NCBI RefSeq assembly: GCF_030145185.1
Contig: NZ_JAQYWB010000010.1
Location: 1 to 64,000, forward strand
DNA length: 64,000 nt
Direction of reading: 5' to 3'
From: Desulfoluna sp.
GTDB lineage: Bacteria > Desulfobacterota > Desulfobacteria > Desulfobacterales > Desulfolunaceae
Part shown: positions 1-64,000 of the stretch, one piece after another
Layout of the letters: each line of letters begins with the position of its first letter
Numbering within the stretch: position 1 is the first letter of the stretch
The notes under the pieces: generated by a model
Told to the model about the DNA's origin: nothing
The model's database searches: none
Seen by the model: only the letters and a program-made list of their open reading frames with translations
Program-made: the position numbers and the translations under genes

Positions 1-135
1 GCTCTTCCCGACCCCGTTGGGTCCCAGGATGGCATGAAAAAGGCCATTCTCAAAATGGGCGTCAATGCCCTTGAGCACCTCTCGGTTACCTCGTTTGAAA
101 GAGATCCCTTCAATATGGAGAACGCTGTCTGCCAT
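1..135 (-). CDS. ABC transporter ATP-binding protein, FecE/BtuD type (partial)
   Basis: Only the first 45 residues are in the window; the gene runs off the left edge. The translation begins MADSVLHIEGISFKRGNREV and reaches the Walker A motif GPNGVGKS just before the edge, so this is the ATPase of an importer. The start is one base from the stop of the FecCD permease upstream, so the two are surely cotranscribed and should form one complex. Substrate cannot be read from this fragment. The B12 riboswitches at the head of the operon suggest a corrinoid, cobalt-chelate or iron-tetrapyrrole substrate (inference). Confidence 0.85.
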   Translation of the reverse strand, partial: MADSVLHIEGISFKRGNREVLKGIDAHFENGLFHAILGPNGVGKS

Positions 136-136
136 C

Positions 137-1216
137 TTATGCGCCCCCTCCCATGCGACTCTTTCTAAAAATCACGCAAAAGACAGGCCCGCCGATCAGG
201 GCGGTCAACACCCCGATGGGCACTTCATAAGGCAGCACCGCCCGGGTCACGGTGTCGGCAAAAAGCAAAAGAATGGCACCGACTATCAAGGTGGCCGGCA
301 AAAGCTTCCGCGAATCCGGCCCCGTAACAAACCGTACCATATGCGGCACCAGCAGCCCCACAAACCCGATAATTCCGGAGACCGCAACGCAAACAGCCGC
401 CACAAGAGAGGCGGCCACCAAAAGAATAAATACCGTCTTCGAGGTATCCACCCCGAGGCTTCGGGCGCTCTTTTCCCCCAGGGCCAGAAGGTTCAGATCC
501 CGGGCATAAAAAAGAAAGAGAAGAAAACCCGCGGCAGTGACGCCCGAAAGAATGATGGCATCCTGCCAGGTGGCCGCGGCAAAGCTGCCCATGAGCCAGA
601 AGATGATCACGGACACCTGCTCGTCGGCCAGGTACTTCATAAAGCTTAAACCCGCCGAAAGAATGGCCGACACCATAATGCCCGAGAGAATGAGGTTGGA
701 CGAATCAATGCCGCATCGAAGCAGGCGCCCCGAAGGCGAGGCCATGGCAATAACGATAAACAGGGTGAGGATCGCGCCGCCAAAGGCAAAAAGAGGAACG
801 GAAAGAACCGCCTTACCCATACCGAAGAGAAGGGCCACGGCCGCCCCGAAGGCCGCACCTGAAGAGACGCCCAGGGTGTAGGGGTCGGCCAGGGGATTCA
901 GCAAAATATTCTGGTAGACAGCCCCGGCCACGGCAAGCCCGGCTCCGGCCGCTGCCGCCGTTAAAATGCGCGGAAGTCTCACTTCCCACACCATGACGCG
1001 GGCCGTCTCAGCCGCCAGGTTCTGCCCTTCAGCTCCGGTGGCTCCATGCCAGAGGGCGGTGAGCACCTCCCCGAAAGAGAACTCCACGAACCCCATCCGA
1101 GCCGAAAGAAGCACCGCCCCGAAAAGAAGCGCGCACAGACACAGCACCCCGCCCGAGCCTTTAACAAAGGCAAGGGAAGTTTTCGATTTTTTCAGCTGCT
1201 CTGTGACGGTGTGCAT
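137..1216 (-). CDS. FecCD/BtuC-family ABC transporter permease
   Basis: Inner-membrane permease of the FecCD family (iron-siderophore, heme, cobalamin import). The protein has about 359 residues, many hydrophobic segments and the family stretch RLPRILTAAAAGAGLAVAG followed by NPLADPYTLGVSSGAA. The start MHTVTEQL was chosen because GAAGG lies 6 nt upstream. A longer frame reaching 1267 would translate a dispersed repeat (1254-1340). It lies between cbiK upstream and the ATPase downstream. No substrate-binding protein is visible in the window; it may lie beyond the left edge. B12 control is inferred from the operon leader. Confidence 0.88.
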   Translation of the reverse strand: MHTVTEQLKKSKTSLAFVKGSGGVLCLCALLFGAVLLSARMGFVEFSFGEVLTALWHGATGAEGQNLAAETARVMVWEVRLPRILTAAAAGAGLAVAGAVYQNILLNPLADPYTLGVSSGAAFGAAVALLFGMGKAVLSVPLFAFGGAILTLFIVIAMASPSGRLLRCGIDSSNLILSGIMVSAILSAGLSFMKYLADEQVSVIIFWLMGSFAAATWQDAIILSGVTAAGFLLFLFYARDLNLLALGEKSARSLGVDTSKTVFILLVAASLVAAVCVAVSGIIGFVGLLVPHMVRFVTGPDSRKLLPATLIVGAILLLFADTVTRAVLPYEVPIGVLTALIGGPVFCVIFRKSRMGGGA

Positions 1217-1253
1217 AAAGGGCCTTCTATGATTCAATTCGGGTAAAAAAACA

Positions 1254-1340
1254 GCCTCCAGCGGCAAGGTGGCGCCACCTTGAAAGCAGATTACCGCTGG
1301 GCTTTACCCCTCGTTCCTCGGGTCAAATCCCAGCGGTATT
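1254..1340 (-). repeat. Family A dispersed repeat, copy 1
   Basis: Starts with GCCTCCAGCGGC and the palindrome CAAGGTGGCGCCACCTTG, and continues into the shared CCCCTCGTTCCTCGGGTC segment. It lies between cbiK and the permease, with its GGAGGC end and a T-run facing the permease start 37 bp away. Confidence 0.8.
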
Positions 1341-1378
1341 CCGGCAAGCAACTGTATAATTATTTGTTTCCGCCAACC

Positions 1379-2353
1379 TTACTTGGCCGTATGAACGGTC
1401 ACGGCATCCACGGCATGCTGAGCGTAAAGCTTCGCCCATGCACGGTTCTCACCCAGGCCTTTCAGCTCACAGGTTACCTTGATGCCCATGTTCTCGATCA
1501 CGGTCTTCCAGGCATCGTCTTCGTCGCCAGCCATGTCGTTCCGGGCATGGTCGCCGGCAACCACCATGAAAGGCTTCATAAAAACCTTTTTGGCATTCAT
1601 GTGTTTCAGGGTGGCGGTCACATCATCAAGGCTGGGGTATCCCTCAACCGTTCCAACGAGGGTGGTCACTTCGGGGTACATCGTGTTCATGGCCTTCTGA
1701 AATTCGATATAGGCGCTGGTGGGAAAAATTTCATTGCCATGGCCCATATATACGAGGACTGCGCCCATTTTTTTGGCTTTTTTAACATCTTTTTTAAGGG
1801 TCTCAGCAGCCTTCTCGATATCTGCATGGTATTCAGGATGAAGGCCTGCCTTGCCAAGGGCGGGACGTCCTATGGTCATGTAAGAGAAAGGCTTCCACTT
1901 GGCGCGAAGGGTGTCGATACCCGCCACGGCGTCCACATACGCAGTAAGATCCAGGAACTCTTCGCCGGAATACACATGGGTGGGTTGAACCACCACACGT
2001 TTTTTTCCTGTTTCCTGAAGGGCCCCGAAAGTGGCCAGTGGCCCTTTCACCTCATACAGCCATGCGGGTACGCTGGGGTGGGCTTTCTTCCAGGCGGTGT
2101 CGTTGGCCCGTTTGTGCCAGATACCGCGGATAATATTGGAGGTAAAGGCATGCTTAATCTCTGCCTTGGGAAACTCTTTTTTCATCGCTTTGTCGATGGT
2201 AAGGATGGCTTTCAGGGCTTCGGGATAGCTTGTGCCAAAGCTGGCGACAACAACGGCATCAACCGCCACTTTTTGGGTGGCTGCGATCGCAGGGGTCATA
2301 CCAAGGAGGGCGGTCATTAAAAGAACCAGAATCAGTGAAGTCGTTTTTCTCAT
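1379..2353 (-). CDS. cbiK: Periplasmic sirohydrochlorin cobaltochelatase, CbiK family
   Basis: Class II chelatase that inserts Co2+ (or Fe2+) into sirohydrochlorin. The 324-residue protein begins MRKTTSLILVLLMTALLGM and has a cleavable signal peptide ending near AIAA, so it is exported, like the periplasmic CbiK described in Desulfovibrio vulgaris. Likely metal ligands are visible: His205 in VYMGHGNE, Glu237 in VEGYP and His269 in VAGDHARND. His126 in QPTHVYSG matches the region of the reported heme-binding His in the D. vulgaris protein. The longer open frame to 2848 translates riboswitch sequence and was rejected. Why a chelatase should be periplasmic is unsettled. Its place in a transporter operon suggests a role in metal-tetrapyrrole uptake (inference). 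Confidence 0.9.
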   Translation of the reverse strand: MRKTTSLILVLLMTALLGMTPAIAATQKVAVDAVVVASFGTSYPEALKAILTIDKAMKKEFPKAEIKHAFTSNIIRGIWHKRANDTAWKKAHPSVPAWLYEVKGPLATFGALQETGKKRVVVQPTHVYSGEEFLDLTAYVDAVAGIDTLRAKWKPFSYMTIGRPALGKAGLHPEYHADIEKAAETLKKDVKKAKKMGAVLVYMGHGNEIFPTSAYIEFQKAMNTMYPEVTTLVGTVEGYPSLDDVTATLKHMNAKKVFMKPFMVVAGDHARNDMAGDEDDAWKTVIENMGIKVTCELKGLGENRAWAKLYAQHAVDAVTVHTAK

Positions 2354-2484
2354 CGTGTGCAAATCTCCATTGTGAGCAGGGTTGTGTTTATCCATTTGGC
2401 ACCCAAAGCTCCTCATAAATCGATCACTTACAAAGGGCCGAACGCCGAATGAACCTTTCACCCGCCCTCCGGTCCGACCATAAC

Positions 2485-2521
2485 CGAAAAAGGGCTGCTC
2501 CCTGTCTGCATCGCCCTTTTC
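2485..2521 (-). terminator. Possible expression-platform hairpin of the proximal B12 riboswitch
   Basis: On the minus strand GAAAAGGGC pairs with GCCCTTTTTC across a loop of about 18 nt, and the T-run is part of the 3' arm. It lies between the proximal cobalamin aptamer and cbiK. It could be the attenuator, but the loop is large and the T-run short. Confidence 0.35.
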
Positions 2522-2589
2522 ATCACACCGACCCCTGTTCTCCGCAGGGAGGCTTCCTTTGTGCGGCCAGGCCACAACAAAAAAAGCAC

Positions 2590-2850
2590 GGTGTCTCATA
2601 CCGGGCAGGTCTTCTGACTTCCGGGCATTCCATACGGCACACCTTCCCGTCCTTATGTCGCTCGCCTGAAAAGGTGTAGCAGCGACGGACAGTGGTTTTT
2701 TTGATGCATTTTTAAAAAAATCATCACTCAGGGCTTGCCTGATTTGACGATTACAAAGGCATCGTTTGCCGTAGAGTTCCCGGTTACAGCGGCGGGACCA
2801 TCCCCGATTTTCACGGGATTCCCTTCCTGCATCCTTGCAAGACCCCATTA
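2590..2850 (-). ncRNA. Cobalamin riboswitch, proximal copy (upstream of cbiK)
   Basis: Minus-strand hallmarks in order: GGGAATCCCGTGAAAATCGG, the B12-box region CCCGCCGCTGTAACCGGG, CCACTG, GGGAAGG, then GGAAGTCAGAAGACCTGCC. This is the conserved architecture of an adenosylcobalamin-type (class I) riboswitch. It precedes cbiK by about 240 nt and should turn the cbiK-transporter operon off when B12 is plentiful. The spacer between CCACTG and the 5' core is longer than in the distal copy. Confidence 0.9.
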
Positions 2851-2923
2851 AGGGGACCCGGTCTCGTACTCATCCGGAAAGCCTTTATCACAAAGAAAAA
2901 AGCTCCCCGACCTAAAACAAAAA

Positions 2924-2962
2924 AATCCCCATACCTGCATTTGGTTTGCAGGTATGGGGATT
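2924..2962 (-). terminator. Strong intrinsic terminator between the two B12 riboswitches
   Basis: A perfect 15-bp stem (AATCCCCATACCTGC with its complement) and a 9-nt loop, followed on the minus strand by TTTTTTTGTTTT. It lies downstream of the distal cobalamin aptamer and upstream of the proximal one, so it probably serves as the distal riboswitch's off-state terminator. Confidence 0.85.
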
Positions 2963-3065
2963 CCGAATTCAATCCTCAAGGCGGTATGCACCCTTTTCCA
3001 CGGCGGTGCCCCCACGTCTATACGACAAAATCCCGTAATCCAGCTGCAGAAACGGCGGGTCACGA

Positions 3066-3254
3066 GGTATCATATATTGCATGGCAGGTCTTCTGACTTC
3101 CGGATCAGCCGTCTTATCGCGCCTTCCCCTCTTTTTTCGAGCTAATCAATCCGCACGGATCAAGAAAGTGGCGTTGTTGCGATAAGCGTCCCCGGTTACA
3201 GCGGCGGGCCCGTCTCCGATTCCCACGGAGTTCCCTATTAAGCATTGTTGCACC
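3066..3254 (-). ncRNA. Cobalamin riboswitch, distal copy
   Basis: A second complete cobalamin aptamer on the minus strand: AGGGAACTCCGTGGGAATCGG, GCCCGCCGCTGTAACCGGGG, GCCACTTTC, GGGGAAGGCGC and CCGGAAGTCAGAAGACCTGCC. No credible gene lies between it and the proximal copy; the 71-codon frame at 2848-3063 has no family features. The two aptamers therefore act in series on cbiK and the transporter. Confidence 0.9.
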
Positions 3255-3405
3255 AAGCATTTGATGTGATCCTAAGTCACACTATTACGGTTGTCAAGCC
3301 AATCTAAACCCGCCCATGCATTCCCCTCCTGATGATCATCTCCTTCGAAATAAAGGGGATAACCATCAGGCTGAGAGCACATCAAACAAGTCATTGAAAA
3401 ATCAG

Positions 3406-4836
3406 CTATTCAGCCATGCCTTCGGCTGTTTTTACCGCTTTCATACCGACCGCTTTATAAACAAACAGACAGAGGAGGACCGCCGCGGTTCCGACCCCGA
3501 TCACCGTGGAGGTACCGATGTCCATGCCAAACCCGATCTTGGCCTGAAGGATAAAGGTCACGACCACAGCGGTCATAAAGGTGGCAGGAAGACAGGCAAT
3601 CCAGTAGTTTTTGGCTTCCCGGGCAAGGAAAACAGCCGCAGACCAGAGCACCAGCGTGGCCAGCGCCTGGTTGGAAAAACCAAAGTATCTCCAGATCATG
3701 CCAAAGTTCTGCGTGGAGATGATAAACCCGAGGACAAAGAGTGGCACAGCGATCATGAGGCGCTTGGCGGTCTGGGACTGGCTCACATTAAACGACTCGG
3801 CCAAAATCAGACGGGTGCTTCGGAAGGCGGTATCCCCGCTGGTGATGGGAAGCACAATAACACCCAGGATGGCAAGGAATCCGCCGACGGGACCCAGCAG
3901 CGCGTTGGACACCTCAGAGACCACAGCCGAAGGTGAACCAGCTGCAATCACGGCGCTTAAGGCTTCGGGAGATTTGTAGAAAGAGAGACCCACGGTGGCC
4001 CAGATCAGACCGATAATCCCTTCGAGAATCATGGCCCCGTAGAACACGGCCCGTCCGTCCTTCTCATTTTTCACGCAACGTGCCATGAGAGGCGACTGAG
4101 TGGAGTGAAAGCCACTGATGGCACCGCAAGAGAGGGTAATAAACAAAAGGGGCCAGATGGGCTTGTTGGCAGGATGCACGCTGGTGGTGACATCGAGATT
4201 GGGGAGAATCTCGTATCCACCGAACATCAGGGCCAACACGGTGGCCACGGTGGTGATCAGCAGAAGTGCGCCCAGAAGCGGATAGATCTTTCCGATCACT
4301 TTATCGATGGGAAGAATGGTGGCCAGAAAATAGTAGCCGAAAATAGCGAAAATAAAAATCTGGGTGTTCACACCGGTCAGGCCGGTCAAAAGCTTGGCAG
4401 GGGCCAGAACGAAGATCACGCCCACCAGCATGAGAAGTACCACGGAAAAGACACGCATGGCCTGACGGGCCGGCATGCCGAGAAAATCGCCCACCACCTC
4501 AGGAATACTGCCACCCCGGTTTCTAATGGAGAGCATCCCGGAAAAATAGTCATGCACGCCACCGGCGAAGATACAGCCAATGACAATCCAGACCAGGGCA
4601 ACGGGACCGTAAAGGGCCCCTAGGATGGGACCGAAGATGGGACCGATACCGGCAATGTCCAAAACCTGGATAAACATCACCTTCCACTTGGGAAGGGGCA
4701 TGTAATCCACCCCATCCTCCATTTCATAGGCCGGGGTCCTTCGGGAAGCATCCGCTCCAAACGTTTTTTCAACAAAGGTACCGTAGGTAAAATACCCAAG
4801 AATCAGTGCCGCAACACACGCAAAAAAAATCAGCAT
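3406..4836 (-). CDS. cstA: CstA-family carbon starvation/pyruvate transporter
   Basis: Multi-helix membrane transporter of the CstA family; E. coli members CstA and BtsT carry pyruvate and have been linked to peptide uptake. It shows the family core DIAGIGPIFGPILGALYGPV and GGVHDYFSGMLSIRNRGGSI. At 476 residues it is the short form, compared with about 700 in E. coli CstA. The start has GGAGG 7 nt upstream. It follows lytS and lytT on the same strand, mirroring the BtsSR-BtsT and LytST-controlled pairs, so the sensor pair probably controls this gene. Substrate is inferred from family, with pyruvate or a related acid most likely. Confidence 0.88.
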   Translation of the reverse strand: MLIFFACVAALILGYFTYGTFVEKTFGADASRRTPAYEMEDGVDYMPLPKWKVMFIQVLDIAGIGPIFGPILGALYGPVALVWIVIGCIFAGGVHDYFSGMLSIRNRGGSIPEVVGDFLGMPARQAMRVFSVVLLMLVGVIFVLAPAKLLTGLTGVNTQIFIFAIFGYYFLATILPIDKVIGKIYPLLGALLLITTVATVLALMFGGYEILPNLDVTTSVHPANKPIWPLLFITLSCGAISGFHSTQSPLMARCVKNEKDGRAVFYGAMILEGIIGLIWATVGLSFYKSPEALSAVIAAGSPSAVVSEVSNALLGPVGGFLAILGVIVLPITSGDTAFRSTRLILAESFNVSQSQTAKRLMIAVPLFVLGFIISTQNFGMIWRYFGFSNQALATLVLWSAAVFLAREAKNYWIACLPATFMTAVVVTFILQAKIGFGMDIGTSTVIGVGTAAVLLCLFVYKAVGMKAVKTAEGMAE

Positions 4837-4988
4837 AATTTATCCTCCATGACAAAACACATTGATCGCCCTTCGGGCAATTCCTCTTTTTGAGAGAGTT
4901 TTATCCGAAAATAACGGCAAGGGGCCACCCTCAATGAAGGGGGTGTCGTTTTTAGGGGATGAAATGCACGTGGAATGGCCTGAAACGG

Positions 4989-5013
4989 CACCGGCACCCA
5001 AAAGGTGCCGATA
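4989..5013. other. Hairpin in the lytS-cstA gap
   Basis: GGCACC pairs with GGTGCC around a short A-rich loop, between the lytS stop (5033) and cstA. It has no clear T-run on either side, so a processing or weak termination site is as likely as a true terminator. Confidence 0.4.
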
Positions 5014-5032
5014 CCTCAGGGAAAAGGGAAGA

Positions 5033-6751
5033 TCAGAGACAGGCGGAGGGATGGCTGCGCGGAATGGAAAAGGAGACCTCCGTCCCCTGGCCCTGGACAC
5101 TTTCAATCATCACCTGACAGGTCGGTCCATAAATCCTGTGAAGCCTGTGGATGGTGTTTCGCACTCCAATCCCTTCGCTGACGGCGGCCAGCTCTTCAGG
5201 ATTGTACAGGCGATGGATCGTCTCTTCCGGCATGCCCACCCCGTCATCTGCCACCCGCACCGTCATCAGTGCCGAGTCACAATGGATAGAGACCGTCACG
5301 GTGCCCCCGGACTCCTTGGGTGTAATCCCGTGTTTAACGGCGTTTTCCACCACCGGCTGAATCACCAGGGCGGGAATGGGCCAGTGCTCACAACCTTCAC
5401 CGACATGCAGCCGGTACTTCACCCGCTCTCCGAAACGTGCCTGTTCGATGGCCAGATACGCCTCCACCTGCTCCAGCTCTTCCTGGACCGTGATATACCC
5501 CTTGCTCTGATCGAGGTTCCGTCTCATGTAATTGGAGAGATCGAGAATCAGCTCCCGGGCACGATCGGGCCGGGTCCGGCAAAAGCTGGCGATGGTGTTC
5601 AGGGAGTTAAAAAGAAAATGGGGGTTAATCTGGGCCTGAAGGCGCCTGATCTCAGCATAGGCAAGCATTCGGGCCTGGATTTGAATATCTTCAAGCTCCA
5701 GCTGGGTGGAGAAGAGCACCGCAAGCCCCCGGGCCGTTTGAAAATGGACCTTATCCAGGGGTTTTGATCGGGTCCCATAAAATTTCAGAGTGCCCACAAT
5801 CGACTCATCCTTTTTTAAAGGAACAATAATCCCATGCTGAAACGGACACCCCGCATGGGGGCAGGCAATCTCCCGCCGCGTGTGGCGGAAAAGGGGCAGC
5901 CCGTCATCCAAAACCATCCGGGTGGCGGCGGTCCGGATGGGCTCCCCCACGATGTGGTGATCAGACCCCGCACCCATATGGGCCAGCACGTGGGTGGTAT
6001 CGGTGATCGCCACCGCCGCCACATCCATCTGTCGAAAAATAATCTCCGCCGTTTTGGAGGCAGACCCCGCACCCAGCCCCGAACGCAGATACCCGACCGT
6101 CACGTTGGCGATCTCCAGAAGCTGTTGCACCTGACGGGATTCCCGCCGTTCGCGCTCCCTGAAAAGACCCTTGATCAGCTCCACAAAGAAAGCGGCCCCC
6201 ACGGAATTGACTAAAATCATGGGAACAGCAATCAACCGCACCAGATCCGCGGCCTCGGCAAAGGGCCTGGCAAACAACAACACCAGCCCCATGTGCATGG
6301 ACTCCCCCGCCACCCCCAGACCAAAGGCCACCTTCCAGTTCATGACCCGCGCCCCATACCAGCCCGCCAGAAGCCCTGCGGCCACCCCCTCAAGGAGGGT
6401 CGCTGTGGCACACGGCGCCGAGGTAAACCCGCCGATATCGATTAAAAAACGATGCCCACCGGCGATCAACCCCGCGCCGAGACCCACCCAGGGGCCACCG
6501 AACAACCCACCGGTCACCACCGCCATGGCCCGCAGGTTTGCAAAGGCGTCATGAACGGGGTCAAACCCATAGTTCCCAAGAATCGCAAAAAGGCCAAAAA
6601 AACCGGTCAAGACCGCCTTTTCCATCCAGGGATGTTGACTGAGAAAGGTCTTACCCGCCGCGCCCATATTCAAAATGAGAAAGGCGGCAGCCACCGTCAG
6701 CCCCAAATGCTCAATGAGGATAATCAAAAGATGTGTGATGGATATGTCCAT
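5033..6751 (-). CDS. lytS: LytS-family sensor histidine kinase
   Basis: 572-residue membrane sensor kinase. Residues 1-200 hold hydrophobic helices of the 5TM LytS type, including NYGFDPVHDAFANLRAMAVV and the glycine-rich GGLFGGPWVGLGAGLIAGG. Residues about 215-355 are a GAF-like domain. The kinase core has the phospho-acceptor His378 in INPHFLFNSLNTI, an N-box VENAVKHG (468-475) and a G-box DDGVGM (502-507). The start MDISITHL was chosen because it opens the first helix and has GGAG upstream; the longer frame runs into a repeat. It pairs with lytT upstream and cstA downstream. By analogy with BtsS it may sense extracellular pyruvate or a related nutrient (inference). Confidence 0.9.
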   Translation of the reverse strand: MDISITHLLIILIEHLGLTVAAAFLILNMGAAGKTFLSQHPWMEKAVLTGFFGLFAILGNYGFDPVHDAFANLRAMAVVTGGLFGGPWVGLGAGLIAGGHRFLIDIGGFTSAPCATATLLEGVAAGLLAGWYGARVMNWKVAFGLGVAGESMHMGLVLLFARPFAEAADLVRLIAVPMILVNSVGAAFFVELIKGLFRERERRESRQVQQLLEIANVTVGYLRSGLGAGSASKTAEIIFRQMDVAAVAITDTTHVLAHMGAGSDHHIVGEPIRTAATRMVLDDGLPLFRHTRREIACPHAGCPFQHGIIVPLKKDESIVGTLKFYGTRSKPLDKVHFQTARGLAVLFSTQLELEDIQIQARMLAYAEIRRLQAQINPHFLFNSLNTIASFCRTRPDRARELILDLSNYMRRNLDQSKGYITVQEELEQVEAYLAIEQARFGERVKYRLHVGEGCEHWPIPALVIQPVVENAVKHGITPKESGGTVTVSIHCDSALMTVRVADDGVGMPEETIHRLYNPEELAAVSEGIGVRNTIHRLHRIYGPTCQVMIESVQGQGTEVSFSIPRSHPSACL

Positions 6752-6803
6752 GCTGCTGGTCACTCCGGTTATTCTGATTCCATTCGTATATGAAAAAAGC
6801 CAG

Positions 6804-7167
6804 AAACTATTCAGCTTGCCTTCGCCAGGCCGTTCGAGGCAAATGACAGAAAAATTCAAATGCCAATACGTCACGTCTTTTCATCACCGCGTAGGGTGCG
6901 GCTCCCGCACCTTCTACCGTAGAGAAGACCATCGGCCTCGCAAGTTAACGATGACCACGAGTCTTATTTCAACATGCGGTGTTTCCGGTTTACGATACGC
7001 CTGACGGTGCGCACGGCGCACCCTACGCATCCACCCGGTACGTCATTGTAAAAATGAGGGCGATACGGATTTTCACACATGAATTCCCGCCTGCGTGGGA
7101 AAGACGAAAAGCGTAGGGTGCTGTCAGACCGGGGTCATAAAGAAAAAATGAATAGCTGAATAGTTAC
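6804..7167. repeat. Family C 365-bp element, copy 1, with terminal inverted repeats
   Basis: About 364 bp ending in AACTATTCAGCTTGCC at one side and AGCTGAATAGTTAC at the other. An inverted copy with scattered substitutions is at 35940-36304. Inside are short palindromes such as GGTGCGCACGGCGCACC. No convincing protein is encoded; the 53-codon shared frame MTEKFKCQYVTSF... is part of the repeat. The element separates lytT from lytS and fills most of the gene-free stretch 6752-7290. Confidence 0.85.
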
Positions 7168-7290
7168 AAAAGCCATGTATCAAAAGTGGCATCACCTTAC
7201 GCCCAACCAGGTCGGGCAGCCACAACAGGATTCCAGGTGGTCGAATTTTAAGGATGCAGTGACATTCAGGCAGGCTGGAATGCAAGGGGG

Positions 7291-8064
7291 TCAAAGGCCC
7301 AGATTCTCCTTGAGGCCTTTCACGCGGTTACGACTCACCACCACCTCGCTTGCGGCGGCGTCATCCATCACCAGGAGGTACTTACCATTGTACCAGCTGG
7401 TGACCTCACGGATATGTTTCAGGTGGACCAGGGTCGCGCGATGGACGCGGTAAAAAGAAAACCCGGCCACCAACTCTTCGAGGCGATCGAGGGTGGTTGC
7501 GCCGTGTGAGAGATAGTCCCCGTCATGGGTAAAGACCCGCACCCGCTTTTCTTCCGCTTTACAAACGATCACCTCATCGGGGTCCAAGAGAAGCAACCGT
7601 CCCTGGCGTTCCACCGACAGCCTCACGACATGGGGTTTTTGAGGGCCCAGGGCCTCAAGAAGCCGTGTCATCTCATCGGTGGTGGACACAGACTCCATTT
7701 GCAGCCGTTCCCGAGCCCGCCCCACGCCCTTTGCCACACGTGCTGCAGAAAAAGGCTTCAAGATGTAATCCACGGCCTGCTCTTCAAACGCCTTCACCGC
7801 ATACTGGTCATACGCCGTACAAAAAATAAACAGAGGAGATCGGTGAAAGTCCACACAGGCCTCAATGACATGAAACCCGGTTTGCCCCGGCATGTTGATA
7901 TCCAAAAAGACAAGATCCGGCTTCAGCTCACCCATCTTTACAATAGCCTCTTTGGCTGAGTTGGCCTCCCCCACCACGGTCACATCCGGCAATTCGGACA
8001 AAAGATAAACCAACTCTTCCACAGCGGGCTGTTCATCGTCGACCACCAAACACCGAATCTCCAT
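7291..8064 (-). CDS. lytT: LytTR-family response regulator
   Basis: 257-residue DNA-binding response regulator. The receiver has the acidic pair VVDDEQ (8-12), the phospho-acceptor Asp55 in LVFLDINMPG and a conserved Lys in YILKPF. The C-terminal half (about 145-250) is a LytTR domain with RVHRATLVHLKHIREV and LVMDDAAASEVVVSRNR. The start has AAGGAG 9 nt upstream. It is the first gene of lytT-lytS-cstA and the likely activator of cstA. The repeat at 6804-7167 lies between it and its kinase. Confidence 0.92.
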   Translation of the reverse strand: MEIRCLVVDDEQPAVEELVYLLSELPDVTVVGEANSAKEAIVKMGELKPDLVFLDINMPGQTGFHVIEACVDFHRSPLFIFCTAYDQYAVKAFEEQAVDYILKPFSAARVAKGVGRARERLQMESVSTTDEMTRLLEALGPQKPHVVRLSVERQGRLLLLDPDEVIVCKAEEKRVRVFTHDGDYLSHGATTLDRLEELVAGFSFYRVHRATLVHLKHIREVTSWYNGKYLLVMDDAAASEVVVSRNRVKGLKENLGL

Positions 8065-8370
8065 ACCACCCTCTCCTTATAAATCCCTGGCTCATCACCC
8101 CGCATGAGTTATACACACCGCGAAGGCACCCCGTCAAACGCCCGTCGTGCCAAGAGTAAATACAAAAACCCGGTCGCCGACGCCCCGCACCCACGCCATG
8201 GATGGACGTCTCATAGGTAGATAGAGTCAGGCCGCCGGAGTCATTCCGGTTCATGCCAATGCGTGAATTGATACGGCAGCACCGGCAGCTCATGCCCTTG
8301 CGACACCCGTTGCCACCCCTCACCCGTCACGCGAATGCGGACGCATGACAGCCCAAGATGACGACAGCCT

Positions 8371-8519
8371 TAGCCCGGATATTTCATGAGAAAACGATCA
8401 ACCCAAAACAATAAACTGTTATTTCAATGGTTTATTGAGGAAAATTCAGTTATTTCAAAAATACAAAATGTAATTCACGGTTATCTGTTCGCTTTTCTCA
8501 CCCTTCGGGCGAGCCGGGT
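8371..8519 (+). repeat. Family B element, copy 1 (short form)
   Basis: Begins TAGCCCGGATATTTCATGAG, contains the shared TTTCAAAAATACAAAATGTAA and ends CACCCTTCGGGCGAGCCGGG. It lacks the distal 90-100 bp found in copies 2-5. Confidence 0.75.
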
Positions 8520-8523
8520 TAGA

Positions 8524-8571
8524 GCATTCGCAAACACGCTTTCAAGGTGGCACCACCTTGCCGCCGGAGGC
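8524..8571 (+). repeat. Family A repeat core, copy 2
   Basis: Contains GCTTTCAAGGTGG, CACCTTG and CCGCCGGAGGC, followed by a T-rich tract. The GGAGGC end faces the 3' end of larE. Confidence 0.75.
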
Positions 8572-8643
8572 ATTGCTTTTTGTACTTTTATTTTTTTTCC
8601 TGCACCCTATATTGAATTTCGTTCTTGAGGCAGACGCTTGAGA

Positions 8644-9480
8644 TCAGGATCCTTTCAGTACCCTGTTCATGCGGCCCTGACCGTACCCTTCCAGGTCTGC
8701 TGCCACGTGAAGGTAGCCCGCCTTTCTCACCCCGGCCACCACCTGAGCCATCAGCGAGTCGTTAAAAAGCCGCATCAAATCATCCTGTGAAAATTCGATC
8801 CGTGCCACGGGTCCATGATGCCTCACCCGAAACTGCAAAAAGCCAAGGTCATCGAGGGCGGCTTCTGCGGCCTCCACCATCGCCAGTTTTTCTGGCGTGA
8901 TGGGCTCACCATAGGGGATACGTGTCGCCAGGCAACTCATGGCTGGCTTGTGGGCCACGTCAAGCCCCAGATATTCAGCCAGGGCGCGAATATCCGCCTT
9001 AAATAGACCGGCCACCACCATCGGCGCCTCGATGCCCAATTCTTCGGCGGCTTTCACACCCGGGCGGTAATCGCTGAGGTCGTCGCAATTCACCCCATGC
9101 ACTACATTGCTCACCCCGACCGCCCCAGCCTCTTTGCTCATTCGCATGAGCATACGCCGTTTACAGTAGTAACAACGCAGGGGCGAATTCTCAACAAACT
9201 CCTGATCATCCATCATCCCGGGATCATATGTGATATGGCGTACTCCCAGAGCTGACGCACACTTTCTTGCTGCATCGATTTCCCGGCGTGCATGAACGGG
9301 CGACACCGAGGTAATAGCCACCACCTTCTCGCCCAGGGCCTCCACAGCTGCCTTCAAAAGCAGTGTACTGTCCACCCCTCCGGAAAAAGCCACGGCAAGA
9401 GAATCGTATGTTTTTAATAGAGTTAAAAGGGATTCATACCTTATTAAATAGCTTTCCACGAGATACTTAGCTTCCACCAA
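8644..9480 (-). CDS. larE: ATP-dependent sulfur transferase LarE family
   Basis: PP-loop enzyme that adds sulfur to the pyridinium dicarboxylate precursor of the nickel-pincer cofactor of lactate racemase-like enzymes. The 278-residue protein has the PP-loop SGGVDS (33-38). It carries Cys103 and Cys106 in LRCYYCKRR and Cys183 in MSCLATRIPYGE. The last matches the sacrificial Cys of Lactobacillus LarE. With the CxxC pair it resembles the three-cysteine LarE reported to bind a [4Fe-4S] cluster and to recycle sulfur rather than consume itself. No larB, larC or larA lies nearby. A related PP-loop sulfurtransferase role is the alternative. The repeat-rich gene at 9587 is divergent, 106 bp away. 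Confidence 0.85.
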   Translation of the reverse strand: MVEAKYLVESYLIRYESLLTLLKTYDSLAVAFSGGVDSTLLLKAAVEALGEKVVAITSVSPVHARREIDAARKCASALGVRHITYDPGMMDDQEFVENSPLRCYYCKRRMLMRMSKEAGAVGVSNVVHGVNCDDLSDYRPGVKAAEELGIEAPMVVAGLFKADIRALAEYLGLDVAHKPAMSCLATRIPYGEPITPEKLAMVEAAEAALDDLGFLQFRVRHHGPVARIEFSQDDLMRLFNDSLMAQVVAGVRKAGYLHVAADLEGYGQGRMNRVLKGS

Positions 9481-9586
9481 AATGGTTTACAATTGTTTAC
9501 ATCTTTTATATAGATGACCGTTAACAAGTAGAAAATAACCAGTTGGCATTATATTATAAATAATTGAGATTTTCAAAGGTGATCAC

Positions 9587-10897
9587 ATGGCAAAGGAAAC
9601 CGTAAAGAACTCAACCGATGCGGCCCATGAGGCTGATGCCAAGGAAGGGTCTCCTAAGGAGGAGAAGAAGGCAACAGAAAACAAAACCACCAAGAAAGCT
9701 CCCAAGTCAAAAAAAGCCGTGAAAAAAGCGGCTGCGACTAAAAAGAAAAACAAGGGTAATGCCTCGAAAGGCGAAACCACGGGTGCCGTCGAGTCCCAAC
9801 CCTCCACCGAAAAGAAAACCCCAACCGCCAAAAAATCTTCCACAAAAAATGAGGCCGAAAAAGCGGATACAGACGCTAAGGTAAAGGCCGAGGAAGAAGC
9901 CCGTATCAAGGCTGAAGAAGAAGCTAAGATAAAAGCCGAGGAAGAGGCCCGCATCAAGGCTGAAGAAGAGGCCAAGGCGAAAGCCGAGGAAGAGGCCCGT
10001 ATCAAGGCTGAAGAAGAAGCCAAGGCAAAAGCCGAGGAAGAGGCCCGCATCAAGGCCGAAGAAGAAGCCAAGGCAAAAGCCGAGGAAGAGGCCCGCATCA
10101 AGGCTGAAGAAGAGGCCAAGGCGAAAGCCGAGGAAGAGGCCCGCGTCAAGGCCGAAGAAGAAGCCAAGGCGAAAGCCGAGGAAGAGGCCCGCATCAAGGC
10201 TGAAGAAGAGGCTAAGATAAAGGCCGAGGAAGAGGCCCGTATCAAGGCTGAAGAAGAAGCCAAGGCAAAGGCCGAGGAAGAGGCCCGTATCAAGGCTGAA
10301 GAAGAAGCTAAGATAAAGGCCGAGGAAGAGGCAAAACGCCAGGCCGAACTTGACGCAAAGAAAAAATCCGAAGCTGCTGCCCGCCGCCAGGCCGCAGAAG
10401 CGGCTCGCGTCAAGACAGAGGAAGAAGCAAAACGCCAGGCCGATGAAACAAAAAATATTCAGATCGCCGCGAAAAAGAAAGCGTCCCTCAAGAAACTCAT
10501 CATAGCGGCATGCACCTTTGGCGTGTTCGTCCTTGTCCTCATCTCTGCCAGCGCATCGAACTCATCCAACTATTATATCACAGTGAAAAAGCACTCCACT
10601 TTGATATATAAAGGTATCTTCTCACCGACAGGCAAAGATCTCATTCTCAAGGTGCCGTCAGCCATTGCCCTGGATACCGTCAAGGCAAGCTACACCCTGC
10701 AGGATGTGAAACCTCTGTTCTTCGATCACCATATGGCTGAAGCCGCCGTGCTCCAGACCGTTACGGGTGTTCCGGACTTCCCGAGCGTCATCGCTTCCTA
10801 CGAAGCGGCTGTGGAATATGCACCCGGTCCCGCAGAGCTGAACGAGGCCCTCAAGCAACTCGAAGCAGCCAAAGACGTTTACAAAGCCATCCAATAA
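9587..10897 (+). CDS. Lys/Glu/Ala-rich repeat protein with one membrane segment
   Basis: 436 residues, unknown function. Residues 1-95 are Lys/Ala/Thr-rich and likely disordered. Residues about 99-249 are 19 units of an 8-residue repeat with KAEEEA at its core and alternating R-I, K-A and K-I linkers, predicted as a long charged helix. Near residue 305 a single hydrophobic segment, LIIAACTFGVFVLVLISASA, is followed by about 120 residues ending in TPR-like AELNEALKQLEAAKDVYKAI. By the positive-inside rule the charged rod would be cytoplasmic and the C-terminal domain outside. The start has AAGGTG 5 nt upstream. TolA-like stalks and PspA-like scaffolds look superficially similar, but I see no family signature. 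Confidence 0.8.
   Translation: MAKETVKNSTDAAHEADAKEGSPKEEKKATENKTTKKAPKSKKAVKKAAATKKKNKGNASKGETTGAVESQPSTEKKTPTAKKSSTKNEAEKADTDAKVKAEEEARIKAEEEAKIKAEEEARIKAEEEAKAKAEEEARIKAEEEAKAKAEEEARIKAEEEAKAKAEEEARIKAEEEAKAKAEEEARVKAEEEAKAKAEEEARIKAEEEAKIKAEEEARIKAEEEAKAKAEEEARIKAEEEAKIKAEEEAKRQAELDAKKKSEAAARRQAAEAARVKTEEEAKRQADETKNIQIAAKKKASLKKLIIAACTFGVFVLVLISASASNSSNYYITVKKHSTLIYKGIFSPTGKDLILKVPSAIALDTVKASYTLQDVKPLFFDHHMAEAAVLQTVTGVPDFPSVIASYEAAVEYAPGPAELNEALKQLEAAKDVYKAIQ
9881..10333 (+). repeat. 24-bp coding tandem repeat (19 KAEEEA units)
   Basis: Direct tandem repeat with a 24-bp period inside the gene at 9587. Units differ at silent positions (gag/gaa, gcc/gca) and in the linker residues. It also keeps the opposite strand open as Ser/Ala-rich nonsense. 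Confidence 0.9.
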
Positions 10898-11070
10898 TCA
10901 AGTCCGCCCATCCCGGCCCCCTCTTTCCAACGAAAGAGAGGGGCCACCCTCCCACCCCCTGCCAATCCTTTTGCCAACCTGTAAAATACCACGCCATCTC
11001 AACGCACCCCACCACCGTCACACATCGTTTAGACCCCTGATATTACGGGCCCTCACTTACCATAAGGTTT
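10898..11070. other. Intergenic stretch between the repeat protein and the stress protein
   Basis: Apart from the hairpin at 10915-10945 nothing is recognised here. The sigma-54 site starts at 11071, and the stress-protein leader runs from 11087 to 11200. Confidence 0.5.
10915..10945 (+). terminator. Hairpin after the repeat-protein gene
   Basis: GGCCCC-CTCTTTC pairs with GAAAGAG-GGGGCC (one bulge) around CAAC, 18 bp after the stop. No T-run follows, so termination would be weak or Rho-linked. Confidence 0.55.
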
Positions 11071-11086
11071 TGGCACGCGCCTTGCT
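11071..11086 (+). promoter_or_regulatory. Sigma-54 promoter for the tandem USP gene
   Basis: TGGCACGCGCCTTGCT matches the RpoN consensus TGGCAC-N5-TTGCW exactly, with the invariant GG and GC at the right spacing. It lies 115 bp upstream of the USP start on the same strand. It implies activation by an enhancer-binding protein not seen in this window. Confidence 0.8.
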
Positions 11087-11200
11087 GTAAACAATAGAAG
11101 CTTGAAAATAACGATGTTAACAATGACCGGCGCATTCCACCGAAAGATCAGTTGACGAGACCGGTCCAATCATGCACCCCCAAACTCCAAGGAGGCCCAG

Positions 11201-12160
11201 ATGAACGATCTCCATCAACGTGTTCTCATAGCTGTCGACGGATCCATTCAATCCACCCACGCGGCCCTTTACGCGGCAAAAATTTTGAACCCCGAAAAGA
11301 CAAGTTTTACCTTGTTCCTCGTAGAAAATACGGTGCCTGAAACGTTTTGGGACAACCAGTCCGACGGAACAGAAGAGACCAACTCCGTCAAGCTCAATGG
11401 ATGGTGGGAAGAGAACCATATCCGTTACAATCGCAGGATGGTGGAAAAAGTCCGAAGCGACCTTGTGAAGGAAGGGTTCCCCGAAGAGTCCGTCGAGATC
11501 AAAATTCGTCCCAGGCGGGTAGGGATTGCCCGGGATATCATCAGAGAATCCAAAAAAGGGTATGATCTGGTGGTGGCAGGACGTATCGGTCACAACATCC
11601 ATACCGGCTCGATCCTGGGCAACTGCGCCCGCAAACTGATCGCAACCATCACCCAGATTCCCCTTGTTGTCGTGGGCGGAAACCCCAACAATACGGGCGT
11701 TCTCATCGGGTTCGACGGATCCGATGGGGCAAAAAAATGCGTGCGGAAAGTAAAACAACTGATCACACACGACGTAAAAAAAATAAAAATCTGCTACGTA
11801 TCACGCTCATTAAACCTCATGAGCGGATCCTTTGACCCCTTTCAAGCTACCCTGGACTCCTACCACGTCATGGAGCAAGAGCACCAGGTCCACCACCAAT
11901 CCCGAATGCGCCCCCACCTTCAAAAGGCAGAAACCATCCTGAGGGACGCGGGATTCTCCCGGGCCGGCGTGGAATCCATTATCCTTCGATCCTACCTGAG
12001 CCGTTCCGAAGGGTTGATGGACGAGGCAAAGAAAAACGGATTCGACACCGTGGTGGTGGGACGACGCGGCCACTCCGTTGTAGAAGATTTTCTCCTGGGC
12101 CGTGTGGGTGACAAACTCATCCAACTTGGCCAGGACAGGGCCATCTGGATTGTAAATTAA
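11201..12160 (+). CDS. Tandem universal stress protein (two UspA domains)
   Basis: 319 residues with two UspA folds in tandem. Domain 1 (about 6-155) starts RVLIAVDGS and has the ATP-loop-like GRIGHNIHTGSILGNCA. Domain 2 (about 165-319) starts GVLIGFDGSDGA and has VVGRRGHSVVEDFLLGRVG. Both fit the G-x2-G-x9-G(S/T)-type nucleotide-binding pattern only loosely. Such proteins are cytoplasmic stress or metabolic regulators with no single known reaction. A sigma-54 site upstream suggests nutrient- or stress-dependent expression. The gene stands alone. Confidence 0.88.
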   Translation: MNDLHQRVLIAVDGSIQSTHAALYAAKILNPEKTSFTLFLVENTVPETFWDNQSDGTEETNSVKLNGWWEENHIRYNRRMVEKVRSDLVKEGFPEESVEIKIRPRRVGIARDIIRESKKGYDLVVAGRIGHNIHTGSILGNCARKLIATITQIPLVVVGGNPNNTGVLIGFDGSDGAKKCVRKVKQLITHDVKKIKICYVSRSLNLMSGSFDPFQATLDSYHVMEQEHQVHHQSRMRPHLQKAETILRDAGFSRAGVESIILRSYLSRSEGLMDEAKKNGFDTVVVGRRGHSVVEDFLLGRVGDKLIQLGQDRAIWIVN

Positions 12161-12263
12161 GGGTCACCGGGCCGACGGAGGCTCACGGTCTTTTTTATTC
12201 GATCAAGATTTTAGACACTTCCGTCGCCCCTGTTTTATCCGTTAAAAAATCTTGTCAAAGGGA

Positions 12264-12292
12264 TTGACGCACACGGAAAATGCCTCTACTAT
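12264..12292 (+). promoter_or_regulatory. Sigma-70 promoter of tRNA-Gly
   Basis: TTGACG, 17 bp, TACTAT, ending 13 bp before the first base of the tRNA. Near-consensus elements at ideal spacing. Confidence 0.75.
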
Positions 12293-12305
12293 ACGTTCCA
12301 CATGA

Positions 12306-12380
<75 letters not shown>

Positions 12381-12395
12381 TAAAGAAAACATTTA

Positions 12396-12426
12396 AGGGC
12401 TCCGGATTTCCGGAGCCCTTTTTTTG
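12396..12426 (+). terminator. Intrinsic terminator of tRNA-Gly
   Basis: GGGCTCCGG pairs with CCGGAGCCC around a short ATTT-type loop and is followed by eight Ts, 16 bp after the CCA. Confidence 0.9.
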
Positions 12427-12469
12427 TGTCTAAAAAACCCCTTCCACAAAGGCCTTGCGCCAAAACAAC

Positions 12470-12479
12470 TAGCATGCTA
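12470..12479. promoter_or_regulatory. Candidate MarR operator
   Basis: Perfect palindrome TAGCATGCTA, 40 bp upstream of the marR start and within a weakly palindromic AT-rich stretch. MarR proteins commonly bind such sites over their own promoters. The site is an inference. Confidence 0.4.
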
Positions 12480-12518
12480 ACAATAAGCTTACTACTTAAC
12501 CCCATAAAGGACACCCCC

Positions 12519-12947
12519 ATGCAAAGCTTCAGCCCCCTGGAAAGCCTTGGCTTTCATTGCAACCTCACCTTCAAGGCCTTTTCGGCGGTCCTGGAGAAGC
12601 GGCTGGCCGGTACAGGCGTCAGCCGGGTGCAGTTCATGGCCCTGGCCCACCTCATTGTTTTAGGGACCATGCCCCAGAAAGATCTGGCGGAGTTGTTGTC
12701 CATCACCTCGGCCTCAACGGTTCGGTTGGTGGACCGCTTGTCCAGAGACGGCTGGGCCAAACGGACGTCAGACCCCGAGGACCGACGAATCAAGCTTGTC
12801 TCCCCCACACTGGAAGCCCTGGAAACCTGGACGGAGATGTCCAATCACGCACGCGAAATCACGGCCAGGGCTTATGCCGGGATTACGGATGACGAAATCA
12901 ACGCGGTTAAAACCGTGTTAAAAAAAGTACGTGAGAATTTGCTCTAA
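12519..12947 (+). CDS. MarR-family transcriptional regulator
   Basis: 142-residue winged-helix repressor. The core MPQKDLAELLSITSASTVRLVDRLSRDGWAKRTSDPEDRRIKLV carries the recognition helix and the DPEDRR wing typical of MarR. The start MQSFSPLES was chosen for AAAGGA 7 nt upstream; an earlier in-frame ATG at 12426 would translate the tRNA terminator. It lies just upstream of an RND adaptor and pump on the same strand, so it probably represses that efflux operon in response to a small-molecule ligand (inference). Confidence 0.9.
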   Translation: MQSFSPLESLGFHCNLTFKAFSAVLEKRLAGTGVSRVQFMALAHLIVLGTMPQKDLAELLSITSASTVRLVDRLSRDGWAKRTSDPEDRRIKLVSPTLEALETWTEMSNHAREITARAYAGITDDEINAVKTVLKKVRENLL

Positions 12948-13025
12948 ATAGAAAACAACGGCCATAAATGGCCTTACCCGGGACCACCCTTTGAAAAACC
13001 GTAACGATTCAGTTCAGGAAAAGCA

Positions 13026-13155
13026 GCCTCCGGCGTGACAAGTCCGCCGACGACTATGCGTCACCATTCAACCAACATCAATGAGTTACGGCGTGACAAG
13101 CGAAGCTCGACAGTATTCGCAAACCTACTTTCAAGGTGGCTCACCTTACGCCAGC
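13026..13155 (+). repeat. Family A repeat, copy 3 (long module)
   Basis: Carries the TATGCGTCACCATTC module, the GGCGTGACAAGCGA module and the TTTCAAGGTGGCTCACCTTA core, in the same order as the reverse complement of the copy at 63808. It ends 20 bp before the adaptor start codon and separates marR from the efflux genes. Confidence 0.75.
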
Positions 13156-13174
13156 ATCTTTTGTGGAGTTTAAC

Positions 13175-14338
13175 ATGAAAAAACTGATGACGATCTTAAT
13201 CGTCGCTGCCCTGGTTATCGGTGGCATCTTTCTGGTCCGACATAAAAAAGGTCAGATCGCAGCAGCGGGCATGATAACACCCCGAGCCACGATGGTCCGC
13301 ACCTCCGAGGCGCACAAGGGTGATCTTTTGATCACCCGGACCTATCTGGCACGGATCGAACCCTGGCGCTCGGCTTCCATCGGCGCGCAGATCGCATCAC
13401 GGATCGTCAGTATCGCTGTCCACGAAGGAGACCTCGTGTCCAAGGGCCAGGTTGTCGCCGCCCTGGACCAGACGGAATGGCTGGCACGGGTCAGGGGGCT
13501 TGAGGCGGCCGTCTTACAAAGCCGGATGCAGGCCGACGCCACCTCGGCCACCGAGGTGGCCCTTAAAAAAACGCTTCGGTTCCGGAAACGCGAGCTCGAA
13601 CGGGACGAACTCCTGGCCCTGGAAGGCGCCATCGCCAGGGCAACTGCCGAAACCTCCGCCGATCTGGTCAACGAAACCCAGGGGCGGTTGGATGCCCTGC
13701 AGAAAACAGTGCAGGCGGCCATCGAGCAGATCCACGTCCGGGAACGAGAGCTGGAACAGGCCCGCTCCCGGCTGGCCTATACCCAAATTTGTGCCCCTTT
13801 TGACGGGGTGGTCACCAAGCGTTTGGCCGACCCCGGAGACATGGCGGGGCCCACTATGGTCCTGATGAAGATCGAAGATCACGGCCGACTCAAGATCAGC
13901 TTCGACGTTCCCCAGGCTGAACTCTCGAGGATCTCCCTGGGCATGAAGGTTGTCGTAAAATCAGGTTCAATGCGGCCCCTGTCCGTCTCGCGCATCCACC
14001 CGTCCTTAAACCAAAACCGAACCCAAACCCTGGAATGCGAAACTGGGGGCAATGAGGGCCTTCGAGCCGGAGGCACCTTACCGGTGGATGTCGTCCTGAA
14101 GCATTTTAAAGACGAAGTGCTGCTGCCCGAAGAGAGCCTCATCCCTATACCAGGCGGAGGGAATGCCGTTTTCATCGTTACAAACGGAGTCACAGCGACC
14201 GTGCCCGTTACCGTTATAGGCAGAAACGCCGGGAACGTCGCGGTGCAAGGCGTGGATGCCGGAGCCGAGGTGATCCAAAACACCTACCTGGGCTGGAACC
14301 GCCTGGCCGCCGGCGAACCGGTGGAGGTGCTCCCATGA
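13175..14338 (+). CDS. RND efflux periplasmic adaptor (membrane fusion protein)
   Basis: 387 residues. An N-terminal hydrophobic anchor, MKKLMTILIVAALVIGGIFLV, is followed by a lipoyl-like half motif (SRIVSIAVHEGDLVSKGQVVAALD), a coiled-coil hairpin (about 90-190), the second lipoyl half ARLAYTQICAPFDGVVTKRLADPGD-like region and a beta-barrel/MP domain. This is the HlyD/AcrA layout; it bridges the inner-membrane pump to an outer-membrane channel. The start follows TGGAG by 6 nt; the frame upstream is repeat sequence. Its last 4 bases overlap the pump gene. No TolC-type gene is adjacent. Confidence 0.9.
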   Translation: MKKLMTILIVAALVIGGIFLVRHKKGQIAAAGMITPRATMVRTSEAHKGDLLITRTYLARIEPWRSASIGAQIASRIVSIAVHEGDLVSKGQVVAALDQTEWLARVRGLEAAVLQSRMQADATSATEVALKKTLRFRKRELERDELLALEGAIARATAETSADLVNETQGRLDALQKTVQAAIEQIHVRERELEQARSRLAYTQICAPFDGVVTKRLADPGDMAGPTMVLMKIEDHGRLKISFDVPQAELSRISLGMKVVVKSGSMRPLSVSRIHPSLNQNRTQTLECETGGNEGLRAGGTLPVDVVLKHFKDEVLLPEESLIPIPGGGNAVFIVTNGVTATVPVTVIGRNAGNVAVQGVDAGAEVIQNTYLGWNRLAAGEPVEVLP

Positions 14339-17300
14339 ACCTGCCGCAGTTCTCTTTAAAGAACCCCTACATTATCCTGGCCTTTGTCCTGGTAATCACC
14401 ATCATGGGATCCATCGCCTATGTGGTCGTCCCCACCGACCTCTTCCCGGAAACCGTGCCTCCCCAGGTAGCCGTCATCACCGTCACACCTGGGGCCTCTG
14501 CCAAAGAGATCACCGACAAGGTCACCCGCAACATAGAAAAGGAGCTGGGGAGCCTCGCGGGCCTCAAGCGAGTCACCTCCGTTTCCCGCGACGAGGTCTC
14601 GGCCATCACGGCGGAGTTCTTGTTCAGTAAACCCATGGGAGAGGCGGTCATCGACGTGCAAAACGCCGTGGCGCGCGTTCGTGGGCAGCTGCCGTCGGAT
14701 ACCCAGGAGCCGCTGCTTTACCGAATCACCGACGCCACCCGGCCCTTGCTGACTCTGGCGCTGAGTCCCCGTCCGAACAGCCTCAAAAGCCTGTCTGACA
14801 TCAGGTTGCTGGCGGAGAACGATCTCCGCGATGAGCTCATGGCGATCCCCGGCGTCGGGGATATCCAGGTCTTTGGCGGCCATCAGCCGGAGATTGAGGT
14901 CCGCGTGGACCGTGACGCCCTGGCCGGACACGGGCTGACCGTCACCGATGTGATCACCGGCTTGGCCCGACAAAACGTCGCCGCCCCGGGCGGCATCGTC
15001 TACGGGGCCGGACAGGAATATTTGCTTAAAGTCTCCGGAGAGTTTTCCGGGTTGCCGTCCCTTGAAGAGATGCCCCTTGGCGTGGGGTCGGGCAGGCAAA
15101 TCCTGTTAGGGGACGTGGCCAAGGTCCGAGCCGGTGAATCGGACCCACGAAGCCGCTACCACGGCAACGGAATAGAAGCCATCGCCATCAACGTACTGCG
15201 ACCGGAAAAGGGGCATACGGGGGAGGCCCTGGCCGAGGTCAAAAAGGCCCTTCCCCGCATCATGGCCCATTACCCGGATATTCTCTTTGAGACCACCGAC
15301 GACCAGCAGCCGCTCATAGACCTCAACGTCCATGGCATGCGCGTCTCCCTGTGGCAGGCCGTGATCCTGACCGTTGTCCTGATCTTTGTGTTCCTGGCCG
15401 ACCTGCGCGCAGCAGCCGTGGTCAGCGCGGCCATCCCCCTCTCCTTTCTGGCAACCCTCATGGTGCTCTGGATCAGCCCCTACACCTTAAACATGGTCAC
15501 CCTATCCGGATTGATCGTGGCCGTGGGCATGGTTGTGGATGCCTCGGTGGTGGTTCTGGAGAACATCCACCGCCATCACAAAGAGACCGGATACAAAGAC
15601 ACCACCCGCTCGGCCCTGACCGGCGCAGGCCAGGTGGCCCTGCCCATCACGGCCGGCATGTTGACCACGGTGGCCGTCCTGATTCCGGTGATCTTCACCA
15701 CCGGCTATACCCGGCAGATCATGCGCCCCTTGAACATCACCATCGTCTCCACCCTGGTGGCCTCCCTCATCGTCTCCCTGACCGTCATCCCGATCCTGGC
15801 GGCCAGATTTTTACCAGCCCCAGACAAAGGGGCCAACCGAATCCGCCGCCTGCTGACACCCGTAGACCGGGGCGTAAAACACCTGACCGGGGGCTACGTA
15901 AAACTTGTAACCCTGGCCCTGAGGCATCGAGGGATAACCGCCCTCCTACTTCTCGCCTTCATGGCCTTGAGCCTCCGGGTGGTCAAGCCCCTGCTGGGCG
16001 GAGAACAGATGCCCCCCATGGATACCGGCATCGTCTCCATCGAGTTTGACACCGACTCCTCTGCCAAACCGGAGCAGGTGAACAAGGTCCTGTCTCGGGT
16101 CGAAGCCGTTTTAAACCGACACCCGGAGGTGGTAACCCTCTCCTCGGTGGTTGGTTCTGAACCCGGAGCCCTTAGTTTTGGCGGAGGCGGAACCACCTCT
16201 CAGTCAGCTCATATCACGGCCCGGTTGACCCCACGAACCCAGCGGGCCGAAACCATCTGGGAGATCGAGACACAATGGCGCAAAGCGCTGCAGGCGGTCC
16301 CCGGAGTGCGGACCTTCCGGGTCTCCGAATACGGCGCCACGCCGGTCTCCACAACCAGGGCACCCTTTGACGCCATCCTCTCCGGACCCGACCCCATCGT
16401 CTTGAACCGCCTGGCCGACAAGGCCATGGACCTGCTGTCCGACACCCCGGGAATGATCGACCTGCACCGATCCTGGTACCTGGATAAAATTGAGCAGACG
16501 TTCACCATAGATCCGCAATTGGCCGTATTCTACGGAACCTCTCCCTTTGAGGTGGCCACCGCCCTACGCATGGCGGTACAGGGGGTTTCCGCCACATCCA
16601 TGCGGCTGGACGGCTTCTCCGAAATCCCAGTTCGAGTTCGATTTCAGGCCGACCAGGTGGATGACCTTGGCCGGTTGGAAGAACTCCCCATCCCGACCCG
16701 TTCCGGTCCAGTCAGGCTTGGAAACCTTGCCAAAGTCACAAACCTGCGGGCCCAACCCTTCATCACCCGGGAAGACCAACGCCCCACCATCGACATCACG
16801 GCGGGTAATTCTGGCCTGACCATTGCCCAGGTCACCGGGGCGGCAAAACAACGCCTGACCGGCTTGTCCCTGCCCAAAGGCTATGCCCTGAACATCGGAG
16901 GCACCGCCCGGGACATGGGAGAAACGCAGAAAAATTTAGGCCAGGCCCTTAAAATCGGGCTGGCCCTGCTCTTTGTGCTGCTCATGGCCATGTTCAAATC
17001 CATCGCCCATCCAGTGACGATCCTCCTCTCCATCCCCCTGGCAGCCGCGGGAGGGATCTGGGGCCTCCTGATTTTCGACAAACCCTTTTGCATGCCAGCC
17101 CTGATGGGATTCATTCTCCTTGGAGGAACCATCGTCAACAACGCCATCTTGATGCTGGATTTCATCATCAAGGCCCGCCAGGAGGGCCTGGAAAAAAACG
17201 AGGCCATTTTGCAGTCCGTTCGGTTGCGATTGCGCCCCATCCTGATCACAGCGGTCTCCACCATGGTGGGTTTTTCCCCCCTGATTTTCGAGACGGCCGT

Positions 17301-17475
17301 GGGCCTTGAGCGCATGAGCCCCCTGGGCATCGCAGCCGCCTCTGGATTGCTGGTGGGCACCCTTGTAACCCTGGTCGCCGTGCCGGTCATTTACTCGTTG
17401 CTCGATTCCCTGGGAACGCAACTGAGGGCACTCCGGCCCAAAACACAAAAAATCTCGGGGACCGCCACTCTATAG
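14335..17475 (+). CDS. RND-family efflux pump inner-membrane subunit
   Basis: 1046 residues, full length for the AcrB/MdtB class. It has an N-terminal helix, a large periplasmic loop from residue 30, helix 4 with GLIVAVGMVVDASVVVLENIH (Asp402, a likely proton-relay site; the second Asp of AcrB's DD pair is not present), a second periplasmic loop and C-terminal helices with FILLGGTIVNNAILMLDFI. It exports hydrophobic compounds using the proton gradient, working with the adaptor. The ATGA overlap with the adaptor shows translational coupling. The preceding marR suggests inducible drug or solvent efflux; the substrate is unknown. Confidence 0.92.
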   Translation: MNLPQFSLKNPYIILAFVLVITIMGSIAYVVVPTDLFPETVPPQVAVITVTPGASAKEITDKVTRNIEKELGSLAGLKRVTSVSRDEVSAITAEFLFSKPMGEAVIDVQNAVARVRGQLPSDTQEPLLYRITDATRPLLTLALSPRPNSLKSLSDIRLLAENDLRDELMAIPGVGDIQVFGGHQPEIEVRVDRDALAGHGLTVTDVITGLARQNVAAPGGIVYGAGQEYLLKVSGEFSGLPSLEEMPLGVGSGRQILLGDVAKVRAGESDPRSRYHGNGIEAIAINVLRPEKGHTGEALAEVKKALPRIMAHYPDILFETTDDQQPLIDLNVHGMRVSLWQAVILTVVLIFVFLADLRAAAVVSAAIPLSFLATLMVLWISPYTLNMVTLSGLIVAVGMVVDASVVVLENIHRHHKETGYKDTTRSALTGAGQVALPITAGMLTTVAVLIPVIFTTGYTRQIMRPLNITIVSTLVASLIVSLTVIPILAARFLPAPDKGANRIRRLLTPVDRGVKHLTGGYVKLVTLALRHRGITALLLLAFMALSLRVVKPLLGGEQMPPMDTGIVSIEFDTDSSAKPEQVNKVLSRVEAVLNRHPEVVTLSSVVGSEPGALSFGGGGTTSQSAHITARLTPRTQRAETIWEIETQWRKALQAVPGVRTFRVSEYGATPVSTTRAPFDAILSGPDPIVLNRLADKAMDLLSDTPGMIDLHRSWYLDKIEQTFTIDPQLAVFYGTSPFEVATALRMAVQGVSATSMRLDGFSEIPVRVRFQADQVDDLGRLEELPIPTRSGPVRLGNLAKVTNLRAQPFITREDQRPTIDITAGNSGLTIAQVTGAAKQRLTGLSLPKGYALNIGGTARDMGETQKNLGQALKIGLALLFVLLMAMFKSIAHPVTILLSIPLAAAGGIWGLLIFDKPFCMPALMGFILLGGTIVNNAILMLDFIIKARQEGLEKNEAILQSVRLRLRPILITAVSTMVGFSPLIFETAVGLERMSPLGIAAASGLLVGTLVTLVAVPVIYSLLDSLGTQLRALRPKTQKISGTATL

Positions 17476-17798
17476 TGTCTGGCTGAAATGGAGAGCGCCC
17501 TGCTCCATGCCAAAAACCTCTCCAGAAAAGCATCCCGAGAGCTGAAGGTGGCCCTCCTGGCCGAACAGCTGGCCATGAATAGCTTCAAAAAAAGGCCTCC
17601 GGCGGCAAGGTGAGGGCACCTTGAAACCTTATGGCGAATGCGTGAAGGCCGTCGTGATACCCATGCTTTCGGTGCATTCGCATGAAGGGTGAAATCAGGC
17701 AAACGTTTAGCTCTCGGCAGGGCCGCAAAAGGCATCAGCTGAATAGTTACCCAAAATCCGAGCAACGAAATCCAAGTGACTTAATAATTTGTAATTTG
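17476..17798. other. Gene-free gap after the RND pump
   Basis: Holds family A copy 4 (17595-17750). The first 120 bp show no hairpin terminator, and no coding signal is seen. Confidence 0.6.
17595..17750 (+). repeat. Family A composite repeat, copy 4
   Basis: Starts GCCTCCGGCGGCAAGGTGAG, includes the AAACGTTTAGCTCTCGGCAG module and ends with AGCTGAATAGTTAC, the motif that also terminates family C. Confidence 0.75.
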
Positions 17799-18938
17799 CT
17801 ATCTTATCATGGAGCCTGAAATAACAATTTTCATTACCTCACTGGTCCCCTCATAAATTTCAGTAATTTTTGCATCACGCATCATTCTCTCCACCGGATA
17901 ATCCTGTAAATAGCCATATCCACCATGCAACTGAACGGCTTTTGTTGTTACATACATGGCTGTTTCAGAAGCAAAATATTTGGCCTGCGCTGCCTCTACA
18001 GAGCTTGGTTTTCCAGTTTCTCTTCTATAAGCCGCATTATAAACCAGAAATCTTGCGGCATCGGTTCGAGTCTTCATTTGAGCAAGTTCAAATGCTATAC
18101 CTTGAAATGCAGCAATTGGTTTACCAAACTGCTTTCTATTCTTTACATATTCAAGAGCAACGTCCAATGCTCCTTGTGCAATACCAAGTGCTTGAGCAGC
18201 TATCCCAATTCTACCCACATCAAGTGAGGTCATCGCAACCTTAAAGCCTTTGCCTAACTCACCAAGTAGATTTTCCTTTGGAATAATACAATTATCAAAG
18301 AATAATTCTCTTGCAACCGAACCTCGTATGCCCATTTTTCGTTCTGATTTTCCTACTTTGAAACCGGGGAAGATATCTTCAACAATAAATGCGCTAATTC
18401 CTTTTGTGCCCTTTGATTTGTCAGTCATTGCCATGATCACATATATGCCCGCAACGCCTGAGTTAGATATAAACTTCTTTTGTCCATTTAACAGCCAATG
18501 GTCACCCATATCAACCGCTACCGTTTCCTGTCCTGCGGCATCTGTTCCTGCATTTGGCTCTGTAAGCCCAAAGGCGCCTATTTTTTCACCCTTCATTAAA
18601 GGTGGAAGATATTTTTTCTTTTGTACCTCTGTTCCATAGGTAAGAATTGGCCAGGTACAAAGGCCATGATGTGTTTGCACAATGACACCTGTAGAAGCAC
18701 AGACCTTCGATAATTCCTCAATCAAAATAGCATAGGAAACATAATCACCACCGAAGCCTCCATACTCTTTGGTAAAGGGTAGGCTCATCCAACCCAACTT
18801 GGCTATTTTTTCAATTGTTTCAATTGGAAATCTTGCATTCTCATCAATTTCAGCAGCTAAAGGCCTGACCTCTTCTTGAGCGAATCTACGAAATTGTTCC
18901 TGCAACGCCTGTTGATACTCATTTAATTCAAAAATCAT
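17799..18938 (-). CDS. Acyl-CoA dehydrogenase (short-chain/butyryl-CoA type)
   Basis: 379-residue flavoenzyme that oxidises an acyl-CoA to the 2-enoyl-CoA. It shows FGLTEPNAGTDA (FAD/substrate loop), the C-terminal arginine region RKQFGKPIAAFQGI and the catalytic base Glu363 in EIYEGTSEV. The usual EIQR after that motif reads EVMK here. The length fits the short-chain family, closest in feel to clostridial Bcd. The gene is markedly AT-richer than its neighbours, with AAA, ATT and TTT codons common. It stands alone without etfAB, thiolase or crotonase, which suggests lateral acquisition. The exact substrate is unknown. Confidence 0.88.
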   Translation of the reverse strand: MIFELNEYQQALQEQFRRFAQEEVRPLAAEIDENARFPIETIEKIAKLGWMSLPFTKEYGGFGGDYVSYAILIEELSKVCASTGVIVQTHHGLCTWPILTYGTEVQKKKYLPPLMKGEKIGAFGLTEPNAGTDAAGQETVAVDMGDHWLLNGQKKFISNSGVAGIYVIMAMTDKSKGTKGISAFIVEDIFPGFKVGKSERKMGIRGSVARELFFDNCIIPKENLLGELGKGFKVAMTSLDVGRIGIAAQALGIAQGALDVALEYVKNRKQFGKPIAAFQGIAFELAQMKTRTDAARFLVYNAAYRRETGKPSSVEAAQAKYFASETAMYVTTKAVQLHGGYGYLQDYPVERMMRDAKITEIYEGTSEVMKIVISGSMIR

Positions 18939-18986
18939 TATGATACCTCTCTACACATTTATATTTGTTTTTTCGTCATATCACCT

Positions 18987-19232
18987 AACCCGGATATTTC
19001 ATGAGAAAACAATCAGGACAAGGAATGGTTCGTAATTACAGTTCTTTACAGTAATATTTTCAGTCGTTTCAAAAATGCAAAATGTAATCCACGGTATTCT
19101 GTTTGATTTTCTCACCCTTCGGGCGAGCCGGGTGCACTCATCTGCCGCGTTATCAGAGCCTTGAGGTAAACCACTACGTCTTCAGCTCTGATGCCTTGCA
19201 TATGAGCGCACCCAACTCGTGAACTATCCGAG
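18987..19232 (+). repeat. Family B element, copy 2
   Basis: About 246 bp from AACCCGGATATTTCATGAG to ACTCGTGAACTATCCGAGCT. The imperfect inverted termini and the middle segment CTCACCCTTCGGGCGAGCCG are shared with copies 4 and 5. Confidence 0.85.
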
Positions 19233-19361
19233 CTAAGATAACTTAAATTGCATACAAAAGGTTAGAATATATTTTTAAATGAGTTATCTAAAAATACCCG
19301 TATGACCAGAGGACAGGCGAGATGCGTCTATCAAGTGCGGTGAATATTCCCCCAGAGGGGT

Positions 19362-19612
19362 TAGCCCGCATATTTCATGAGAAAACGACCAATCTATAGA
19401 GATAAAATATTATTACAGACGGTTACATGGAAAAAATCGGTTATTTCAAAAATACAAAATGTAATTCACCGTTTTCGGCTCGCCTTTCTCACCCTTCGGG
19501 CGAGCCGAGTGCACCCATCTTCTGCGTTATCAGAGCTTTGAGGTAAACCGCTACATCGGCAACTCTGACGCCTTGAATATGGAGGCACTCGACTCGTGAA
19601 ATATCCGGGTTA
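19362..19612 (+). repeat. Family B element, copy 3 (divergent)
   Basis: About 250 bp with the same termini (TAGCCCGCATATTTCATGAG and CGTGAAATATCCGGGTTA) but a more diverged interior than copies 2, 4 and 5. Confidence 0.8.
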
Positions 19613-19949
19613 AAACGGATCCGTGGGGCGTCGAGGAGGGAGTTGAGGGAGATGTTTCAGGTTTTGCAGAAGGGAATGCAGAGGGCGGTGATGGGGATTA
19701 AAAATATGGATAGAACAAAAGGAGGCTGTGTCGAATATCAACAAGCCCCTATTCTTACTGTTTTTATCATAAAAAGATCAATATAGCCGTATACAACGAG
19801 AGCAATCAGCGTTCTTTGCAATTATTTACAGTATGTTGACTTGGTCCGGCCCCAATGTTGGCGCAAAGCTAAGATGCCCTTGGTATATCAAATGGTACTA
19901 CATAGACCCTACGGCGTTTTTTATCAGTGTTCACCATTAAGGTGCTGTT

Positions 19950-20546
19950 ATGATGAAAATTTTAAAAGTCGGTGATAAAAGTCAGGCCATCTGCAACTCT
20001 TGCAAAGCCGTTGTCCCCACCACCTATACCTTAAGGGATGTCCCTTTTGACGATGGTGATGGTGAGGTCAAGAATGTCTTGGTCAGCGTATGTGACACAT
20101 GCGATTCGATCTGCTCATTACCGCACCAGTCCACGCCGGCTGTCAGAAAAGCCCTTGAGACGAAAAGAAAGCCCATTGAGTGCAGAGTCCCTGCGCATAT
20201 GATCGATATCTTGAACTTAGCCTGCACACAAATTGGTTGCGAAACAGACTTTAGAACTCAGATGTTCAAATACTATATCCACAAAATAGCATATGACGAT
20301 GCAGCCTTAGCAGAATTGTCCAGTTTTAAAGATAACGAACTCATTGAGGGCAAGCCTGAAAAAAGAATTTCACTGAAAGGGCGTCATGTAAAAGCTGATC
20401 TTGATCGAATCCTTTACAGAACGAGCCTAACAAAAACAACTGACATCATTAAATTAATTACGATTAAAATCAAAACTGAAATTTTGGATATGAAAAAGCC
20501 TGAGCCAATCAAAGAGTTGAGAACGATAGCAGTTGCAACCCTTTAG
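19950..20546 (+). CDS. Hypothetical protein with an N-terminal zinc ribbon
   Basis: 198 residues. Cys15-x2-Cys18 and Cys48-x2-Cys51 around a beta-rich stretch (VPTTYTLRDVPFDDG) resemble the YgiT/MqsA N-terminal zinc finger. The rest (about 70-198) is helical with no recognised HTH_3 domain; it includes RVPAHMIDILNLACTQIGCE and a Lys/Ile-rich end. MqsA-type antitoxins pair with an MqsR toxin, but no such toxin is adjacent. AAGGTG precedes the start, and a second ATG directly follows the first. AT-rich codons and the flanking repeats suggest an acquired gene. Function unknown. Confidence 0.6.
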   Translation: MMKILKVGDKSQAICNSCKAVVPTTYTLRDVPFDDGDGEVKNVLVSVCDTCDSICSLPHQSTPAVRKALETKRKPIECRVPAHMIDILNLACTQIGCETDFRTQMFKYYIHKIAYDDAALAELSSFKDNELIEGKPEKRISLKGRHVKADLDRILYRTSLTKTTDIIKLITIKIKTEILDMKKPEPIKELRTIAVATL

Positions 20547-20635
20547 ACAACAAATTGTAATTCTTGATTTTAAACATGCCAACGCCGCAATGGTTCCACA
20601 CTACCAAGTGGACTGATACGATGCAGACATAAAAG

Positions 20636-20659
20636 CCCCGGCCTTTGCCGGGGTTTTTT
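20636..20659 (+). terminator. Intrinsic terminator after the zinc-ribbon gene
   Basis: CCCCGGC pairs with GCCGGGG around CTTT and is followed by TTTTTT, about 90 bp after the stop. Confidence 0.9.
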
Positions 20660-20704
20660 ATTTGAGAAAAGGTCTTTGTGAAGAAATTGTGTCAAATGTC
20701 AAGA

Positions 20705-20850
20705 CGTGACCCCTTTCCATGGCCCGGCCCCAATACCATACAGGATCGTCTCATCGGGTGCATGAAAGGTATAGCGCATCTTGCCCGTCCCCGGGTCCGT
20801 CCCTACCCTTGAATCATAAGTAAATTGTCGCGGTCCATCCCCACTATACA
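20705..20850 (-). pseudogene. Possible C-terminal remnant of an unidentified protein
   Basis: On the minus strand one frame reads about 48 residues (…GDGPRQFTYDSRVG…MRYTFHAPDETILYG…) without a stop and then ends TGA. It has protein-like composition but no start or upstream partner. The DNA lies between the terminator at 20659 and the methyltransferase gene. It may be the tail of a disrupted gene. I do not recognise the family. Confidence 0.3.
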
Positions 20851-20956
20851 TATTTTTATTAAACCAGAAAAAAGTAATAAAAAAGACCTGACCCTATTTT
20901 CCGTATATAATGACCTACCCGTTATATACACGCATTTAAGAGGTATTAAAAAGACC

Positions 20957-21724
20957 ATGGATATCAGAGGAACCTGTATCTCATCAACAGTAGATGAGCA
21001 CGGCCCAATTTATGTTTACCAAACAAGGAATAAGCGGATTCTCAGCTTTGATGGGAAAATCTATCAAAGTTGCATGAAACTAAAAGACATTAATGGATTA
21101 GATCTCGCCTACACCCAGGCCATGATGGCGGGTTTATTGTTTATCCCCATAGTAAAAACAGCCACCATCATGGGGCTGGGCGCAGGCTCAATGGCAAAGA
21201 ACCTGCTCAGTAGTTTCTCCGAGTTGACCGTACATGCCATTGAATACCGTGAAGCAGTGGCGAAGACCGCAAAAAAACATTTTCACTTACGCGACACGGA
21301 TCGCCTCTTCATTCATATAAACGACGCTGTGAACTACATCAAAAACACCGACATAAAAAGCGATATTATCTTTTCAGATCTATACAACTCGGAAGGCATG
21401 GAACCGAAACAAGTACAATCGTCATACTTGCATGATTGTAAAAATGCACTCAACAAACAAGGTGTCCTTGTGCTCAATATCTGTCATACGGAACTTAAAT
21501 TACGAGAAGAGTTAGATGAATTACTCGCGCTCCAATTTGAAAACCGACGACTCAGTTTCGACGTAGAAAATGAAAACACGATCGTACTCGCATTTAAAAA
21601 CGACATCCCCTCTATAAAAAGAGAAGAACTACTTACTAAAGGTAAAGGGTTGCAAGAGAAAATGAACATTCCGATGGAACGTTATGCCAAATTACTTTTG
21701 GATACGCCGGGTAGTTGGAGTTGA
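20957..21724 (+). CDS. Spermidine synthase-like methyltransferase-fold protein
   Basis: 255 residues from the preferred start MDIRGTCISS. It has a Rossmann core with the nucleotide-binding loop IMGLGAGSMAKNLL, the acidic strand-2 end HAIEYREAV, and DAVNYIKN and IFSDLYNSEGM, as in polyamine aminopropyltransferases (SpeE-like). The canonical putrescine-binding tetrad is not clearly present, so it may be one of the many SpeE-like proteins of unknown substrate. The frame is open back to 20825, but those residues look non-coding. AT-rich and isolated, like the gene before it. Confidence 0.75.
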   Translation: MDIRGTCISSTVDEHGPIYVYQTRNKRILSFDGKIYQSCMKLKDINGLDLAYTQAMMAGLLFIPIVKTATIMGLGAGSMAKNLLSSFSELTVHAIEYREAVAKTAKKHFHLRDTDRLFIHINDAVNYIKNTDIKSDIIFSDLYNSEGMEPKQVQSSYLHDCKNALNKQGVLVLNICHTELKLREELDELLALQFENRRLSFDVENENTIVLAFKNDIPSIKREELLTKGKGLQEKMNIPMERYAKLLLDTPGSWS

Positions 21725-22282
21725 GCTGCCACAACCAACGGAATTGTTCAAATATATGTACAATTTATGCGTAAATAGTCAGATAGTGCCTCCGGCGGTC
21801 CTGCCGGGGGCTAAACTTTTGCCTGATTTTATTAAGACGGGTTTTACAAACAGGTTTTACAAAATAATCTTGATTAAATTTCATCTTAAAAGCGGATGTG
21901 ATTACCTCTTATTCACAGCCATGGGTTCCCTGTCCATTTCAGGCTTCAATGTCACCCACACCGGTGAGATGACGGCGGCGTCCTAGGATGGACACCCATT
22001 TAATATCAAAGGGCGAAGCGTGCCCATCTGGCAGTCGGGAAACCCACAATACTGAAAATTGTATAAATTTTGACGACGCAGCATCTCTCCCCGGCGTGAT
22101 CGGTTGCACCCGCGCTGAAACACCCGCGTCGGGATTGCCGCCTTACCCCGTTTTTTCACCGATCCCGCGTGATAGAGAAATTCACGGTATTTTTGGAGTG
22201 GTCATTGCACAGAATTATGCCTGGTTAAGAATAGGGGGGAAGGTCGAAAAGACCTTAAATGGAGAGTGTACAGGAGGTGAAG
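21725..22282. other. Gene-free stretch with a family A relic
   Basis: Family A copy 5 covers 21788-21915. The remaining sequence (21916-22282) has short shared words such as AAAGGGCGAAGCGTGCCCAT but no supported gene. Confidence 0.5.
21788..21915 (+). repeat. Family A repeat, copy 5 (outer half)
   Basis: Begins GCCTCCGGCGGTCCTGCCGG and GGGCTAAACTTTTG, followed by AAACAGGTTTTA and CTTAAAAGCGGATGTGATT. It corresponds to the end of the element opposite the CAAGGTG palindrome. Confidence 0.65.
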
Positions 22283-22513
22283 CTACATCCACTTCACATA
22301 ATTTGAAACTCCACATAAGAAATGATTTCCTAAGACGGAGAAGCCAAGGCCCTCCACGGCATACACCATGGAAAATCTGCGGTTCACACGAACCAACTCA
22401 TCTTTCTCCGCGTCTTTAAAAGGAAGACCATCAAAAGCCGTTCGACTGATCACATGGTAAACGGTCTTCTGGCCGGGATCAGGGAGAAGGGGTCGCGTCT
22501 TGACATTGGACAA
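22283..22513 (-). pseudogene. Remnant of a Y1/REP-associated (RAYT-like) transposase
   Basis: 76 codons. KTVYHVISRTAFDGLPFKDAEK, followed by VYAVEGLGFSVLGNHF, matches the N-terminal pattern of Y1_Tnp transposases (YHVxSR…FKDxxD…MGNHFHLL). The frame breaks just after GNHF, and the second His of the HUH motif is lost (HFLCGV). The catalytic Tyr region is missing altogether and there is no clear ATG, only TTG. It is therefore a dead fragment. RAYTs are tied to REP palindromes, and this window is rich in REP-like repeats. Confidence 0.7.
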
Positions 22514-22699
22514 AATGACATCGTCATGTCACAGAAACCCCATACACCCGTACTTATTGAGACTTTTTGGAATGAACATCAGGAAGCCGCTATTCTACAT
22601 GCTTTCAGCGGCGCAGCCGCATCTGCGTCTATCTGTGTTCATCTGCGGCTAAATTGATTTTGTTCAGGGGTGGCTCTTGCCCATTGATGGGCACGCTTC

Positions 22700-22845
22700 G
22701 CGCTTTGCCCATCCTGACGGCGCGACAAGCGATCCGTCTTCGCCTGCGGCTACGCTGTGACATGGGGGCAAAATGCATTCGAAACCAGCTTTCAAGGTGG
22801 CACACCTTGCCGCCGGAGGCTTTTTTTTGAGCTGAATAGCTATCC
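22700..22845 (+). repeat. Family A composite repeat, copy 6
   Basis: Holds GACGGCGCGACAAGCGA, CTTTCAAGGTGGCACACCTT and GCCGCCGGAGGC followed by eight Ts, and ends with GAGCTGAATAGCTA. The GGAGGC end faces the 3' end of the NlpC gene. Confidence 0.75.
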
Positions 22846-22873
22846 GGGATGTGCAGTTGCTGCACGATCGACG

Positions 22874-23368
22874 TCAATCCCAAACCCGCCGCGCCTTCCA
22901 ATATCTTTTTTTCCAATAGGGCTGATTCAGGTTCGTCAACGTAACGCCTTCGTTGGTGGAGGCATGAAGAAAAATATTGTTGCCCATGTAGATGCCCACA
23001 TGGCGGACCGTGAGGCCGGTTTTAAAGAGGACGAGATCCCCGATGCGAAGGTCCTTTCGTTTGACGGGTTTCCCTGTTTTCGCGAGGAGTTTGGTGGTTC
23101 GGGGGATGGTGATGCCAAGGGTGTCCCGGTAGGTGAGGTGGACAAAGCCGGAGCAGTCGACGCCGCGTTTGCTGGTGCCGCCCATTTTGTAGCGCGTGCC
23201 TTTCCATTCTGCATACTGGGCGTTCAGCCTTGCTTTCACGCGGGCGGTGTCGGTAAGGTTCACGACAGATGGGTGCTTTATCTTGATGGTTCTTCGATGC
23301 TTCTCCCTGGGCACGGTGGCACATCCCAGGAGGCTGAATATGAGGATGCAAAGGATCCATGTCTTCAC
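22874..23368 (-). CDS. NlpC/P60 family lipoprotein (predicted peptidoglycan hydrolase)
   Basis: 164-residue lipoprotein. The signal peptide MKTWILCILIFSLLGC ends in the lipobox LLGC, so Cys16 should be lipidated. The NlpC/P60 domain has catalytic Cys in RGVDCSGF and His in VRHVGIYMG, with a third polar residue near FLHAST. Such enzymes cut the gamma-D-Glu-DAP link in murein peptides, placing this one in the periplasm. It starts at GTG with AAGGAG upstream. A truncated copy of its leader lies 1 kb away at 24378-24446. Confidence 0.88.
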   Translation of the reverse strand: MKTWILCILIFSLLGCATVPREKHRRTIKIKHPSVVNLTDTARVKARLNAQYAEWKGTRYKMGGTSKRGVDCSGFVHLTYRDTLGITIPRTTKLLAKTGKPVKRKDLRIGDLVLFKTGLTVRHVGIYMGNNIFLHASTNEGVTLTNLNQPYWKKRYWKARRVWD

Positions 23369-23642
23369 AAGGGGTCTCCTTTAGATATCATGCTATTCGA
23401 CTCCTTCGCCGGACATATTTCTAACATGCCACACTCCGGTGCGGCAGGGAAAAAGACAAACTAAAAAGCCGCACCGGAGTGCGGCGCTCCGTTTCGGCCC
23501 GTTTTTCTCGGTTTTCTCGGTTTTTTAAGGTCGCTGCCAAACGAGGACCAAGGCCGGCTTCCCCTACTCCGATTGCCTCCTCATTCAAGGTGAAGAAGCA
23601 GCCGCGCACCATGAAGAATACGCATAACAATGACGACGTCTA
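23369..23642. other. Gap between the antitoxin and the NlpC gene
   Basis: It holds the inverted repeat at 23430-23483. The place where a toxin gene is expected (23421-23630) contains only an unconvincing 69-codon frame. A short frame starting MRILHGARLLLHLE stops after 14 codons and might be the relic of a RelE/ParE start. Confidence 0.45.
23430..23483. repeat. Long inverted repeat (hairpin) with CCGGTGCGGC core
   Basis: CCACACTCCGGTGCGGC pairs over 17 bp, with one mismatch, with GCCGCACCGGAGTGCGG across about 22 nt. It is REP-like in form and differs from families A-C. It could also end transcription of the antitoxin gene. Confidence 0.7.
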
Positions 23643-23921
23643 TTATAGATGATGCTCACGCTTAAAATTTTCGAAAAACTCCGCGGCCTTTCGGGTTTCA
23701 CCTGCTGCTACCTGCTGCTCAGCCTTCATCACCTTCTCCATCACGCCAAAGGATTCAGCCATCCGCTCACAAGATTCGGGATCCATGAGAACCGCTTCGG
23801 CCTTTCCATTGACCGTCAGGACAACGGGACGTCTGGTCTTATGGATCTGTTTAAGCAGCTCCCCTGTATTCCGCTTCAGCTCGGTGATGGATTTTATATC
23901 TTCGGTTATTTTAATGGACAT
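23643..23921 (-). CDS. Phd/YefM-family antitoxin (no toxin partner seen)
   Basis: 92 residues. MSIKITEDIKSITELKRN, then LLKQIHKTRRPVVLTVNGKAEAVLMD, is the Phd/YefM fold that binds its own promoter and neutralises a RelE/ParE or Doc toxin. The start was chosen from GGAG 6 nt upstream. A family B element begins 15 bp upstream of the ATG and has displaced or now supplies the promoter. No intact toxin follows on the same strand, so this is an orphan antitoxin or the remains of a broken module. Confidence 0.85.
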   Translation of the reverse strand: MSIKITEDIKSITELKRNTGELLKQIHKTRRPVVLTVNGKAEAVLMDPESCERMAESFGVMEKVMKAEQQVAAGETRKAAEFFENFKREHHL

Positions 23922-23936
23922 ATGCACTCCAAGCAT

Positions 23937-24186
23937 AGCCCGAATATTACACGAGTTGGGTGTGCTCATATGCAAGGCATCAGAGCTGAAGATGTAGTGG
24001 TTTACCTCCAAGCTCTGATAACGCGGCAGATGAGTGCACCCGGCTCGCCCGAAGGGTGAGAAAATCAGACAGAATACCGTGGATTACATTTTGCATTTTT
24101 GAAACGACTATAAATATTGCCGCAAAAAACTGTAATTACTGATTATTCCTTAGTCCTGATTGTTTTCTCATGAAATATTCGGGATA
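23937..24186 (-). repeat. Family B element, copy 4 (inverted)
   Basis: Inverse orientation to copies 2, 3 and 5. It runs from CCGAATATTACACGAGTTGG to TTTTCTCATGAAATATTCGG and abuts the ribosome binding site of the phd gene. Confidence 0.85.
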
Positions 24187-24377
24187 GGGCATGATATTTG
24201 ATACTTTCATCATGTCACAAGCAACATTACAGAGCCATCTTCACCAGATAATATATTAACAACGAGAATCCATCACAATGCCCATTTCCAATAGGACGGC
24301 TCGTCTCTACTCGCTTTCAGCGGCGCAGCCGCATCTGCGGACATCTGTGTTTATCTGTGGCCAAATTATTTTTTTGT

Positions 24378-24446
24378 TTAAGGGGTGGGGATGTTTGCGC
24401 AGCCCATGAGGCTGAATATGAGTATGCAGAACATCCATATCTTCAC
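24378..24446 (-). pseudogene. Truncated duplicate of the NlpC lipoprotein leader
   Basis: 22 codons starting at GTG after AAGGAG: VKIWMFCILIFSLMGCANIP, then two more residues and a stop. Its signal peptide and lipobox closely match those of the intact NlpC lipoprotein. Upstream and downstream DNA (for example TTTCAGCGGCGCAGCCGCAT) is also shared with 22600-22660. It is probably a duplication relic, though it could still yield a tiny lipoprotein. Confidence 0.6.
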
Positions 24447-24583
24447 GGGGTTCTCCTTTTCATTTCATGCAGATATTGATATTTTAGCATTGCCCCTCAG
24501 CTTTCATCGCAATTCTGGAGCACACGCAGGATCTCCGGCCATGCGAATGCGGACGCATTTCAGCCCGGAATGACGCCTCCCGA

Positions 24584-24633
24584 TGCGCATTCGCAAACCC
24601 GCTTTCAAGGTGGCTCACCTTGCCGCCGGAGGC
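24584..24633 (+). repeat. Family A repeat core, copy 7
   Basis: CGCATTCGCAAACCCGCTTT, CAAGGTGGCTCACCTTG and CCGCCGGAGGC, then TTTTTTT. It ends 51 bp before the start of the flavoprotein gene and faces it. Confidence 0.8.
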
Positions 24634-24684
24634 ATCTTTTTTTGTCCTTTTTTCCATGTCCCTTACGTGATGATTGGAGACCCC

Positions 24685-25797
24685 ATGAAGAAAAAACTTC
24701 TGCTCTTAGGGGGCGGACACGCTCACCTGGAAACCCTGGCGGCTTTGGAAACGATCCAAAAACGTGGGCACGAGGTCACCGTGGTGGCCCCCTCCCCCCA
24801 TCACTACTACTCGGGCATGGGCCCAGGGATGCTGGGGGGCACCTACACCCCGGAATCGATTCGATTTGATACGGAGGCCATGGTCACGAAGAGAGGGGCA
24901 CGGTTTGTCAGGGGCCTGGCTGTGGCCATTGACGCGGGGGAAAAAACAGTTCGGCTCAGTTCTGGAGAGTTGCTCGATTATGACGTCTTGTCCAACAATG
25001 TGGGAAGTTATGTCAAGAGTGATCTCATCGTGGCCCCGGGGTCAACCGTCTATTCCGTCAAGCCCATTGAATCCCTGCTAACGCTGAAGCAGGCTCTTTT
25101 AAACCGATGCCATGAAAAGGTCCTTCAGATTGCCATCGCAGGCGGTGGCCCATCGTCGGCAGAGGTGGCGGGAAACATCCTTCAACTGGTCCAAAACGCG
25201 CGCGGACAGAGGCCGGTCATCACCCTCTACTCACGCAGCGGTTTCTTCGATCACTTCGATGAGAAAATAAAAACCGGCGTCACAAACATCCTTGAAGCCA
25301 AGGGGATTCAGCGGGTGGAAGGAGACGCCGTGGTCCGGGTGGATGGCCCATCGATAGGGCTCGCCTCGGGCCGTCAGTGTCCCGCGGATTTCGTGATCTC
25401 CGCAACCGGCGTGCGCCCCTCCCCTCTCTTTGCCGACTCCCATCTTCCCACCGGCCCCGACGGAGGGCTCCTCGTCAACCCGTTCCTCCAGTGCACCGCC
25501 CATCCGGAGATCTTTGGCGGCGGCGACTGCATCCATTTTCAGGAGCACCCCTTAAACAAAGTCGGCGTTTACGCCGTTCGTCAAAACCCCATCCTTTTGC
25601 ATAATCTCCTGGCCCAACTCGAAGACACCCCGCTGACCCCCTTCCACCCCGGAGGCAACTACCTCCTCGTCTTCAACCTCGGCGAGGGCACAGGCTACCT
25701 CCACAAAAACGGCATCCGCTTCCACGGTAAAATCGCCTTCCGCATTAAAGATTTCATCGACCGCCGCTTCATGACGAAATACCAAAGGCTGATGTAA
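24685..25797 (+). CDS. FAD/NAD(P)-dependent oxidoreductase, NDH-2-like (SelD-associated type)
   Basis: 370 residues. An N-terminal FAD-binding LLLLGGGHAHLETL, a second nucleotide-binding loop IAIAGGGPSSAEVAGNI and a FAD-site GGGDCIHFQEH near residue 275 give the two-Rossmann layout of pyridine nucleotide-disulfide/NDH-2 oxidoreductases. The GGGHAH form is the variant found in NDH-like domains fused to or near SelD. No redox-active CxxxxC is seen. There is no long C-terminal membrane helix, so any membrane link would be peripheral. GGAG lies 5 nt before the start. The electron acceptor is unknown. Confidence 0.82.
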   Translation: MKKKLLLLGGGHAHLETLAALETIQKRGHEVTVVAPSPHHYYSGMGPGMLGGTYTPESIRFDTEAMVTKRGARFVRGLAVAIDAGEKTVRLSSGELLDYDVLSNNVGSYVKSDLIVAPGSTVYSVKPIESLLTLKQALLNRCHEKVLQIAIAGGGPSSAEVAGNILQLVQNARGQRPVITLYSRSGFFDHFDEKIKTGVTNILEAKGIQRVEGDAVVRVDGPSIGLASGRQCPADFVISATGVRPSPLFADSHLPTGPDGGLLVNPFLQCTAHPEIFGGGDCIHFQEHPLNKVGVYAVRQNPILLHNLLAQLEDTPLTPFHPGGNYLLVFNLGEGTGYLHKNGIRFHGKIAFRIKDFIDRRFMTKYQRLM

Positions 25798-25845
25798 AAA
25801 ACAGGTGTAAGGGCCGGCGCAAAAATCAAACATACAAAAAGCAAT

Positions 25846-25982
25846 GCCTCCGGCGGCAAGGTGAGCCACCTTGAAAGCAGGTTTCCGCAGCGCTTCAACC
25901 CTCGTTCCTCGGGTCAAATCACAGCGGCATTTTTATGAAAATTGTGCATTTATTTTTTGCGTGAGCCCTAACTATTCAGCTT
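25846..25982 (+). repeat. Family A composite repeat, copy 8
   Basis: GCCTCCGGCGGCAAGGTGAG, the CCCTCGTTCCTCGGGTCAAA module and a terminal TAACTATTCAGCTT motif. Confidence 0.8.
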
Positions 25983-26091
25983 GGGGTGTCGGATGATCTC
26001 GATATCCCGTTTACGAACATATTCAGTCAACCTGTTCCTGCGTTATTCGACTATAAAAGGTATGTTGAAACCGGCCAGCGCCTTTACGCCT

Positions 26092-26166
26092 GCGGCTACG
26101 CCGTGACATGGGGGCAAAACGCATCCGCAATCTGCTTTCAAGGTGGCACACCTTGCCGCCGGAGGC
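26092..26166 (+). repeat. Family A repeat, copy 9
   Basis: GCGGCTACGCCGTGACATGG, the CTTTCAAGGTGGCACACCTT core and GCCGCCGGAGGC, then TTTTTT. It stops 4 bp from the korC stop codon. Confidence 0.8.
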
Positions 26167-26170
26167 TTTT

Positions 26171-26719
26171 TTAACCCAACCCCAAAGGCTCCGCCATCGA
26201 AACGCCCAGCTCCAGGGCTTTTCGATTCATCTCCACATATTTTTCCTGAACCCGCGTTGAGATAACCGCCAGCACCGATTCGGCTTTGACGAGGCCAAGG
26301 AGTCCGATGAGGACACCGAGCATGCAGATATTAAAAACCACGGGGTTGCCGATCGCATCCTGGACGGTCTGGTACATGGGCAGTTCCACCTGTTTGGCGT
26401 CGACCTTCTTGCCGAGCTTCACGTAGCGGTCGTCGGTCAGAAGCAGGCCTCCGGGACGAATGATGGGCGAAAATTTATCGTAGGCTTCCTGGGTGAGACA
26501 GACCAGCACATTGGGTTGGGTCACCTTCGGAAAGAGGATGGGATGTTCAGAGATGATGATGTCACTTCGGGTGGCTCCGCCCCGGGCTTCGGGTCCATAG
26601 GACTGAGACTGGACGGCGATGAGCCCTTCATGGATGACGGCCGCTTCAGCCAGGATCACAGCGGCGGTGATCACCCCCTGGCCTCCGGCTCCTGAGAAGA
26701 CCATACGAAACTTCTCCAT
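26171..26719 (-). CDS. korC: 2-oxoacid:ferredoxin oxidoreductase, gamma subunit
   Basis: 182 residues. MEKFRMVFSGAGGQGVITAA is the typical gamma-subunit start, with SYGPEARGGATRSDIIIS in the middle. It completes the KorDABC complex that oxidatively decarboxylates 2-oxoglutarate (or a related 2-oxoacid) to the CoA thioester and reduces ferredoxin in the cytoplasm. It follows korB by 3 bp. The stop codon nearly touches a family A repeat. Confidence 0.92.
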   Translation of the reverse strand: MEKFRMVFSGAGGQGVITAAVILAEAAVIHEGLIAVQSQSYGPEARGGATRSDIIISEHPILFPKVTQPNVLVCLTQEAYDKFSPIIRPGGLLLTDDRYVKLGKKVDAKQVELPMYQTVQDAIGNPVVFNICMLGVLIGLLGLVKAESVLAVISTRVQEKYVEMNRKALELGVSMAEPLGLG

Positions 26720-26722
26720 GCC

Positions 26723-27520
26723 TCACCCTCCCTCTTTTTGAATCACCTGCTCATAGGCGTCACAGTACTCGGCCCGAAGCTCTTCGACAAAAATGCCCCG
26801 TTCCAGGATCTCCGGGTCCTCGGCGGCCCTTGCTGAGCCGATGGGGACGGTGTGGGTCTTCAGGTACTCCAGCATCACCGGGGCATTGACCAGCTGGTTT
26901 CTGCGTCCGTACTGAGTGGGGCACTGACTGAGGAACTCCACCACGGAAAACCCACGGTGTCGGATCGCTTTTTTTAAAATCGAGATTCCTTCTTTGGCGT
27001 GGTAGGTGGTGGTGCGTGCCACAAAGGAAGCCCCCGCCGCCGTGGCCAGCTTAACGGCGTCAAAGGGATTGTCGATGTTACCAAAAGGTGCGGTGGTGGC
27101 GTAATCTCCGGTGCAGGACATGGGGGAGTACTGCCCGCCGGTCATGCCATAGATCCGGTTGTTCATGACAATGGCGGTGATGTCGATGTTGCGCCGGGCG
27201 GCATGGATAAAATGATTCCCCCCGATGGCCAAGGCGTCCCCATCCCCCATGGGGGTGATGATGGTCAGCTCCGGCTGACTGAACTTGACGCCGGTGGCAA
27301 AGGCCAGGGCCCTGCCGTGCAGAGTGTGCAGGGAATGAAAATCCACGTAGCCGGAGATTCGCGCCGAACAGCCGATGCCGGAGACCACCACAATGTTGCT
27401 CTTGTCGAGACCCAGCTCCTCAATGGCTCGAATCAGGCAGTTAAGAATGGTTCCGTGACCACAGCCCGGGCACCACATGTGCGGAAAAAACCGTTCCCTG
27501 ATAAAGTCGCGGGTCCCCAT
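26723..27520 (-). CDS. korB: 2-oxoacid:ferredoxin oxidoreductase, beta subunit (TPP-binding)
   Basis: 265 residues. HMWCPGCGHG provides Cys for the proximal FeS cluster. GDGDALAIGGNHFIHAARRN followed by AIVMNN is the thiamine diphosphate motif. GIGCSARISGYVDF is typical of the 2-oxoglutarate and branched-chain type. It is directly adjacent to korA (stop and start one base apart) and to korC. Confidence 0.93.
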   Translation of the reverse strand: MGTRDFIRERFFPHMWCPGCGHGTILNCLIRAIEELGLDKSNIVVVSGIGCSARISGYVDFHSLHTLHGRALAFATGVKFSQPELTIITPMGDGDALAIGGNHFIHAARRNIDITAIVMNNRIYGMTGGQYSPMSCTGDYATTAPFGNIDNPFDAVKLATAAGASFVARTTTYHAKEGISILKKAIRHRGFSVVEFLSQCPTQYGRRNQLVNAPVMLEYLKTHTVPIGSARAAEDPEILERGIFVEELRAEYCDAYEQVIQKEGG

Positions 27521-28669
27521 CTACACCCCCCTGCCCTGAATAATCCGAAGAATATTCTTGATATTGGTCGGAGAGATCAGCTCCCCGTCGATGCGGTTGG
27601 CCAGAAAAACGCGTTCCGGGTTCTCGACGGCGGCCTTCACCAGCCCGGTTACCTGCCCCTTATTCATCTCCACCACCACAATGCGCCGGGCCTTCCTGCA
27701 TTTTTCCCTGATTAAGTCGACCGGAAACGGCCAGATGGACTGCAACTCCAGATAGCCCAGGCGATCCCCACGCCGCCGGCGGTTCTCCACCGTATGAAGG
27801 GTCGAGCGTGCAGCCGAACCAAAGGAGATGAGAATCACCTCGGCGTCTTCCAGGTACAACTCTTTGTAGCGGGTGATCTCATGGACATTGGTTTCAATCT
27901 TGTCCACCAGATGATTCAAAAGGCTCTCCACCACCTTGGGATTGCTGGAGGGAAACCCCCACATATCATGATAGAGGCCGGTCACGTTGTAGCGGTGATC
28001 CCCGCCGAAATCGCTCATGGGGAGCCGCCCGTCTTCTCGGGGGAGATAGGGATGATAGTCCACGCCCCGCTTCACCGAGGTGCGCAGCCGATCCACCACA
28101 GGCAACACCCCGGCCTCTGGAATCACCAGCTTTTCCCGCATGTGGCCGATGACCTCGTCAAAAAGAAGAATCACCGGAGTGCGATAGGTTTCGGCCATGT
28201 TAAAGGCGTGGACGGTCATCTCAAGGACGTCCTGATGGGTGGAGGCGGTGAGGGTGATGATGGCGTGATCCCCATGGGTCCCCCAGCGTGCCTGGTTGAC
28301 GTCTCCCTGCCCCACATGGGTGGGATTTCCCGTGGAGGGACCGCCGCGCTGTACATTAACGATCACGCACGGAATCTCGGCCATCACCGCAAATCCCAAC
28401 GCCTCCTGCATCAACGAGAAACCGGGTCCGCTGGTGGCGGTCATCACCTTGTTTCCGGTGAGGGATCCGCCGATAATGGCGCACAGAGAGGAGATCTCAT
28501 CCTCCATCTGGATGAACCGCCCGCCACGTCCGGGAAGACGCCGGGCCAAAAGTTCGGCAATTTCTGTGGAGGGGGTGATGGGATAACCGGCAAAGAAACT
28601 CATCCCGGCATAGAGAGCCCCTTCAACGCAGGCTTCATTTCCCTGAACAAAAACAAGATTCTCTTCCAT
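27521..28669 (-). CDS. korA: 2-oxoacid:ferredoxin oxidoreductase, alpha subunit
   Basis: 382 residues. It starts MEENLVFVQGNEACVEGALY, and FFAGYPITPSTEIAELLARR carries the YPITPST motif of the alpha (PYR) subunit. TSGPGFSLMQEALGFA and NVQRGGPSTG follow. The start was chosen from AGGAG upstream; the longer frame reads into a repeat. It is separated from korD by a 172-bp family A element, so the operon is either transcribed through the repeat or has a second promoter. Confidence 0.92.
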   Translation of the reverse strand: MEENLVFVQGNEACVEGALYAGMSFFAGYPITPSTEIAELLARRLPGRGGRFIQMEDEISSLCAIIGGSLTGNKVMTATSGPGFSLMQEALGFAVMAEIPCVIVNVQRGGPSTGNPTHVGQGDVNQARWGTHGDHAIITLTASTHQDVLEMTVHAFNMAETYRTPVILLFDEVIGHMREKLVIPEAGVLPVVDRLRTSVKRGVDYHPYLPREDGRLPMSDFGGDHRYNVTGLYHDMWGFPSSNPKVVESLLNHLVDKIETNVHEITRYKELYLEDAEVILISFGSAARSTLHTVENRRRRGDRLGYLELQSIWPFPVDLIREKCRKARRIVVVEMNKGQVTGLVKAAVENPERVFLANRIDGELISPTNIKNILRIIQGRGV

Positions 28670-28721
28670 GGCGATGGCCTCTCCTGAAGCGGAGTAAGGA
28701 ACAACTAAATAAAGAACAAGG

Positions 28722-28893
28722 GCCTCCGGCGGCAAGGTGTGCCACCTTGAAAGCTGCTTGCGGATGCGCTTTGCCCCTCGTTCCTCGGGTCAAATCACAT
28801 CCGCACTTGGATCGACGTAAATCTGAAATATGTATTTAAGACCTGTTTGTTAAACTTTTCAAAAGTTTAGCCCCCGGCAGGGCCGCCGGAGGC
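28722..28893 (-). repeat. Family A element, copy 10 (complete, 12-bp terminal inverted repeats)
   Basis: 172 bp bounded by GCCTCCGGCGGC and its exact reverse complement GCCGCCGGAGGC. Inside are the CAAGGTG/CACCTTG palindrome, CCCCTCGTTCCTCGGGTC and AAAAGTTTAGCCCCCGGCAG. It sits between korD and korA, with AGCTGAAGAGTGAC just outside. This is the best copy for defining the element. Confidence 0.88.
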
Positions 28894-28909
28894 GTAAGCT
28901 GAAGAGTGA

Positions 28910-29116
28910 CTACTTTTCGATGATCACTTCGCTGGCAAGCTCCGGGCAACGGAGTTCACACAGCCTGCAGCAGGTGCACTTTTCAGGATGAACGACCACG
29001 ACTTTGTCGAAGGCATCTATTTCAAGGACCTCTCTGGGGCAAAAATGAATGCAGACCCCGCATCCCTTGCACCAATCCCGGTTAATGACAATTCTATCCA
29101 GTTTTGGCCGTCCCAT
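28910..29116 (-). CDS. korD: 2-oxoacid:ferredoxin oxidoreductase, delta subunit (2x[4Fe-4S] ferredoxin)
   Basis: 68 residues with two clusters of the CxxCxxCxxxCP type: CKGCGVCIHFCP and CTCCRLCELRCP. The start MGRPKLDRIV was chosen because GGAGG lies 8 nt upstream; an earlier ATG sits before that site. It is the first gene of the kor operon and passes electrons from the TPP subunit to free ferredoxin. Confidence 0.9.
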   Translation of the reverse strand: MGRPKLDRIVINRDWCKGCGVCIHFCPREVLEIDAFDKVVVVHPEKCTCCRLCELRCPELASEVIIEK

Positions 29117-29209
29117 GGGCGCGCCCTCCTTCATGCGTGTAGTCGCAATGAAGTGCGTTAAAAAAGTGTGTTGTCCATGGTTTAGGGGTAGAGGTTTTGT
29201 CAGGTATTG

Positions 29210-29536
29210 TCAAGAAAAAGAGCCGTCAGAAGGAACCCACAGGAACCGATCCAAATTCAGGGAGCCCCCTTTCGTAAACAGAATTCCTTCAGCCATCAAC
29301 AACCCTTTCTGCAGATCATGGGCCGAACCGGTCAGGGAAATTCGCCCGTTGCGATTCACCACGCGATGCCAGGGCAGCCCCTCCTTTTCCGAACAGCTGT
29401 GAAGAATCCGGGAGACCTGACGCGCGCCTCCCGGGTTGCCAGCGGCGGCCGCCAGAAGACCGTAGGTACACACGCGCCCCAAGGGAATGGCGCGAATCAG
29501 TTCGATCACACGACAGGTAAAAAGAGAACGGGACAT
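29210..29536 (-). CDS. Alkyltransferase-like protein (ATL), MGMT C-terminal fold
   Basis: 108 residues. It has the MGMT DNA-binding fold, but the active-site PCHRV is PWHRV here (Trp56 in GLPWHRVVN), so it cannot accept alkyl groups. ATL proteins bind O6-alkylguanine and hand it to nucleotide excision repair. TYGLLAAAAGNPGGARQVSRIL is the recognition helix with its Arg finger. The gene is alone and lies between korD and the radical SAM gene. Confidence 0.9.
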   Translation of the reverse strand: MSRSLFTCRVIELIRAIPLGRVCTYGLLAAAAGNPGGARQVSRILHSCSEKEGLPWHRVVNRNGRISLTGSAHDLQKGLLMAEGILFTKGGSLNLDRFLWVPSDGSFS

Positions 29537-29609
29537 ACACGAACCTCACAGGATAACACGATCAAATTGTTGCATTTTGCCATGATGACTGATAAAAAAA
29601 AAAAATGAT

Positions 29610-29637
29610 CACAGAGCCCGAACCGGCTCTTTTTTTT
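29610..29637. terminator. Terminator-like hairpin upstream of the radical SAM gene
   Basis: AGAGCC pairs with GGCTCT, with eight Ts after it on the plus strand and a run of As before it. It lies between divergent genes, so a role in attenuation or in stopping stray transcripts is possible. Confidence 0.45.
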
Positions 29638-29695
29638 GCCCACCTTAATAACACCGTTCAGAAAACTCAACGCACGTCTCACGCAGAGGTTCTTC

Positions 29696-31567
29696 ATGCC
29701 CGCCCCCTACTTTATCGTCTACAACCCCATGACGGTCAACGTCATGGATGCCCTGGGAACCTGCGACACCCCTCTGGATCTTCTCAGCTTTCTCACCCGC
29801 AGGGACAGCCGCGATCTCTCTGACACCACCTGGCTCGACTTCCTCCAATTCGACCCGGCCTTAGACAAGAGAGGCATGGTGGAGACCTTTGCCATCGAGA
29901 GCTATGCCATCACCTACGTGGCCAACCAGATCGCGGCGCACCGGCCTGATGCGGAAATATTCCTGGCCGACGGTGTGCGTCGCACCGTGGCGGAGACGAT
30001 TCGAAAAAAGGGACCACCCGAAGCGGTCTTCATCTCCTCCATGAGCTCCAACTTCCCCACCACCGTCTGCACCACCCTGGCCCTGAACCATGGAAACATC
30101 CCCGTCATCATCGGTGGCATCCACGTCTCCACCAGCCCGAAAGACACCGATCGATTCATCAGAGATTACATCCCCTCACCAGAACGGGTCAGTGAAGTCC
30201 GGGGCAGCGGGGACGGCCAGGTGATCGGGCGGATCCTGAGAGACCTGGGAAACAATGAGTTAAAACAAGTCTACACCGGCGTAAAAACCATTGAAGACAA
30301 TGTATGGGGCGCCCCCAACGTGATCGAGATGCCCCCCTTGCAGCTCTCCTTTTTAAAACGCATCCCCCTTCTGGGCAAGCTCCTCGTCCGGGCCATCCGC
30401 ATCCAGCCCATCGCCCCTTTTCTTGGCTGCCCTCACTCCTGCAGTTTTTGCTCAATTTCCAGCCTCCCCAAGGCGCTGAGGCGTTTCACCATGCGCTCCC
30501 CCGAAGACGTGGTCGCCGAAATCGAACACCTGCAGAAAGGGGGCGTCACCCTGAAAAACCGTCTCTTCTTTTTCCTGCCCGACAACATCCTGCTGGGGGG
30601 AAAAAGACTGAATGCGCTGCTCGACTTGATTATCGAAAAGCGGCTGAAAATCAACTATATCGTCCAGGCCTCCGTGGAAATTGCCGATGATGAGACCCTC
30701 CTCAAAAAACTCCGCCTCTCCGGCTGCTCGCACCTCTTTATCGGGTTTGAAACTCTGAATCTGAACGACCTGAAACACGTGGGCAAAAAGGTGGTCAACG
30801 GCATCCAGGCCAGTGGAAAAAGCGTCGCAGACTACTATGCGGCACAAATAAAAAAAATCCAAGGTCACGGAATGGTGATCCACGGCTCTTTTATCCTGGG
30901 ACTCCCCAACGACCGTTTCCACAGCCTCTCTGACAACACAGGCCAGGACTACGGCAAATTCTGCACCCGCCATCACATCGGGATTCAGGCCACCCCTCTC
31001 TCGGATCTTCCCGGCTCCCGGGATTTTATCCAGACCCACAAAACAGGGGGCTGGCTCTTCGGCCGAGAGGGCACCATGGACTACCTTATCGCCCTGGTGG
31101 CCTGCGACCTGACCGAAGGAAACCGCATCCCCCCGGCCAACGTACGCGAAAGCCCCCTTATCGTCCTGCACATGGCCTATGAAGCCATCAACCGGGTCGG
31201 CTGGACGGTAAACGCCTTGAAAAGCGCCACCACCATGGGCATTAAAGGGTTTCTGGCTCCGACCATCAATGGAAAACACAGTATAAAAGAGCGGCTTATC
31301 GACGCCTTCGTCGCCTTTGCCGTCCCCCTCATCGTCAGCCAGTACCGGGATCATGCCATCAAGGTGCTCTCCTCCACCTGCGGGGCCAAAGGGTCCATGG
31401 AACGACTCTGGGAGATGGAAAAGGACCCTGAGATTAAGGCTATGTTTCGACGGTATGTGGAGGGATTTATGGTGAAGGGGGAACACGGACAGGCACAGAC
31501 AGGCATGGACGAAAACAGACCCACACACCCTCTGCCCCAGGATAACGTTTGCCATAAAACCGGTTGA
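29696..31567 (+). CDS. B12-binding-domain radical SAM protein
   Basis: 623 residues. The N-terminal part (1-200) looks like a cobalamin-binding Rossmann domain (AVFISSMSSNFPTT, IPVIIGGIHVSTSP) without the DxHxxG motif. The radical SAM domain has Cys245, Cys249 and Cys252 in GCPHSCSFCSIS, and GFETLNLNDLKHVGKK follows. The C-terminal 200 residues are unassigned. Related enzymes include BchE-like, Mg-protoporphyrin-type and hopanoid-modifying proteins; the substrate here is unknown. The start has AGAGG 6 nt upstream. It stands alone, so the context does not help. Confidence 0.82.
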   Translation: MPAPYFIVYNPMTVNVMDALGTCDTPLDLLSFLTRRDSRDLSDTTWLDFLQFDPALDKRGMVETFAIESYAITYVANQIAAHRPDAEIFLADGVRRTVAETIRKKGPPEAVFISSMSSNFPTTVCTTLALNHGNIPVIIGGIHVSTSPKDTDRFIRDYIPSPERVSEVRGSGDGQVIGRILRDLGNNELKQVYTGVKTIEDNVWGAPNVIEMPPLQLSFLKRIPLLGKLLVRAIRIQPIAPFLGCPHSCSFCSISSLPKALRRFTMRSPEDVVAEIEHLQKGGVTLKNRLFFFLPDNILLGGKRLNALLDLIIEKRLKINYIVQASVEIADDETLLKKLRLSGCSHLFIGFETLNLNDLKHVGKKVVNGIQASGKSVADYYAAQIKKIQGHGMVIHGSFILGLPNDRFHSLSDNTGQDYGKFCTRHHIGIQATPLSDLPGSRDFIQTHKTGGWLFGREGTMDYLIALVACDLTEGNRIPPANVRESPLIVLHMAYEAINRVGWTVNALKSATTMGIKGFLAPTINGKHSIKERLIDAFVAFAVPLIVSQYRDHAIKVLSSTCGAKGSMERLWEMEKDPEIKAMFRRYVEGFMVKGEHGQAQTGMDENRPTHPLPQDNVCHKTG

Positions 31568-31590
31568 CGCCTCACCCACGGTACGATCAC

Positions 31591-31837
31591 AACCCGCTTT
31601 CGAGGTGGCTCACCTCGCCGCCGGAGGCAGCCAGGTTAAAGACGCCTCCGGCGGCCCTGCCGGGGGCCAAACTTTTGATCCGCCTTCGCCCATGGGCTAC
31701 GGCGCGACAAGAAAGTTTGATAAACAGGTTTTACTCAATTTTCCAGGAACCTTCGCGAATGTCCTCCCCCTGAGGAACGAAGGGAGAGGGCATTCGCAAC
31801 CTGGGGTCCAGGGGATCATCCCCTGGCCGCCGGAGGC
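31591..31837 (+). repeat. Family A composite repeat, copy 11 (two arms)
   Basis: A first core (TTTCGAGGTGGCTCACCTCG, CCGCCGGAGGC) is followed by GCCTCCGGCGGCCCTGCCGG and a final arm with CAGGGGATCATCCCCTGG and CCGCCGGAGGC. The last arm overlaps the end of the ATPase gene and provides its stop codon. Confidence 0.8.
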
Positions 31838-32805
31838 ACGCTTTTAGGGTTTTCATACAAATGACAGGCCACAAGATGGCCATCGCCTTGATCTAAAAAC
31901 TCGGGTTCGGTGGTTCGGCAGATATCCATCACGTGGGAGCAGCGGGTGTGGAAACGGCAGCCGGAAGGGGGGTGGATGGGAGACGGAACGTCGCCTTCGA
32001 GAATAATGCGGTTGCTGACGGCGCCGGGTACGGGAATCGGAATGGCCGAGATAAGGGCCTGGGTGTAGGGGTGGAGAGGATTTTTGTAGATGGTGTCGGC
32101 GTCGGTCTGTTCAACGATCTTTCCGAGGTACATGACGGCCACGTGATCCGAGATCAGACGGACCACCGCCAGGTCATGGGCGATAAAAAGGGTGGTGAGC
32201 CCCATCTCCTCCTGGAGGTCGAGGAGAAGGTTGATGATCTGGGATTGGATGGAGACGTCCAGGGCCGAGACCGGTTCGTCGCAGATCAGGCATTCCGGGG
32301 AAAGGGCGATGGCCCTGGCGATGCCGATGCGCTGGCGCTGGCCACCGGAGAACTCATGGGGAAAACGACTCTCAGCCGATCGGGGCAGGCCCACCATGTC
32401 CAGGAGCTCTGCCACCCGCTTGCGCCTGGACGGGCCGTCTCCGATTCTGTGGATCACCAGGGGCTCTTCGATGATTGAGCCCACGCTGTGACGGCTGTTG
32501 AGGGACTCGAAGGGATCCTGAAAAACCATCTGAATCCGGCGTCTGAAGGGTTTCAACTCTTTTTCGTTTAAGAAGGTCAGATCCGTGCCGTCAAACCGCA
32601 CGCTCCCGGAAGTCGCCTCGTAAAGGGCCGCCAGGGTGCGTCCCAAGGTGGTCTTCCCGCAACCGGACTCTCCCACCAGCCCCAGAGTCTCGCCCCGGGC
32701 CACCGAAAAAGAGACCCCGTCCACGGCGTGGACATCCGCGACTTTGCGCTTGAAGACGCCTCCCGTCACCGGAAAGTATTTTACCAGATCCTTCACCGTC
32801 AGCAT
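31816..32805 (-). CDS. Peptide ABC transporter ATP-binding protein (OppF/YejF C-half-like)
   Basis: 329 residues. [12 protein letters not shown] (Walker A), [17 protein letters not shown] (signature), [13 protein letters not shown] (Walker B), and the C-terminal peptide-transporter extension with [16 protein letters not shown], which carries the Cys cluster of OppD/OppF proteins. It is the second ATPase of the Yej-like importer and overlaps the first by 7 bp. The last codons (PPAARG and the TGA stop) come from a dispersed family A repeat, so the C-terminus was rewritten by the insertion. Confidence 0.9.
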
Positions 32806-33821
32806 CCCTTGCCACTCCCTCCAATCATATCATAAAGATGACAGGCCACTTGATGGGCCTCCCCCACGGTCACCTCTTCGGGGACCTCGCTGCGGCACCG
32901 CTCCATGACATGGGGGCAACGGTTCTGGAACCGGCAGCCGGGCGGCAGGTCCATGAGACCGGGGACCTGCCCTGAAATGGTGGCAAGGCGGGTCTTTCGC
33001 GGGGCATCCAGTCGAGGCATGGAGGCGAGGAGCCCCTGAGTGTAGGGGTGTTTGGGATCGGCAAAGAGGGTCGATGCCCCGGCCCGTTCCACCACTTTCC
33101 CCGCGTACATCACCACCACGTCATCGCATTGTTCGGCAATCACGCCCAGGTCGTGGGTGATAAAAATCACCGACATGCCCGAATTCGTCTGAATACGCCG
33201 GATTAAATCGAGGATCTGGGCCTGAACCGTCACATCCAGGGCGGTGGTGGGCTCGTCCGCGATGAGAATCGCAGGAGAAAGGGCCAGCGCCATGGCGATC
33301 ATTACCCGCTGCCGCATCCCGCCCGAGAGTTGGTGAGGATAGGCCGAAAGCCGTCCTTCGGCATCGGGGATCCCCACATCGGTGAGAAGGCGAATCACCT
33401 CGCGCTTCAGCTCCCCTTTGGAGAGCTCGGGCCGGTGAATACGCAAGGGCTCCGAGATCTGTTTGTAAAGGGTATGGACCGGGTTCAGGGCCGACATGGG
33501 CTCCTGAAAGATCATGGCGACCGAAGCCCCCCGGATGGTCTGCATGGATTCCGCCGGAAGCGCCACCAGATCGATGCCGTCCAGCACCACCTGCCCCCCT
33601 TCGATGCGGGACATGGGTTGAGGCAACAGGCGCATAATGGAGAGCGCGGTCACGCTCTTGCCACACCCCGACTCCCCCACGATGCCCAGGGTCCGGCCCT
33701 TGATCAGCGTAAAGCCCACCTTCTCCACGGCGCGAACGGGTCCCGCCTCGGTGTCAAAGGCCACCGTGAGCCCCTGGACCGAGAGGATGGGATCTTCTAT
33801 CTGCCGAACGTCTGCGGCCAT
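32799..33821 (-). CDS. Peptide ABC transporter ATP-binding protein (OppD/YejF N-half-like)
   Basis: 340 residues. [12 protein letters not shown] (Walker A), [17 protein letters not shown] (signature), [14 protein letters not shown] (Walker B) and the Cys-rich tail [16 protein letters not shown]. It pairs with the following ATPase. In E. coli the two halves are fused as YejF; here they are separate genes. It starts 2 bp after the yejA stop. Confidence 0.9.
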
Positions 33822-33823
33822 GC

Positions 33824-35623
33824 TTATCCTTTCGGCTTAAAGGTCTCTTCGATGGTGGTTACCGGCGGAAAGGCTTTCTTCTTCTTCATCGCCTTCTTTG
33901 TCTCCTCATGACGCGCCTTGTCATACCAGAACGTGCCGCTGCCAAAGGGGTCGAAGAGATCATTGGCATGTTTGGTGCCCGGCGGGGTGGGCAGCCGCCA
34001 CCAACGCCAGTAAGCCTGGCGGAAATAGGGAACCATCATGGTGGGGACAAAGCTCGCCTGCTCATGCAGCATCCCCTGAATTTTCCGGGAGAGCACCTTG
34101 CGTTCCCCCTCGTCCAGAGAGTTGTGGTAACGATCGATCACCTCGTCCAGTGCTTTATTGTCCGTGTTGGTGATATTGTTGGTCTGAGGTTTGTGGGCGT
34201 TGTCCGAGTGATAGCTCTGCCAGTACCGGGGCCGAAAGCTTGTGGACCAGGCCATCATGGCCACGTCGTGCTTCTTCTCCAGAAATTTTTTGAACGCCGA
34301 GGAGTTGTCCAGCTTCTGAAGCCTGATCTCCACCCCGGCCTTTTTCGCCTCCTCTTTTAAAACCACCAGCCGCTCGGTGATCTCATCGAAGGAGTAGGCG
34401 ACCTCCACAGAGAAGCGCTGCCCCGCCTTCTCCCAGATCCCATCCGTCCCGCGCGTCCAGCCCGAGGCGGTCATCAGGCGCTTCACTTCACCAATATCGT
34501 AAGGACGGGCACGCAGGGTCTCATCCGAGTACTGTCCATACCCCTGATAGGCATGATTCAGCCTGAAATAGTCCCCACGCAAGACCTTTTGAATCACCTT
34601 GTCTACGTTCATGGCATGGGCAAAGGCCAGGCGCAGGTTGCGATCTTTAAAGATCTCTCGATCCTCGTTTAAATAAAGTCCCTGGGGCGTTCGCCGGGTG
34701 TCATTGTAAAACCAGATCCGCTCCACGTACCCCTTTTTCACCACCTCGGTGTCGCTCTTCCGGTACCAGTACTTGGGATAGGTGATGCGAAAGGTGTCGA
34801 GACGCCCTTTCAAAAAATACCCCCACTGGGTGTTGAAGTCCCGGACCACCCGAAAAATCACCTTGTTCACGTTAAAGCAGTTCCGGTTGTAATAGAGGTC
34901 CTTTGCCCACCAATCCTTCTTGCGGGCAAAGACAACCTCCTTGCCCTTCTTAAAGGAGCTGATCTGATACGCCCCGGTGTTGGGAACAATCTTCCAGTTG
35001 TAACGGGCAACAAAATCTTTGCCCAATCTGCCATAGAAATGACGCGGGGTCGGCGCGATAGAAAGCTTGAGATTCAAATCCGGCTCGGCCCGGGTGCTCA
35101 CCACGGCCAAGGTGTGGTCGTCATAAACGATGACCTTCTCGATCTCTTCGGTGTAGTAGTGCTTGTACCAGGGCGCCACAATCTCTTTTGAACGCATAAA
35201 CTCAAGGGTATAAGCAAAATCATCTGCCGTCACCGGCTCGCCATCGGACCAGCGCGCTTTGGGGTTGAGCTTGAAATACATGGTCTTCCTGTCCGCCCCG
35301 AAAGCCCAGTGCGTGGCAAGGGCCGGGATAATCCGCTCGGTATTGGGATGCAGATCGACCAAGCTCATCTGATTGCCGCCAATATTTCCCCGAAAAGAGC
35401 CATTAGAGTCCGGCCCTACGGTCCGGAAGGTCAACGGGAAGCTGCCGATGGGACTCACAAACACCCCGCCCTTGACCGCCTCAGGTGAAGAAAAGACCGG
35501 GTCTTCATGGTTGGTGAGCCACACAAGCCCATCGGGCAAGGTCTCGGCCCCCAAAGGGGCAAGACACATCCCCCAGACTAAAAAAGCAATACAAAGCGTC
35601 CGAACCACTATCTGACGTCGCAT
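33824..35623 (-). CDS. yejA: Family 5 extracellular solute-binding protein, YejA-like
   Basis: 599 residues with a signal peptide (MRRQIVVRTLCIAFLVWGMC… cleaved near LGA). The mature protein has the SBP_bac_5 core KLNPKARWSDGEPVTADDFAYT and a C-terminal YRHNSLDEGE/VPYFRQAYWRWWRLP region, as in E. coli YejA (microcin C and peptide binding). It is periplasmic and delivers peptides to YejBE. GGAG lies 6 nt before the start. Nearly 1 kb of repeats separates it from the permease genes upstream, so it may have its own promoter. Confidence 0.88.
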   Translation of the reverse strand: MRRQIVVRTLCIAFLVWGMCLAPLGAETLPDGLVWLTNHEDPVFSSPEAVKGGVFVSPIGSFPLTFRTVGPDSNGSFRGNIGGNQMSLVDLHPNTERIIPALATHWAFGADRKTMYFKLNPKARWSDGEPVTADDFAYTLEFMRSKEIVAPWYKHYYTEEIEKVIVYDDHTLAVVSTRAEPDLNLKLSIAPTPRHFYGRLGKDFVARYNWKIVPNTGAYQISSFKKGKEVVFARKKDWWAKDLYYNRNCFNVNKVIFRVVRDFNTQWGYFLKGRLDTFRITYPKYWYRKSDTEVVKKGYVERIWFYNDTRRTPQGLYLNEDREIFKDRNLRLAFAHAMNVDKVIQKVLRGDYFRLNHAYQGYGQYSDETLRARPYDIGEVKRLMTASGWTRGTDGIWEKAGQRFSVEVAYSFDEITERLVVLKEEAKKAGVEIRLQKLDNSSAFKKFLEKKHDVAMMAWSTSFRPRYWQSYHSDNAHKPQTNNITNTDNKALDEVIDRYHNSLDEGERKVLSRKIQGMLHEQASFVPTMMVPYFRQAYWRWWRLPTPPGTKHANDLFDPFGSGTFWYDKARHEETKKAMKKKKAFPPVTTIEETFKPKG

Positions 35624-35650
35624 GAATGTCTCCTAAAATAATTAAAAAAC

Positions 35651-35935
35651 GGCCTCCGGCGGCAAGGTGCGAAGCCACTGTAGCAAAAACCACCTTGAAA
35701 GCGGGTTTGCGGATGCGCTTTACCCCTATGTCACGGCGTAACCGCAGGCGAAGACGGATCGCTTGTCGCGCCGTAGCCCATTGATGTCAGTCGAATGGTG
35801 ACGCATGAACATGGGCGTAGGCGGACTTGTCACGCCGGAGGCTTTTGCGTAGGCGGATTCCTCGGGTCAAATCACACCCGCATTGTAAAACGAAATTCAT
35901 TCAAGAAGAATTTTTTAAGACCTATTTATTAAACT
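35651..35935 (-). repeat. Family A element, copy 12 (long, composite)
   Basis: GCCTCCGGCGGCAAGGTG, interrupted by a 17-bp insertion before CACCTTGAAAGC, then the CGCTTGTCGCGCCG, GAATGGTGACGCAT and CATGGGCGTAGGCG modules and a T-rich end that abuts family C. The GGAGGC end faces yejA, 27 bp from its start. Confidence 0.8.
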
Positions 35936-35939
35936 TTTT

Positions 35940-36304
35940 GTAACTATTCAGCTATCCATTTTTTCTTTATGACCCCGGTCTGACAACACCCTGCGCTTTT
36001 CGTCTTCCCCGCGCAGGCGGGAATCCATCTATGAAAATCCGTATCGTCCTCATTTTTATAATGACGTACCGGATGGATGCTTAGGGTGCGCCGTGCGCAC
36101 CGTCAGGCATATCGTAAACCGGAAACACCGCATGTTGAAATAAAACTCGTGGTGATCGTTAACTTGCGAGGCCGATGGTCCTCTCTACGGTAGAAGGTGC
36201 GGGAGCCGCACCCTACGCGGTGATGAAAAGACGTGACGTATTGGCATTTGAATTTTTCTGTCATTTGCCTCGAACGACCAGGCAAAGGCAAGCTGAATAG
36301 TTAC
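35940..36304. repeat. Family C 365-bp element, copy 2 (inverted)
   Basis: Bounded by GTAACTATTCAGCT and its exact reverse complement AGCTGAATAGTTAC (14-bp terminal inverted repeats). The interior is the reverse complement of 6804-7167 with scattered single substitutions. Confidence 0.88.
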
Positions 36305-36351
36305 AATATTTGTAACCTATCGCCTATCGCCTGTTTTTCGCCCTTAGCCTT

Positions 36352-36602
36352 TAGCCCGGATATTTCATGAGAAAACAATCAGGACTTAGGAATAATTCGT
36401 AATTACCGTTCTTTGCAGTAATATTTTCAGTTGTTTCAAAAATGCAAAATGTAATCCACGGTATTCTGTTTGATTTTCTCACCCTTCGGGCGAGCCGGGT
36501 GCACTCATCTGCTGCGTTATCAGAGCCTTGAGGTAAACCACTACATCTTCGGCTCTGATGCCTTGCATATGAGCGCACCCAACTCGTGAAATATCCGGGT
36601 TA
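36352..36602 (+). repeat. Family B element, copy 5
   Basis: TAGCCCGGATATTTCATGAG to CGTGAAATATCCGGGTTA, about 250 bp, close to copy 2 in sequence. It ends about 20 bp from the yejE stop. Confidence 0.85.
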
Positions 36603-36623
36603 GCCTTCTTTTTTCCCTTCTCC

Positions 36624-37664
36624 CTACTCATAATACGTATACATCTTCGCATCAAAAGCCTCCCGCACCGCCTCCCCCATAAAGGTAACGGTGGTGAGCA
36701 CCAGCATCATGGCACCGATGACCGAACCAGCGATCCACCAGGCGTCCATATTGGCCCACCCCTGATTCAGCAGCTCCCCCCAGCTCGGCGTGGGCGCGGG
36801 CAATCCAAAACCCAGGTAATCCAGGGAAGTCAGGGAGACAATGCCGCCGGAAATGGAAAACGGGGCGTAGGTCACCACCACGGCCAGGGTGTTGGGCAAA
36901 ATATGCCGGACAATAATGCGCCACCGGGAAGCCCCCAGAGCCCGGGCAGCGAGCACATACTCGCGTTCGCGCTCCCGGTAGGTCATGGTACGCATCACCC
37001 AGGTCATACCCATCCAGCTGAACAAGGCCATCAGAATAATGAGAGTCCAGAACCCCGGGGTCATGATCGAGGAGATAATGATCACAATATAAAGGAAGGG
37101 CACATTGGACCAGATTTCGATGAGCCTCTGAAAAAAAAGGTCAAACCTCCCCCCCAGATACCCCATCAGGCACCCAAGACTGATCCCCACGGCATAGGTC
37201 ACCAGCAGCAGCCCCAGCGCAAAAAAGATGGCCGTGCGGAAGCCGTAAATCAAACGGGCCAGGACATCCCTTCCCACGGTGTCTGTCCCCAAAAGATGCC
37301 GCTCATGCAGGGAGGGAGCAAAGGGCGGGTAGTCGTCGTCCTTTAAATCGGTTTCGAGCGGGTTCCAGGGAATCGGCGGCAAAAGCACCCAGCCCCTCTT
37401 CTCCGTTTCAAGGGTCTTTTTCAAGGCGCGATAGTTGGTCTCATACGCGTAATCCAGCCCGAAGGTGGCCCCGGGGATCATGGCACCATAGGTGGGGAAA
37501 TACCAGGTGCCCCCGTCATTGACCACCAGCGCCCGGCTGTTGACGCAGAGCTCTGCCCCCACCGCCAGCAGCAGAAGAAGAAGCAGGATGACAAAAGACC
37601 AGTACCCGCGCCGGATAGAACGGAATCGTTTCAGCTTGCGTATGGTAAGAGGATTAAGCGTCAT
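36624..37664 (-). CDS. yejE: Peptide ABC transporter permease, YejE-like
   Basis: 346-residue inner-membrane permease. It has an N-terminal helix, a 100-residue periplasmic loop with the Yej-type PPIPWNPLETDLKDD and LGTDTVGRDVLARLIYGFR, and the EAA loop EYVLAARALGASRWRIIVRHILPN. It partners with YejB. Its start overlaps the end of yejB by 1 bp. The longer loop matches YejE rather than OppC or DppC. Confidence 0.9.
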   Translation of the reverse strand: MTLNPLTIRKLKRFRSIRRGYWSFVILLLLLLLAVGAELCVNSRALVVNDGGTWYFPTYGAMIPGATFGLDYAYETNYRALKKTLETEKRGWVLLPPIPWNPLETDLKDDDYPPFAPSLHERHLLGTDTVGRDVLARLIYGFRTAIFFALGLLLVTYAVGISLGCLMGYLGGRFDLFFQRLIEIWSNVPFLYIVIIISSIMTPGFWTLIILMALFSWMGMTWVMRTMTYREREREYVLAARALGASRWRIIVRHILPNTLAVVVTYAPFSISGGIVSLTSLDYLGFGLPAPTPSWGELLNQGWANMDAWWIAGSVIGAMMLVLTTVTFMGEAVREAFDAKMYTYYE

Positions 37665-38674
37665 TATTCGAAGGTCACCCTGGGATCGGTCAACGCCACG
37701 CAGATATCCGAGAGGATATTGCCGACAAGAAAAAGAAGGGAAGAGATCACCAGCACGCCCAAGACAACGGGGTAATCACGCTCCACCACAGATTCGTAGC
37801 CAAGAAGCCCCATCCCGTCGATATTAAACACTTTTTCAATAAGAAAAGAGCCGGTTAAAATCAGAGAAATATTGTTACCGAAACTGGTGGCCAGAGGAAT
37901 CAGGCTGTTTCGAAGGGCATGACGAAACACCGCTTTTCGAAACGGAAGCCCCTTGGCCACGGCCGTGCGCATATAATCGGCGGACAGAGTGTCCATCAGG
38001 GTGTTCTTCATTAACATGGTCATGACGGCAAACGAGCCCGCCACATAGGAGATCACCGGCAAGACCGTGTGCCACACCACGTCTTTCACCTTGCCCCAGG
38101 CGTCCATCTCGTCATAAAAATCCCCCACAAAGCCCCCTAAGGGAAACACCTCCCAACGTGCCGAAAAAAGAAGCAGCAAAAGCACCCCGATCACCCAACC
38201 GGGTATGGCGTACCCCGTAAAAACCAGAAGGGACGAGACATTGTCGAATCGGCTGTTGTGCCGTACCGCCTTGGCCATCCCCAGGGGGATGCAGACCCCA
38301 TAGACAAGAACCAGGGAGATAAGCCCAAAATAAAGAGAGATGGGAAGCCGATCCAGGATCATCTGAAGCACCGGGTCGTAATACCGGGTGGAGGTCCCAA
38401 GATCCCCCTTTACCACCTTGGCGAGCCAGGAGACATAGCTCTGGAGCAGGGGCTTGTCAAACCCGTAATATCGCCGAAGTTCATCGATCTGATCTTCCGA
38501 CAGTGGCTGTCCCTGATCCGCAGCCACCATCCCCGTCTGCTGACTCCGCGCCTCAGCGATCATCCGCTCCACCGGCCCGCCCGGCACAAACCGCGTCACG
38601 GCAAACACCATCACCGTAATCCCGATAAAGGTGGGGATCACCAATAACAATCGCCTGATAAAGTACGCCTTCAT
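37664..38674 (-). CDS. yejB: Peptide ABC transporter permease, YejB-like
   Basis: 336 residues. MKAYFIRRLLLVIPTFIGIT begins the first helix of the DppB/OppB family. The EAA loop is DYMRTAVAKGLPFRKAVFRHALRNS, and the insert after helix 1 (IAEARSQQTG…SEDQIDELRRYYGFDKP) fits YejB. It is the first gene of the yej cluster. A family A variant with a CCAGGGGAT/ATCCCCTGG hairpin lies 24 bp before the start. Confidence 0.9.
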   Translation of the reverse strand: MKAYFIRRLLLVIPTFIGITVMVFAVTRFVPGGPVERMIAEARSQQTGMVAADQGQPLSEDQIDELRRYYGFDKPLLQSYVSWLAKVVKGDLGTSTRYYDPVLQMILDRLPISLYFGLISLVLVYGVCIPLGMAKAVRHNSRFDNVSSLLVFTGYAIPGWVIGVLLLLLFSARWEVFPLGGFVGDFYDEMDAWGKVKDVVWHTVLPVISYVAGSFAVMTMLMKNTLMDTLSADYMRTAVAKGLPFRKAVFRHALRNSLIPLATSFGNNISLILTGSFLIEKVFNIDGMGLLGYESVVERDYPVVLGVLVISSLLFLVGNILSDICVALTDPRVTFE

Positions 38675-38697
38675 AGAGTCCTTATAAAAGAGATTTT

Positions 38698-38755
38698 TGC
38701 CTCCGGCGGCCAGGGGATGATCCCCTGGACCCCAGGTTTCCAGGGGGGGGTGGCA
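38698..38755 (-). repeat. Family A variant, copy 13 (CCAGGGGAT hairpin)
   Basis: GCCTCCGGCGGCCAGGGGAT and ATCCCCTGGACCCCAGG. The usual CAAGGTG palindrome is replaced by a CCAGGGGAT/ATCCCCTGG stem, as in the last arm of copy 11. Confidence 0.7.
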
Positions 38756-38827
38756 TGGCTGACGTCATCCCAGCCTTTGAGGGGTGGAAACGCCGCACTC
38801 ACGAAGCCCCGACACCCCTCACCCCAG

Positions 38828-39751
38828 CTACCAGAGGAGCTCAACGTCATCCCAGACGCTAATGTCAAGCTGATCGTCGGTGCGACATTCCCCGTCCAGC
38901 ATCCAGCGGACGGGGCCGTTTTCACAGCGAACGGTCACGCGCTCTGCCGGTGCGGAGTAATGCATGGCAGGATGGATGATCTCACGTCCGGTCCAGAGCC
39001 TGGGAATTTGCCCCACAATTTGCATCGGGGCCAGTGAGCAGGCCAGGAAATGAAAGGCCCCTTTGCGTTCGTAAGCCCTCGGGGTCGCACGGCACCCCAT
39101 GCTGATGTCCTCCACCGTGCACCCGAGAAGGATGCTGAACTCGGTCTCAGGCAACTGCTGTCCGTCCACTTCAACGAGAAAGCGCTCGGGTTGGAACATC
39201 TTTCTGGCGTAATCCGTGCCTGCGAGGGCGCTTCCGGCGATGCGGGTCCCCAGCTTCACGGCCTGGACCGGGCCTTGTGTCGGGGCGTCATAATAGGCGT
39301 CAAGAAACTTCACCACCACAGCGGCTCCGGACATGAACCCCAGGTGCCCATTGGCACAAAGGACCTGATTTTTCATACGGGTCAACGGCCCCTGTTCTTT
39401 CAGCCCCTTCACAACGCGGGTCAAAATCGTCTCCGGCGTCCCTTTAATGCCCAGACCGCCTGCCACGGTGTTCATGGTCCCGCCACGCATCACCACAAAG
39501 GAGGGCAAGGGGCTCTCCTTATATATTTCAGCAAAAAAGGTCATGGCCATCTGCAGGGATCCGTCCCCGCCATTGACTCCAACCACTTTGCACCCCGTCT
39601 TCAGGCAGTGGCGCGCCACATCATAAACCGCATCAATCGATTGGGTTTCATGAAGGGTTCCGACACCGTCCAGGATCGCGGCCAGCGCCTGAGCGCGCTC
39701 CGGTTTCTTTCGATTCTGTTTCGCATGGGGATTATGAATGACGGATATCAC
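38828..39751 (-). CDS. Diacylglycerol kinase family lipid kinase (YegS-like)
   Basis: 307 residues. The catalytic-domain marker GVNGGDGSLQMAM near residue 58 and PSFVVMRGGTMNTVAGGLGI fit the DAGK_cat family (bacterial YegS, DgkB, sphingosine kinase-like). It should phosphorylate a lipid alcohol at the inner face of the membrane; the exact lipid is unknown. The C-terminal beta-sandwich ends near VRWMLDGECRTDDQLDISV. It starts at GTG. It lies alone between the yej operon and the divergent dcw cluster. Confidence 0.82.
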   Translation of the reverse strand: MISVIHNPHAKQNRKKPERAQALAAILDGVGTLHETQSIDAVYDVARHCLKTGCKVVGVNGGDGSLQMAMTFFAEIYKESPLPSFVVMRGGTMNTVAGGLGIKGTPETILTRVVKGLKEQGPLTRMKNQVLCANGHLGFMSGAAVVVKFLDAYYDAPTQGPVQAVKLGTRIAGSALAGTDYARKMFQPERFLVEVDGQQLPETEFSILLGCTVEDISMGCRATPRAYERKGAFHFLACSLAPMQIVGQIPRLWTGREIIHPAMHYSAPAERVTVRCENGPVRWMLDGECRTDDQLDISVWDDVELLW

Positions 39752-40142
39752 GGGTCTCTTTTTCCTATTCTAAAAGGTATCCAAAAAAAACGTCCCCTCG
39801 GTACTTTCAGCACGCAGCCCCTTGAAATAAAGGGACAGCTCATCAGGATCCAAACCGCATAGGCCGGTGGGAATGAGTTTTCAGTAACAATCAAATGACA
39901 CTCGCAAGTCACCTGATTCTTATCAGAACTTTCAGAAAAATGCCCGGTTCTTTTTTTGAACCCCTGGAAATGCACCCACTTTGCACCTCCGATTATCATT
40001 TTTTCATCAACGACCTTAATAGCATATAATCATTAAATAATTTGGGATTAATTTTGTTTTTTCTCTTGACTATTCGATCAAAAATTGTAGTCTAACAAAA
40101 GTAAAGTGGATGTAATGTGTATCAATCACATAAAGGCTTGGC
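39752..40142. other. Divergent intergenic region upstream of mraZ
   Basis: About 390 bp, AT-rich near the dcw start. It holds the mraZ promoter (40066-40093). I see no convincing set of MraZ boxes (TGGGN repeats), although GTGGATG and ATGTG steps occur downstream of the -10. Confidence 0.6.
40066..40093 (+). promoter_or_regulatory. Promoter of the dcw cluster
   Basis: TTGACT, 16 bp, TAGTCT, 50 bp upstream of the mraZ start in an otherwise AT-rich gap. The -10 is imperfect. Confidence 0.5.
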
Positions 40143-40595
40143 ATGAGCGCATTCAGAGGCACGTCAAATCACACAATGGATCCCAAGGGGAGACTGATCA
40201 TCCCCTCGCGATTCCGATCCGTCATCAAAGCGGGACGGGAGGAGTGTGTGATGATGACAAAACTTGACGGAGCCCTGTACGCCTACACCATGGAAGAGTG
40301 GGACATCTTTGAGACAAAGCTCCGCAAAGCCATGGGAAAACACATGAACAAGATCCGCCGCTTCATCATCGGCAGCGCCCAGGCTTGCCCCCTGGACAAA
40401 CAGGGACGCATCCAGATCCCCAAAGATCTTCGGGATTACGCCGACATCAAGCCCGAAAGCGAGGTCACCCTCATCGGCCTTGTGGAGCGATTTGAAATCT
40501 GGCAATCAGGCAAACTTAAAGAAGAGCAGGAAGCCATTGAAGAACTGCTCCAAACCGATGAAGCTCGAACTGAGCTCATGGAATTAGGACTGTAG
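40143..40595 (+). CDS. mraZ: MraZ, transcriptional regulator of the dcw cluster
   Basis: 150 residues with two SpoVT-AbrB folds. FRGTSNHTMDPKGRLIIPSR and the second copy QACPLDKQGRIQIPKDLRDY each carry the DxKGRxxIP motif. MraZ binds as a ring to repeats upstream of its own gene and tunes dcw transcription. First gene of the cluster, 6 bp before rsmH. Confidence 0.95.
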   Translation: MSAFRGTSNHTMDPKGRLIIPSRFRSVIKAGREECVMMTKLDGALYAYTMEEWDIFETKLRKAMGKHMNKIRRFIIGSAQACPLDKQGRIQIPKDLRDYADIKPESEVTLIGLVERFEIWQSGKLKEEQEAIEELLQTDEARTELMELGL

Positions 40596-40601
40596 ATCCA
40601 C

Positions 40602-41540
40602 ATGGATTTTAAACATATATCCGCCATGCCTCGTGAGGTCATGGCCTACCTTGACCCCAAACCCGGCGGCACTTACGTCGACGGTACCTTGGGCGGAGGC
40701 GGCCACTCTGCGCTGATCATCGACCGCATCATGCCGGGGGGACGATTCATCGGCGTGGATCAGGACATGGACGCCATTTTAAACGCCAGGGAGCGCTTCA
40801 GCGCCCACGGGGACGACGTCACCCTGGTTCACGACAACTTTGCCAACCTTCCGGCCATCCTCGCGGAGCTCAACATCAGCGGCGTGGACGGCATCTTTGT
40901 GGACATCGGCCTCTCCCAGCACCAGCTTGAAGGCAGCGGGCGCGGCTTCAGCTTCATGAAAAATGAGCCCCTGGACATGCGTATGGACGCCCGAGGCGAC
41001 ACCACCGCAGAAGACCTGGTCAACACGCTCCCCGAAAAAGAGCTGGCCGATACCATTTATAAATACGGAGAAGAGCGCTTCTCTCGGGGCATCGCCAAGG
41101 CCATTGTCAAGCGGCGGGAAACAGCTCCCATCACCACCACGCTGGAGCTGGCGGACATCATCCGCTTTGCCATGCCTGCCAAGGCGGTGGCAAAACAGAA
41201 AATTCATCCGGCCACCCGCAGCTTCCAGGCACTCCGCATTGCCGTCAACCGCGAGTTGGATCGGCTGGAGCGGTTCATGGACGATTTCTGCGGGCTCCTC
41301 AACCCGGGTGGCAGGCTGTGCGTTCTCTCCTTCCACTCCCTGGAAGATCGCATCGTCAAGCAGAAGATGCGGCTCCTCGCCAGTGGGTGCACCTGCCCGA
41401 AAAGCATTCCCATCTGCGTCTGCAAAAACGAACCCAAGGTGAAGCTGCTCACCCGAAAAACCATTCGACCGGCCGAAGATGAGGTGGCAGCAAACCCCAT
41501 GGCACGCAGCACACGTTTGAGAGCTTGTGAAAAATTATGA
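40602..41540 (+). CDS. rsmH: 16S rRNA (cytosine-1402-N4)-methyltransferase
   Basis: 312 residues. GTYVDGTLGGGGHSALII is the SAM-binding motif, and DGIFVDIGLSQHQLEGSGRGFSF and HPATRSFQALRIAVNRELD are RsmH hallmarks. It methylates N4 of C1402 in 16S rRNA. It is second in the dcw cluster, with the start right after mraZ. Confidence 0.95.
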   Translation: MDFKHISAMPREVMAYLDPKPGGTYVDGTLGGGGHSALIIDRIMPGGRFIGVDQDMDAILNARERFSAHGDDVTLVHDNFANLPAILAELNISGVDGIFVDIGLSQHQLEGSGRGFSFMKNEPLDMRMDARGDTTAEDLVNTLPEKELADTIYKYGEERFSRGIAKAIVKRRETAPITTTLELADIIRFAMPAKAVAKQKIHPATRSFQALRIAVNRELDRLERFMDDFCGLLNPGGRLCVLSFHSLEDRIVKQKMRLLASGCTCPKSIPICVCKNEPKVKLLTRKTIRPAEDEVAANPMARSTRLRACEKL

Positions 41541-41612
41541 TTCGAGACGGCTTGCTTAAAGCCACCTCAACCCTTGCCGACTTCCGGCCTCACCCCCTGA
41601 CGGAACCGCGCC

Positions 41613-41912
41613 ATGAGCCGACAAAACAAAAGGCAGCGCCCAGCTCTGCAAGCCGCTATTTTGATCTTCCTGATCGGGCTTCTGACTGAGGGGTTCACTT
41701 ATACCTGGGTTCGAAGCCGGTGCCACCTGACCACCCGCGCCATCGCGTCAGAGACACTCCTGAACCTGAGGCTGGTTAAAAGCCAAAAGCGGCTCAAAGT
41801 CGAGATGGCGCACTTAAAGTCGCCTCGGCAACTTGCAGACAGAGCTCGAAAGGAGCTGAACCTCAGTCGCCCAAGCCCGGACCAGATTCTCCGGGTAAAA
41901 TCCAAACAGTAA
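41613..41912 (+). CDS. ftsL: Cell division protein FtsL
   Basis: 99-residue bitopic protein: a basic N-terminus, one helix (LQAAILIFLIGLLTEGFTYTWV) and a periplasmic coiled coil ending LKSPRQLADRARKELNLSRPSP. Sequence is weakly conserved, as usual for FtsL; the place between rsmH and ftsI makes the call. It links FtsB and FtsQ to FtsWI at the septum. The 72-bp gap to rsmH holds nothing else. Confidence 0.85.
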   Translation: MSRQNKRQRPALQAAILIFLIGLLTEGFTYTWVRSRCHLTTRAIASETLLNLRLVKSQKRLKVEMAHLKSPRQLADRARKELNLSRPSPDQILRVKSKQ

Positions 41913-41954
41913 CACAACCCATACAGCGTTGATCAACCGGAACCAAGGGGAACC

Positions 41955-43718
41955 ATGCCGTCACATACCGACAACACCATGAAACGAGTCAAAGCCAGGG
42001 GATCCTTGATTGCCCTTGTGTTTGCCATGGGGTTTCTGGTCATCGCACTACAAGCGGTCTCCCTTCAAGTGTTCAAGCAGGGAGGGCTCTCCCGCAAGGC
42101 CGAAGTCAGGTTCGGCCGGTCGGACACGGTCACGGGCAAACGGGGAACCATAAGCGACCGCCACGGAAGGCCCCTGGCCGTCAGCATTGCGGCCAAGGCC
42201 ATCGGGGTCTACCCCAGAAAAGCGGCCACGATTAAGAATGTCCCTAAAGCGGCACGGCAGATCGCCTCCTTGCTGAAAATCGATGCAAGAAAGGTGGAGA
42301 GAGCCCTGCAGCACCCGAAGTACAACTGGATCAAGCGCCCTGTGCCTCCCGAAATGGGAGCAGCCGTTGCCGCTCTTAAGATTCCCGGCGTGGAGGTTCA
42401 CCCCTTCCATAAACGGGTCTACCCCAGCATGGAGCTGGCGGGACAGCTTATCGGTGCATCCAAGATTGACGACATCGGCGGACGCAATGGCCTCGAGTAC
42501 CGGTACAACGATATCTTGAGCCCCACCACCGCCAACCGAACGGTGAAGTGGGACGGCAACGGCAATCCGGTGGACGTGTCATCCGCGCCTCTGGATGAGA
42601 TCAGCGGAAGCAACCTGGTCCTGACCATCGACGCCAACATCCAGGACATTGCCGAATCGGCGCTCAAAGAGGCGGCGGTTACCCACAAGGCCTCATCCGG
42701 AATGGCCGTGGTGATGCGGCCGAAAACCGGTGAAATTCTGGCCATGGCCAATTACCCGGGGTTCAACCCCAACAACTTCGGCGCCTTCAGTGGCGAGACC
42801 CGCAGCAACCGTGCCGTGGCCGCCGGCTTTGAGCCCGGTTCCACCATGAAGGTCTTTGTGGTGGCGTCTGCCCTGGACTCGGGCAAGGTGAAGCAATCCA
42901 GTATTTTTTACTGTGAAAACGGCGCGTACGACATCGGCGGATTCACCTTCCACGACACCCATGAATACGAGTGGCTAACCCTGGAGCAGGTGATCAAATT
43001 CTCCAGCAACATCGCCGTGGTCAAGATCTCCGAGATCATCGGGAAAAAGGCCCTGCACAACGCCCTGAAAGACTTCGGCTTCGGTCAGCGCAGCGGCATC
43101 AACCTGAACGGAGAGTCAAAGGGAATCCTCACCAGCCCATCCAACTGGAACATGGTGGAGACCGGAGCGATTGCCTTCGGTCAGGGCGTATCGGTCACAG
43201 CCCTTCAGCTCGCCACCGCCTACTCTGCCCTGGCCAACGACGGGATGCTTGTCAAACCGTGGATCGTCAAGGAAGTGGTCTCGCCCAATGGGGAACGGGA
43301 AAAAACCTTTTCATCTCCCGGAGAAAAACGCGTGATCAGCCCGGAGACCGCCAGATTCGTCAAAAAAATCATGGCATCGGTCACCGAAGAGGGCGGAACA
43401 GGGGTCCGGGCGGCCCTGTCCGACTACACCGTCTGCGGAAAAACAGGCACTGCCCAGAAAATCGGCCCGAACAAACGCTATTTTAAAGACCGGTACATCG
43501 CCTCCTTTGCAGGCTTTGTCCCCATGAATAACCCGGAACTGAGTATCGTGGTCGTCCTCGACGACCCAAGAAGCGGAGGGTACTACGGCGCCACTGTCGC
43601 CGGTCCCGCATTCCGTGAAATTGCATACAAAACCCTTGACTACCTGCACGTGGCTCCGGAAAACGAATCCATCCCGGAGAAACTGCTTCTGGCCTTGAAG
43701 AGCGAGGAGAAGAAGTGA
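41955..43718 (+). CDS. ftsI: Peptidoglycan transpeptidase FtsI (PBP3)
   Basis: 587 residues. N-terminal helix (LIALVFAMGFLVIALQAV), then the pedestal with KRGTISDRHGRPLAVS, then the transpeptidase with FEPGSTMKVF (SxxK, Ser about 296), KFSSNIAV (SxN) and CGKTGTAQ (Lys about 496). It cross-links septal murein with FtsW. There is no PASTA domain. A second in-frame ATG at codon 9 is also possible. Confidence 0.93.
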   Translation: MPSHTDNTMKRVKARGSLIALVFAMGFLVIALQAVSLQVFKQGGLSRKAEVRFGRSDTVTGKRGTISDRHGRPLAVSIAAKAIGVYPRKAATIKNVPKAARQIASLLKIDARKVERALQHPKYNWIKRPVPPEMGAAVAALKIPGVEVHPFHKRVYPSMELAGQLIGASKIDDIGGRNGLEYRYNDILSPTTANRTVKWDGNGNPVDVSSAPLDEISGSNLVLTIDANIQDIAESALKEAAVTHKASSGMAVVMRPKTGEILAMANYPGFNPNNFGAFSGETRSNRAVAAGFEPGSTMKVFVVASALDSGKVKQSSIFYCENGAYDIGGFTFHDTHEYEWLTLEQVIKFSSNIAVVKISEIIGKKALHNALKDFGFGQRSGINLNGESKGILTSPSNWNMVETGAIAFGQGVSVTALQLATAYSALANDGMLVKPWIVKEVVSPNGEREKTFSSPGEKRVISPETARFVKKIMASVTEEGGTGVRAALSDYTVCGKTGTAQKIGPNKRYFKDRYIASFAGFVPMNNPELSIVVVLDDPRSGGYYGATVAGPAFREIAYKTLDYLHVAPENESIPEKLLLALKSEEKK

Positions 43719-45217
43719 GATTATCCTGCCTCACAAAAACCCTGAGTGACCTGATCGTGGCCCCGCTGCCCGCAGGGGACCCGGTGATCACGGCCATCCA
43801 TTACGATTCCCGAAAAGTAACATCCGGAGCCCTCTTCGCGGCGCTCCCCGGCGAAGCGGTGGACGGCCACCGTTTTATCCCGGAAACCATCCAATGCGGT
43901 GCGGTCGCCGTCCTCGGCGAGCTCCCCCAGCCCGACCTCTCCGTGCCCTACATCCAGGTCACCGACTCACGCAAGGCCCTGGCCCGTATCTCGGCTGCAT
44001 TCTACGATCATCCGGCGGAAAAACTTTCCCTGGTCGGGATCACCGGTACCAACGGCAAGACCACCGTGGCTTATATATTGGAGAATATCTTCGCGTCGGC
44101 TGGGTACTCGGCAGGCGTCATGGGTACCGTCAGCACCCGGTTTGCAGGCCATGAAGAGACCAGCACCATGACCACCCCCGAATCCCGGGACATTCAGGAC
44201 ACCCTCTCCCGCATGGTGGAGGCCGGGGTCACCCACGCGGTGATGGAGGTCTCCTCCCATGCCCTGACCCTGGATCGTGTTGAGGGGTGCGCGTTTGATG
44301 CGGCGATCTTCACCAACCTCACCCAGGATCACCTGGATTACCATGGCACCATGGAGGTCTACTGGGACTCCAAAAAAATACTTTTTGAGCGCCACAGAAA
44401 AACAGGCGGCGCGGCGGTTATCAATGTGGGAAATGAGCACGGCTTGAAACTGGCCAAGAGCCTTTCCGGCAAAATCTTTACGATAGGCAACGGGGAGAGC
44501 CCCCTCACCTCCCGCAACATTCGTGTGGCCATCGACGGCATCCATGGAGAATTCATCACCCCGGACGGGGCCTTCCCCTTTGCCTCCAAGGCCACAGGAC
44601 GTCACAACCTGGAAAATATTCTCTGTGCCACCGGCGCAGCCCTGTCCCTGGGCATTCCCATGGATGCCATCATCCGGGGAGTCGCCGACTTCCATGTCCC
44701 GGGACGTCTGGAGCGCGTGAAGAACCCCAAAGGGCTTCACCTCTTTGTGGACTATGCCCACACACCCGATGCCCTTAAAAACGTTCTGTCGACCCTTCAG
44801 ACCCTGGTGCCGGGTCGTCTCATCTGCGTCTTCGGATGTGGAGGGGACAGAGACCGAACAAAACGCCCCCTGATGGGCGGTATCGGCGCGCTGTACAGCG
44901 ATCTTGCCGTGATCACCTCGGACAACCCCAGAAGTGAAACGCCCGAAAAAATTATTGATGACATTGTTCCGGGTATAGACGGGAATACAAGTTTCAGGTA
45001 TGAACCTGAGCGTCTCCCCAAAGATTTTGCCCGGAAGGGCTATGTGGTCATCACGGACCGCCGGGAGGCCATCGCCCTCGCCGTGGCTGCCGCCCTTCCC
45101 GGAGATACGGTTCTGGTGGCGGGTAAAGGCCATGAGACGTATCAGATCATCGGTAACCGGCGAATTGATTTTGACGACAGACAGGAGGTTCTGAAAGCAG
45201 TTGAAAGCGCAAAATAG
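43715..45217 (+). CDS. murE: UDP-MurNAc-L-Ala-D-Glu:meso-DAP ligase
   Basis: 500 residues. The ATP loop GITGTNGKTTVAYIL lies near residue 110, and the DNPRSETP motif near residue 403 marks selectivity for meso-diaminopimelate, giving DAP-type murein. It starts at GTG, overlapping the ftsI stop by 4 bp. Confidence 0.94.
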   Translation: MRLSCLTKTLSDLIVAPLPAGDPVITAIHYDSRKVTSGALFAALPGEAVDGHRFIPETIQCGAVAVLGELPQPDLSVPYIQVTDSRKALARISAAFYDHPAEKLSLVGITGTNGKTTVAYILENIFASAGYSAGVMGTVSTRFAGHEETSTMTTPESRDIQDTLSRMVEAGVTHAVMEVSSHALTLDRVEGCAFDAAIFTNLTQDHLDYHGTMEVYWDSKKILFERHRKTGGAAVINVGNEHGLKLAKSLSGKIFTIGNGESPLTSRNIRVAIDGIHGEFITPDGAFPFASKATGRHNLENILCATGAALSLGIPMDAIIRGVADFHVPGRLERVKNPKGLHLFVDYAHTPDALKNVLSTLQTLVPGRLICVFGCGGDRDRTKRPLMGGIGALYSDLAVITSDNPRSETPEKIIDDIVPGIDGNTSFRYEPERLPKDFARKGYVVITDRREAIALAVAAALPGDTVLVAGKGHETYQIIGNRRIDFDDRQEVLKAVESAK

Positions 45218-45227
45218 GTCATACCCG

Positions 45228-46622
45228 ATGCCCTGGAGCACGGGGGATGTCCTGGCGGCCACCGGAGGAAAATTGGCCTTCGGAGACCCGATCGCTATTC
45301 ATGCGCCCATCTCCACCGACTCCCGAACCATTGAAAATAACTCTCTTTTCATTGCCCTTGAAGGTCCTTCCCACGACGGTCACCGCTACATTGGCGCTGC
45401 CATCGATCAAGGGGCCCGATGTATCGTGGCCGCTGCGGCCAAAGCGGCAGGACTTAAAACAGACGGTTGGGAAGCGCGCGGCGTCTCCCTGATTCTGGTC
45501 AAGGACACCCTGACCGCCCTGGGACAGCTTGCCCGATTCCGGCGCGATGCCTCGGGGGTCCGTCTCGTTGCCATCACGGGATCCAACGGCAAAACCACCA
45601 CACGAGCCATCACGGCCTCGGTTCTCTCCGTTCGCCATCAGGTGCACGCCACCTGCGGCAATTTTAACAACGAAATAGGCCTGCCCCTCACCCTGTTCCG
45701 TCTTGCCCCCGAGCACAACTGGTCCGTGGTCGAGCTGGGAATGAACGCACCGGGAGAAATGACCCGCCTGGGTCACATCTGCCGAGCCGACATCGCCGTC
45801 ATCACCTGCATCGGGGAAGCCCACCTGGAAGGGCTCGGAACCATTGAAAAGGTCACCGAGGCCAAGGCTGAGCTTCTGGACACACTGGCCGAAGGTGCCA
45901 CCCTTATTTTAAATGGTGATGACCCGCACCTGAGGGCACTGGCAGCAACCCGAGGGCTCTCTCCCATCTGGTACGGTTTCTCGGAAGACGCCCATGTACG
46001 GGCCGAAGCGATCACCTGGGATGGTTCACACCAGCACTTCACCCTCTGCCACGCAGGCGAGTCTGTAAAAACCTTCCTCCCCCTGGCAGGGACCTTTATG
46101 GTGCAAAATGCCCTGGCGGCCGCCGCCGTGGGTCTTGAAGCGGGGCTCTCGCTCTCCGAAATCGCCGAAGGTCTTCAAAAAAGCACCACCGAAGCGGGAC
46201 GCCTGACCATTCACCAGACGGCTTCCGGAATGCACATCATTGATGACACATACAACGCCAACCCCCTCTCCATGGAGGCTGCCCTGGCAACGCTCTCTCG
46301 CCTTAAAGAAAAAGGTCGTGCCCTGGCCGTCCTTGGAGACATGCGTGAATTGGGTAAAGATTCCCCTCGGTTTCACCGGGAGCTGGGCAGCAAAGCCGCC
46401 GCTTCCGGCGTGGCCTCTCTCTACATCAGCGGAGAATTTGCACAAGACGTCCGAAAAGGGGCGCTGGAAGCCGGGCTTCCAGCCCATCTCATTCATACAG
46501 GTGAAAAAGACGCGCTGAGTCAGCGCATCAAAAACGACACACACACCGGAGACTGGATCCTTGTTAAGGGATCCCGCTCCATGGGCATGGAACAGATCGT
46601 CACCGATCTGCTGTGCAGGTAG
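45228..46622 (+). CDS. murF: UDP-MurNAc-tripeptide:D-Ala-D-Ala ligase
   Basis: 464 residues. AITGSNGKTTTRAITA (ATP loop near residue 117) and DDTYNANPLSMEAAL fit MurF. It adds D-Ala-D-Ala to the UDP-MurNAc tripeptide. ATG at 45228 was preferred (AGGT upstream, 10 bp after murE). A TTG at 45201 with AGGAGG 12 nt upstream would add 9 residues and overlap murE; either is possible. No ddl is present in the cluster to make its substrate. Confidence 0.9.
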   Translation: MPWSTGDVLAATGGKLAFGDPIAIHAPISTDSRTIENNSLFIALEGPSHDGHRYIGAAIDQGARCIVAAAAKAAGLKTDGWEARGVSLILVKDTLTALGQLARFRRDASGVRLVAITGSNGKTTTRAITASVLSVRHQVHATCGNFNNEIGLPLTLFRLAPEHNWSVVELGMNAPGEMTRLGHICRADIAVITCIGEAHLEGLGTIEKVTEAKAELLDTLAEGATLILNGDDPHLRALAATRGLSPIWYGFSEDAHVRAEAITWDGSHQHFTLCHAGESVKTFLPLAGTFMVQNALAAAAVGLEAGLSLSEIAEGLQKSTTEAGRLTIHQTASGMHIIDDTYNANPLSMEAALATLSRLKEKGRALAVLGDMRELGKDSPRFHRELGSKAAASGVASLYISGEFAQDVRKGALEAGLPAHLIHTGEKDALSQRIKNDTHTGDWILVKGSRSMGMEQIVTDLLCR

Positions 46623-46631
46623 CAGGAATAT

Positions 46632-47711
46632 ATGATTTATAATCTCCTATACGGACTTCACGCGGACATTTCGTTTTTTAACCTGTTCCGTTACATCACC
46701 TTTCGAACCATCTATGTCACCATCACGGCCTTTCTCATCTGCTTTCTTATGGGGCCCTGGCTCATCAAGAAACTCAGGTGTCTCCAGATCGGGCAGTATA
46801 TCCGGGAATGCGGCCCTGAAAGCCACCTGGGAAAAGCCGGTACCCCGACCATGGGGGGGGTGATGATTCTCTTCTCCATCATCGTCTCCACCGTCCTCTG
46901 GGCTGACATCTCCAACCCCTATGTCTGGATTGTGCTTCTGGCCACCGCTGGCTTCGGATTCATCGGGTTTGCCGATGACTACCTGATGCAGATCAAAAAG
47001 CGGAGCAAGGGTCTCTCAGCCCGCCAAAAGTTTGCCATGCAGACCGCGCTGGCCCTGCTGATCGGTTGGCTGGTCTACAGTTCCCCGGGATTCTCCACCA
47101 CGGTCACGGTTCCTTTCCTGAAAAACGTGCACCCGGACCTCGGCTTCGGCTACATCTTCTTTGCCGCCTTTGTCATTGTGGGATGCTCCAATGCCGTTAA
47201 CCTGACCGATGGACTCGATGGTCTGGCCACCGGCCCCATGATCATCGCCAGCCTCACCTACATGGTCTTTGCCTATGTCTCCGGCCACGCAGGCCTTGCC
47301 GAGTACCTGCAAATTCCCTTCGTTAAAAACGGGGGAGAGATGGCCGTCATCTGCGGGGCGGTGGCGGGTGCAGGCGTCGGGTTTCTCTGGTTCAACTCTT
47401 ACCCGGCCCAAATTTTCATGGGAGACACCGGATCCCTTCCTCTGGGAGCGACCCTGGGCACCGTCGCCGTTATCACTAAACAGGAGATCCTGCTGGTGAT
47501 TGTCGGAGGGCTTTTTGTCATGGAAGCCCTGTCGGTCATTCTTCAAGTCACCTATTTCAAGTTGACGGGCGGGCAGCGGATCTTCCGCATGGCCCCCCTG
47601 CACCACCATTTTGAACTCAAAGGATGGCAGGAACCCAAAGTGATCGTCAGGTTCTGGATTATCTCTGCCATGCTGGCCCTTCTGGCTATCAGCACACTTA
47701 AGATTCGATAG
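46632..47711 (+). CDS. mraY: Phospho-MurNAc-pentapeptide transferase (lipid I synthase)
   Basis: 359-residue polytopic membrane enzyme that transfers phospho-MurNAc-pentapeptide to undecaprenyl phosphate. [40 protein letters not shown] and [16 protein letters not shown] hold the conserved Asp motifs, and [13 protein letters not shown] is the His-rich loop. Starts 9 bp after murF. Confidence 0.95.
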
Positions 47712-47719
47712 GAGACGCC

Positions 47720-49075
47720 ATGAAGCTTTCCGGCAAAAAAATTATTGTGGTGGGACTGGCCCGATCCGGGGCATCCATCGCCCGTTTCCTTTCCGAACGT
47801 GGTGCCCACGTCGTGATCAGCGATGCCAAAGCCCGAGAGGCGCTGGGAGAGCTCCCCGCCGCCATGGAACAGGAAGGGATCGAACTCGATCTCTCCGGGC
47901 ACACCCAGCACCTCTTTGAAAACGCAGACCTCGTGGTGTTAAGCCCCGGAGTCCCTCATACCCTGGCCCCTGTTAAGCGTGCCCGCGAATTGGGCGTTTC
48001 CGTGGTCGGGGAGATTGAGCTGGCCTCACGGTTCATTGAGGCACCCATCCTGGCGGTCACCGGCACCAACGGTAAAACGACCACCACGGCCCTGCTGGGA
48101 GAAATGCTCGCCGCGTCCGGCATGAAGGTCTTTACCGGCGGCAATATCGGCACCCCTCTGACCGAATGCCTTCGGGCGGAGGACCCTGCGGATGTGGTGG
48201 TGGTGGAAGTAAGCAGCTTTCAGCTCGACACGATCGAGCACTTCAGGCCCCACGTGGCCGTGCTTTTGAACATCACCGACGACCACCTGGACCGTTACCC
48301 CGATTTCGATGCCTACAAACGATCCAAAGGACGGATCTTTGAAAACCAGGGACAGGATGATGTGGCCATCTTAAATACATCCGATCCCCATGTGGCGGAT
48401 ATCGGACGTGTCCTGAGAAACCGCAAACTCACCATCGGAGGCAGTGGCCCCAACGCAGCGGCCGTCACGCGCACCCAGGTCACCATCCGCACCTCCGGAC
48501 TTCCGGAAGTACGCATCGACCTGACAAAATCCCTTCTGGTGGGGGCTCACAACCGTCAGAACATCGCGACCGCCGCCCTGGCCGCCCTTTCCGCCGGGGC
48601 CACCGCCGAAGGCATTCAAGACGCCGTGGATCACTTTAAGGGCCTGCCCCACCGCATTGAGTACGTGGACACCGTTTCCGGCATCACCTTTTACAATGAC
48701 TCCAAGGCCACCAACATCGATGCCGTAGAAAAAGCCGTCACCGGTTTTGATACCCCCATCGTGCTCATCATGGGAGGGCGTTACAAAGGAGGCCGGTTCG
48801 CCTCACTTTCCAAGGCTCTGAAAAAAAAGGCCCGCGCCATCATCGCCATTGGCGAGGCAAAAAAAAAAATCGTCTCCGCCCTGGCCCCCTCCATCAAAAC
48901 ACTTGAAGCGGAGGACCTGGACGATGCCGTGAACAAAGCCTTTTCCAAGGCCAAAGCCGGGGATTCTGTGGTCCTCTCTCCGGCCTGTTCCAGTTTTGAT
49001 ATGTTCACCAATTACAACGAGCGGGGCGAGAAGTTCCGCGAATCGGTCTACCGACTGAAAGCACACCATGGTTAA
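47720..49075 (+). CDS. murD: UDP-MurNAc-L-alanine:D-glutamate ligase
   Basis: 451 residues. An N-terminal Rossmann IIVVGLARSGASIARFL binds UDP-MurNAc-Ala, AVTGTNGKTTTTALLG is the ATP loop (about 114), and YNDSKATNIDAVEKA is the MurD C-terminal motif. Its end overlaps ftsW by 8 bp. Confidence 0.95.
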   Translation: MKLSGKKIIVVGLARSGASIARFLSERGAHVVISDAKAREALGELPAAMEQEGIELDLSGHTQHLFENADLVVLSPGVPHTLAPVKRARELGVSVVGEIELASRFIEAPILAVTGTNGKTTTTALLGEMLAASGMKVFTGGNIGTPLTECLRAEDPADVVVVEVSSFQLDTIEHFRPHVAVLLNITDDHLDRYPDFDAYKRSKGRIFENQGQDDVAILNTSDPHVADIGRVLRNRKLTIGGSGPNAAAVTRTQVTIRTSGLPEVRIDLTKSLLVGAHNRQNIATAALAALSAGATAEGIQDAVDHFKGLPHRIEYVDTVSGITFYNDSKATNIDAVEKAVTGFDTPIVLIMGGRYKGGRFASLSKALKKKARAIIAIGEAKKKIVSALAPSIKTLEAEDLDDAVNKAFSKAKAGDSVVLSPACSSFDMFTNYNERGEKFRESVYRLKAHHG

Positions 49076-50174
49076 CGCGAAGGCAACCCGACATCAAGGC
49101 GAGTACGATCGCTGGCTCTTCTACACCACCTTCACCCTGGTGGGGCTGGGACTGCTGATGATTTTCAGCGCCACATCCCAGAGCAGCAATGGCCTCGTTT
49201 ATTTGAAGCGACAGATTCTATTTGTGGCTGTGGGGACCGTTCTCATGGTAGCAACCAGCCGGTTTCCCTATCGTTTCTGGAAAAAGCTTGCCCTTCCGCT
49301 GATGGTGATCACCCTGGGCGTTATCGTCCTCACCCTGATTCCCGGAGTGGGCCACAAAATCAAAGGAGCCTCCCGATGGATTCATATCGGCAGCTTCTCC
49401 ATACAGCCCACCGAGTTCCTCAAAGTGGTTCTGGTGATGCTGATGGCCGCCTCGTTAAGCAAAAAGGCCGAAAAGATTCGGTCCTTTGAAATCGGGGTGC
49501 TGCCCCACTTGTTTCTGATCGGGCTGATTGCCTTTCTGGTCAACCTCCAGCCGGACTTCGGCACCGTGGTCATTCTCTGTGCCGTCACCTGGATCATGAT
49601 GTTTCTGGGAGGGGCCAAGATCATTCACCTCCTAGCGCCCCTGATGATCGTGGTCATCCCGCTGATGATCTATTTCGTCCTGGGCCACGGCTACCGCATG
49701 GACCGTATCAAGGCATTCAGGGACCCCTGGGCCGTCGAGAGAAACGAAGGGTATCAGGTGACTCGATCGCTCATGGCCTACGGTTCCGGTGGCATCACCG
49801 GCAAAGGGCTTTCCAACAGCGAACTCAAATTAAAACACCTGCCCGAGTGCCACACCGATTTTATCTTTCCCATTTTGGGGGAAGAGCTGGGACTTATCGG
49901 AGTTCTCTCCGCCCTGGGCCTTTATGTGCTGCTTCTCACCCGGGGGTTCATCGCCGCCATCCGCTGCACCGACATGTTTGGTTGCCTTCTGGCCATCGGA
50001 ATCTGCGCCGTCATCGGAATTCAGATTATCGTCAACCTTGCGGTGACCATGGGGATTCTCCCTCCCACGGGGCTCACCCTTCCCCTCATGAGTTATGGGG
50101 GCAGTTCACTGCTCTGCACCATGGCAGGCATCGGTATCGTCCTGAACGTGGCCCGAGGGGGACAGCATGTTTAG
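49068..50174 (+). CDS. ftsW: Peptidoglycan glycosyltransferase FtsW
   Basis: 368-residue SEDS-family polymerase. GVGHKIKGASRWIHIG and LQPDFGTVVILCAV carry conserved residues, and the ending LMSYGGSSLLCTMAGIGIVLNV is typical. It polymerises lipid II at the septum with FtsI. Overlaps murD and murG by 8 bp each. Confidence 0.95.
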   Translation: MVNAKATRHQGEYDRWLFYTTFTLVGLGLLMIFSATSQSSNGLVYLKRQILFVAVGTVLMVATSRFPYRFWKKLALPLMVITLGVIVLTLIPGVGHKIKGASRWIHIGSFSIQPTEFLKVVLVMLMAASLSKKAEKIRSFEIGVLPHLFLIGLIAFLVNLQPDFGTVVILCAVTWIMMFLGGAKIIHLLAPLMIVVIPLMIYFVLGHGYRMDRIKAFRDPWAVERNEGYQVTRSLMAYGSGGITGKGLSNSELKLKHLPECHTDFIFPILGEELGLIGVLSALGLYVLLLTRGFIAAIRCTDMFGCLLAIGICAVIGIQIIVNLAVTMGILPPTGLTLPLMSYGGSSLLCTMAGIGIVLNVARGGQHV

Positions 50175-51261
50175 AAAAAAAGAGTTTCGCCTCGTGGTGG
50201 CAGGCGGTGGGACAGGCGGGCATCTTTTCCCCGGCATTGCCATTGCCAAAGCGTTCTGTAAGAAACAGCCCGAGACCCAGGTTCTCTTCATCGGCACAGA
50301 GAGGCCCTTTGAAAAACGATGCGTCACCAAGGAAGGGTTCCATCATGCCGTGGCCGGAGCTTCCGGCATCAAAGGGCTGGGCTTCAGGAAAAAACTGGCG
50401 GCGGCGGGCAGGCTTCCCCTGGCCATTGCCTCTTGCATGATCAAACTGATTCGCTTTCGAGCCGATGCGGTGGTAGGCGTCGGCGGCTTCTCCTCCGGAC
50501 CTGTGATTCTGGCCGCCTGGCTCCTGCGCCGCCCGGTGGTGCTTCACGAACAAAATTCCGTTCCCGGCATCGCCAACCGGCTCTCTGCCCGCTTTGCCGG
50601 AAAAATCTTCCTCACCTTCCCCGGAAGCGTGGCGTGGTTCCCCGAAGAGAAATGCACCCTCTCCGGCAACCCGGTGCGGGAAGAGATTCTGGGCATTGAA
50701 CCCCGGGAAACAGACCTTGGTTCCCCCACCCTTCTTGTCGTGGGAGGTTCCCAGGGTGCGGTGGCCCTGAACCGGGCCGTCACTGAGGCCCTGCCTCAAC
50801 TGAAAGAACTCGGGTTTTACATCATCCACCAATGCGGTGAAGCGGATGTGGAGAGGGTCAGAGCCTGCTATGCCGAGGCGGACGTCGACGGGGAGATTCT
50901 TCCCTTTATCGACAACATGTCCGGTGCCTATGCCCGGGCCGATCTGGTGCTCTGCCGATCCGGTGCCACCACCCTGGCGGAGCTGACGGCCATGGGAAAA
51001 GGGGCCGTGCTGGTCCCCTTCCCCCACGCGACGGACAATCACCAGGAGATCAACGCCCGATATCTCGAAGAGAATGGTGCGGCAGAGATCCTGCTTGAAA
51101 GCAACCTCTCCGGGGAGAGCCTGGCCCACCTTCTGGAGTCGCTGCTGAATAACCCCGAGGCCCTTTCGACCATGGGCAACAACGCCAAAAGACTGGGACA
51201 CCCCGACGCCTCCACGCTGGTGGCTGACGGTATCCTGAAGCTGACACAAAAAACGACTTAA
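50167..51261 (+). CDS. murG: UDP-GlcNAc:lipid I GlcNAc transferase
   Basis: 364 residues. VVAGGGTGGHLFPGIAIAKA is the N-terminal G-loop, GVGGFSSGPVILAAWLL and VLHEQNSVPGIANR follow, and the donor-site SGATTLAEL lies near residue 261. It makes lipid II at the inner face of the membrane. Confidence 0.95.
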   Translation: MFRKKEFRLVVAGGGTGGHLFPGIAIAKAFCKKQPETQVLFIGTERPFEKRCVTKEGFHHAVAGASGIKGLGFRKKLAAAGRLPLAIASCMIKLIRFRADAVVGVGGFSSGPVILAAWLLRRPVVLHEQNSVPGIANRLSARFAGKIFLTFPGSVAWFPEEKCTLSGNPVREEILGIEPRETDLGSPTLLVVGGSQGAVALNRAVTEALPQLKELGFYIIHQCGEADVERVRACYAEADVDGEILPFIDNMSGAYARADLVLCRSGATTLAELTAMGKGAVLVPFPHATDNHQEINARYLEENGAAEILLESNLSGESLAHLLESLLNNPEALSTMGNNAKRLGHPDASTLVADGILKLTQKTT

Positions 51262-51302
51262 TCCCTCTGTTTTAAAGCAGGGGCAACCATACAGGACAGT
51301 CC

Positions 51303-52676
51303 ATGTATCAAAAGGAATACCATATTCACTTCGTCGGCATCGGCGGCATCGGCATGAGCGGCATCGCAGAAATTCTTGTCCGCCTGGGCTACACCGTCAC
51401 CGGATCGGATCTTAAAGCATCCGCCAACACAAGCCGCCTGGAAGAGCTGGGATGCTGCGTTTCTATCGGACACGCTCCGGAGCATATTGTGAACGCCGAT
51501 GTGGTGGTCACCTCCTCTGCGATAGATCGCCAAAACCCCGAAGTAGGTGCCGCCAGAAAAAAAGGAATCCCCATCATTCCCCGCGCAGAGATGCTGGCCG
51601 AACTCATGCGCCTGAAGTACAGCATCGCGGTAGCCGGTGCCCACGGCAAGACCTCCACCACCTCCATCACGGCAGCCATCCTTGAAAAAGGCGGTCTTGA
51701 CCCGACGGTGGTTATCGGTGGCGTTTTAAAAAGCAAAGGCACCAATGCCATGCACGGCCTCGGTGATTTTATCGTGGCCGAGGCTGACGAGAGTGATGGA
51801 TCCTTCTTAAAATTTTCGCCCTCCATCGCCATCATCACCAACATCGACCGGGAGCACCTGGACCACTACGGCAACCTCGCCACCATAAAAAAAGCCTTTG
51901 TCCAGTTCACGGAGAGGGTCCCTTTTTACGGGCTCTCCATCCTCTGTATGGACAATGAATCGGTCCAGGAGATTCTTCCCGAGCTCACAGGCCGCTACAC
52001 CACTTACGGGCTGAACACCCGTGCCGATTACCAGGCCCGAGGCATCTCCTTTGAAGGGAGCCGGAGTTTTTTCTCCGTCTACCACCACGACGAGCTGCTG
52101 GGGGAGATCACCCTGAACCTTCCCGGGGTCCACAATGTCTCCAACTGCCTGGCCGGCATTGCCGCAGCCCGGGAGATTGGCATCGATTTTCCCTTGATCA
52201 AGTGTGCCCTGGAAACCATTGAAGGGGTCAAAAGGCGCCTGGAGAGAAAAGGCGAGCGGGAGGGTGTGATGGTGGTCGACGATTACGGTCACCACCCCAC
52301 AGAGATTAAAACCACCCTGCTGGCCGTACGGGAAAGTTGGCCGGAAAAACGCATTGTGGCTGTCTTTCAGCCCCATCGTCACACCCGGACCCGAGATCTA
52401 TTCGATGATTTCACCCGAGCCTTTTATAACACCGACGCCCTGCTGATTCTCCCCATCTATGCTGCGGGGGAAAAACCCACGGAAGGCATCACCAGCCAGA
52501 GCCTGGGGAATATGATCGAAGAACGCGGTCACGAAAACGTGACCTGCTTCGACACCTTTGACGCGGTGGTGAGCCATCTGGAGACCACCCTCAAAGAGGG
52601 GGACATGCTGTTGACCCTGGGAGCCGGAGACGTCGTTAAAGTAGGCGAACTATTTCTTGAAAGAGGACAGGCGTAA
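51303..52676 (+). CDS. murC: UDP-MurNAc:L-alanine ligase
   Basis: 457 residues. HFVGIGGIGMSGIAEIL is the UDP-binding loop, VAGAHGKTSTTSITA the ATP loop (about 112) and DDYGHHPTEIKTTL the C-terminal motif. It adds the first amino acid of the stem peptide. murB follows after 2 bp. Confidence 0.95.
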   Translation: MYQKEYHIHFVGIGGIGMSGIAEILVRLGYTVTGSDLKASANTSRLEELGCCVSIGHAPEHIVNADVVVTSSAIDRQNPEVGAARKKGIPIIPRAEMLAELMRLKYSIAVAGAHGKTSTTSITAAILEKGGLDPTVVIGGVLKSKGTNAMHGLGDFIVAEADESDGSFLKFSPSIAIITNIDREHLDHYGNLATIKKAFVQFTERVPFYGLSILCMDNESVQEILPELTGRYTTYGLNTRADYQARGISFEGSRSFFSVYHHDELLGEITLNLPGVHNVSNCLAGIAAAREIGIDFPLIKCALETIEGVKRRLERKGEREGVMVVDDYGHHPTEIKTTLLAVRESWPEKRIVAVFQPHRHTRTRDLFDDFTRAFYNTDALLILPIYAAGEKPTEGITSQSLGNMIEERGHENVTCFDTFDAVVSHLETTLKEGDMLLTLGAGDVVKVGELFLERGQA

Positions 52677-52678
52677 GC

Positions 52679-53626
52679 ATGGACGTATCCGAGCCCATCG
52701 CCGCTCTCTCCGCGCTGTATCACGGCGTACTCCGGAAAGAGGAACCCATGGCCCGCCACACCTCCTTCAGGCTGGGCGGGCCCTGTGATCTCTATCTGGA
52801 GCCCGAGAGCCTGGACGATCTGCGCATTGCCGTGGCTTTCCTGACCCAGCAGGGCGTGCCCCTGACCGTGGTAGGAGACGGCACCAACCTCCTTGTCAGA
52901 GACGGCGGGATCCAGGGAACGGTCCTCTCTCTGGGCACAATGGACTCGGCCATCGAAGAAGACAGGCAAAAAAACAGTGTTTTCCTAACGGTCCCGGCTG
53001 GAGTCAAAACCCAGCACCTCTGCCGATTTGCGGCCGTCAAAGGCCTCTTGGGACTTAATTTTGCCACCGGCATCCCGGGGACCGTGGGCGGGGCACTGGC
53101 CATGAACGCAGGAACTGATATCGGAGCCTTTGGAGACATCATCGAGAGCCTGATGGTCATTGACCCTGTCGGCACAGTCCGAACCGTCTCACGGGACGAG
53201 ATTGACATCGCGTACCGTCACCTGGCCATCGATGGGAAAACCCGAAAAGATGAGGGATTCCCCATCATCTTCTCGGCGCGGCTCCGCCTGAAGGCAGGGG
53301 ACCGAGAAACCCTGATGACGCAGCGGGAATCGCTCCTGTGCCGACGCAAATCAAGCCAACCGGTGGGACTTGCCAGCGCCGGGTGCTATTTCAAAAATCC
53401 GCCCGCAGGCCCCCCGGCAGGACAGTTAATCGACTCCCTCGGGCTGAAAGGCGAAGCCGAAGGGGGAGCCCAGGTCTCCGAGCTTCACGCCAACTACCTG
53501 GTAAACACGGGCAAGGCCACCACGGCTGAGGTTCTCATGCTGGCGGCACGCATCAAAGAACGGGTCCAACAGACCCACGGCATTCAACTGGAAGAAGAGG
53601 TGACCCTTGTCGGCAGGGAAACGTAA
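52679..53626 (+). CDS. murB: UDP-N-acetylenolpyruvoylglucosamine reductase
   Basis: 315 residues. RHTSFRLGGPCDLYLEPESL and VVGDGTNLLVRDGG bind FAD, ATGIPGTVGGALAMNAG is the central motif, and SAGCYFKNPPAG has the catalytic-loop layout of type I MurB with Cys in the place of the usual Ser (proton donor). The Cys is seen in this sequence; its effect is not known. It occupies the slot where E. coli has ddlB. Confidence 0.92.
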   Translation: MDVSEPIAALSALYHGVLRKEEPMARHTSFRLGGPCDLYLEPESLDDLRIAVAFLTQQGVPLTVVGDGTNLLVRDGGIQGTVLSLGTMDSAIEEDRQKNSVFLTVPAGVKTQHLCRFAAVKGLLGLNFATGIPGTVGGALAMNAGTDIGAFGDIIESLMVIDPVGTVRTVSRDEIDIAYRHLAIDGKTRKDEGFPIIFSARLRLKAGDRETLMTQRESLLCRRKSSQPVGLASAGCYFKNPPAGPPAGQLIDSLGLKGEAEGGAQVSELHANYLVNTGKATTAEVLMLAARIKERVQQTHGIQLEEEVTLVGRET

Positions 53627-54449
53627 ACCAGCCAAAAAGAACCGCTTCGTCGAATCCGAAGCGGTGAGCCTGGAGAGGCGGCGCCGAAGACGGGGTTCGC
53701 TTCTCTTCGGGACGAGTCTTCTCGCCATGGCAGGCGTTTGCAGCGCCCTGTGCGTGCTGACTTATGCGTGGCTGACCCAGACCCCTCTTTTTCAGACACG
53801 GTTCGTCATCGTCTCGGGGAATCGTGCCGTAAGCCACAGCGAGATCCTGGATACCGCCAGTATCCAGAATGGAGACAACATTTTCGGCATCAATCTGGAT
53901 GTGGCCCGAACGCGCCTTTCCGCCCACCCATGGATCGACACGGCGGCTATCACCCGGGAATTTCCCAACCGCATCATTATCCGGGTGACGGAACATACAC
54001 CCGTCGCCCTGGCAGAAATTGGCCATTCGTACCTGATCAACACCCGGGGAGAAATCTTTGACAAGAGCAAAGATGCGTTCAAAACCCTTCCCGTTATCCT
54101 GGGGCTAACCCGTGGCAGCCTGCCTCTTTCTGGCTTGCACACTCCGGGGCGCGCCAACAGCCCGGTACATAAGGCCGTTTTGGAACTCATTCCCCTGCTG
54201 AGCTCTCTGGCCAAAAAAAAGGGGCGGTTTTCTGTAACCGGGGCCGTGACTGACCCCAAAACCGGCGTTCGCCTGCTCACGGAAGGGGCAACCCGCCGCA
54301 TCGATTTGGGATTCGGCGACTACGACAATAAAATAAAACGGGTAAACGAACTCTTTGCCCTGCTTGAAAAAAAAATAAACCTTATCGCTGTCGCGTCGAT
54401 TGACGTAAGTGACATAAACAGCGTTGTCATCAAACCGGCGAAAAGTTAA
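53607..54449 (+). CDS. ftsQ: Cell division protein FtsQ
   Basis: 280 residues, bitopic: a basic tail (LERRRRRRGS), one helix (LLFGTSLLAMAGVCSALCVL), then a POTRA domain (FQTRFVIVSGNRAVSHSEILD…NIFGINLDVARTRLSAHPWI) and the FtsQ beta domain. It starts at TTG with GAGGTG 4 nt upstream and overlaps murB by 20 bp. It recruits FtsLB to the divisome. Confidence 0.9.
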   Translation: MSAGKRKPAKKNRFVESEAVSLERRRRRRGSLLFGTSLLAMAGVCSALCVLTYAWLTQTPLFQTRFVIVSGNRAVSHSEILDTASIQNGDNIFGINLDVARTRLSAHPWIDTAAITREFPNRIIIRVTEHTPVALAEIGHSYLINTRGEIFDKSKDAFKTLPVILGLTRGSLPLSGLHTPGRANSPVHKAVLELIPLLSSLAKKKGRFSVTGAVTDPKTGVRLLTEGATRRIDLGFGDYDNKIKRVNELFALLEKKINLIAVASIDVSDINSVVIKPAKS

Positions 54450-54461
54450 AGGAGGATGCCC

Positions 54462-55688
54462 ATGCAGGCACATGAAGATATTATTGTCGGCCTTGATATA
54501 GGCACAACAAAGATCTGTGCTGTCGTCGGAGAACGATCCGGAGGCGAGGTCAACATCATCGGCACAGGCACCCACCCTTCCATCGGACTCAACAAAGGGG
54601 TGGTCATCGACATCGAGGCAACCGTCGACTCCATCAAAAAAGCGGTGGAAGAAGCGGAACTCATGGCCGGTTGTGAAATTTCCTCCGTCTATGCCGGTAT
54701 CGCCGGGGGCCACATCACCAGCCTCAACAGCCACGGGGTCATCGCCATCAAAGGGCGTGAGGTGACCCAGGACGATGTGGACCGTGTCATCGAAGCCGCC
54801 AAGGCGGTCTCCATCCCCATGGACCGTGAGGTCATCCATGTGCTCCCCCAGGAGTATATTGTCGACGACCAAAAGGGAGTCCACAACCCCATCGGCATGA
54901 CCGGCGTCCGGCTGGAAGCCAAAGTGCACATCGTCGTAGGTGCCGCATCATCGGCCCACAACATCATCAAATGTGCCAACAAAGCTGGGCTTGACGTCAA
55001 CGACGTGGTTCTGGAATCCCTGGCCTCCGGTGCCGCCGTCCTTACCGACGAAGAGCGGGATTTAGGCACAGCCCTGATCGACATCGGGGGAGGCACCACG
55101 GATCTGGCCATTTTCTCCGGCGGCAACATCCAGCACACCTTCGTTCTGGCCATCGGCGGGCTGCAGCTCACCAACGATATCTCTATCGGACTGCGGGCGA
55201 GCAAAAACGACGCCGAAAAGATCAAGGTCAAATACGGCACCTGCCTCTCCAGCGCCGTTGACCCCACGGAGACCATCGAGGTGCCCGGCATGGGGGGGCG
55301 CGATCCGCGCAGCATGCCCCGCCAGGTACTCGGAGAAATCCTGGAACCTCGGGTCGAAGAAATCTGTGCCCTGGTCAAGCGGGAGATTTTTAGAGCAGGC
55401 CTTGAAAACCAGATCGCCTCCGGAATCGTCCTCACCGGTGGGTCGTCCCTCTTGGACGGCATGAACGATGTGGCCGAAGCAATTTTTGACTTGCCCACCC
55501 GCCGTGGCAAACCACGCCAAATCGGCGGACTTGTGGACATTGTCAGCAACCCCATGTACGCCACCGGCGTGGGGCTGGTACTCTACGGAGCAAAAAATCA
55601 GGTGGAGAAAAAGTTCCGAATCCGGGACGAAAACATCTTTCACAGGGTCACCGCCCGCATGAAAAAATGGTTTTCTGACGTGGTGTAG
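54462..55688 (+). CDS. ftsA: Cell division protein FtsA
   Basis: 408-residue actin-like ATPase that tethers FtsZ to the membrane. IIVGLDIGTTKICAVVGE (phosphate 1), ALIDIGGGTTDLAIF (phosphate 2) and GIVLTGGSSLLDGM are seen, and the C-terminal amphipathic helix is RVTARMKKWFSDV. The start at 54462 was chosen because GGAGG lies 6 nt upstream; the ATG at 54456 directly abuts that site. Confidence 0.95.
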   Translation: MQAHEDIIVGLDIGTTKICAVVGERSGGEVNIIGTGTHPSIGLNKGVVIDIEATVDSIKKAVEEAELMAGCEISSVYAGIAGGHITSLNSHGVIAIKGREVTQDDVDRVIEAAKAVSIPMDREVIHVLPQEYIVDDQKGVHNPIGMTGVRLEAKVHIVVGAASSAHNIIKCANKAGLDVNDVVLESLASGAAVLTDEERDLGTALIDIGGGTTDLAIFSGGNIQHTFVLAIGGLQLTNDISIGLRASKNDAEKIKVKYGTCLSSAVDPTETIEVPGMGGRDPRSMPRQVLGEILEPRVEEICALVKREIFRAGLENQIASGIVLTGGSSLLDGMNDVAEAIFDLPTRRGKPRQIGGLVDIVSNPMYATGVGLVLYGAKNQVEKKFRIRDENIFHRVTARMKKWFSDVV

Positions 55689-55859
55689 GGAGGCGTCTCC
55701 GCCCAGTAAACGGGCGGTCATCCATACATCCGTCTGACAAGACGAGGGGATTAACCGACCTGTCGAACAGGGGCTCATCGGGCGTTGGTGAGGCATCCAT
55801 TCCGACAGGACACAGCCAAGGGATCAAAAACCGATTATGAATTTGAGTGGAGGTGGGAT

Positions 55860-57065
55860 ATGAGTTTTTCTTTTGTAGACAGTGACAAGTCAGCAAAAAT
55901 CAAAGTCATTGGAGTCGGGGGAGCCGGAAGCAACGCGGTCAATAACATGATCGAAGCGAATCTTCATGGCGTAAAATTTATTGTGGCCAACACCGATGCA
56001 CAGGCTCTGGAGAACTCCCGGGCCGAAGTGAAACTTCAGATCGGCGGCAAGCTCACCGAAGGCCTCGGTGCTGGTGCCAACCCCGAACTGGGCAAACAGG
56101 CCGCCCTTGAGAATGTGGACGCCATCCGTACCGCGATCCAGGACAGCCACATGGTCTTTATCACCGCCGGGTTGGGCGGTGGCACCGGCACCGGAGCCGC
56201 CCCTGTTGTGGCCCAGATCTGCAAGGAGCTGGAGATTCTCACCGTTGCGGTGGTAACACGCCCCTTCTCCTTTGAAGGCAAAAAAAGGGCGCGCCAGGCC
56301 GATCTCGGTCTTGAGGAACTTCGAAAATACACCGATACGGTCATCACCATTCCCAACGACCGCCTGCGCAGCATCGCTGAGAAAAAAGCGACCATGATCG
56401 ATATGTTCCGAAAAGCCGATGAGATCCTCCACCACTCGGTGAAGGGCATCACGGACCTCATCATGATGCCTGGCCTCGTCAACCTCGACTTTGCCGATGT
56501 TCGCACCACCATGCGCCGTGCTGGCCTCGCCCTGATGGGCATCGGCATCGCCTCCGGTGAAAACCGCGCGAGAGAAGCCGCTCAAAAGGCCATCGCCCAC
56601 CCGCTCCTGGAAGATGTCTCCATCCGCGGCGCCAAAGGCGTGCTCATGAACATCACCAGTGGACCGGACCTCACCCTGGATGAAATGACCGAAGCCTCGG
56701 ATTTCATCCACGATCAGGTGGGCGAAGAAGCCGAGATCATCTGGGGGCAGGCCATCGATGAAGAGATCGGAAACGAGATGCGGATCACCGTCATCGCCAC
56801 CGGTATCGGAGAGACCGCAGAGCCCGCGTCCGTGAATCTGCCCAAACGCACCCTCGACTCCATCGAGAAACGGGGCAAGGTCCGCGACCTCACTTTCAAT
56901 GAGCTGGAACTTAACACACACGCTCTGGATGAACCGGCCTACGTCCGTCACAATATTCCCGTGGGCAGCACCCGAGGAACCTCCGTGGCAACTGCCGCCG
57001 GCCTCACCATCAACGCCGAAGAGGATCTGGACATCCCGACGTTCCTTAGAAAAAAAGCCGACTGA
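55860..57065 (+). CDS. ftsZ: Cell division GTPase FtsZ
   Basis: 401-residue tubulin-like GTPase. IKVIGVGGAGSNAVNNM opens the core, the T-loop GLGGGTGTGAAPV lies near residue 104, NLDFADVRTTM follows, and the C-terminal binding peptide is DLDIPTFLRKKAD. The start has GGAGG with a GTGGGAT spacer. A 171-bp gap to ftsA may hold an ftsZ promoter, as is common. Last dcw gene. Confidence 0.96.
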   Translation: MSFSFVDSDKSAKIKVIGVGGAGSNAVNNMIEANLHGVKFIVANTDAQALENSRAEVKLQIGGKLTEGLGAGANPELGKQAALENVDAIRTAIQDSHMVFITAGLGGGTGTGAAPVVAQICKELEILTVAVVTRPFSFEGKKRARQADLGLEELRKYTDTVITIPNDRLRSIAEKKATMIDMFRKADEILHHSVKGITDLIMMPGLVNLDFADVRTTMRRAGLALMGIGIASGENRAREAAQKAIAHPLLEDVSIRGAKGVLMNITSGPDLTLDEMTEASDFIHDQVGEEAEIIWGQAIDEEIGNEMRITVIATGIGETAEPASVNLPKRTLDSIEKRGKVRDLTFNELELNTHALDEPAYVRHNIPVGSTRGTSVATAAGLTINAEEDLDIPTFLRKKAD

Positions 57066-57697
57066 CCCTTGCCATCCGATGACACCCTCGGGGTTCACCC
57101 CACCCCGTGACGGACCACTGGGAAATTCGCCCCCCCACGACAGGACTCCTGTTGCCCATCCGCCTTCTGCTGATGACGCAGGCAACCTGGCCGAGATTTG
57201 GGGGCCGTCGACTTCCTTTTTCCACCCTGCCGCCTAGCGGTATGGTCCCTTTCTGCAGTCCCAACGCCAGAGGAGAGTCCCACCCTCCTCAGACTGCAGG
57301 AAGGTTCCCAGGTTTTAAAGGCGTTGTTTCACACCCATTTCCATGCTATTTTTCTTACACTTGTGCATGGGGTACATTCCCGAAACCCATCCTGGATCTC
57401 ATCTGTTACCGTGCACACTGACTGCCTGCCCGTTATCTGAGTCACCGCATCCTGGTTTCATGAAAAATGCCCAAAACCCGCCGTGTTGTCCCGACGGCCT
57501 CAGCCAAAGCGGCACGCCACCAGAGCCCCTATTCACCTGCCGCACCCGTAACGCCCCATGGCCTCGGTCACCCGGATAAGAAGCCCGTGTTCTGCAGGTC
57601 TTTGTTCGTTACCAGTACAAAACTTTGATTTTTACCCCTGCCAGCCATTCAATGCTATTCTCCCTGGTTTTAAATACTGGACCCATCGGAGCATGGA
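57066..57697. other. 630-bp gene-free stretch after ftsZ
   Basis: No family A-C repeats and no gene that I can support. It contains a long-stem structure at 57248-57304 and the shared words CATGCTATT/ATGCTATT and GGTTTTAAA near 57315-57350 and 57650-57670. No intrinsic terminator for ftsZ is obvious. Confidence 0.6.
57248..57304. other. Candidate structured RNA or DNA hairpin after ftsZ
   Basis: CCTTTCTGCAGTC pairs over 13 bp (one G-U) with GACTGCAGGAAGG, and inside it GAGGAG pairs with CTCCTC. No T-run follows, so it is not a plain terminator. I do not recognise the family. Confidence 0.5.
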
Positions 57698-58096
57698 ATG
57701 GCACGACATATGGAATCGGCGGGCTGCGATATCGAACGCCCCGCAACCTGGAAACGTTTTACCCCAAAACTCTGCACAGACTGCAAGGCTCTCTGCTGCT
57801 ATCTCATCGTCGAGGTGACCGCAGAGGATCTTATCCGCCTCGGCATCACCGATGAAGACGAAGTGGCCTTTGATATGAAAAACCTCGTGAAACGACTGAA
57901 AAAAGAGGGGCTCATCACACGCTGCAACATCTCCAAAGGCAAATTCACTCTGGCCACACGTAAAACCGGGGGATGCTGCTTTCTGGACGCTGAAAACCGA
58001 TGCAGCGTCTACGAGGACCGACCCGAGGTGTGCCGACAGCATCCGACCCGGCTCTCTCCTCGCCTGGGATACTGTCCCTGGTCACCGGCCCATTGA
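57698..58096 (+). CDS. YkgJ-family cysteine cluster protein
   Basis: 132 residues. CTDCKALCCYLIVEV, then GGCCFLDAENRCSVYEDRPEVCRQHP, is the CxxxCxxCC-type pattern of the YkgJ family, thought to bind a Zn or FeS centre; the function is unknown. GGAG lies 6 nt before the start. It is separated by 200 bp from the znuC-like gene and may or may not be cotranscribed. Confidence 0.82.
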   Translation: MARHMESAGCDIERPATWKRFTPKLCTDCKALCCYLIVEVTAEDLIRLGITDEDEVAFDMKNLVKRLKKEGLITRCNISKGKFTLATRKTGGCCFLDAENRCSVYEDRPEVCRQHPTRLSPRLGYCPWSPAH

Positions 58097-58308
58097 GCCG
58101 AAAAGCTCACCACCGGTTCTCAGCGGAGTTCATAGCCCCTTTCTCCCTTGCCGTTGCATTCCGGAAAGGAAAGGAGTATGCATACGGAAATATCGCTGAG
58201 AATAAACGCCAGCAATGTTCCCCGTGGAGGCCCACTCCACTTACCCGCTGCGGAGTCATGACCGATCCGGTCACGTCCGCACATTAAAATCATGCACCGG
58301 TGCATCCC
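58097..58308. promoter_or_regulatory. znuC upstream region with palindrome TGACCG-ATC-CGGTCA
   Basis: A perfect 15-bp palindrome (58259-58273) lies 35 bp before the ABC ATPase start. It does not resemble a Fur or Zur box in an obvious way. It is a candidate operator only. Confidence 0.3.
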
Positions 58309-59109
58309 ATGGAAACCGCCATTGCCCTTGAAAACGTCTCCTTTTCCTACACCCGTCATTCCATCCTTGACGGGGTCACCCTCACTGTTCCCAAAGGAGA
58401 CTTTGCCATGGTGGTGGGACCCAATGGCGGGGGAAAGACCACTCTTATCAAGCTGATTTTGGGTCTCCTGACCCCCACAACCGGTCAGGTCCGTATCTTC
58501 GGTAAAAAGCCCAACGCCGCCTGGAACCAGGTCGGCTACATGCCCCAATACACCCACGTGGACATGGCCTTCCCCGTTTCAGTCATGGATGTGGTTCTCA
58601 TGGGTCGACTTCAAAATGGCCGACGCTGGCGTTACACAAAAAATGATCGGGAAGCAGCCTCCCAGGCCCTGTCAGAGGTGGCGCTCATCGAAAAGGCAAA
58701 AATTCCGTTCAGCAACCTCTCCGGTGGTCAGAGGCAACGGGTTCTGATCGCCAGGGCGCTCTGTGGAAACCCCTCCCTTCTGCTCATGGATGAACCCACA
58801 GCCAACGTGGACCCGGCGGCGGAAGCCTCCCTTTTTGAACTCCTCTCCAAGTTGAACAACCGCATGACCATCCTTGTGGTCTCCCATGACCTGGGCTTCG
58901 TGTCCAAGGTGGTCAAGAGCGTTATCTGCGTCAATAAAAAAGTCCAGGTTCATCCCACAAGCAATCTGGACGGCACCCTGATTAACCAGATCTACGGCGG
59001 AGATCTGCGCATGGTGCGTCACGATCACCGTTGCAGCCACGAAGGGCATTGCATCAACGACACCCTCAAATTTCCAACCCCCTTCCTACCCCATCGAAAA
59101 GAGCCATGA
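58309..59109 (+). CDS. znuC: Zinc/manganese ABC transporter ATP-binding protein (ZnuC-like)
   Basis: 266 residues. VGPNGGGKTTLIKLIL (Walker A), NLSGGQRQRVLIARALC (signature) and LLLMDEPTANVDP (Walker B). GYMPQYTHVDMAFPVSVMDVV is typical of the metal-type ATPases (ZnuC, TroB, MntB). The tail is His/Cys-rich (RHDHRCSHEGHC), possibly a metal-sensing or buffering site. ATG at 58309 was taken; an in-frame GTG at 58300 is also possible. No binding protein gene is adjacent. Confidence 0.88.
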   Translation: METAIALENVSFSYTRHSILDGVTLTVPKGDFAMVVGPNGGGKTTLIKLILGLLTPTTGQVRIFGKKPNAAWNQVGYMPQYTHVDMAFPVSVMDVVLMGRLQNGRRWRYTKNDREAASQALSEVALIEKAKIPFSNLSGGQRQRVLIARALCGNPSLLLMDEPTANVDPAAEASLFELLSKLNNRMTILVVSHDLGFVSKVVKSVICVNKKVQVHPTSNLDGTLINQIYGGDLRMVRHDHRCSHEGHCINDTLKFPTPFLPHRKEP

Positions 59110-59957
59110 CTGATTTCTTTCTTGCACTTCTCGACCCCAACAGTGGCTTTCTGCGCCTGGCCCTTGCGGCAGGCACCCTGGCCAGCTTTTCCTTCGGCAT
59201 CATGGGAACCTACGTGGTGACCCGTCGTATCGGCTACCTGGCCGGTGCCATTGCACACTGCGCCTTCGGAGGAATCGGCGCTGCCCTCTACCTCAAAAAC
59301 CGATGGGGAGTCCTCTGGCTTGACCCCATGTACGGAGCCCTGGCAAGCGCCGTCATCGCCGCGATTATCATCGGCCTGGTCAGCATGAAAGCCGGAGAAC
59401 GGGAAGACTCCATCATAGGGGCCCTCTGGGCCGTGGGCATGGCCGCAGGCCTGATCTTCATTGACCTCACCCCCGGATATTTCGAACTCACCAGCTACCT
59501 CTTCGGGGACATTCTCCTCATTGCCCGACAGGATATTATCCTGGTGGCTGTGCTCGATCTTGTGATCATTACCCTGGCCATCGTCTTTCACCCCACCTTT
59601 CAGGCGATCTGCTTTGATGAAGAGTTCGCCACCCTGCGGGGCATCAACACCTCCTTCTTCTATATACTGCTTCTGGTCATGACAGCCGTTACCGTGGTGC
59701 TTCTCGTGCGCCTGGTGGGCGTGATCATGGTCATCGCCATGTTGACCCTGCCCGCTGCCGCCGCATCGACCCTCAGCCGCCGGCTCTCCACCATCATGGT
59801 TCTGTCCATCGCCTTTTCTCTCTTTTTCAACTGGAGCGGCCTGGCCCTGAGCTACACCCTGGACCTCTCTGCAGGACCCGTCATCATCTCCGTGGCAGGC
59901 CTCGTTTACCTGGGGCTTTTAATGCTGCGTCGATGGCTTCCTGCCCGGCAAACATAG
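59106..59957 (+). CDS. znuB: Zinc/manganese ABC transporter permease (ZnuB-like)
   Basis: 283 residues, ABC-3 family permease with 8 or more hydrophobic segments. MGTYVVTRRIGYLAGAIAHC and LTPGYFELTSYLFGDILLI fit, and LRGINTSFFYILLLVMTAVTVV is the family signature region. The ATGA overlap with the ATPase gene shows coupling. The longer frame back to 59031 overlaps the ATPase and was rejected. The solute-binding partner (znuA) lies elsewhere. Confidence 0.88.
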   Translation: MTDFFLALLDPNSGFLRLALAAGTLASFSFGIMGTYVVTRRIGYLAGAIAHCAFGGIGAALYLKNRWGVLWLDPMYGALASAVIAAIIIGLVSMKAGEREDSIIGALWAVGMAAGLIFIDLTPGYFELTSYLFGDILLIARQDIILVAVLDLVIITLAIVFHPTFQAICFDEEFATLRGINTSFFYILLLVMTAVTVVLLVRLVGVIMVIAMLTLPAAAASTLSRRLSTIMVLSIAFSLFFNWSGLALSYTLDLSAGPVIISVAGLVYLGLLMLRRWLPARQT

Positions 59958-59973
59958 TGCCCCCCCCAAAAAA

Positions 59974-60005
59974 AAACGGGAAGAGGCACCCTGCCCTTCC
60001 CGTTT
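59974..60005. terminator. Bidirectional terminator between znuB and the SUI1 gene
   Basis: AAACGGGAAG pairs with CTTCCCGTTT. On the minus strand nine Ts follow, which ends the SUI1 gene; on the plus strand TTT follows. The genes converge. Confidence 0.8.
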
Positions 60006-60029
60006 CAATATGCCCGCCACTCACCGGGT

Positions 60030-60404
60030 TTAGCCCCCCGCCTTCTTAACGGAAAACCCCCTGGCCTTCAGCGCTTCTACCAGCTTATCACGGTGGTCTC
60101 CCTGAATTTCAATGATCCCGTTCTTCACACTCCCCCCGGTTCCGCAAAGCTGCTTGAGCTCTTTTGCCAGCCCTTTCAGGTCCGCCTCGCTGCCGGGAAC
60201 CCCTGTCACCAAACTCATCCCCTTGCCCTTGCGCCCCTTGGTCTCACGCAGAACCCGCACGATACCGTCCGGCTTTGCGGCTGGGACGGCGGAGCCACCC
60301 TTCTTCTTTTTGCAGGTACACCCCTTGACCGGCTTACCACAAGAGGGACAAAGCCTGCCCGTCTCCGTCGAATACACCAGGCGGCTGTTGGAATCTTCTC
60401 TCAT
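60030..60404 (-). CDS. SUI1/YciH-family translation factor
   Basis: 124 residues. An N-terminal zinc-knuckle-like LCPSCGKPVKGCTCKKK is followed by the SUI1 fold: KGRKGKGMSLVTGVPG, LKQLCGTGGSVKNGIIEIQGDHRDKL and GFSVKKAG. This is the bacterial eIF1-like protein (YciH), thought to affect start-site fidelity. The start MREDSN has GGGGGAG 9 nt upstream; an ATG 6 codons earlier overlaps that site. It stands alone, convergent with znuB. Confidence 0.9.
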   Translation of the reverse strand: MREDSNSRLVYSTETGRLCPSCGKPVKGCTCKKKKGGSAVPAAKPDGIVRVLRETKGRKGKGMSLVTGVPGSEADLKGLAKELKQLCGTGGSVKNGIIEIQGDHRDKLVEALKARGFSVKKAGG

Positions 60405-60518
60405 CGTCTTTTTCTCCCCCATTATCTATCCATCTCCAACCCGGCCCTGCAGAGATAGCCTGCCGGGCCACCTTGGGGTCATAGCATAAAATCAGATGAA
60501 AGGCGAAAGGGTGCCCCG

Positions 60519-62360
60519 TCACTGTCCGATCAGATTTTCGAGCCGCCGGGGGTTGTCGGTCATGATGCCGTCGACTTTAAGCCAGTTCATCTGGCGTTTC
60601 ATCTCAATCTCTGTATTGACGGTCCAGACGTAACACCTCATCCCGAGAAGACGGATCTTGGCCATGAGCGCCTGGGTCATCATGGCGTTGGGCAGGCAAA
60701 GGACATCGGCTGGCATTTCGTAGTCGTCTGCCTGCATGATGGAAAGAGGGGTGAGGGCAAAGGCAAGAACCCCTTCAGTGGCAAAGATCGTCTTGAGCTC
60801 CAGATGCCTCTCGACGGCCTTCGCCTTGATAAGTCCCAGGGTCGATTCATCAAAGCCTCCCACAATCAGCTTGTGCTGCATCCCAAACGTCTCAATCAGG
60901 TCAAGCACCTTGTCTACAATCTCGCCGCCCTCCTGCTTAATCTCAAGGACCATGGGAGCCCCATTCAGTGCCTCATCGTCAAAAACCTGGGCCAACGTAG
61001 GAATTTCAAGCCCCTTTCCACGCCAGGGGTAGGTGTCCCCCTCATCTGCTTTAAACCAAAACCCTGCATCCAGTTCTTTAAGCTGGGCAAGGGTCATCTC
61101 CGCGATGGCTCCAGACCCGTCGGTGCAGCGGTCCACAGTGTCATCATGGGACACCACCACCACCCCGTCTGAGGTCATGTGCACATCGGCTTCAAGGGTA
61201 TCAGCCCCCACGGCCAGAGAGTGCTGATAGGCCTCAAGGGTGTTTTCCGGTGCCAGCTCACCCCCGCCCCGATGGGCGATGTTTTTAAAACCGGTGTGCG
61301 GCTTCATAAAATAGTTATCGGGAACTGCCGGTCCGCTGATAAGCTTTTCTTCCACCGCCCCCCAGGTCCTGACGATGGTGTCAGGATGAATCCAGCCGAA
61401 GCCTTCGGTATCCAGAAGCCAGAAAGCGGGCTCGCAGTTCACCTGATAAGGGATATAATAAATACCGCTTCCAATGGCACCGTACCCGTCCTGCCGAACG
61501 GTATCGCCTACCATGGCCCGGGCATTGTCCGCGCCATAGAGATCTTTTAAAATCGTCAAACACTCTTTTTTAAAGGTGTTGCTGTGCTCAAAGGTCATGT
61601 CTTCTTTGACGATGATGGGAATAGTGCGATGGAGCCCCTTGTCAAAGTGGCGCACCATCTGAGCCCGGCAGGCGTAGCGAATCTCCGGAGACATGCCCGT
61701 CACCACCACGAGATCGTTGCCCTCACTCATCAACAGGGGCACAACGGTCTCCACATCGCCATCCACATAGGGCCAATCGTCCTGGAACACATTCAAGAAA
61801 TCCACCCAGTCCTGAAGGGCGTTAAGCCCACCGGTGGCGTGAAGGGTGTTGTCGTGATCGGCAGCGATCATGCCTGGGTTCTCAGCAGGATTGGCCGAAA
61901 GGATGCGAACCATCCCCAGATCGTCTGATGTGTACTCGGTCTGACTGAAATAAACCCGTGCCTGAAGCTGAAGGGTCACCGGGGCGGCATCGAGATACTT
62001 TAGCGGCAGCCTCTCTTTAAGGGAAGCCAGCCGGGCGCGGCCCTTAGCGTCTGTCTGAATGACATTGTCCATCAGGAGGAACCAGTCCGTCTCATCCAAT
62101 GCCTTCACGGCAAAACCCACAGAGGCCCCTTCTACCTTCTCAGCAAACAGGAGATCAGAAAAGGTGGTGCTGCCTGCATCTGCCACCTTGTACACCATGG
62201 CGTTGGGCAGCACCTCACCGGCATCTTCCGGGCCGCCGGTCACCGCATCAGAGACCACAATGACCGTATTCTCCGGTGTCAGGTCGGAATCACACCCCAT
62301 GACGCCCAGGGAAACCAGTACCATCAATAAGACGAAAAAACCTTTCCGCATGATCATCAT
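60519..62360 (-). CDS. Lipoprotein with HAD phosphatase-like and GDPD domains
   Basis: 613 residues. The signal peptide ends in a lipobox (GVMGC, Cys23), so it should be membrane-anchored. Residues 30-160 are an unassigned, probably beta-rich domain. Residues about 160-310 are HAD-like: DHDNT (168-172), VVTG (about 219-222) and GDTVRQDGYGA (285-295), suggestive of lipin/LNS2-type phosphatidate phosphatases. Residues about 358-613 are a glycerophosphodiesterase: AHRG (362-365), PENT (371-374), EADVH (390-394) and SHDDTVDRCT. Two phosphoester hydrolases on one lipoprotein point to phospholipid head-group removal in the envelope (inference). Three ATGs are clustered at the start. Confidence 0.8.
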   Translation of the reverse strand: MMIMRKGFFVLLMVLVSLGVMGCDSDLTPENTVIVVSDAVTGGPEDAGEVLPNAMVYKVADAGSTTFSDLLFAEKVEGASVGFAVKALDETDWFLLMDNVIQTDAKGRARLASLKERLPLKYLDAAPVTLQLQARVYFSQTEYTSDDLGMVRILSANPAENPGMIAADHDNTLHATGGLNALQDWVDFLNVFQDDWPYVDGDVETVVPLLMSEGNDLVVVTGMSPEIRYACRAQMVRHFDKGLHRTIPIIVKEDMTFEHSNTFKKECLTILKDLYGADNARAMVGDTVRQDGYGAIGSGIYYIPYQVNCEPAFWLLDTEGFGWIHPDTIVRTWGAVEEKLISGPAVPDNYFMKPHTGFKNIAHRGGGELAPENTLEAYQHSLAVGADTLEADVHMTSDGVVVVSHDDTVDRCTDGSGAIAEMTLAQLKELDAGFWFKADEGDTYPWRGKGLEIPTLAQVFDDEALNGAPMVLEIKQEGGEIVDKVLDLIETFGMQHKLIVGGFDESTLGLIKAKAVERHLELKTIFATEGVLAFALTPLSIMQADDYEMPADVLCLPNAMMTQALMAKIRLLGMRCYVWTVNTEIEMKRQMNWLKVDGIMTDNPRRLENLIGQ

Positions 62361-62819
62361 TTACCCCCCTGTGAAAAAAAACGTTATTATTGAGCTCCCC
62401 AAAAAGCCTCCGGCGGCAAGGTGTGCCACCTTGAAAGCTGCTTATTAAAACCCACCCTTTGAAAACCAGGCAAACGTTTAGCCCCCGGCAGGACCGCCGG
62501 ATACCTAATCTGAATAGTGACAAGAAATGAAAGAGAGGCACCGGCCCTATGCCAAACGTATGGACGTGCTGTTCGGATCTTATTGGTTTCTTATTAAATA
62601 TCAGTGTTAACTATCACATAACAACGTCCATGGGTTCAAACATAAAATGGCATCGCCATGAAATGATAAGCTGCAATTCTGGGTGGTTAACCACCACAGC
62701 CATTATAGAGAGGGAGAGAGAGAGGGGGGGGGGCGTCCGTCCAACCAGGGGGCATAAAGGCCCCCTGGCCGGAGAAACAATGGGTTCAATTTATCGACAT
62801 GTCCCGAATGGCTAAGCCA
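62361..62819. other. Gene-free gap with repeat and low-complexity tract
   Basis: Holds family A copy 14 (62404-62521) and, at 62707-62738, a GA-rich run ending in a block of Gs. No gene is supported between the GDPD lipoprotein and epmA. Confidence 0.55.
62404..62521 (-). repeat. Family A composite repeat, copy 14
   Basis: GCCTCCGGCGGCAAGGTGTG, CCACCTTGAAAGC, AAACGTTTAGCCCCCGGCAG, GACCGCCGGA and an outer CTGAATAGTGAC. Its GGAGGC end faces the GDPD start, 43 bp away. Confidence 0.82.
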
Positions 62820-63725
62820 TTACAAACATTCCGGAGGAAAGGCGAGAACATCATCAATGGTATCGGTGCCGCAAAAGAGCATGGCGAGGCGGTCCATACC
62901 GAGGGCGATACCGGCTGCAGGGGGCATCTGGGAGAGATCGGTGAGAAATTTCTCTGGGAGGGGCCAGGTGGATTTCCTGAGGTTTTTTCGCAGCGCCACC
63001 TCGTCTTCAAACCGCTGACGCTGCTCCACGGCGTCGGTGAGCTCGGTAAAACCGTTGGCCAGCTCCAGCCCTTCGACGTAAAGCTCAAATCGCTCGGCCA
63101 CGGACGGGTCGGAGCTTTTTCGTTTGGCCAGCGCCGCCATGGGGGTCGGGTAATCGCAGAGCAAGACCGGGGTATCCCCGCAAAGGCGGGGCTCCACCTC
63201 AAGACCCATCACCTCGTCAAAATGATCCTGGGCCAGGGCCTCCTCCACAGGAAGGGAGCCATACAAGGCATAAGCCTCTTTCACCGTCAGACGACGCCAC
63301 GGACGATCCAGATGGATGGTTTTGCCCTTCACGTCGAGGCTCTCCCCCAGCCCCAGATCCCGGGCGATGGCGAGAAAGAGGCCCCGGCAATCCTCCATCA
63401 GAGACTCGTAGTCTGCGAAGGGAGTGTACCACTCCAGAAGGGTCATCTCCGGGATATGCTTTGCCCCCCGCTCCCCTTTGCGAAAGGCCTTGGTGATCTG
63501 AAAGATCGGCCCGGCTCCAGCGGCCAGGAGCCGCTTCATGCAAAGCTCAGGCGAGGCCTGAAGGTAACCGCTACCGGCCTCCAGCGGATCGATATGAGCC
63601 TCGGGAATCGGCGCGGGGACACACAGCGGCGTCTCCACCTCTAAATACCCCCTCGCCATAAAAAAACGACGGACCGAAGCCGTCACCTCCGCCCGTCGCC
63701 TGAGATTGTCCAAGTTAATCTTCAT
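62820..63725 (-). CDS. epmA: EF-P beta-lysine ligase-like protein EpmA (PoxA/GenX)
   Basis: 301 residues, the stand-alone class II lysyl-tRNA synthetase catalytic domain without anticodon-binding part. VRRFFMARGYLEVETPLCVP, FQITKAFRKGERGAKHIPEMTLLEW (motif 2) and GIALGMDRLAMLF (motif 3) are seen. EpmA attaches (R)-beta-lysine to a Lys of elongation factor P to relieve stalling at proline runs. No epmB or efp lies in the window. The family A repeat 82 bp upstream may be in the leader. Confidence 0.9.
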   Translation of the reverse strand: MKINLDNLRRRAEVTASVRRFFMARGYLEVETPLCVPAPIPEAHIDPLEAGSGYLQASPELCMKRLLAAGAGPIFQITKAFRKGERGAKHIPEMTLLEWYTPFADYESLMEDCRGLFLAIARDLGLGESLDVKGKTIHLDRPWRRLTVKEAYALYGSLPVEEALAQDHFDEVMGLEVEPRLCGDTPVLLCDYPTPMAALAKRKSSDPSVAERFELYVEGLELANGFTELTDAVEQRQRFEDEVALRKNLRKSTWPLPEKFLTDLSQMPPAAGIALGMDRLAMLFCGTDTIDDVLAFPPECL

Positions 63726-63807
63726 ATACTACTTCCAAAAAACATTCTTTGTAACTCGTTCCTGGTGCTTGGTTCCTCGTTCTTCGTTCAAGGGATTCAA
63801 TCTGCAA

Positions 63808-63965
63808 AAGCGACGCCTCCGGCGGCAAGGTGGCGCCACCTTGAAAGCGGGTTTGCGAATGCCCTCTCCCGTCGCTTGTCGCGCCGGAGCCCGTTGACGT
63901 TGGTCGAATGGTGACGCATAGACATGGGCGTAGGCGAACTTGTCGGGTCAAATCACACATCCGCC
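63808..63965 (-). repeat. Family A element, copy 15 (long module)
   Basis: GCCTCCGGCGGCAAGGTGGC, GCCACCTTGAAAGCGG, CGCTTGTCGCGCCG, GAATGGTGACGCAT and GGGTCAAATCACACATCCGC. The module order is the reverse complement of that at 13026-13155. It lies upstream of epmA, with the GGAGGC end facing the gene. Confidence 0.8.
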
Positions 63966-64000
63966 TTTAAGATAAAATTTGATCAAAAACAATTTTTAAA

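Follow-up and report, generated by a model that had tools for sequence, protein, structure and literature searches.

Two predicted cobalamin riboswitches in series in one cbiK leader of Desulfoluna, with evidence leaning to a non-terminator output for the second

Tandem cobalamin riboswitches are an already published kind of regulator, known from a survey that covered environmental DNA as well as 44,270 bacterial genomes (Sherlock et al., 2022; PMC9481103). That paper counts 26 AdoCbl doublets, places them under pseudo-cooperative systems, the model for which supposes a terminator after the first switch, and exemplifies bi-mechanism systems by SAM-II/SAM-V and SAM-II doublets; its authors state that mixed mechanisms were not evaluated for all tandems. 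As to the gene involved, a study of Oleidesulfovibrio alaskensis G20 (PMC11124144) places a single cobalamin riboswitch near cbiK-P, with the genome's other one at metE. The Desulfoluna pair described here is a conserved case of the published kind. Like the AdoCbl doublets of PMC9481103, it comprises two complete cobalamin-class riboswitches in series with a terminator after the first, but unlike those pseudo-cooperative doublets its second platform is devoid of a strong terminator. In the pairing of a predicted terminating first switch with a non-terminator second platform it resembles the SAM-II/SAM-V and mixed SAM-II doublets of the same survey, from which it differs in its ligand class, namely cobalamin. 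It shares with O. alaskensis G20 the proximity of a cobalamin riboswitch to a periplasmic-type cobaltochelatase gene; however, that organism has one riboswitch at this place, as does one Desulfoluna genome (G005), as opposed to two in our locus. A search of the open literature, with most subscription papers and the supplements of PMC9481103 lying outside its reach, recovered no description of two-mechanism cobalamin doublets or of tandem cobalamin riboswitches in Desulfoluna.

The locus belongs to a Desulfoluna sp. (family Desulfolunaceae, order Desulfobacterales) and was analyzed within a 64,000-nt stretch of contig NZ_JAQYWB010000010.1, hereafter the window (the genome itself is denoted G000). 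An Rfam covariance scan matched the RF00174 model over its full length (positions 1-189) twice on the minus strand, each match exceeding the curated gathering cut-off of 31.5 bits, and both are accordingly predicted to be cobalamin riboswitches (Table 1). A first-pass annotation, made from the letters of the window, had read a complete tandem pair here and named a search with the Rfam cobalamin model as the check; the two significant matches, and the retention of the gene and element order in five of six Desulfoluna genomes, bear this out, with the adjustment that the pair extends over 2587-3272, slightly wider than the 2590-3254 it had assigned. No other RNA family was recovered in the leader by the Rfam scan, with mir-553, IsrR, and KCNQ1OT1_1 falling far below the cut-off. 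The annotation's view that no credible gene separates the aptamers also stands: among frames of at least 50 aa, the four that overlap the inter-aptamer stretch (51-71 aa) were all rejected for lack of a Pfam match at E up to 1. The window thus presents two complete riboswitches on one strand in one leader with no intervening gene, the features by which Sherlock et al. (2022) delimit same-class tandems.

Table 1. Predicted elements of the tandem leader and its flanking genes, in window coordinates.
Feature	Coordinates	Strand	Details
Promoter TTGACA-17 nt-TAGGAT, sigma-70-type, start of the common leader	3269..3297	-	just 5' of aptamer 1
Cobalamin aptamer 1 (distal)	3066..3272	-	RF00174, 103 bits, E 1.2e-24
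Helix Px, closing the variable insert after aptamer 1	3018..3077 (3077-3069 with 3026-3018)	-	8-9 of 9 pairs in 5/5 species
P13-like hairpin with CCGUGG in the loop	2985..3012	-	2 of 7 pairs with two-sided changes
Putative antiterminator using the 5' arm of the terminator	2953..2980	-	7-9 of 10 pairs in 5/5 species
Intrinsic terminator of riboswitch 1	2914..2964	-	18-pair stem, 7-nt loop (2964-2922), U-tract; -29.1 kcal/mol
Frame	3063-2848	-	71 aa, runs through the terminator into aptamer 2
Frame	2972-2811	-	53 aa, runs through the terminator into aptamer 2
Frame	2941-3096	+	51 aa, overlaps the inter-aptamer stretch
Frame	2954-3145	+	63 aa, overlaps the inter-aptamer stretch
Cobalamin aptamer 2 (proximal)	2587..2876	-	RF00174, 66.2 bits, E 3.9e-14
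P13-like hairpin CCCTG/CAGGG	2533..2549	-	present in single and consensus fold
Hairpin GAAAAGGGC/GCCCTTTTT, antiterminator-like	2487..2521	-	cf. single cobalamin riboswitches; weak terminator at best
Alternative hairpin GCCCTTTTTCGG/CCGGAGGGC	2464..2495	-	no U-tract; by eye and constrained folds
Hairpin over Shine-Dalgarno-like GAGGAG	2409..2437	-	predicted fold
cbiK, cobaltochelatase, signal-peptide-like N-terminus (by eye)	1379..2353	-	PF06180, E 1.7e-70
FecCD-type permease	137..1216	-	PF01032, E 1.8e-90

The Pfam matches of the two downstream genes uphold the operon as first annotated, i.e., cbiK with a FecCD-type importer, and a single leader of this operon, as judged from sequence models, carries the two complete riboswitches in series. 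The promoter in front of aptamer 1 is the sole promoter-like site within 2200-3500, where 0.8 would be expected by chance, and it is conserved with a 10/12 match and 17-nt spacing in all six Desulfoluna genomes (with TACGAT in G005). A promoter between the aptamers was rejected for Desulfoluna by scoring the stretch from terminator to aptamer 2 in four genomes, where the best match reached at most 7/12 (the stretch of G004 was too short as cut). Upstream of the leader lies cstA, which in the window adjoins genes for a 5TM-LytS-type histidine kinase and a LytTR response regulator (3406-8064), which we take to be the arrangement of a system that senses nutrients for a CstA-type transporter.

The same kind of cbiK locus is found in D. 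limicola, D. spongiiphila, D. butyratoxydans, and the metagenome-assembled genome GLD-1. The order cstA-promoter-aptamer 1-terminator-aptamer 2-cbiK is kept in five Desulfoluna genomes (G000, G002, G003, G004, and G006), while the sixth, G005, has cstA (identified by eye), the promoter, a single aptamer, a terminator, and cbiK. The promoter and aptamer 1 align across all six with a mean column identity of 85%, and the G005 aptamer shares 77-78% identity with the five aptamer-1 copies versus 50-63% with the aptamer-2 copies. Within a pair the two aptamers are 50-62% identical, as against 75-94% between species for aptamer-1 copies and 58-94% for aptamer-2 copies; the pair is therefore older than the split of the five species, and a recent duplication was rejected for Desulfoluna on the within-pair values. 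Outside the genus, two tandems, G020a (86% within the pair) and G159 (82%), do look like duplications.

Both aptamers keep the B12 box unchanged in all five species while the periphery drifts. In aptamer 2, where the box reads AGTCAGAAGACCTGCC, the remaining core stretches are nearly invariant across the five (G004 differs at two sites around CCCGCCGCTG), and a peripheral insertion differs in length and sequence from one species to the next. These differing insertions, together with its lower Rfam score (66 versus 103 bits) and the fact that G005 manages with one aptamer, are what might be expected if aptamer 2 were a relic or a duplicate being lost and the first aptamer alone regulated; we hold this to be quite improbable in the face of the invariant B12 box, scores that stay at 61-82 bits across Desulfoluna, and between-species identities that, set against those within the pair, imply long retention.

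The platform downstream of aptamer 1 has the hallmarks of a transcriptional switch that terminates. Its 156 nt 3' of the aptamer fold with z = -4.0 relative to shuffles, and the terminator proposed by the first-pass annotation has the strong stem and U-tract ascribed to it, albeit with 18 rather than 15 pairs. In the alignment of the five species 97.8% of the cells of the terminator stem are paired, with four pairs changed on both sides. Helix Px, in contrast to such two-sided changes, is mostly invariant and altered on one side only; the notion that it competes with the aptamer stem P1 was dropped, as Px can equally be read as an insert-closing helix. The P13-like hairpin keeps five of its seven pairs in G000 and G004, and its CCGUGG loop is presumably a candidate for a kissing-loop role. 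Counting these three helices together (Px, the P13-like hairpin, and the terminator), 95.9% of cells are paired versus 32-58% with the partner strand slid, and two-sided changes occur in 6/34 pairs, four of them in the terminator. Of 500 shuffles, none attained the percentage paired or the covariation score; the count of two-sided pairs was equaled or exceeded by 11 and that of pair types by 78. The antiterminator, which shares the 5' arm of the terminator, would compete with it; a path from the ligand to the antiterminator through P13, sought by eye, did not settle on one precise route.

On the second platform, each of the nine predicted pairs of the GAAAAGGGC/GCCCTTTTT hairpin is retained in four or all five of the species in the consensus fold. 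Comparison with single cobalamin riboswitches is informative as to its role: an element of the form AAGGG-tCAAG-aAACTGGGTGCA-GCCCTT is present in 8 of 12 singles (L034, L050, L053, L054, L057, L059, L061, and L068), the 12 having been chosen by their terminator sequences, and there the GCCCTT strand pairs with a downstream AAGGGC that is followed by U's, forming a strong terminator. In G000, G002, and G006, too, the GCCCTT strand finds a partner further downstream (CCGGAGGGC or similar), with which the alternative hairpin is formed in these three species, but no U-tract follows it; in G003 and G004, where the partner and the alternative hairpin are absent, the first hairpin ends in U6. Downstream of aptamer 2, the strongest terminator-like hairpin reaches -8.9 kcal/mol in G000, -6.8 in G002, -15.7 in G003, and -13.8 in G004, with none in G006, whereas the first terminators of the same five Desulfoluna range from -25.0 to -32.6 kcal/mol. 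Hence, of the two successive B12-gated stops envisaged in the first-pass annotation, the covarying terminator supports the first, but the second is not supported (best -8.9 versus -29.1 kcal/mol in the window).

A plain pseudo-cooperative doublet, in which both switches terminate and the second does so through the weak hairpin ending in GCCC-U5, is nonetheless worth weighing. All five two-aptamer Desulfoluna have a GCCC-type hairpin followed by at least four U's (bulged in G004), such a weak hairpin with U4-6 could stop some transcripts, above all in G003 and G004, and a strong terminator follows the second aptamer in 5 of the 16 tandems from outside the genus (G020a, G051, G053, G086, and G159). 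We nevertheless regard this arrangement as unlikely, given the low or missing hairpin energies in G000, G002, and G006, the use of a like hairpin as antiterminator in single riboswitches, with the strong terminator 3' of it, and the retention of a like hairpin with U4 or no U-run in two further tandems (G007b and G020b). The evidence on the second switch instead leans to a non-terminator output: its platform is modeled as mutually exclusive hairpins lacking a U-tract terminator of the usual strength, which would probably, if tentatively, act after transcription on the access of ribosomes. In forced alternative folds the exposure of the Shine-Dalgarno-like site shifts only mildly, in the expected direction in all three species with the alternative hairpin (from 0.32 to 0.17 in G000, 0.21 to 0.14 in G002, and 0.19 to 0.14 in G006). 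The hidden GAGGAG of G000 is distinct from the site closest to where cbiK begins (2353); its counterpart in G002 and G006 stands ahead of a small ORF, and in the window no such ORF was found in the interval from aptamer 2 to cbiK. This ORF of about 86-88 aa (MKxGxIxYxxG-like) lies directly 3' of aptamer 2 in G006 and G002 (L007 2858-3124), and like ORFs follow aptamer 2 in G007b, G020b, and G171 (loci with like ORFs being L008, L012, L021, and L026); two copies of it gave no Pfam match.

Given that the second platform is without a strong terminator (-8.9 versus -29.1 kcal/mol), a two-mechanism design is likelier than two terminators, and we propose with reasonable confidence, from sequence and predicted folds, that two independent cobalamin OFF-switches stand in series on one transcript, the second of them probably post-transcriptional. 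RNA polymerase would start at the promoter at 3297-3269 and transcribe aptamer 1, whereupon bound cobalamin would disfavor the antiterminator and allow the terminator at 2964-2922 to stop most transcripts. In those that escape, aptamer 2 would provide another cobalamin checkpoint ahead of the synthesis of CbiK and the importer, one that may bear on ribosome access rather than on termination, and the net effect would be a tighter and steeper repression by cobalamin. What we infer in this scheme is ligand binding, the direction of the response, the coupling step, and the second switch's output.

To place the locus in its order, we drew 40 genomes evenly, the window's included, and found 142 aptamers over the cut-off, ten of which form five same-strand pairs, 70-189 nt apart, in four genomes (four pairs in 3 of 39 without the window's genome); these counts are possibly a lower bound, since further pairs may go unnoticed in fragmented assemblies. 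In a set of 39 genomes selected chiefly for their many matches, nine have ten same-strand pairs, 58-309 nt apart. The rarity of tandem cobalamin riboswitches asserted in the first-pass annotation therefore holds overall, going by the 26 doublets in PMC9481103, but less so within the order (4 of 40 genomes). A pair in G001 was rejected as a tandem, with cbiK lying between its aptamers (1.6 kb).

We then compared terminators across a non-random set of 21 tandems, comprising seven from the cbiK-locus comparison, four from the even draw, four among the matches listed, and six from match-rich genomes (the 39 match-rich genomes include the four genomes of the "matches listed" group). With one terminator finder and a threshold of -12 kcal/mol, set after the scores were seen, an intrinsic terminator follows 20/21 first aptamers, 7/21 second aptamers, and 38/39 single aptamers, where the span searched was 230 nt after second aptamers versus 400 nt after singles, and where one second-aptamer match, in G171, was dropped for lying inside a coding region (8 to 7) while the matches of singles were not screened against gene starts. 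The singles are the best-scoring non-tandem match of each of the 39 genomes of the even draw that had matches, except in G009, whose best match is near a contig end; one of them, L042, was cut at 153 nt. Only the first aptamer of G051 fails, its long stem being followed by a poor U-tail. The difference between first and second aptamers (Fisher p 5e-5; 15/16 versus 5/16 without Desulfoluna, p 6e-4) persists with the dropped match restored (8/21, p 2e-4; 6/16 without Desulfoluna, p 2e-3), these tests ignoring kinship among the tandems, in that the five Desulfoluna, G011 with G079a, G029 with G188, and G051 with G101 and G159 are related. The numbers of first, second, and single aptamers passing are 21/10/39 at -8, 20/9/38 at -10, 20/8/38 at -12, 19/7/37 at -15, and 18/4/34 at -18 kcal/mol, such that the contrast between first and second is not bound to the choice of one threshold.

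Six tandems (G007a, G029, G079b, G101, G171, and G188) have a start codon 23-34 nt downstream of aptamer 2, and here the indication of an action on translation is clearer than in the window: in G007a, G079b, G101, and G188 much of the Shine-Dalgarno stretch is paired in the predicted fold, while the fold of G171 shows this less distinctly and that of G029 does not. We give about even weight to the broader proposition that cobalamin doublets of the Desulfobacterales are repeatedly two-mechanism devices, with a terminator switch followed by a platform that has lost its U-tract or sits on the start codon, and that at the window locus an ancestral terminator platform was converted to a non-terminating one. 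A non-terminator second output, if shown, would make the window locus and several of its relatives a two-mechanism variant; the locus also suggests that two-mechanism devices may be frequent among the cobalamin doublets so far listed as pseudo-cooperative. The Desulfoluna leaders form a conserved and comparable set, in which the same gene is preceded, at the same position, by one switch (G005) or by two, so that the contribution of the second switch becomes testable, be it a steeper response, less leak, or control over messages that already exist.

The wider collection shows further variation in layout. A 9/12 promoter-like match precedes aptamer 2 in G053 (309-nt gap) and G054 (284-nt gap; L027/L083), and the switches of these two may be on separate transcripts. 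The second-aptamer match starts inside the terminator of the first riboswitch in G029 and G188 (L023, L084) and at the 3' end of that terminator in G007a and G020b (L011, L021), an overlap that may be confined to the unpaired 5' flank of the model. Finally, divergent (head-to-head) pairs of aptamers separated by less than 1 kb are a recurrent feature of the order, seen in G008 (C41/C54), G023 (C32), G060 (C1), G086 (C42/C141), G135 (C236), G168 (C117), G172 (C170), and G180 (C7), pointing to a possible shared promoter region.
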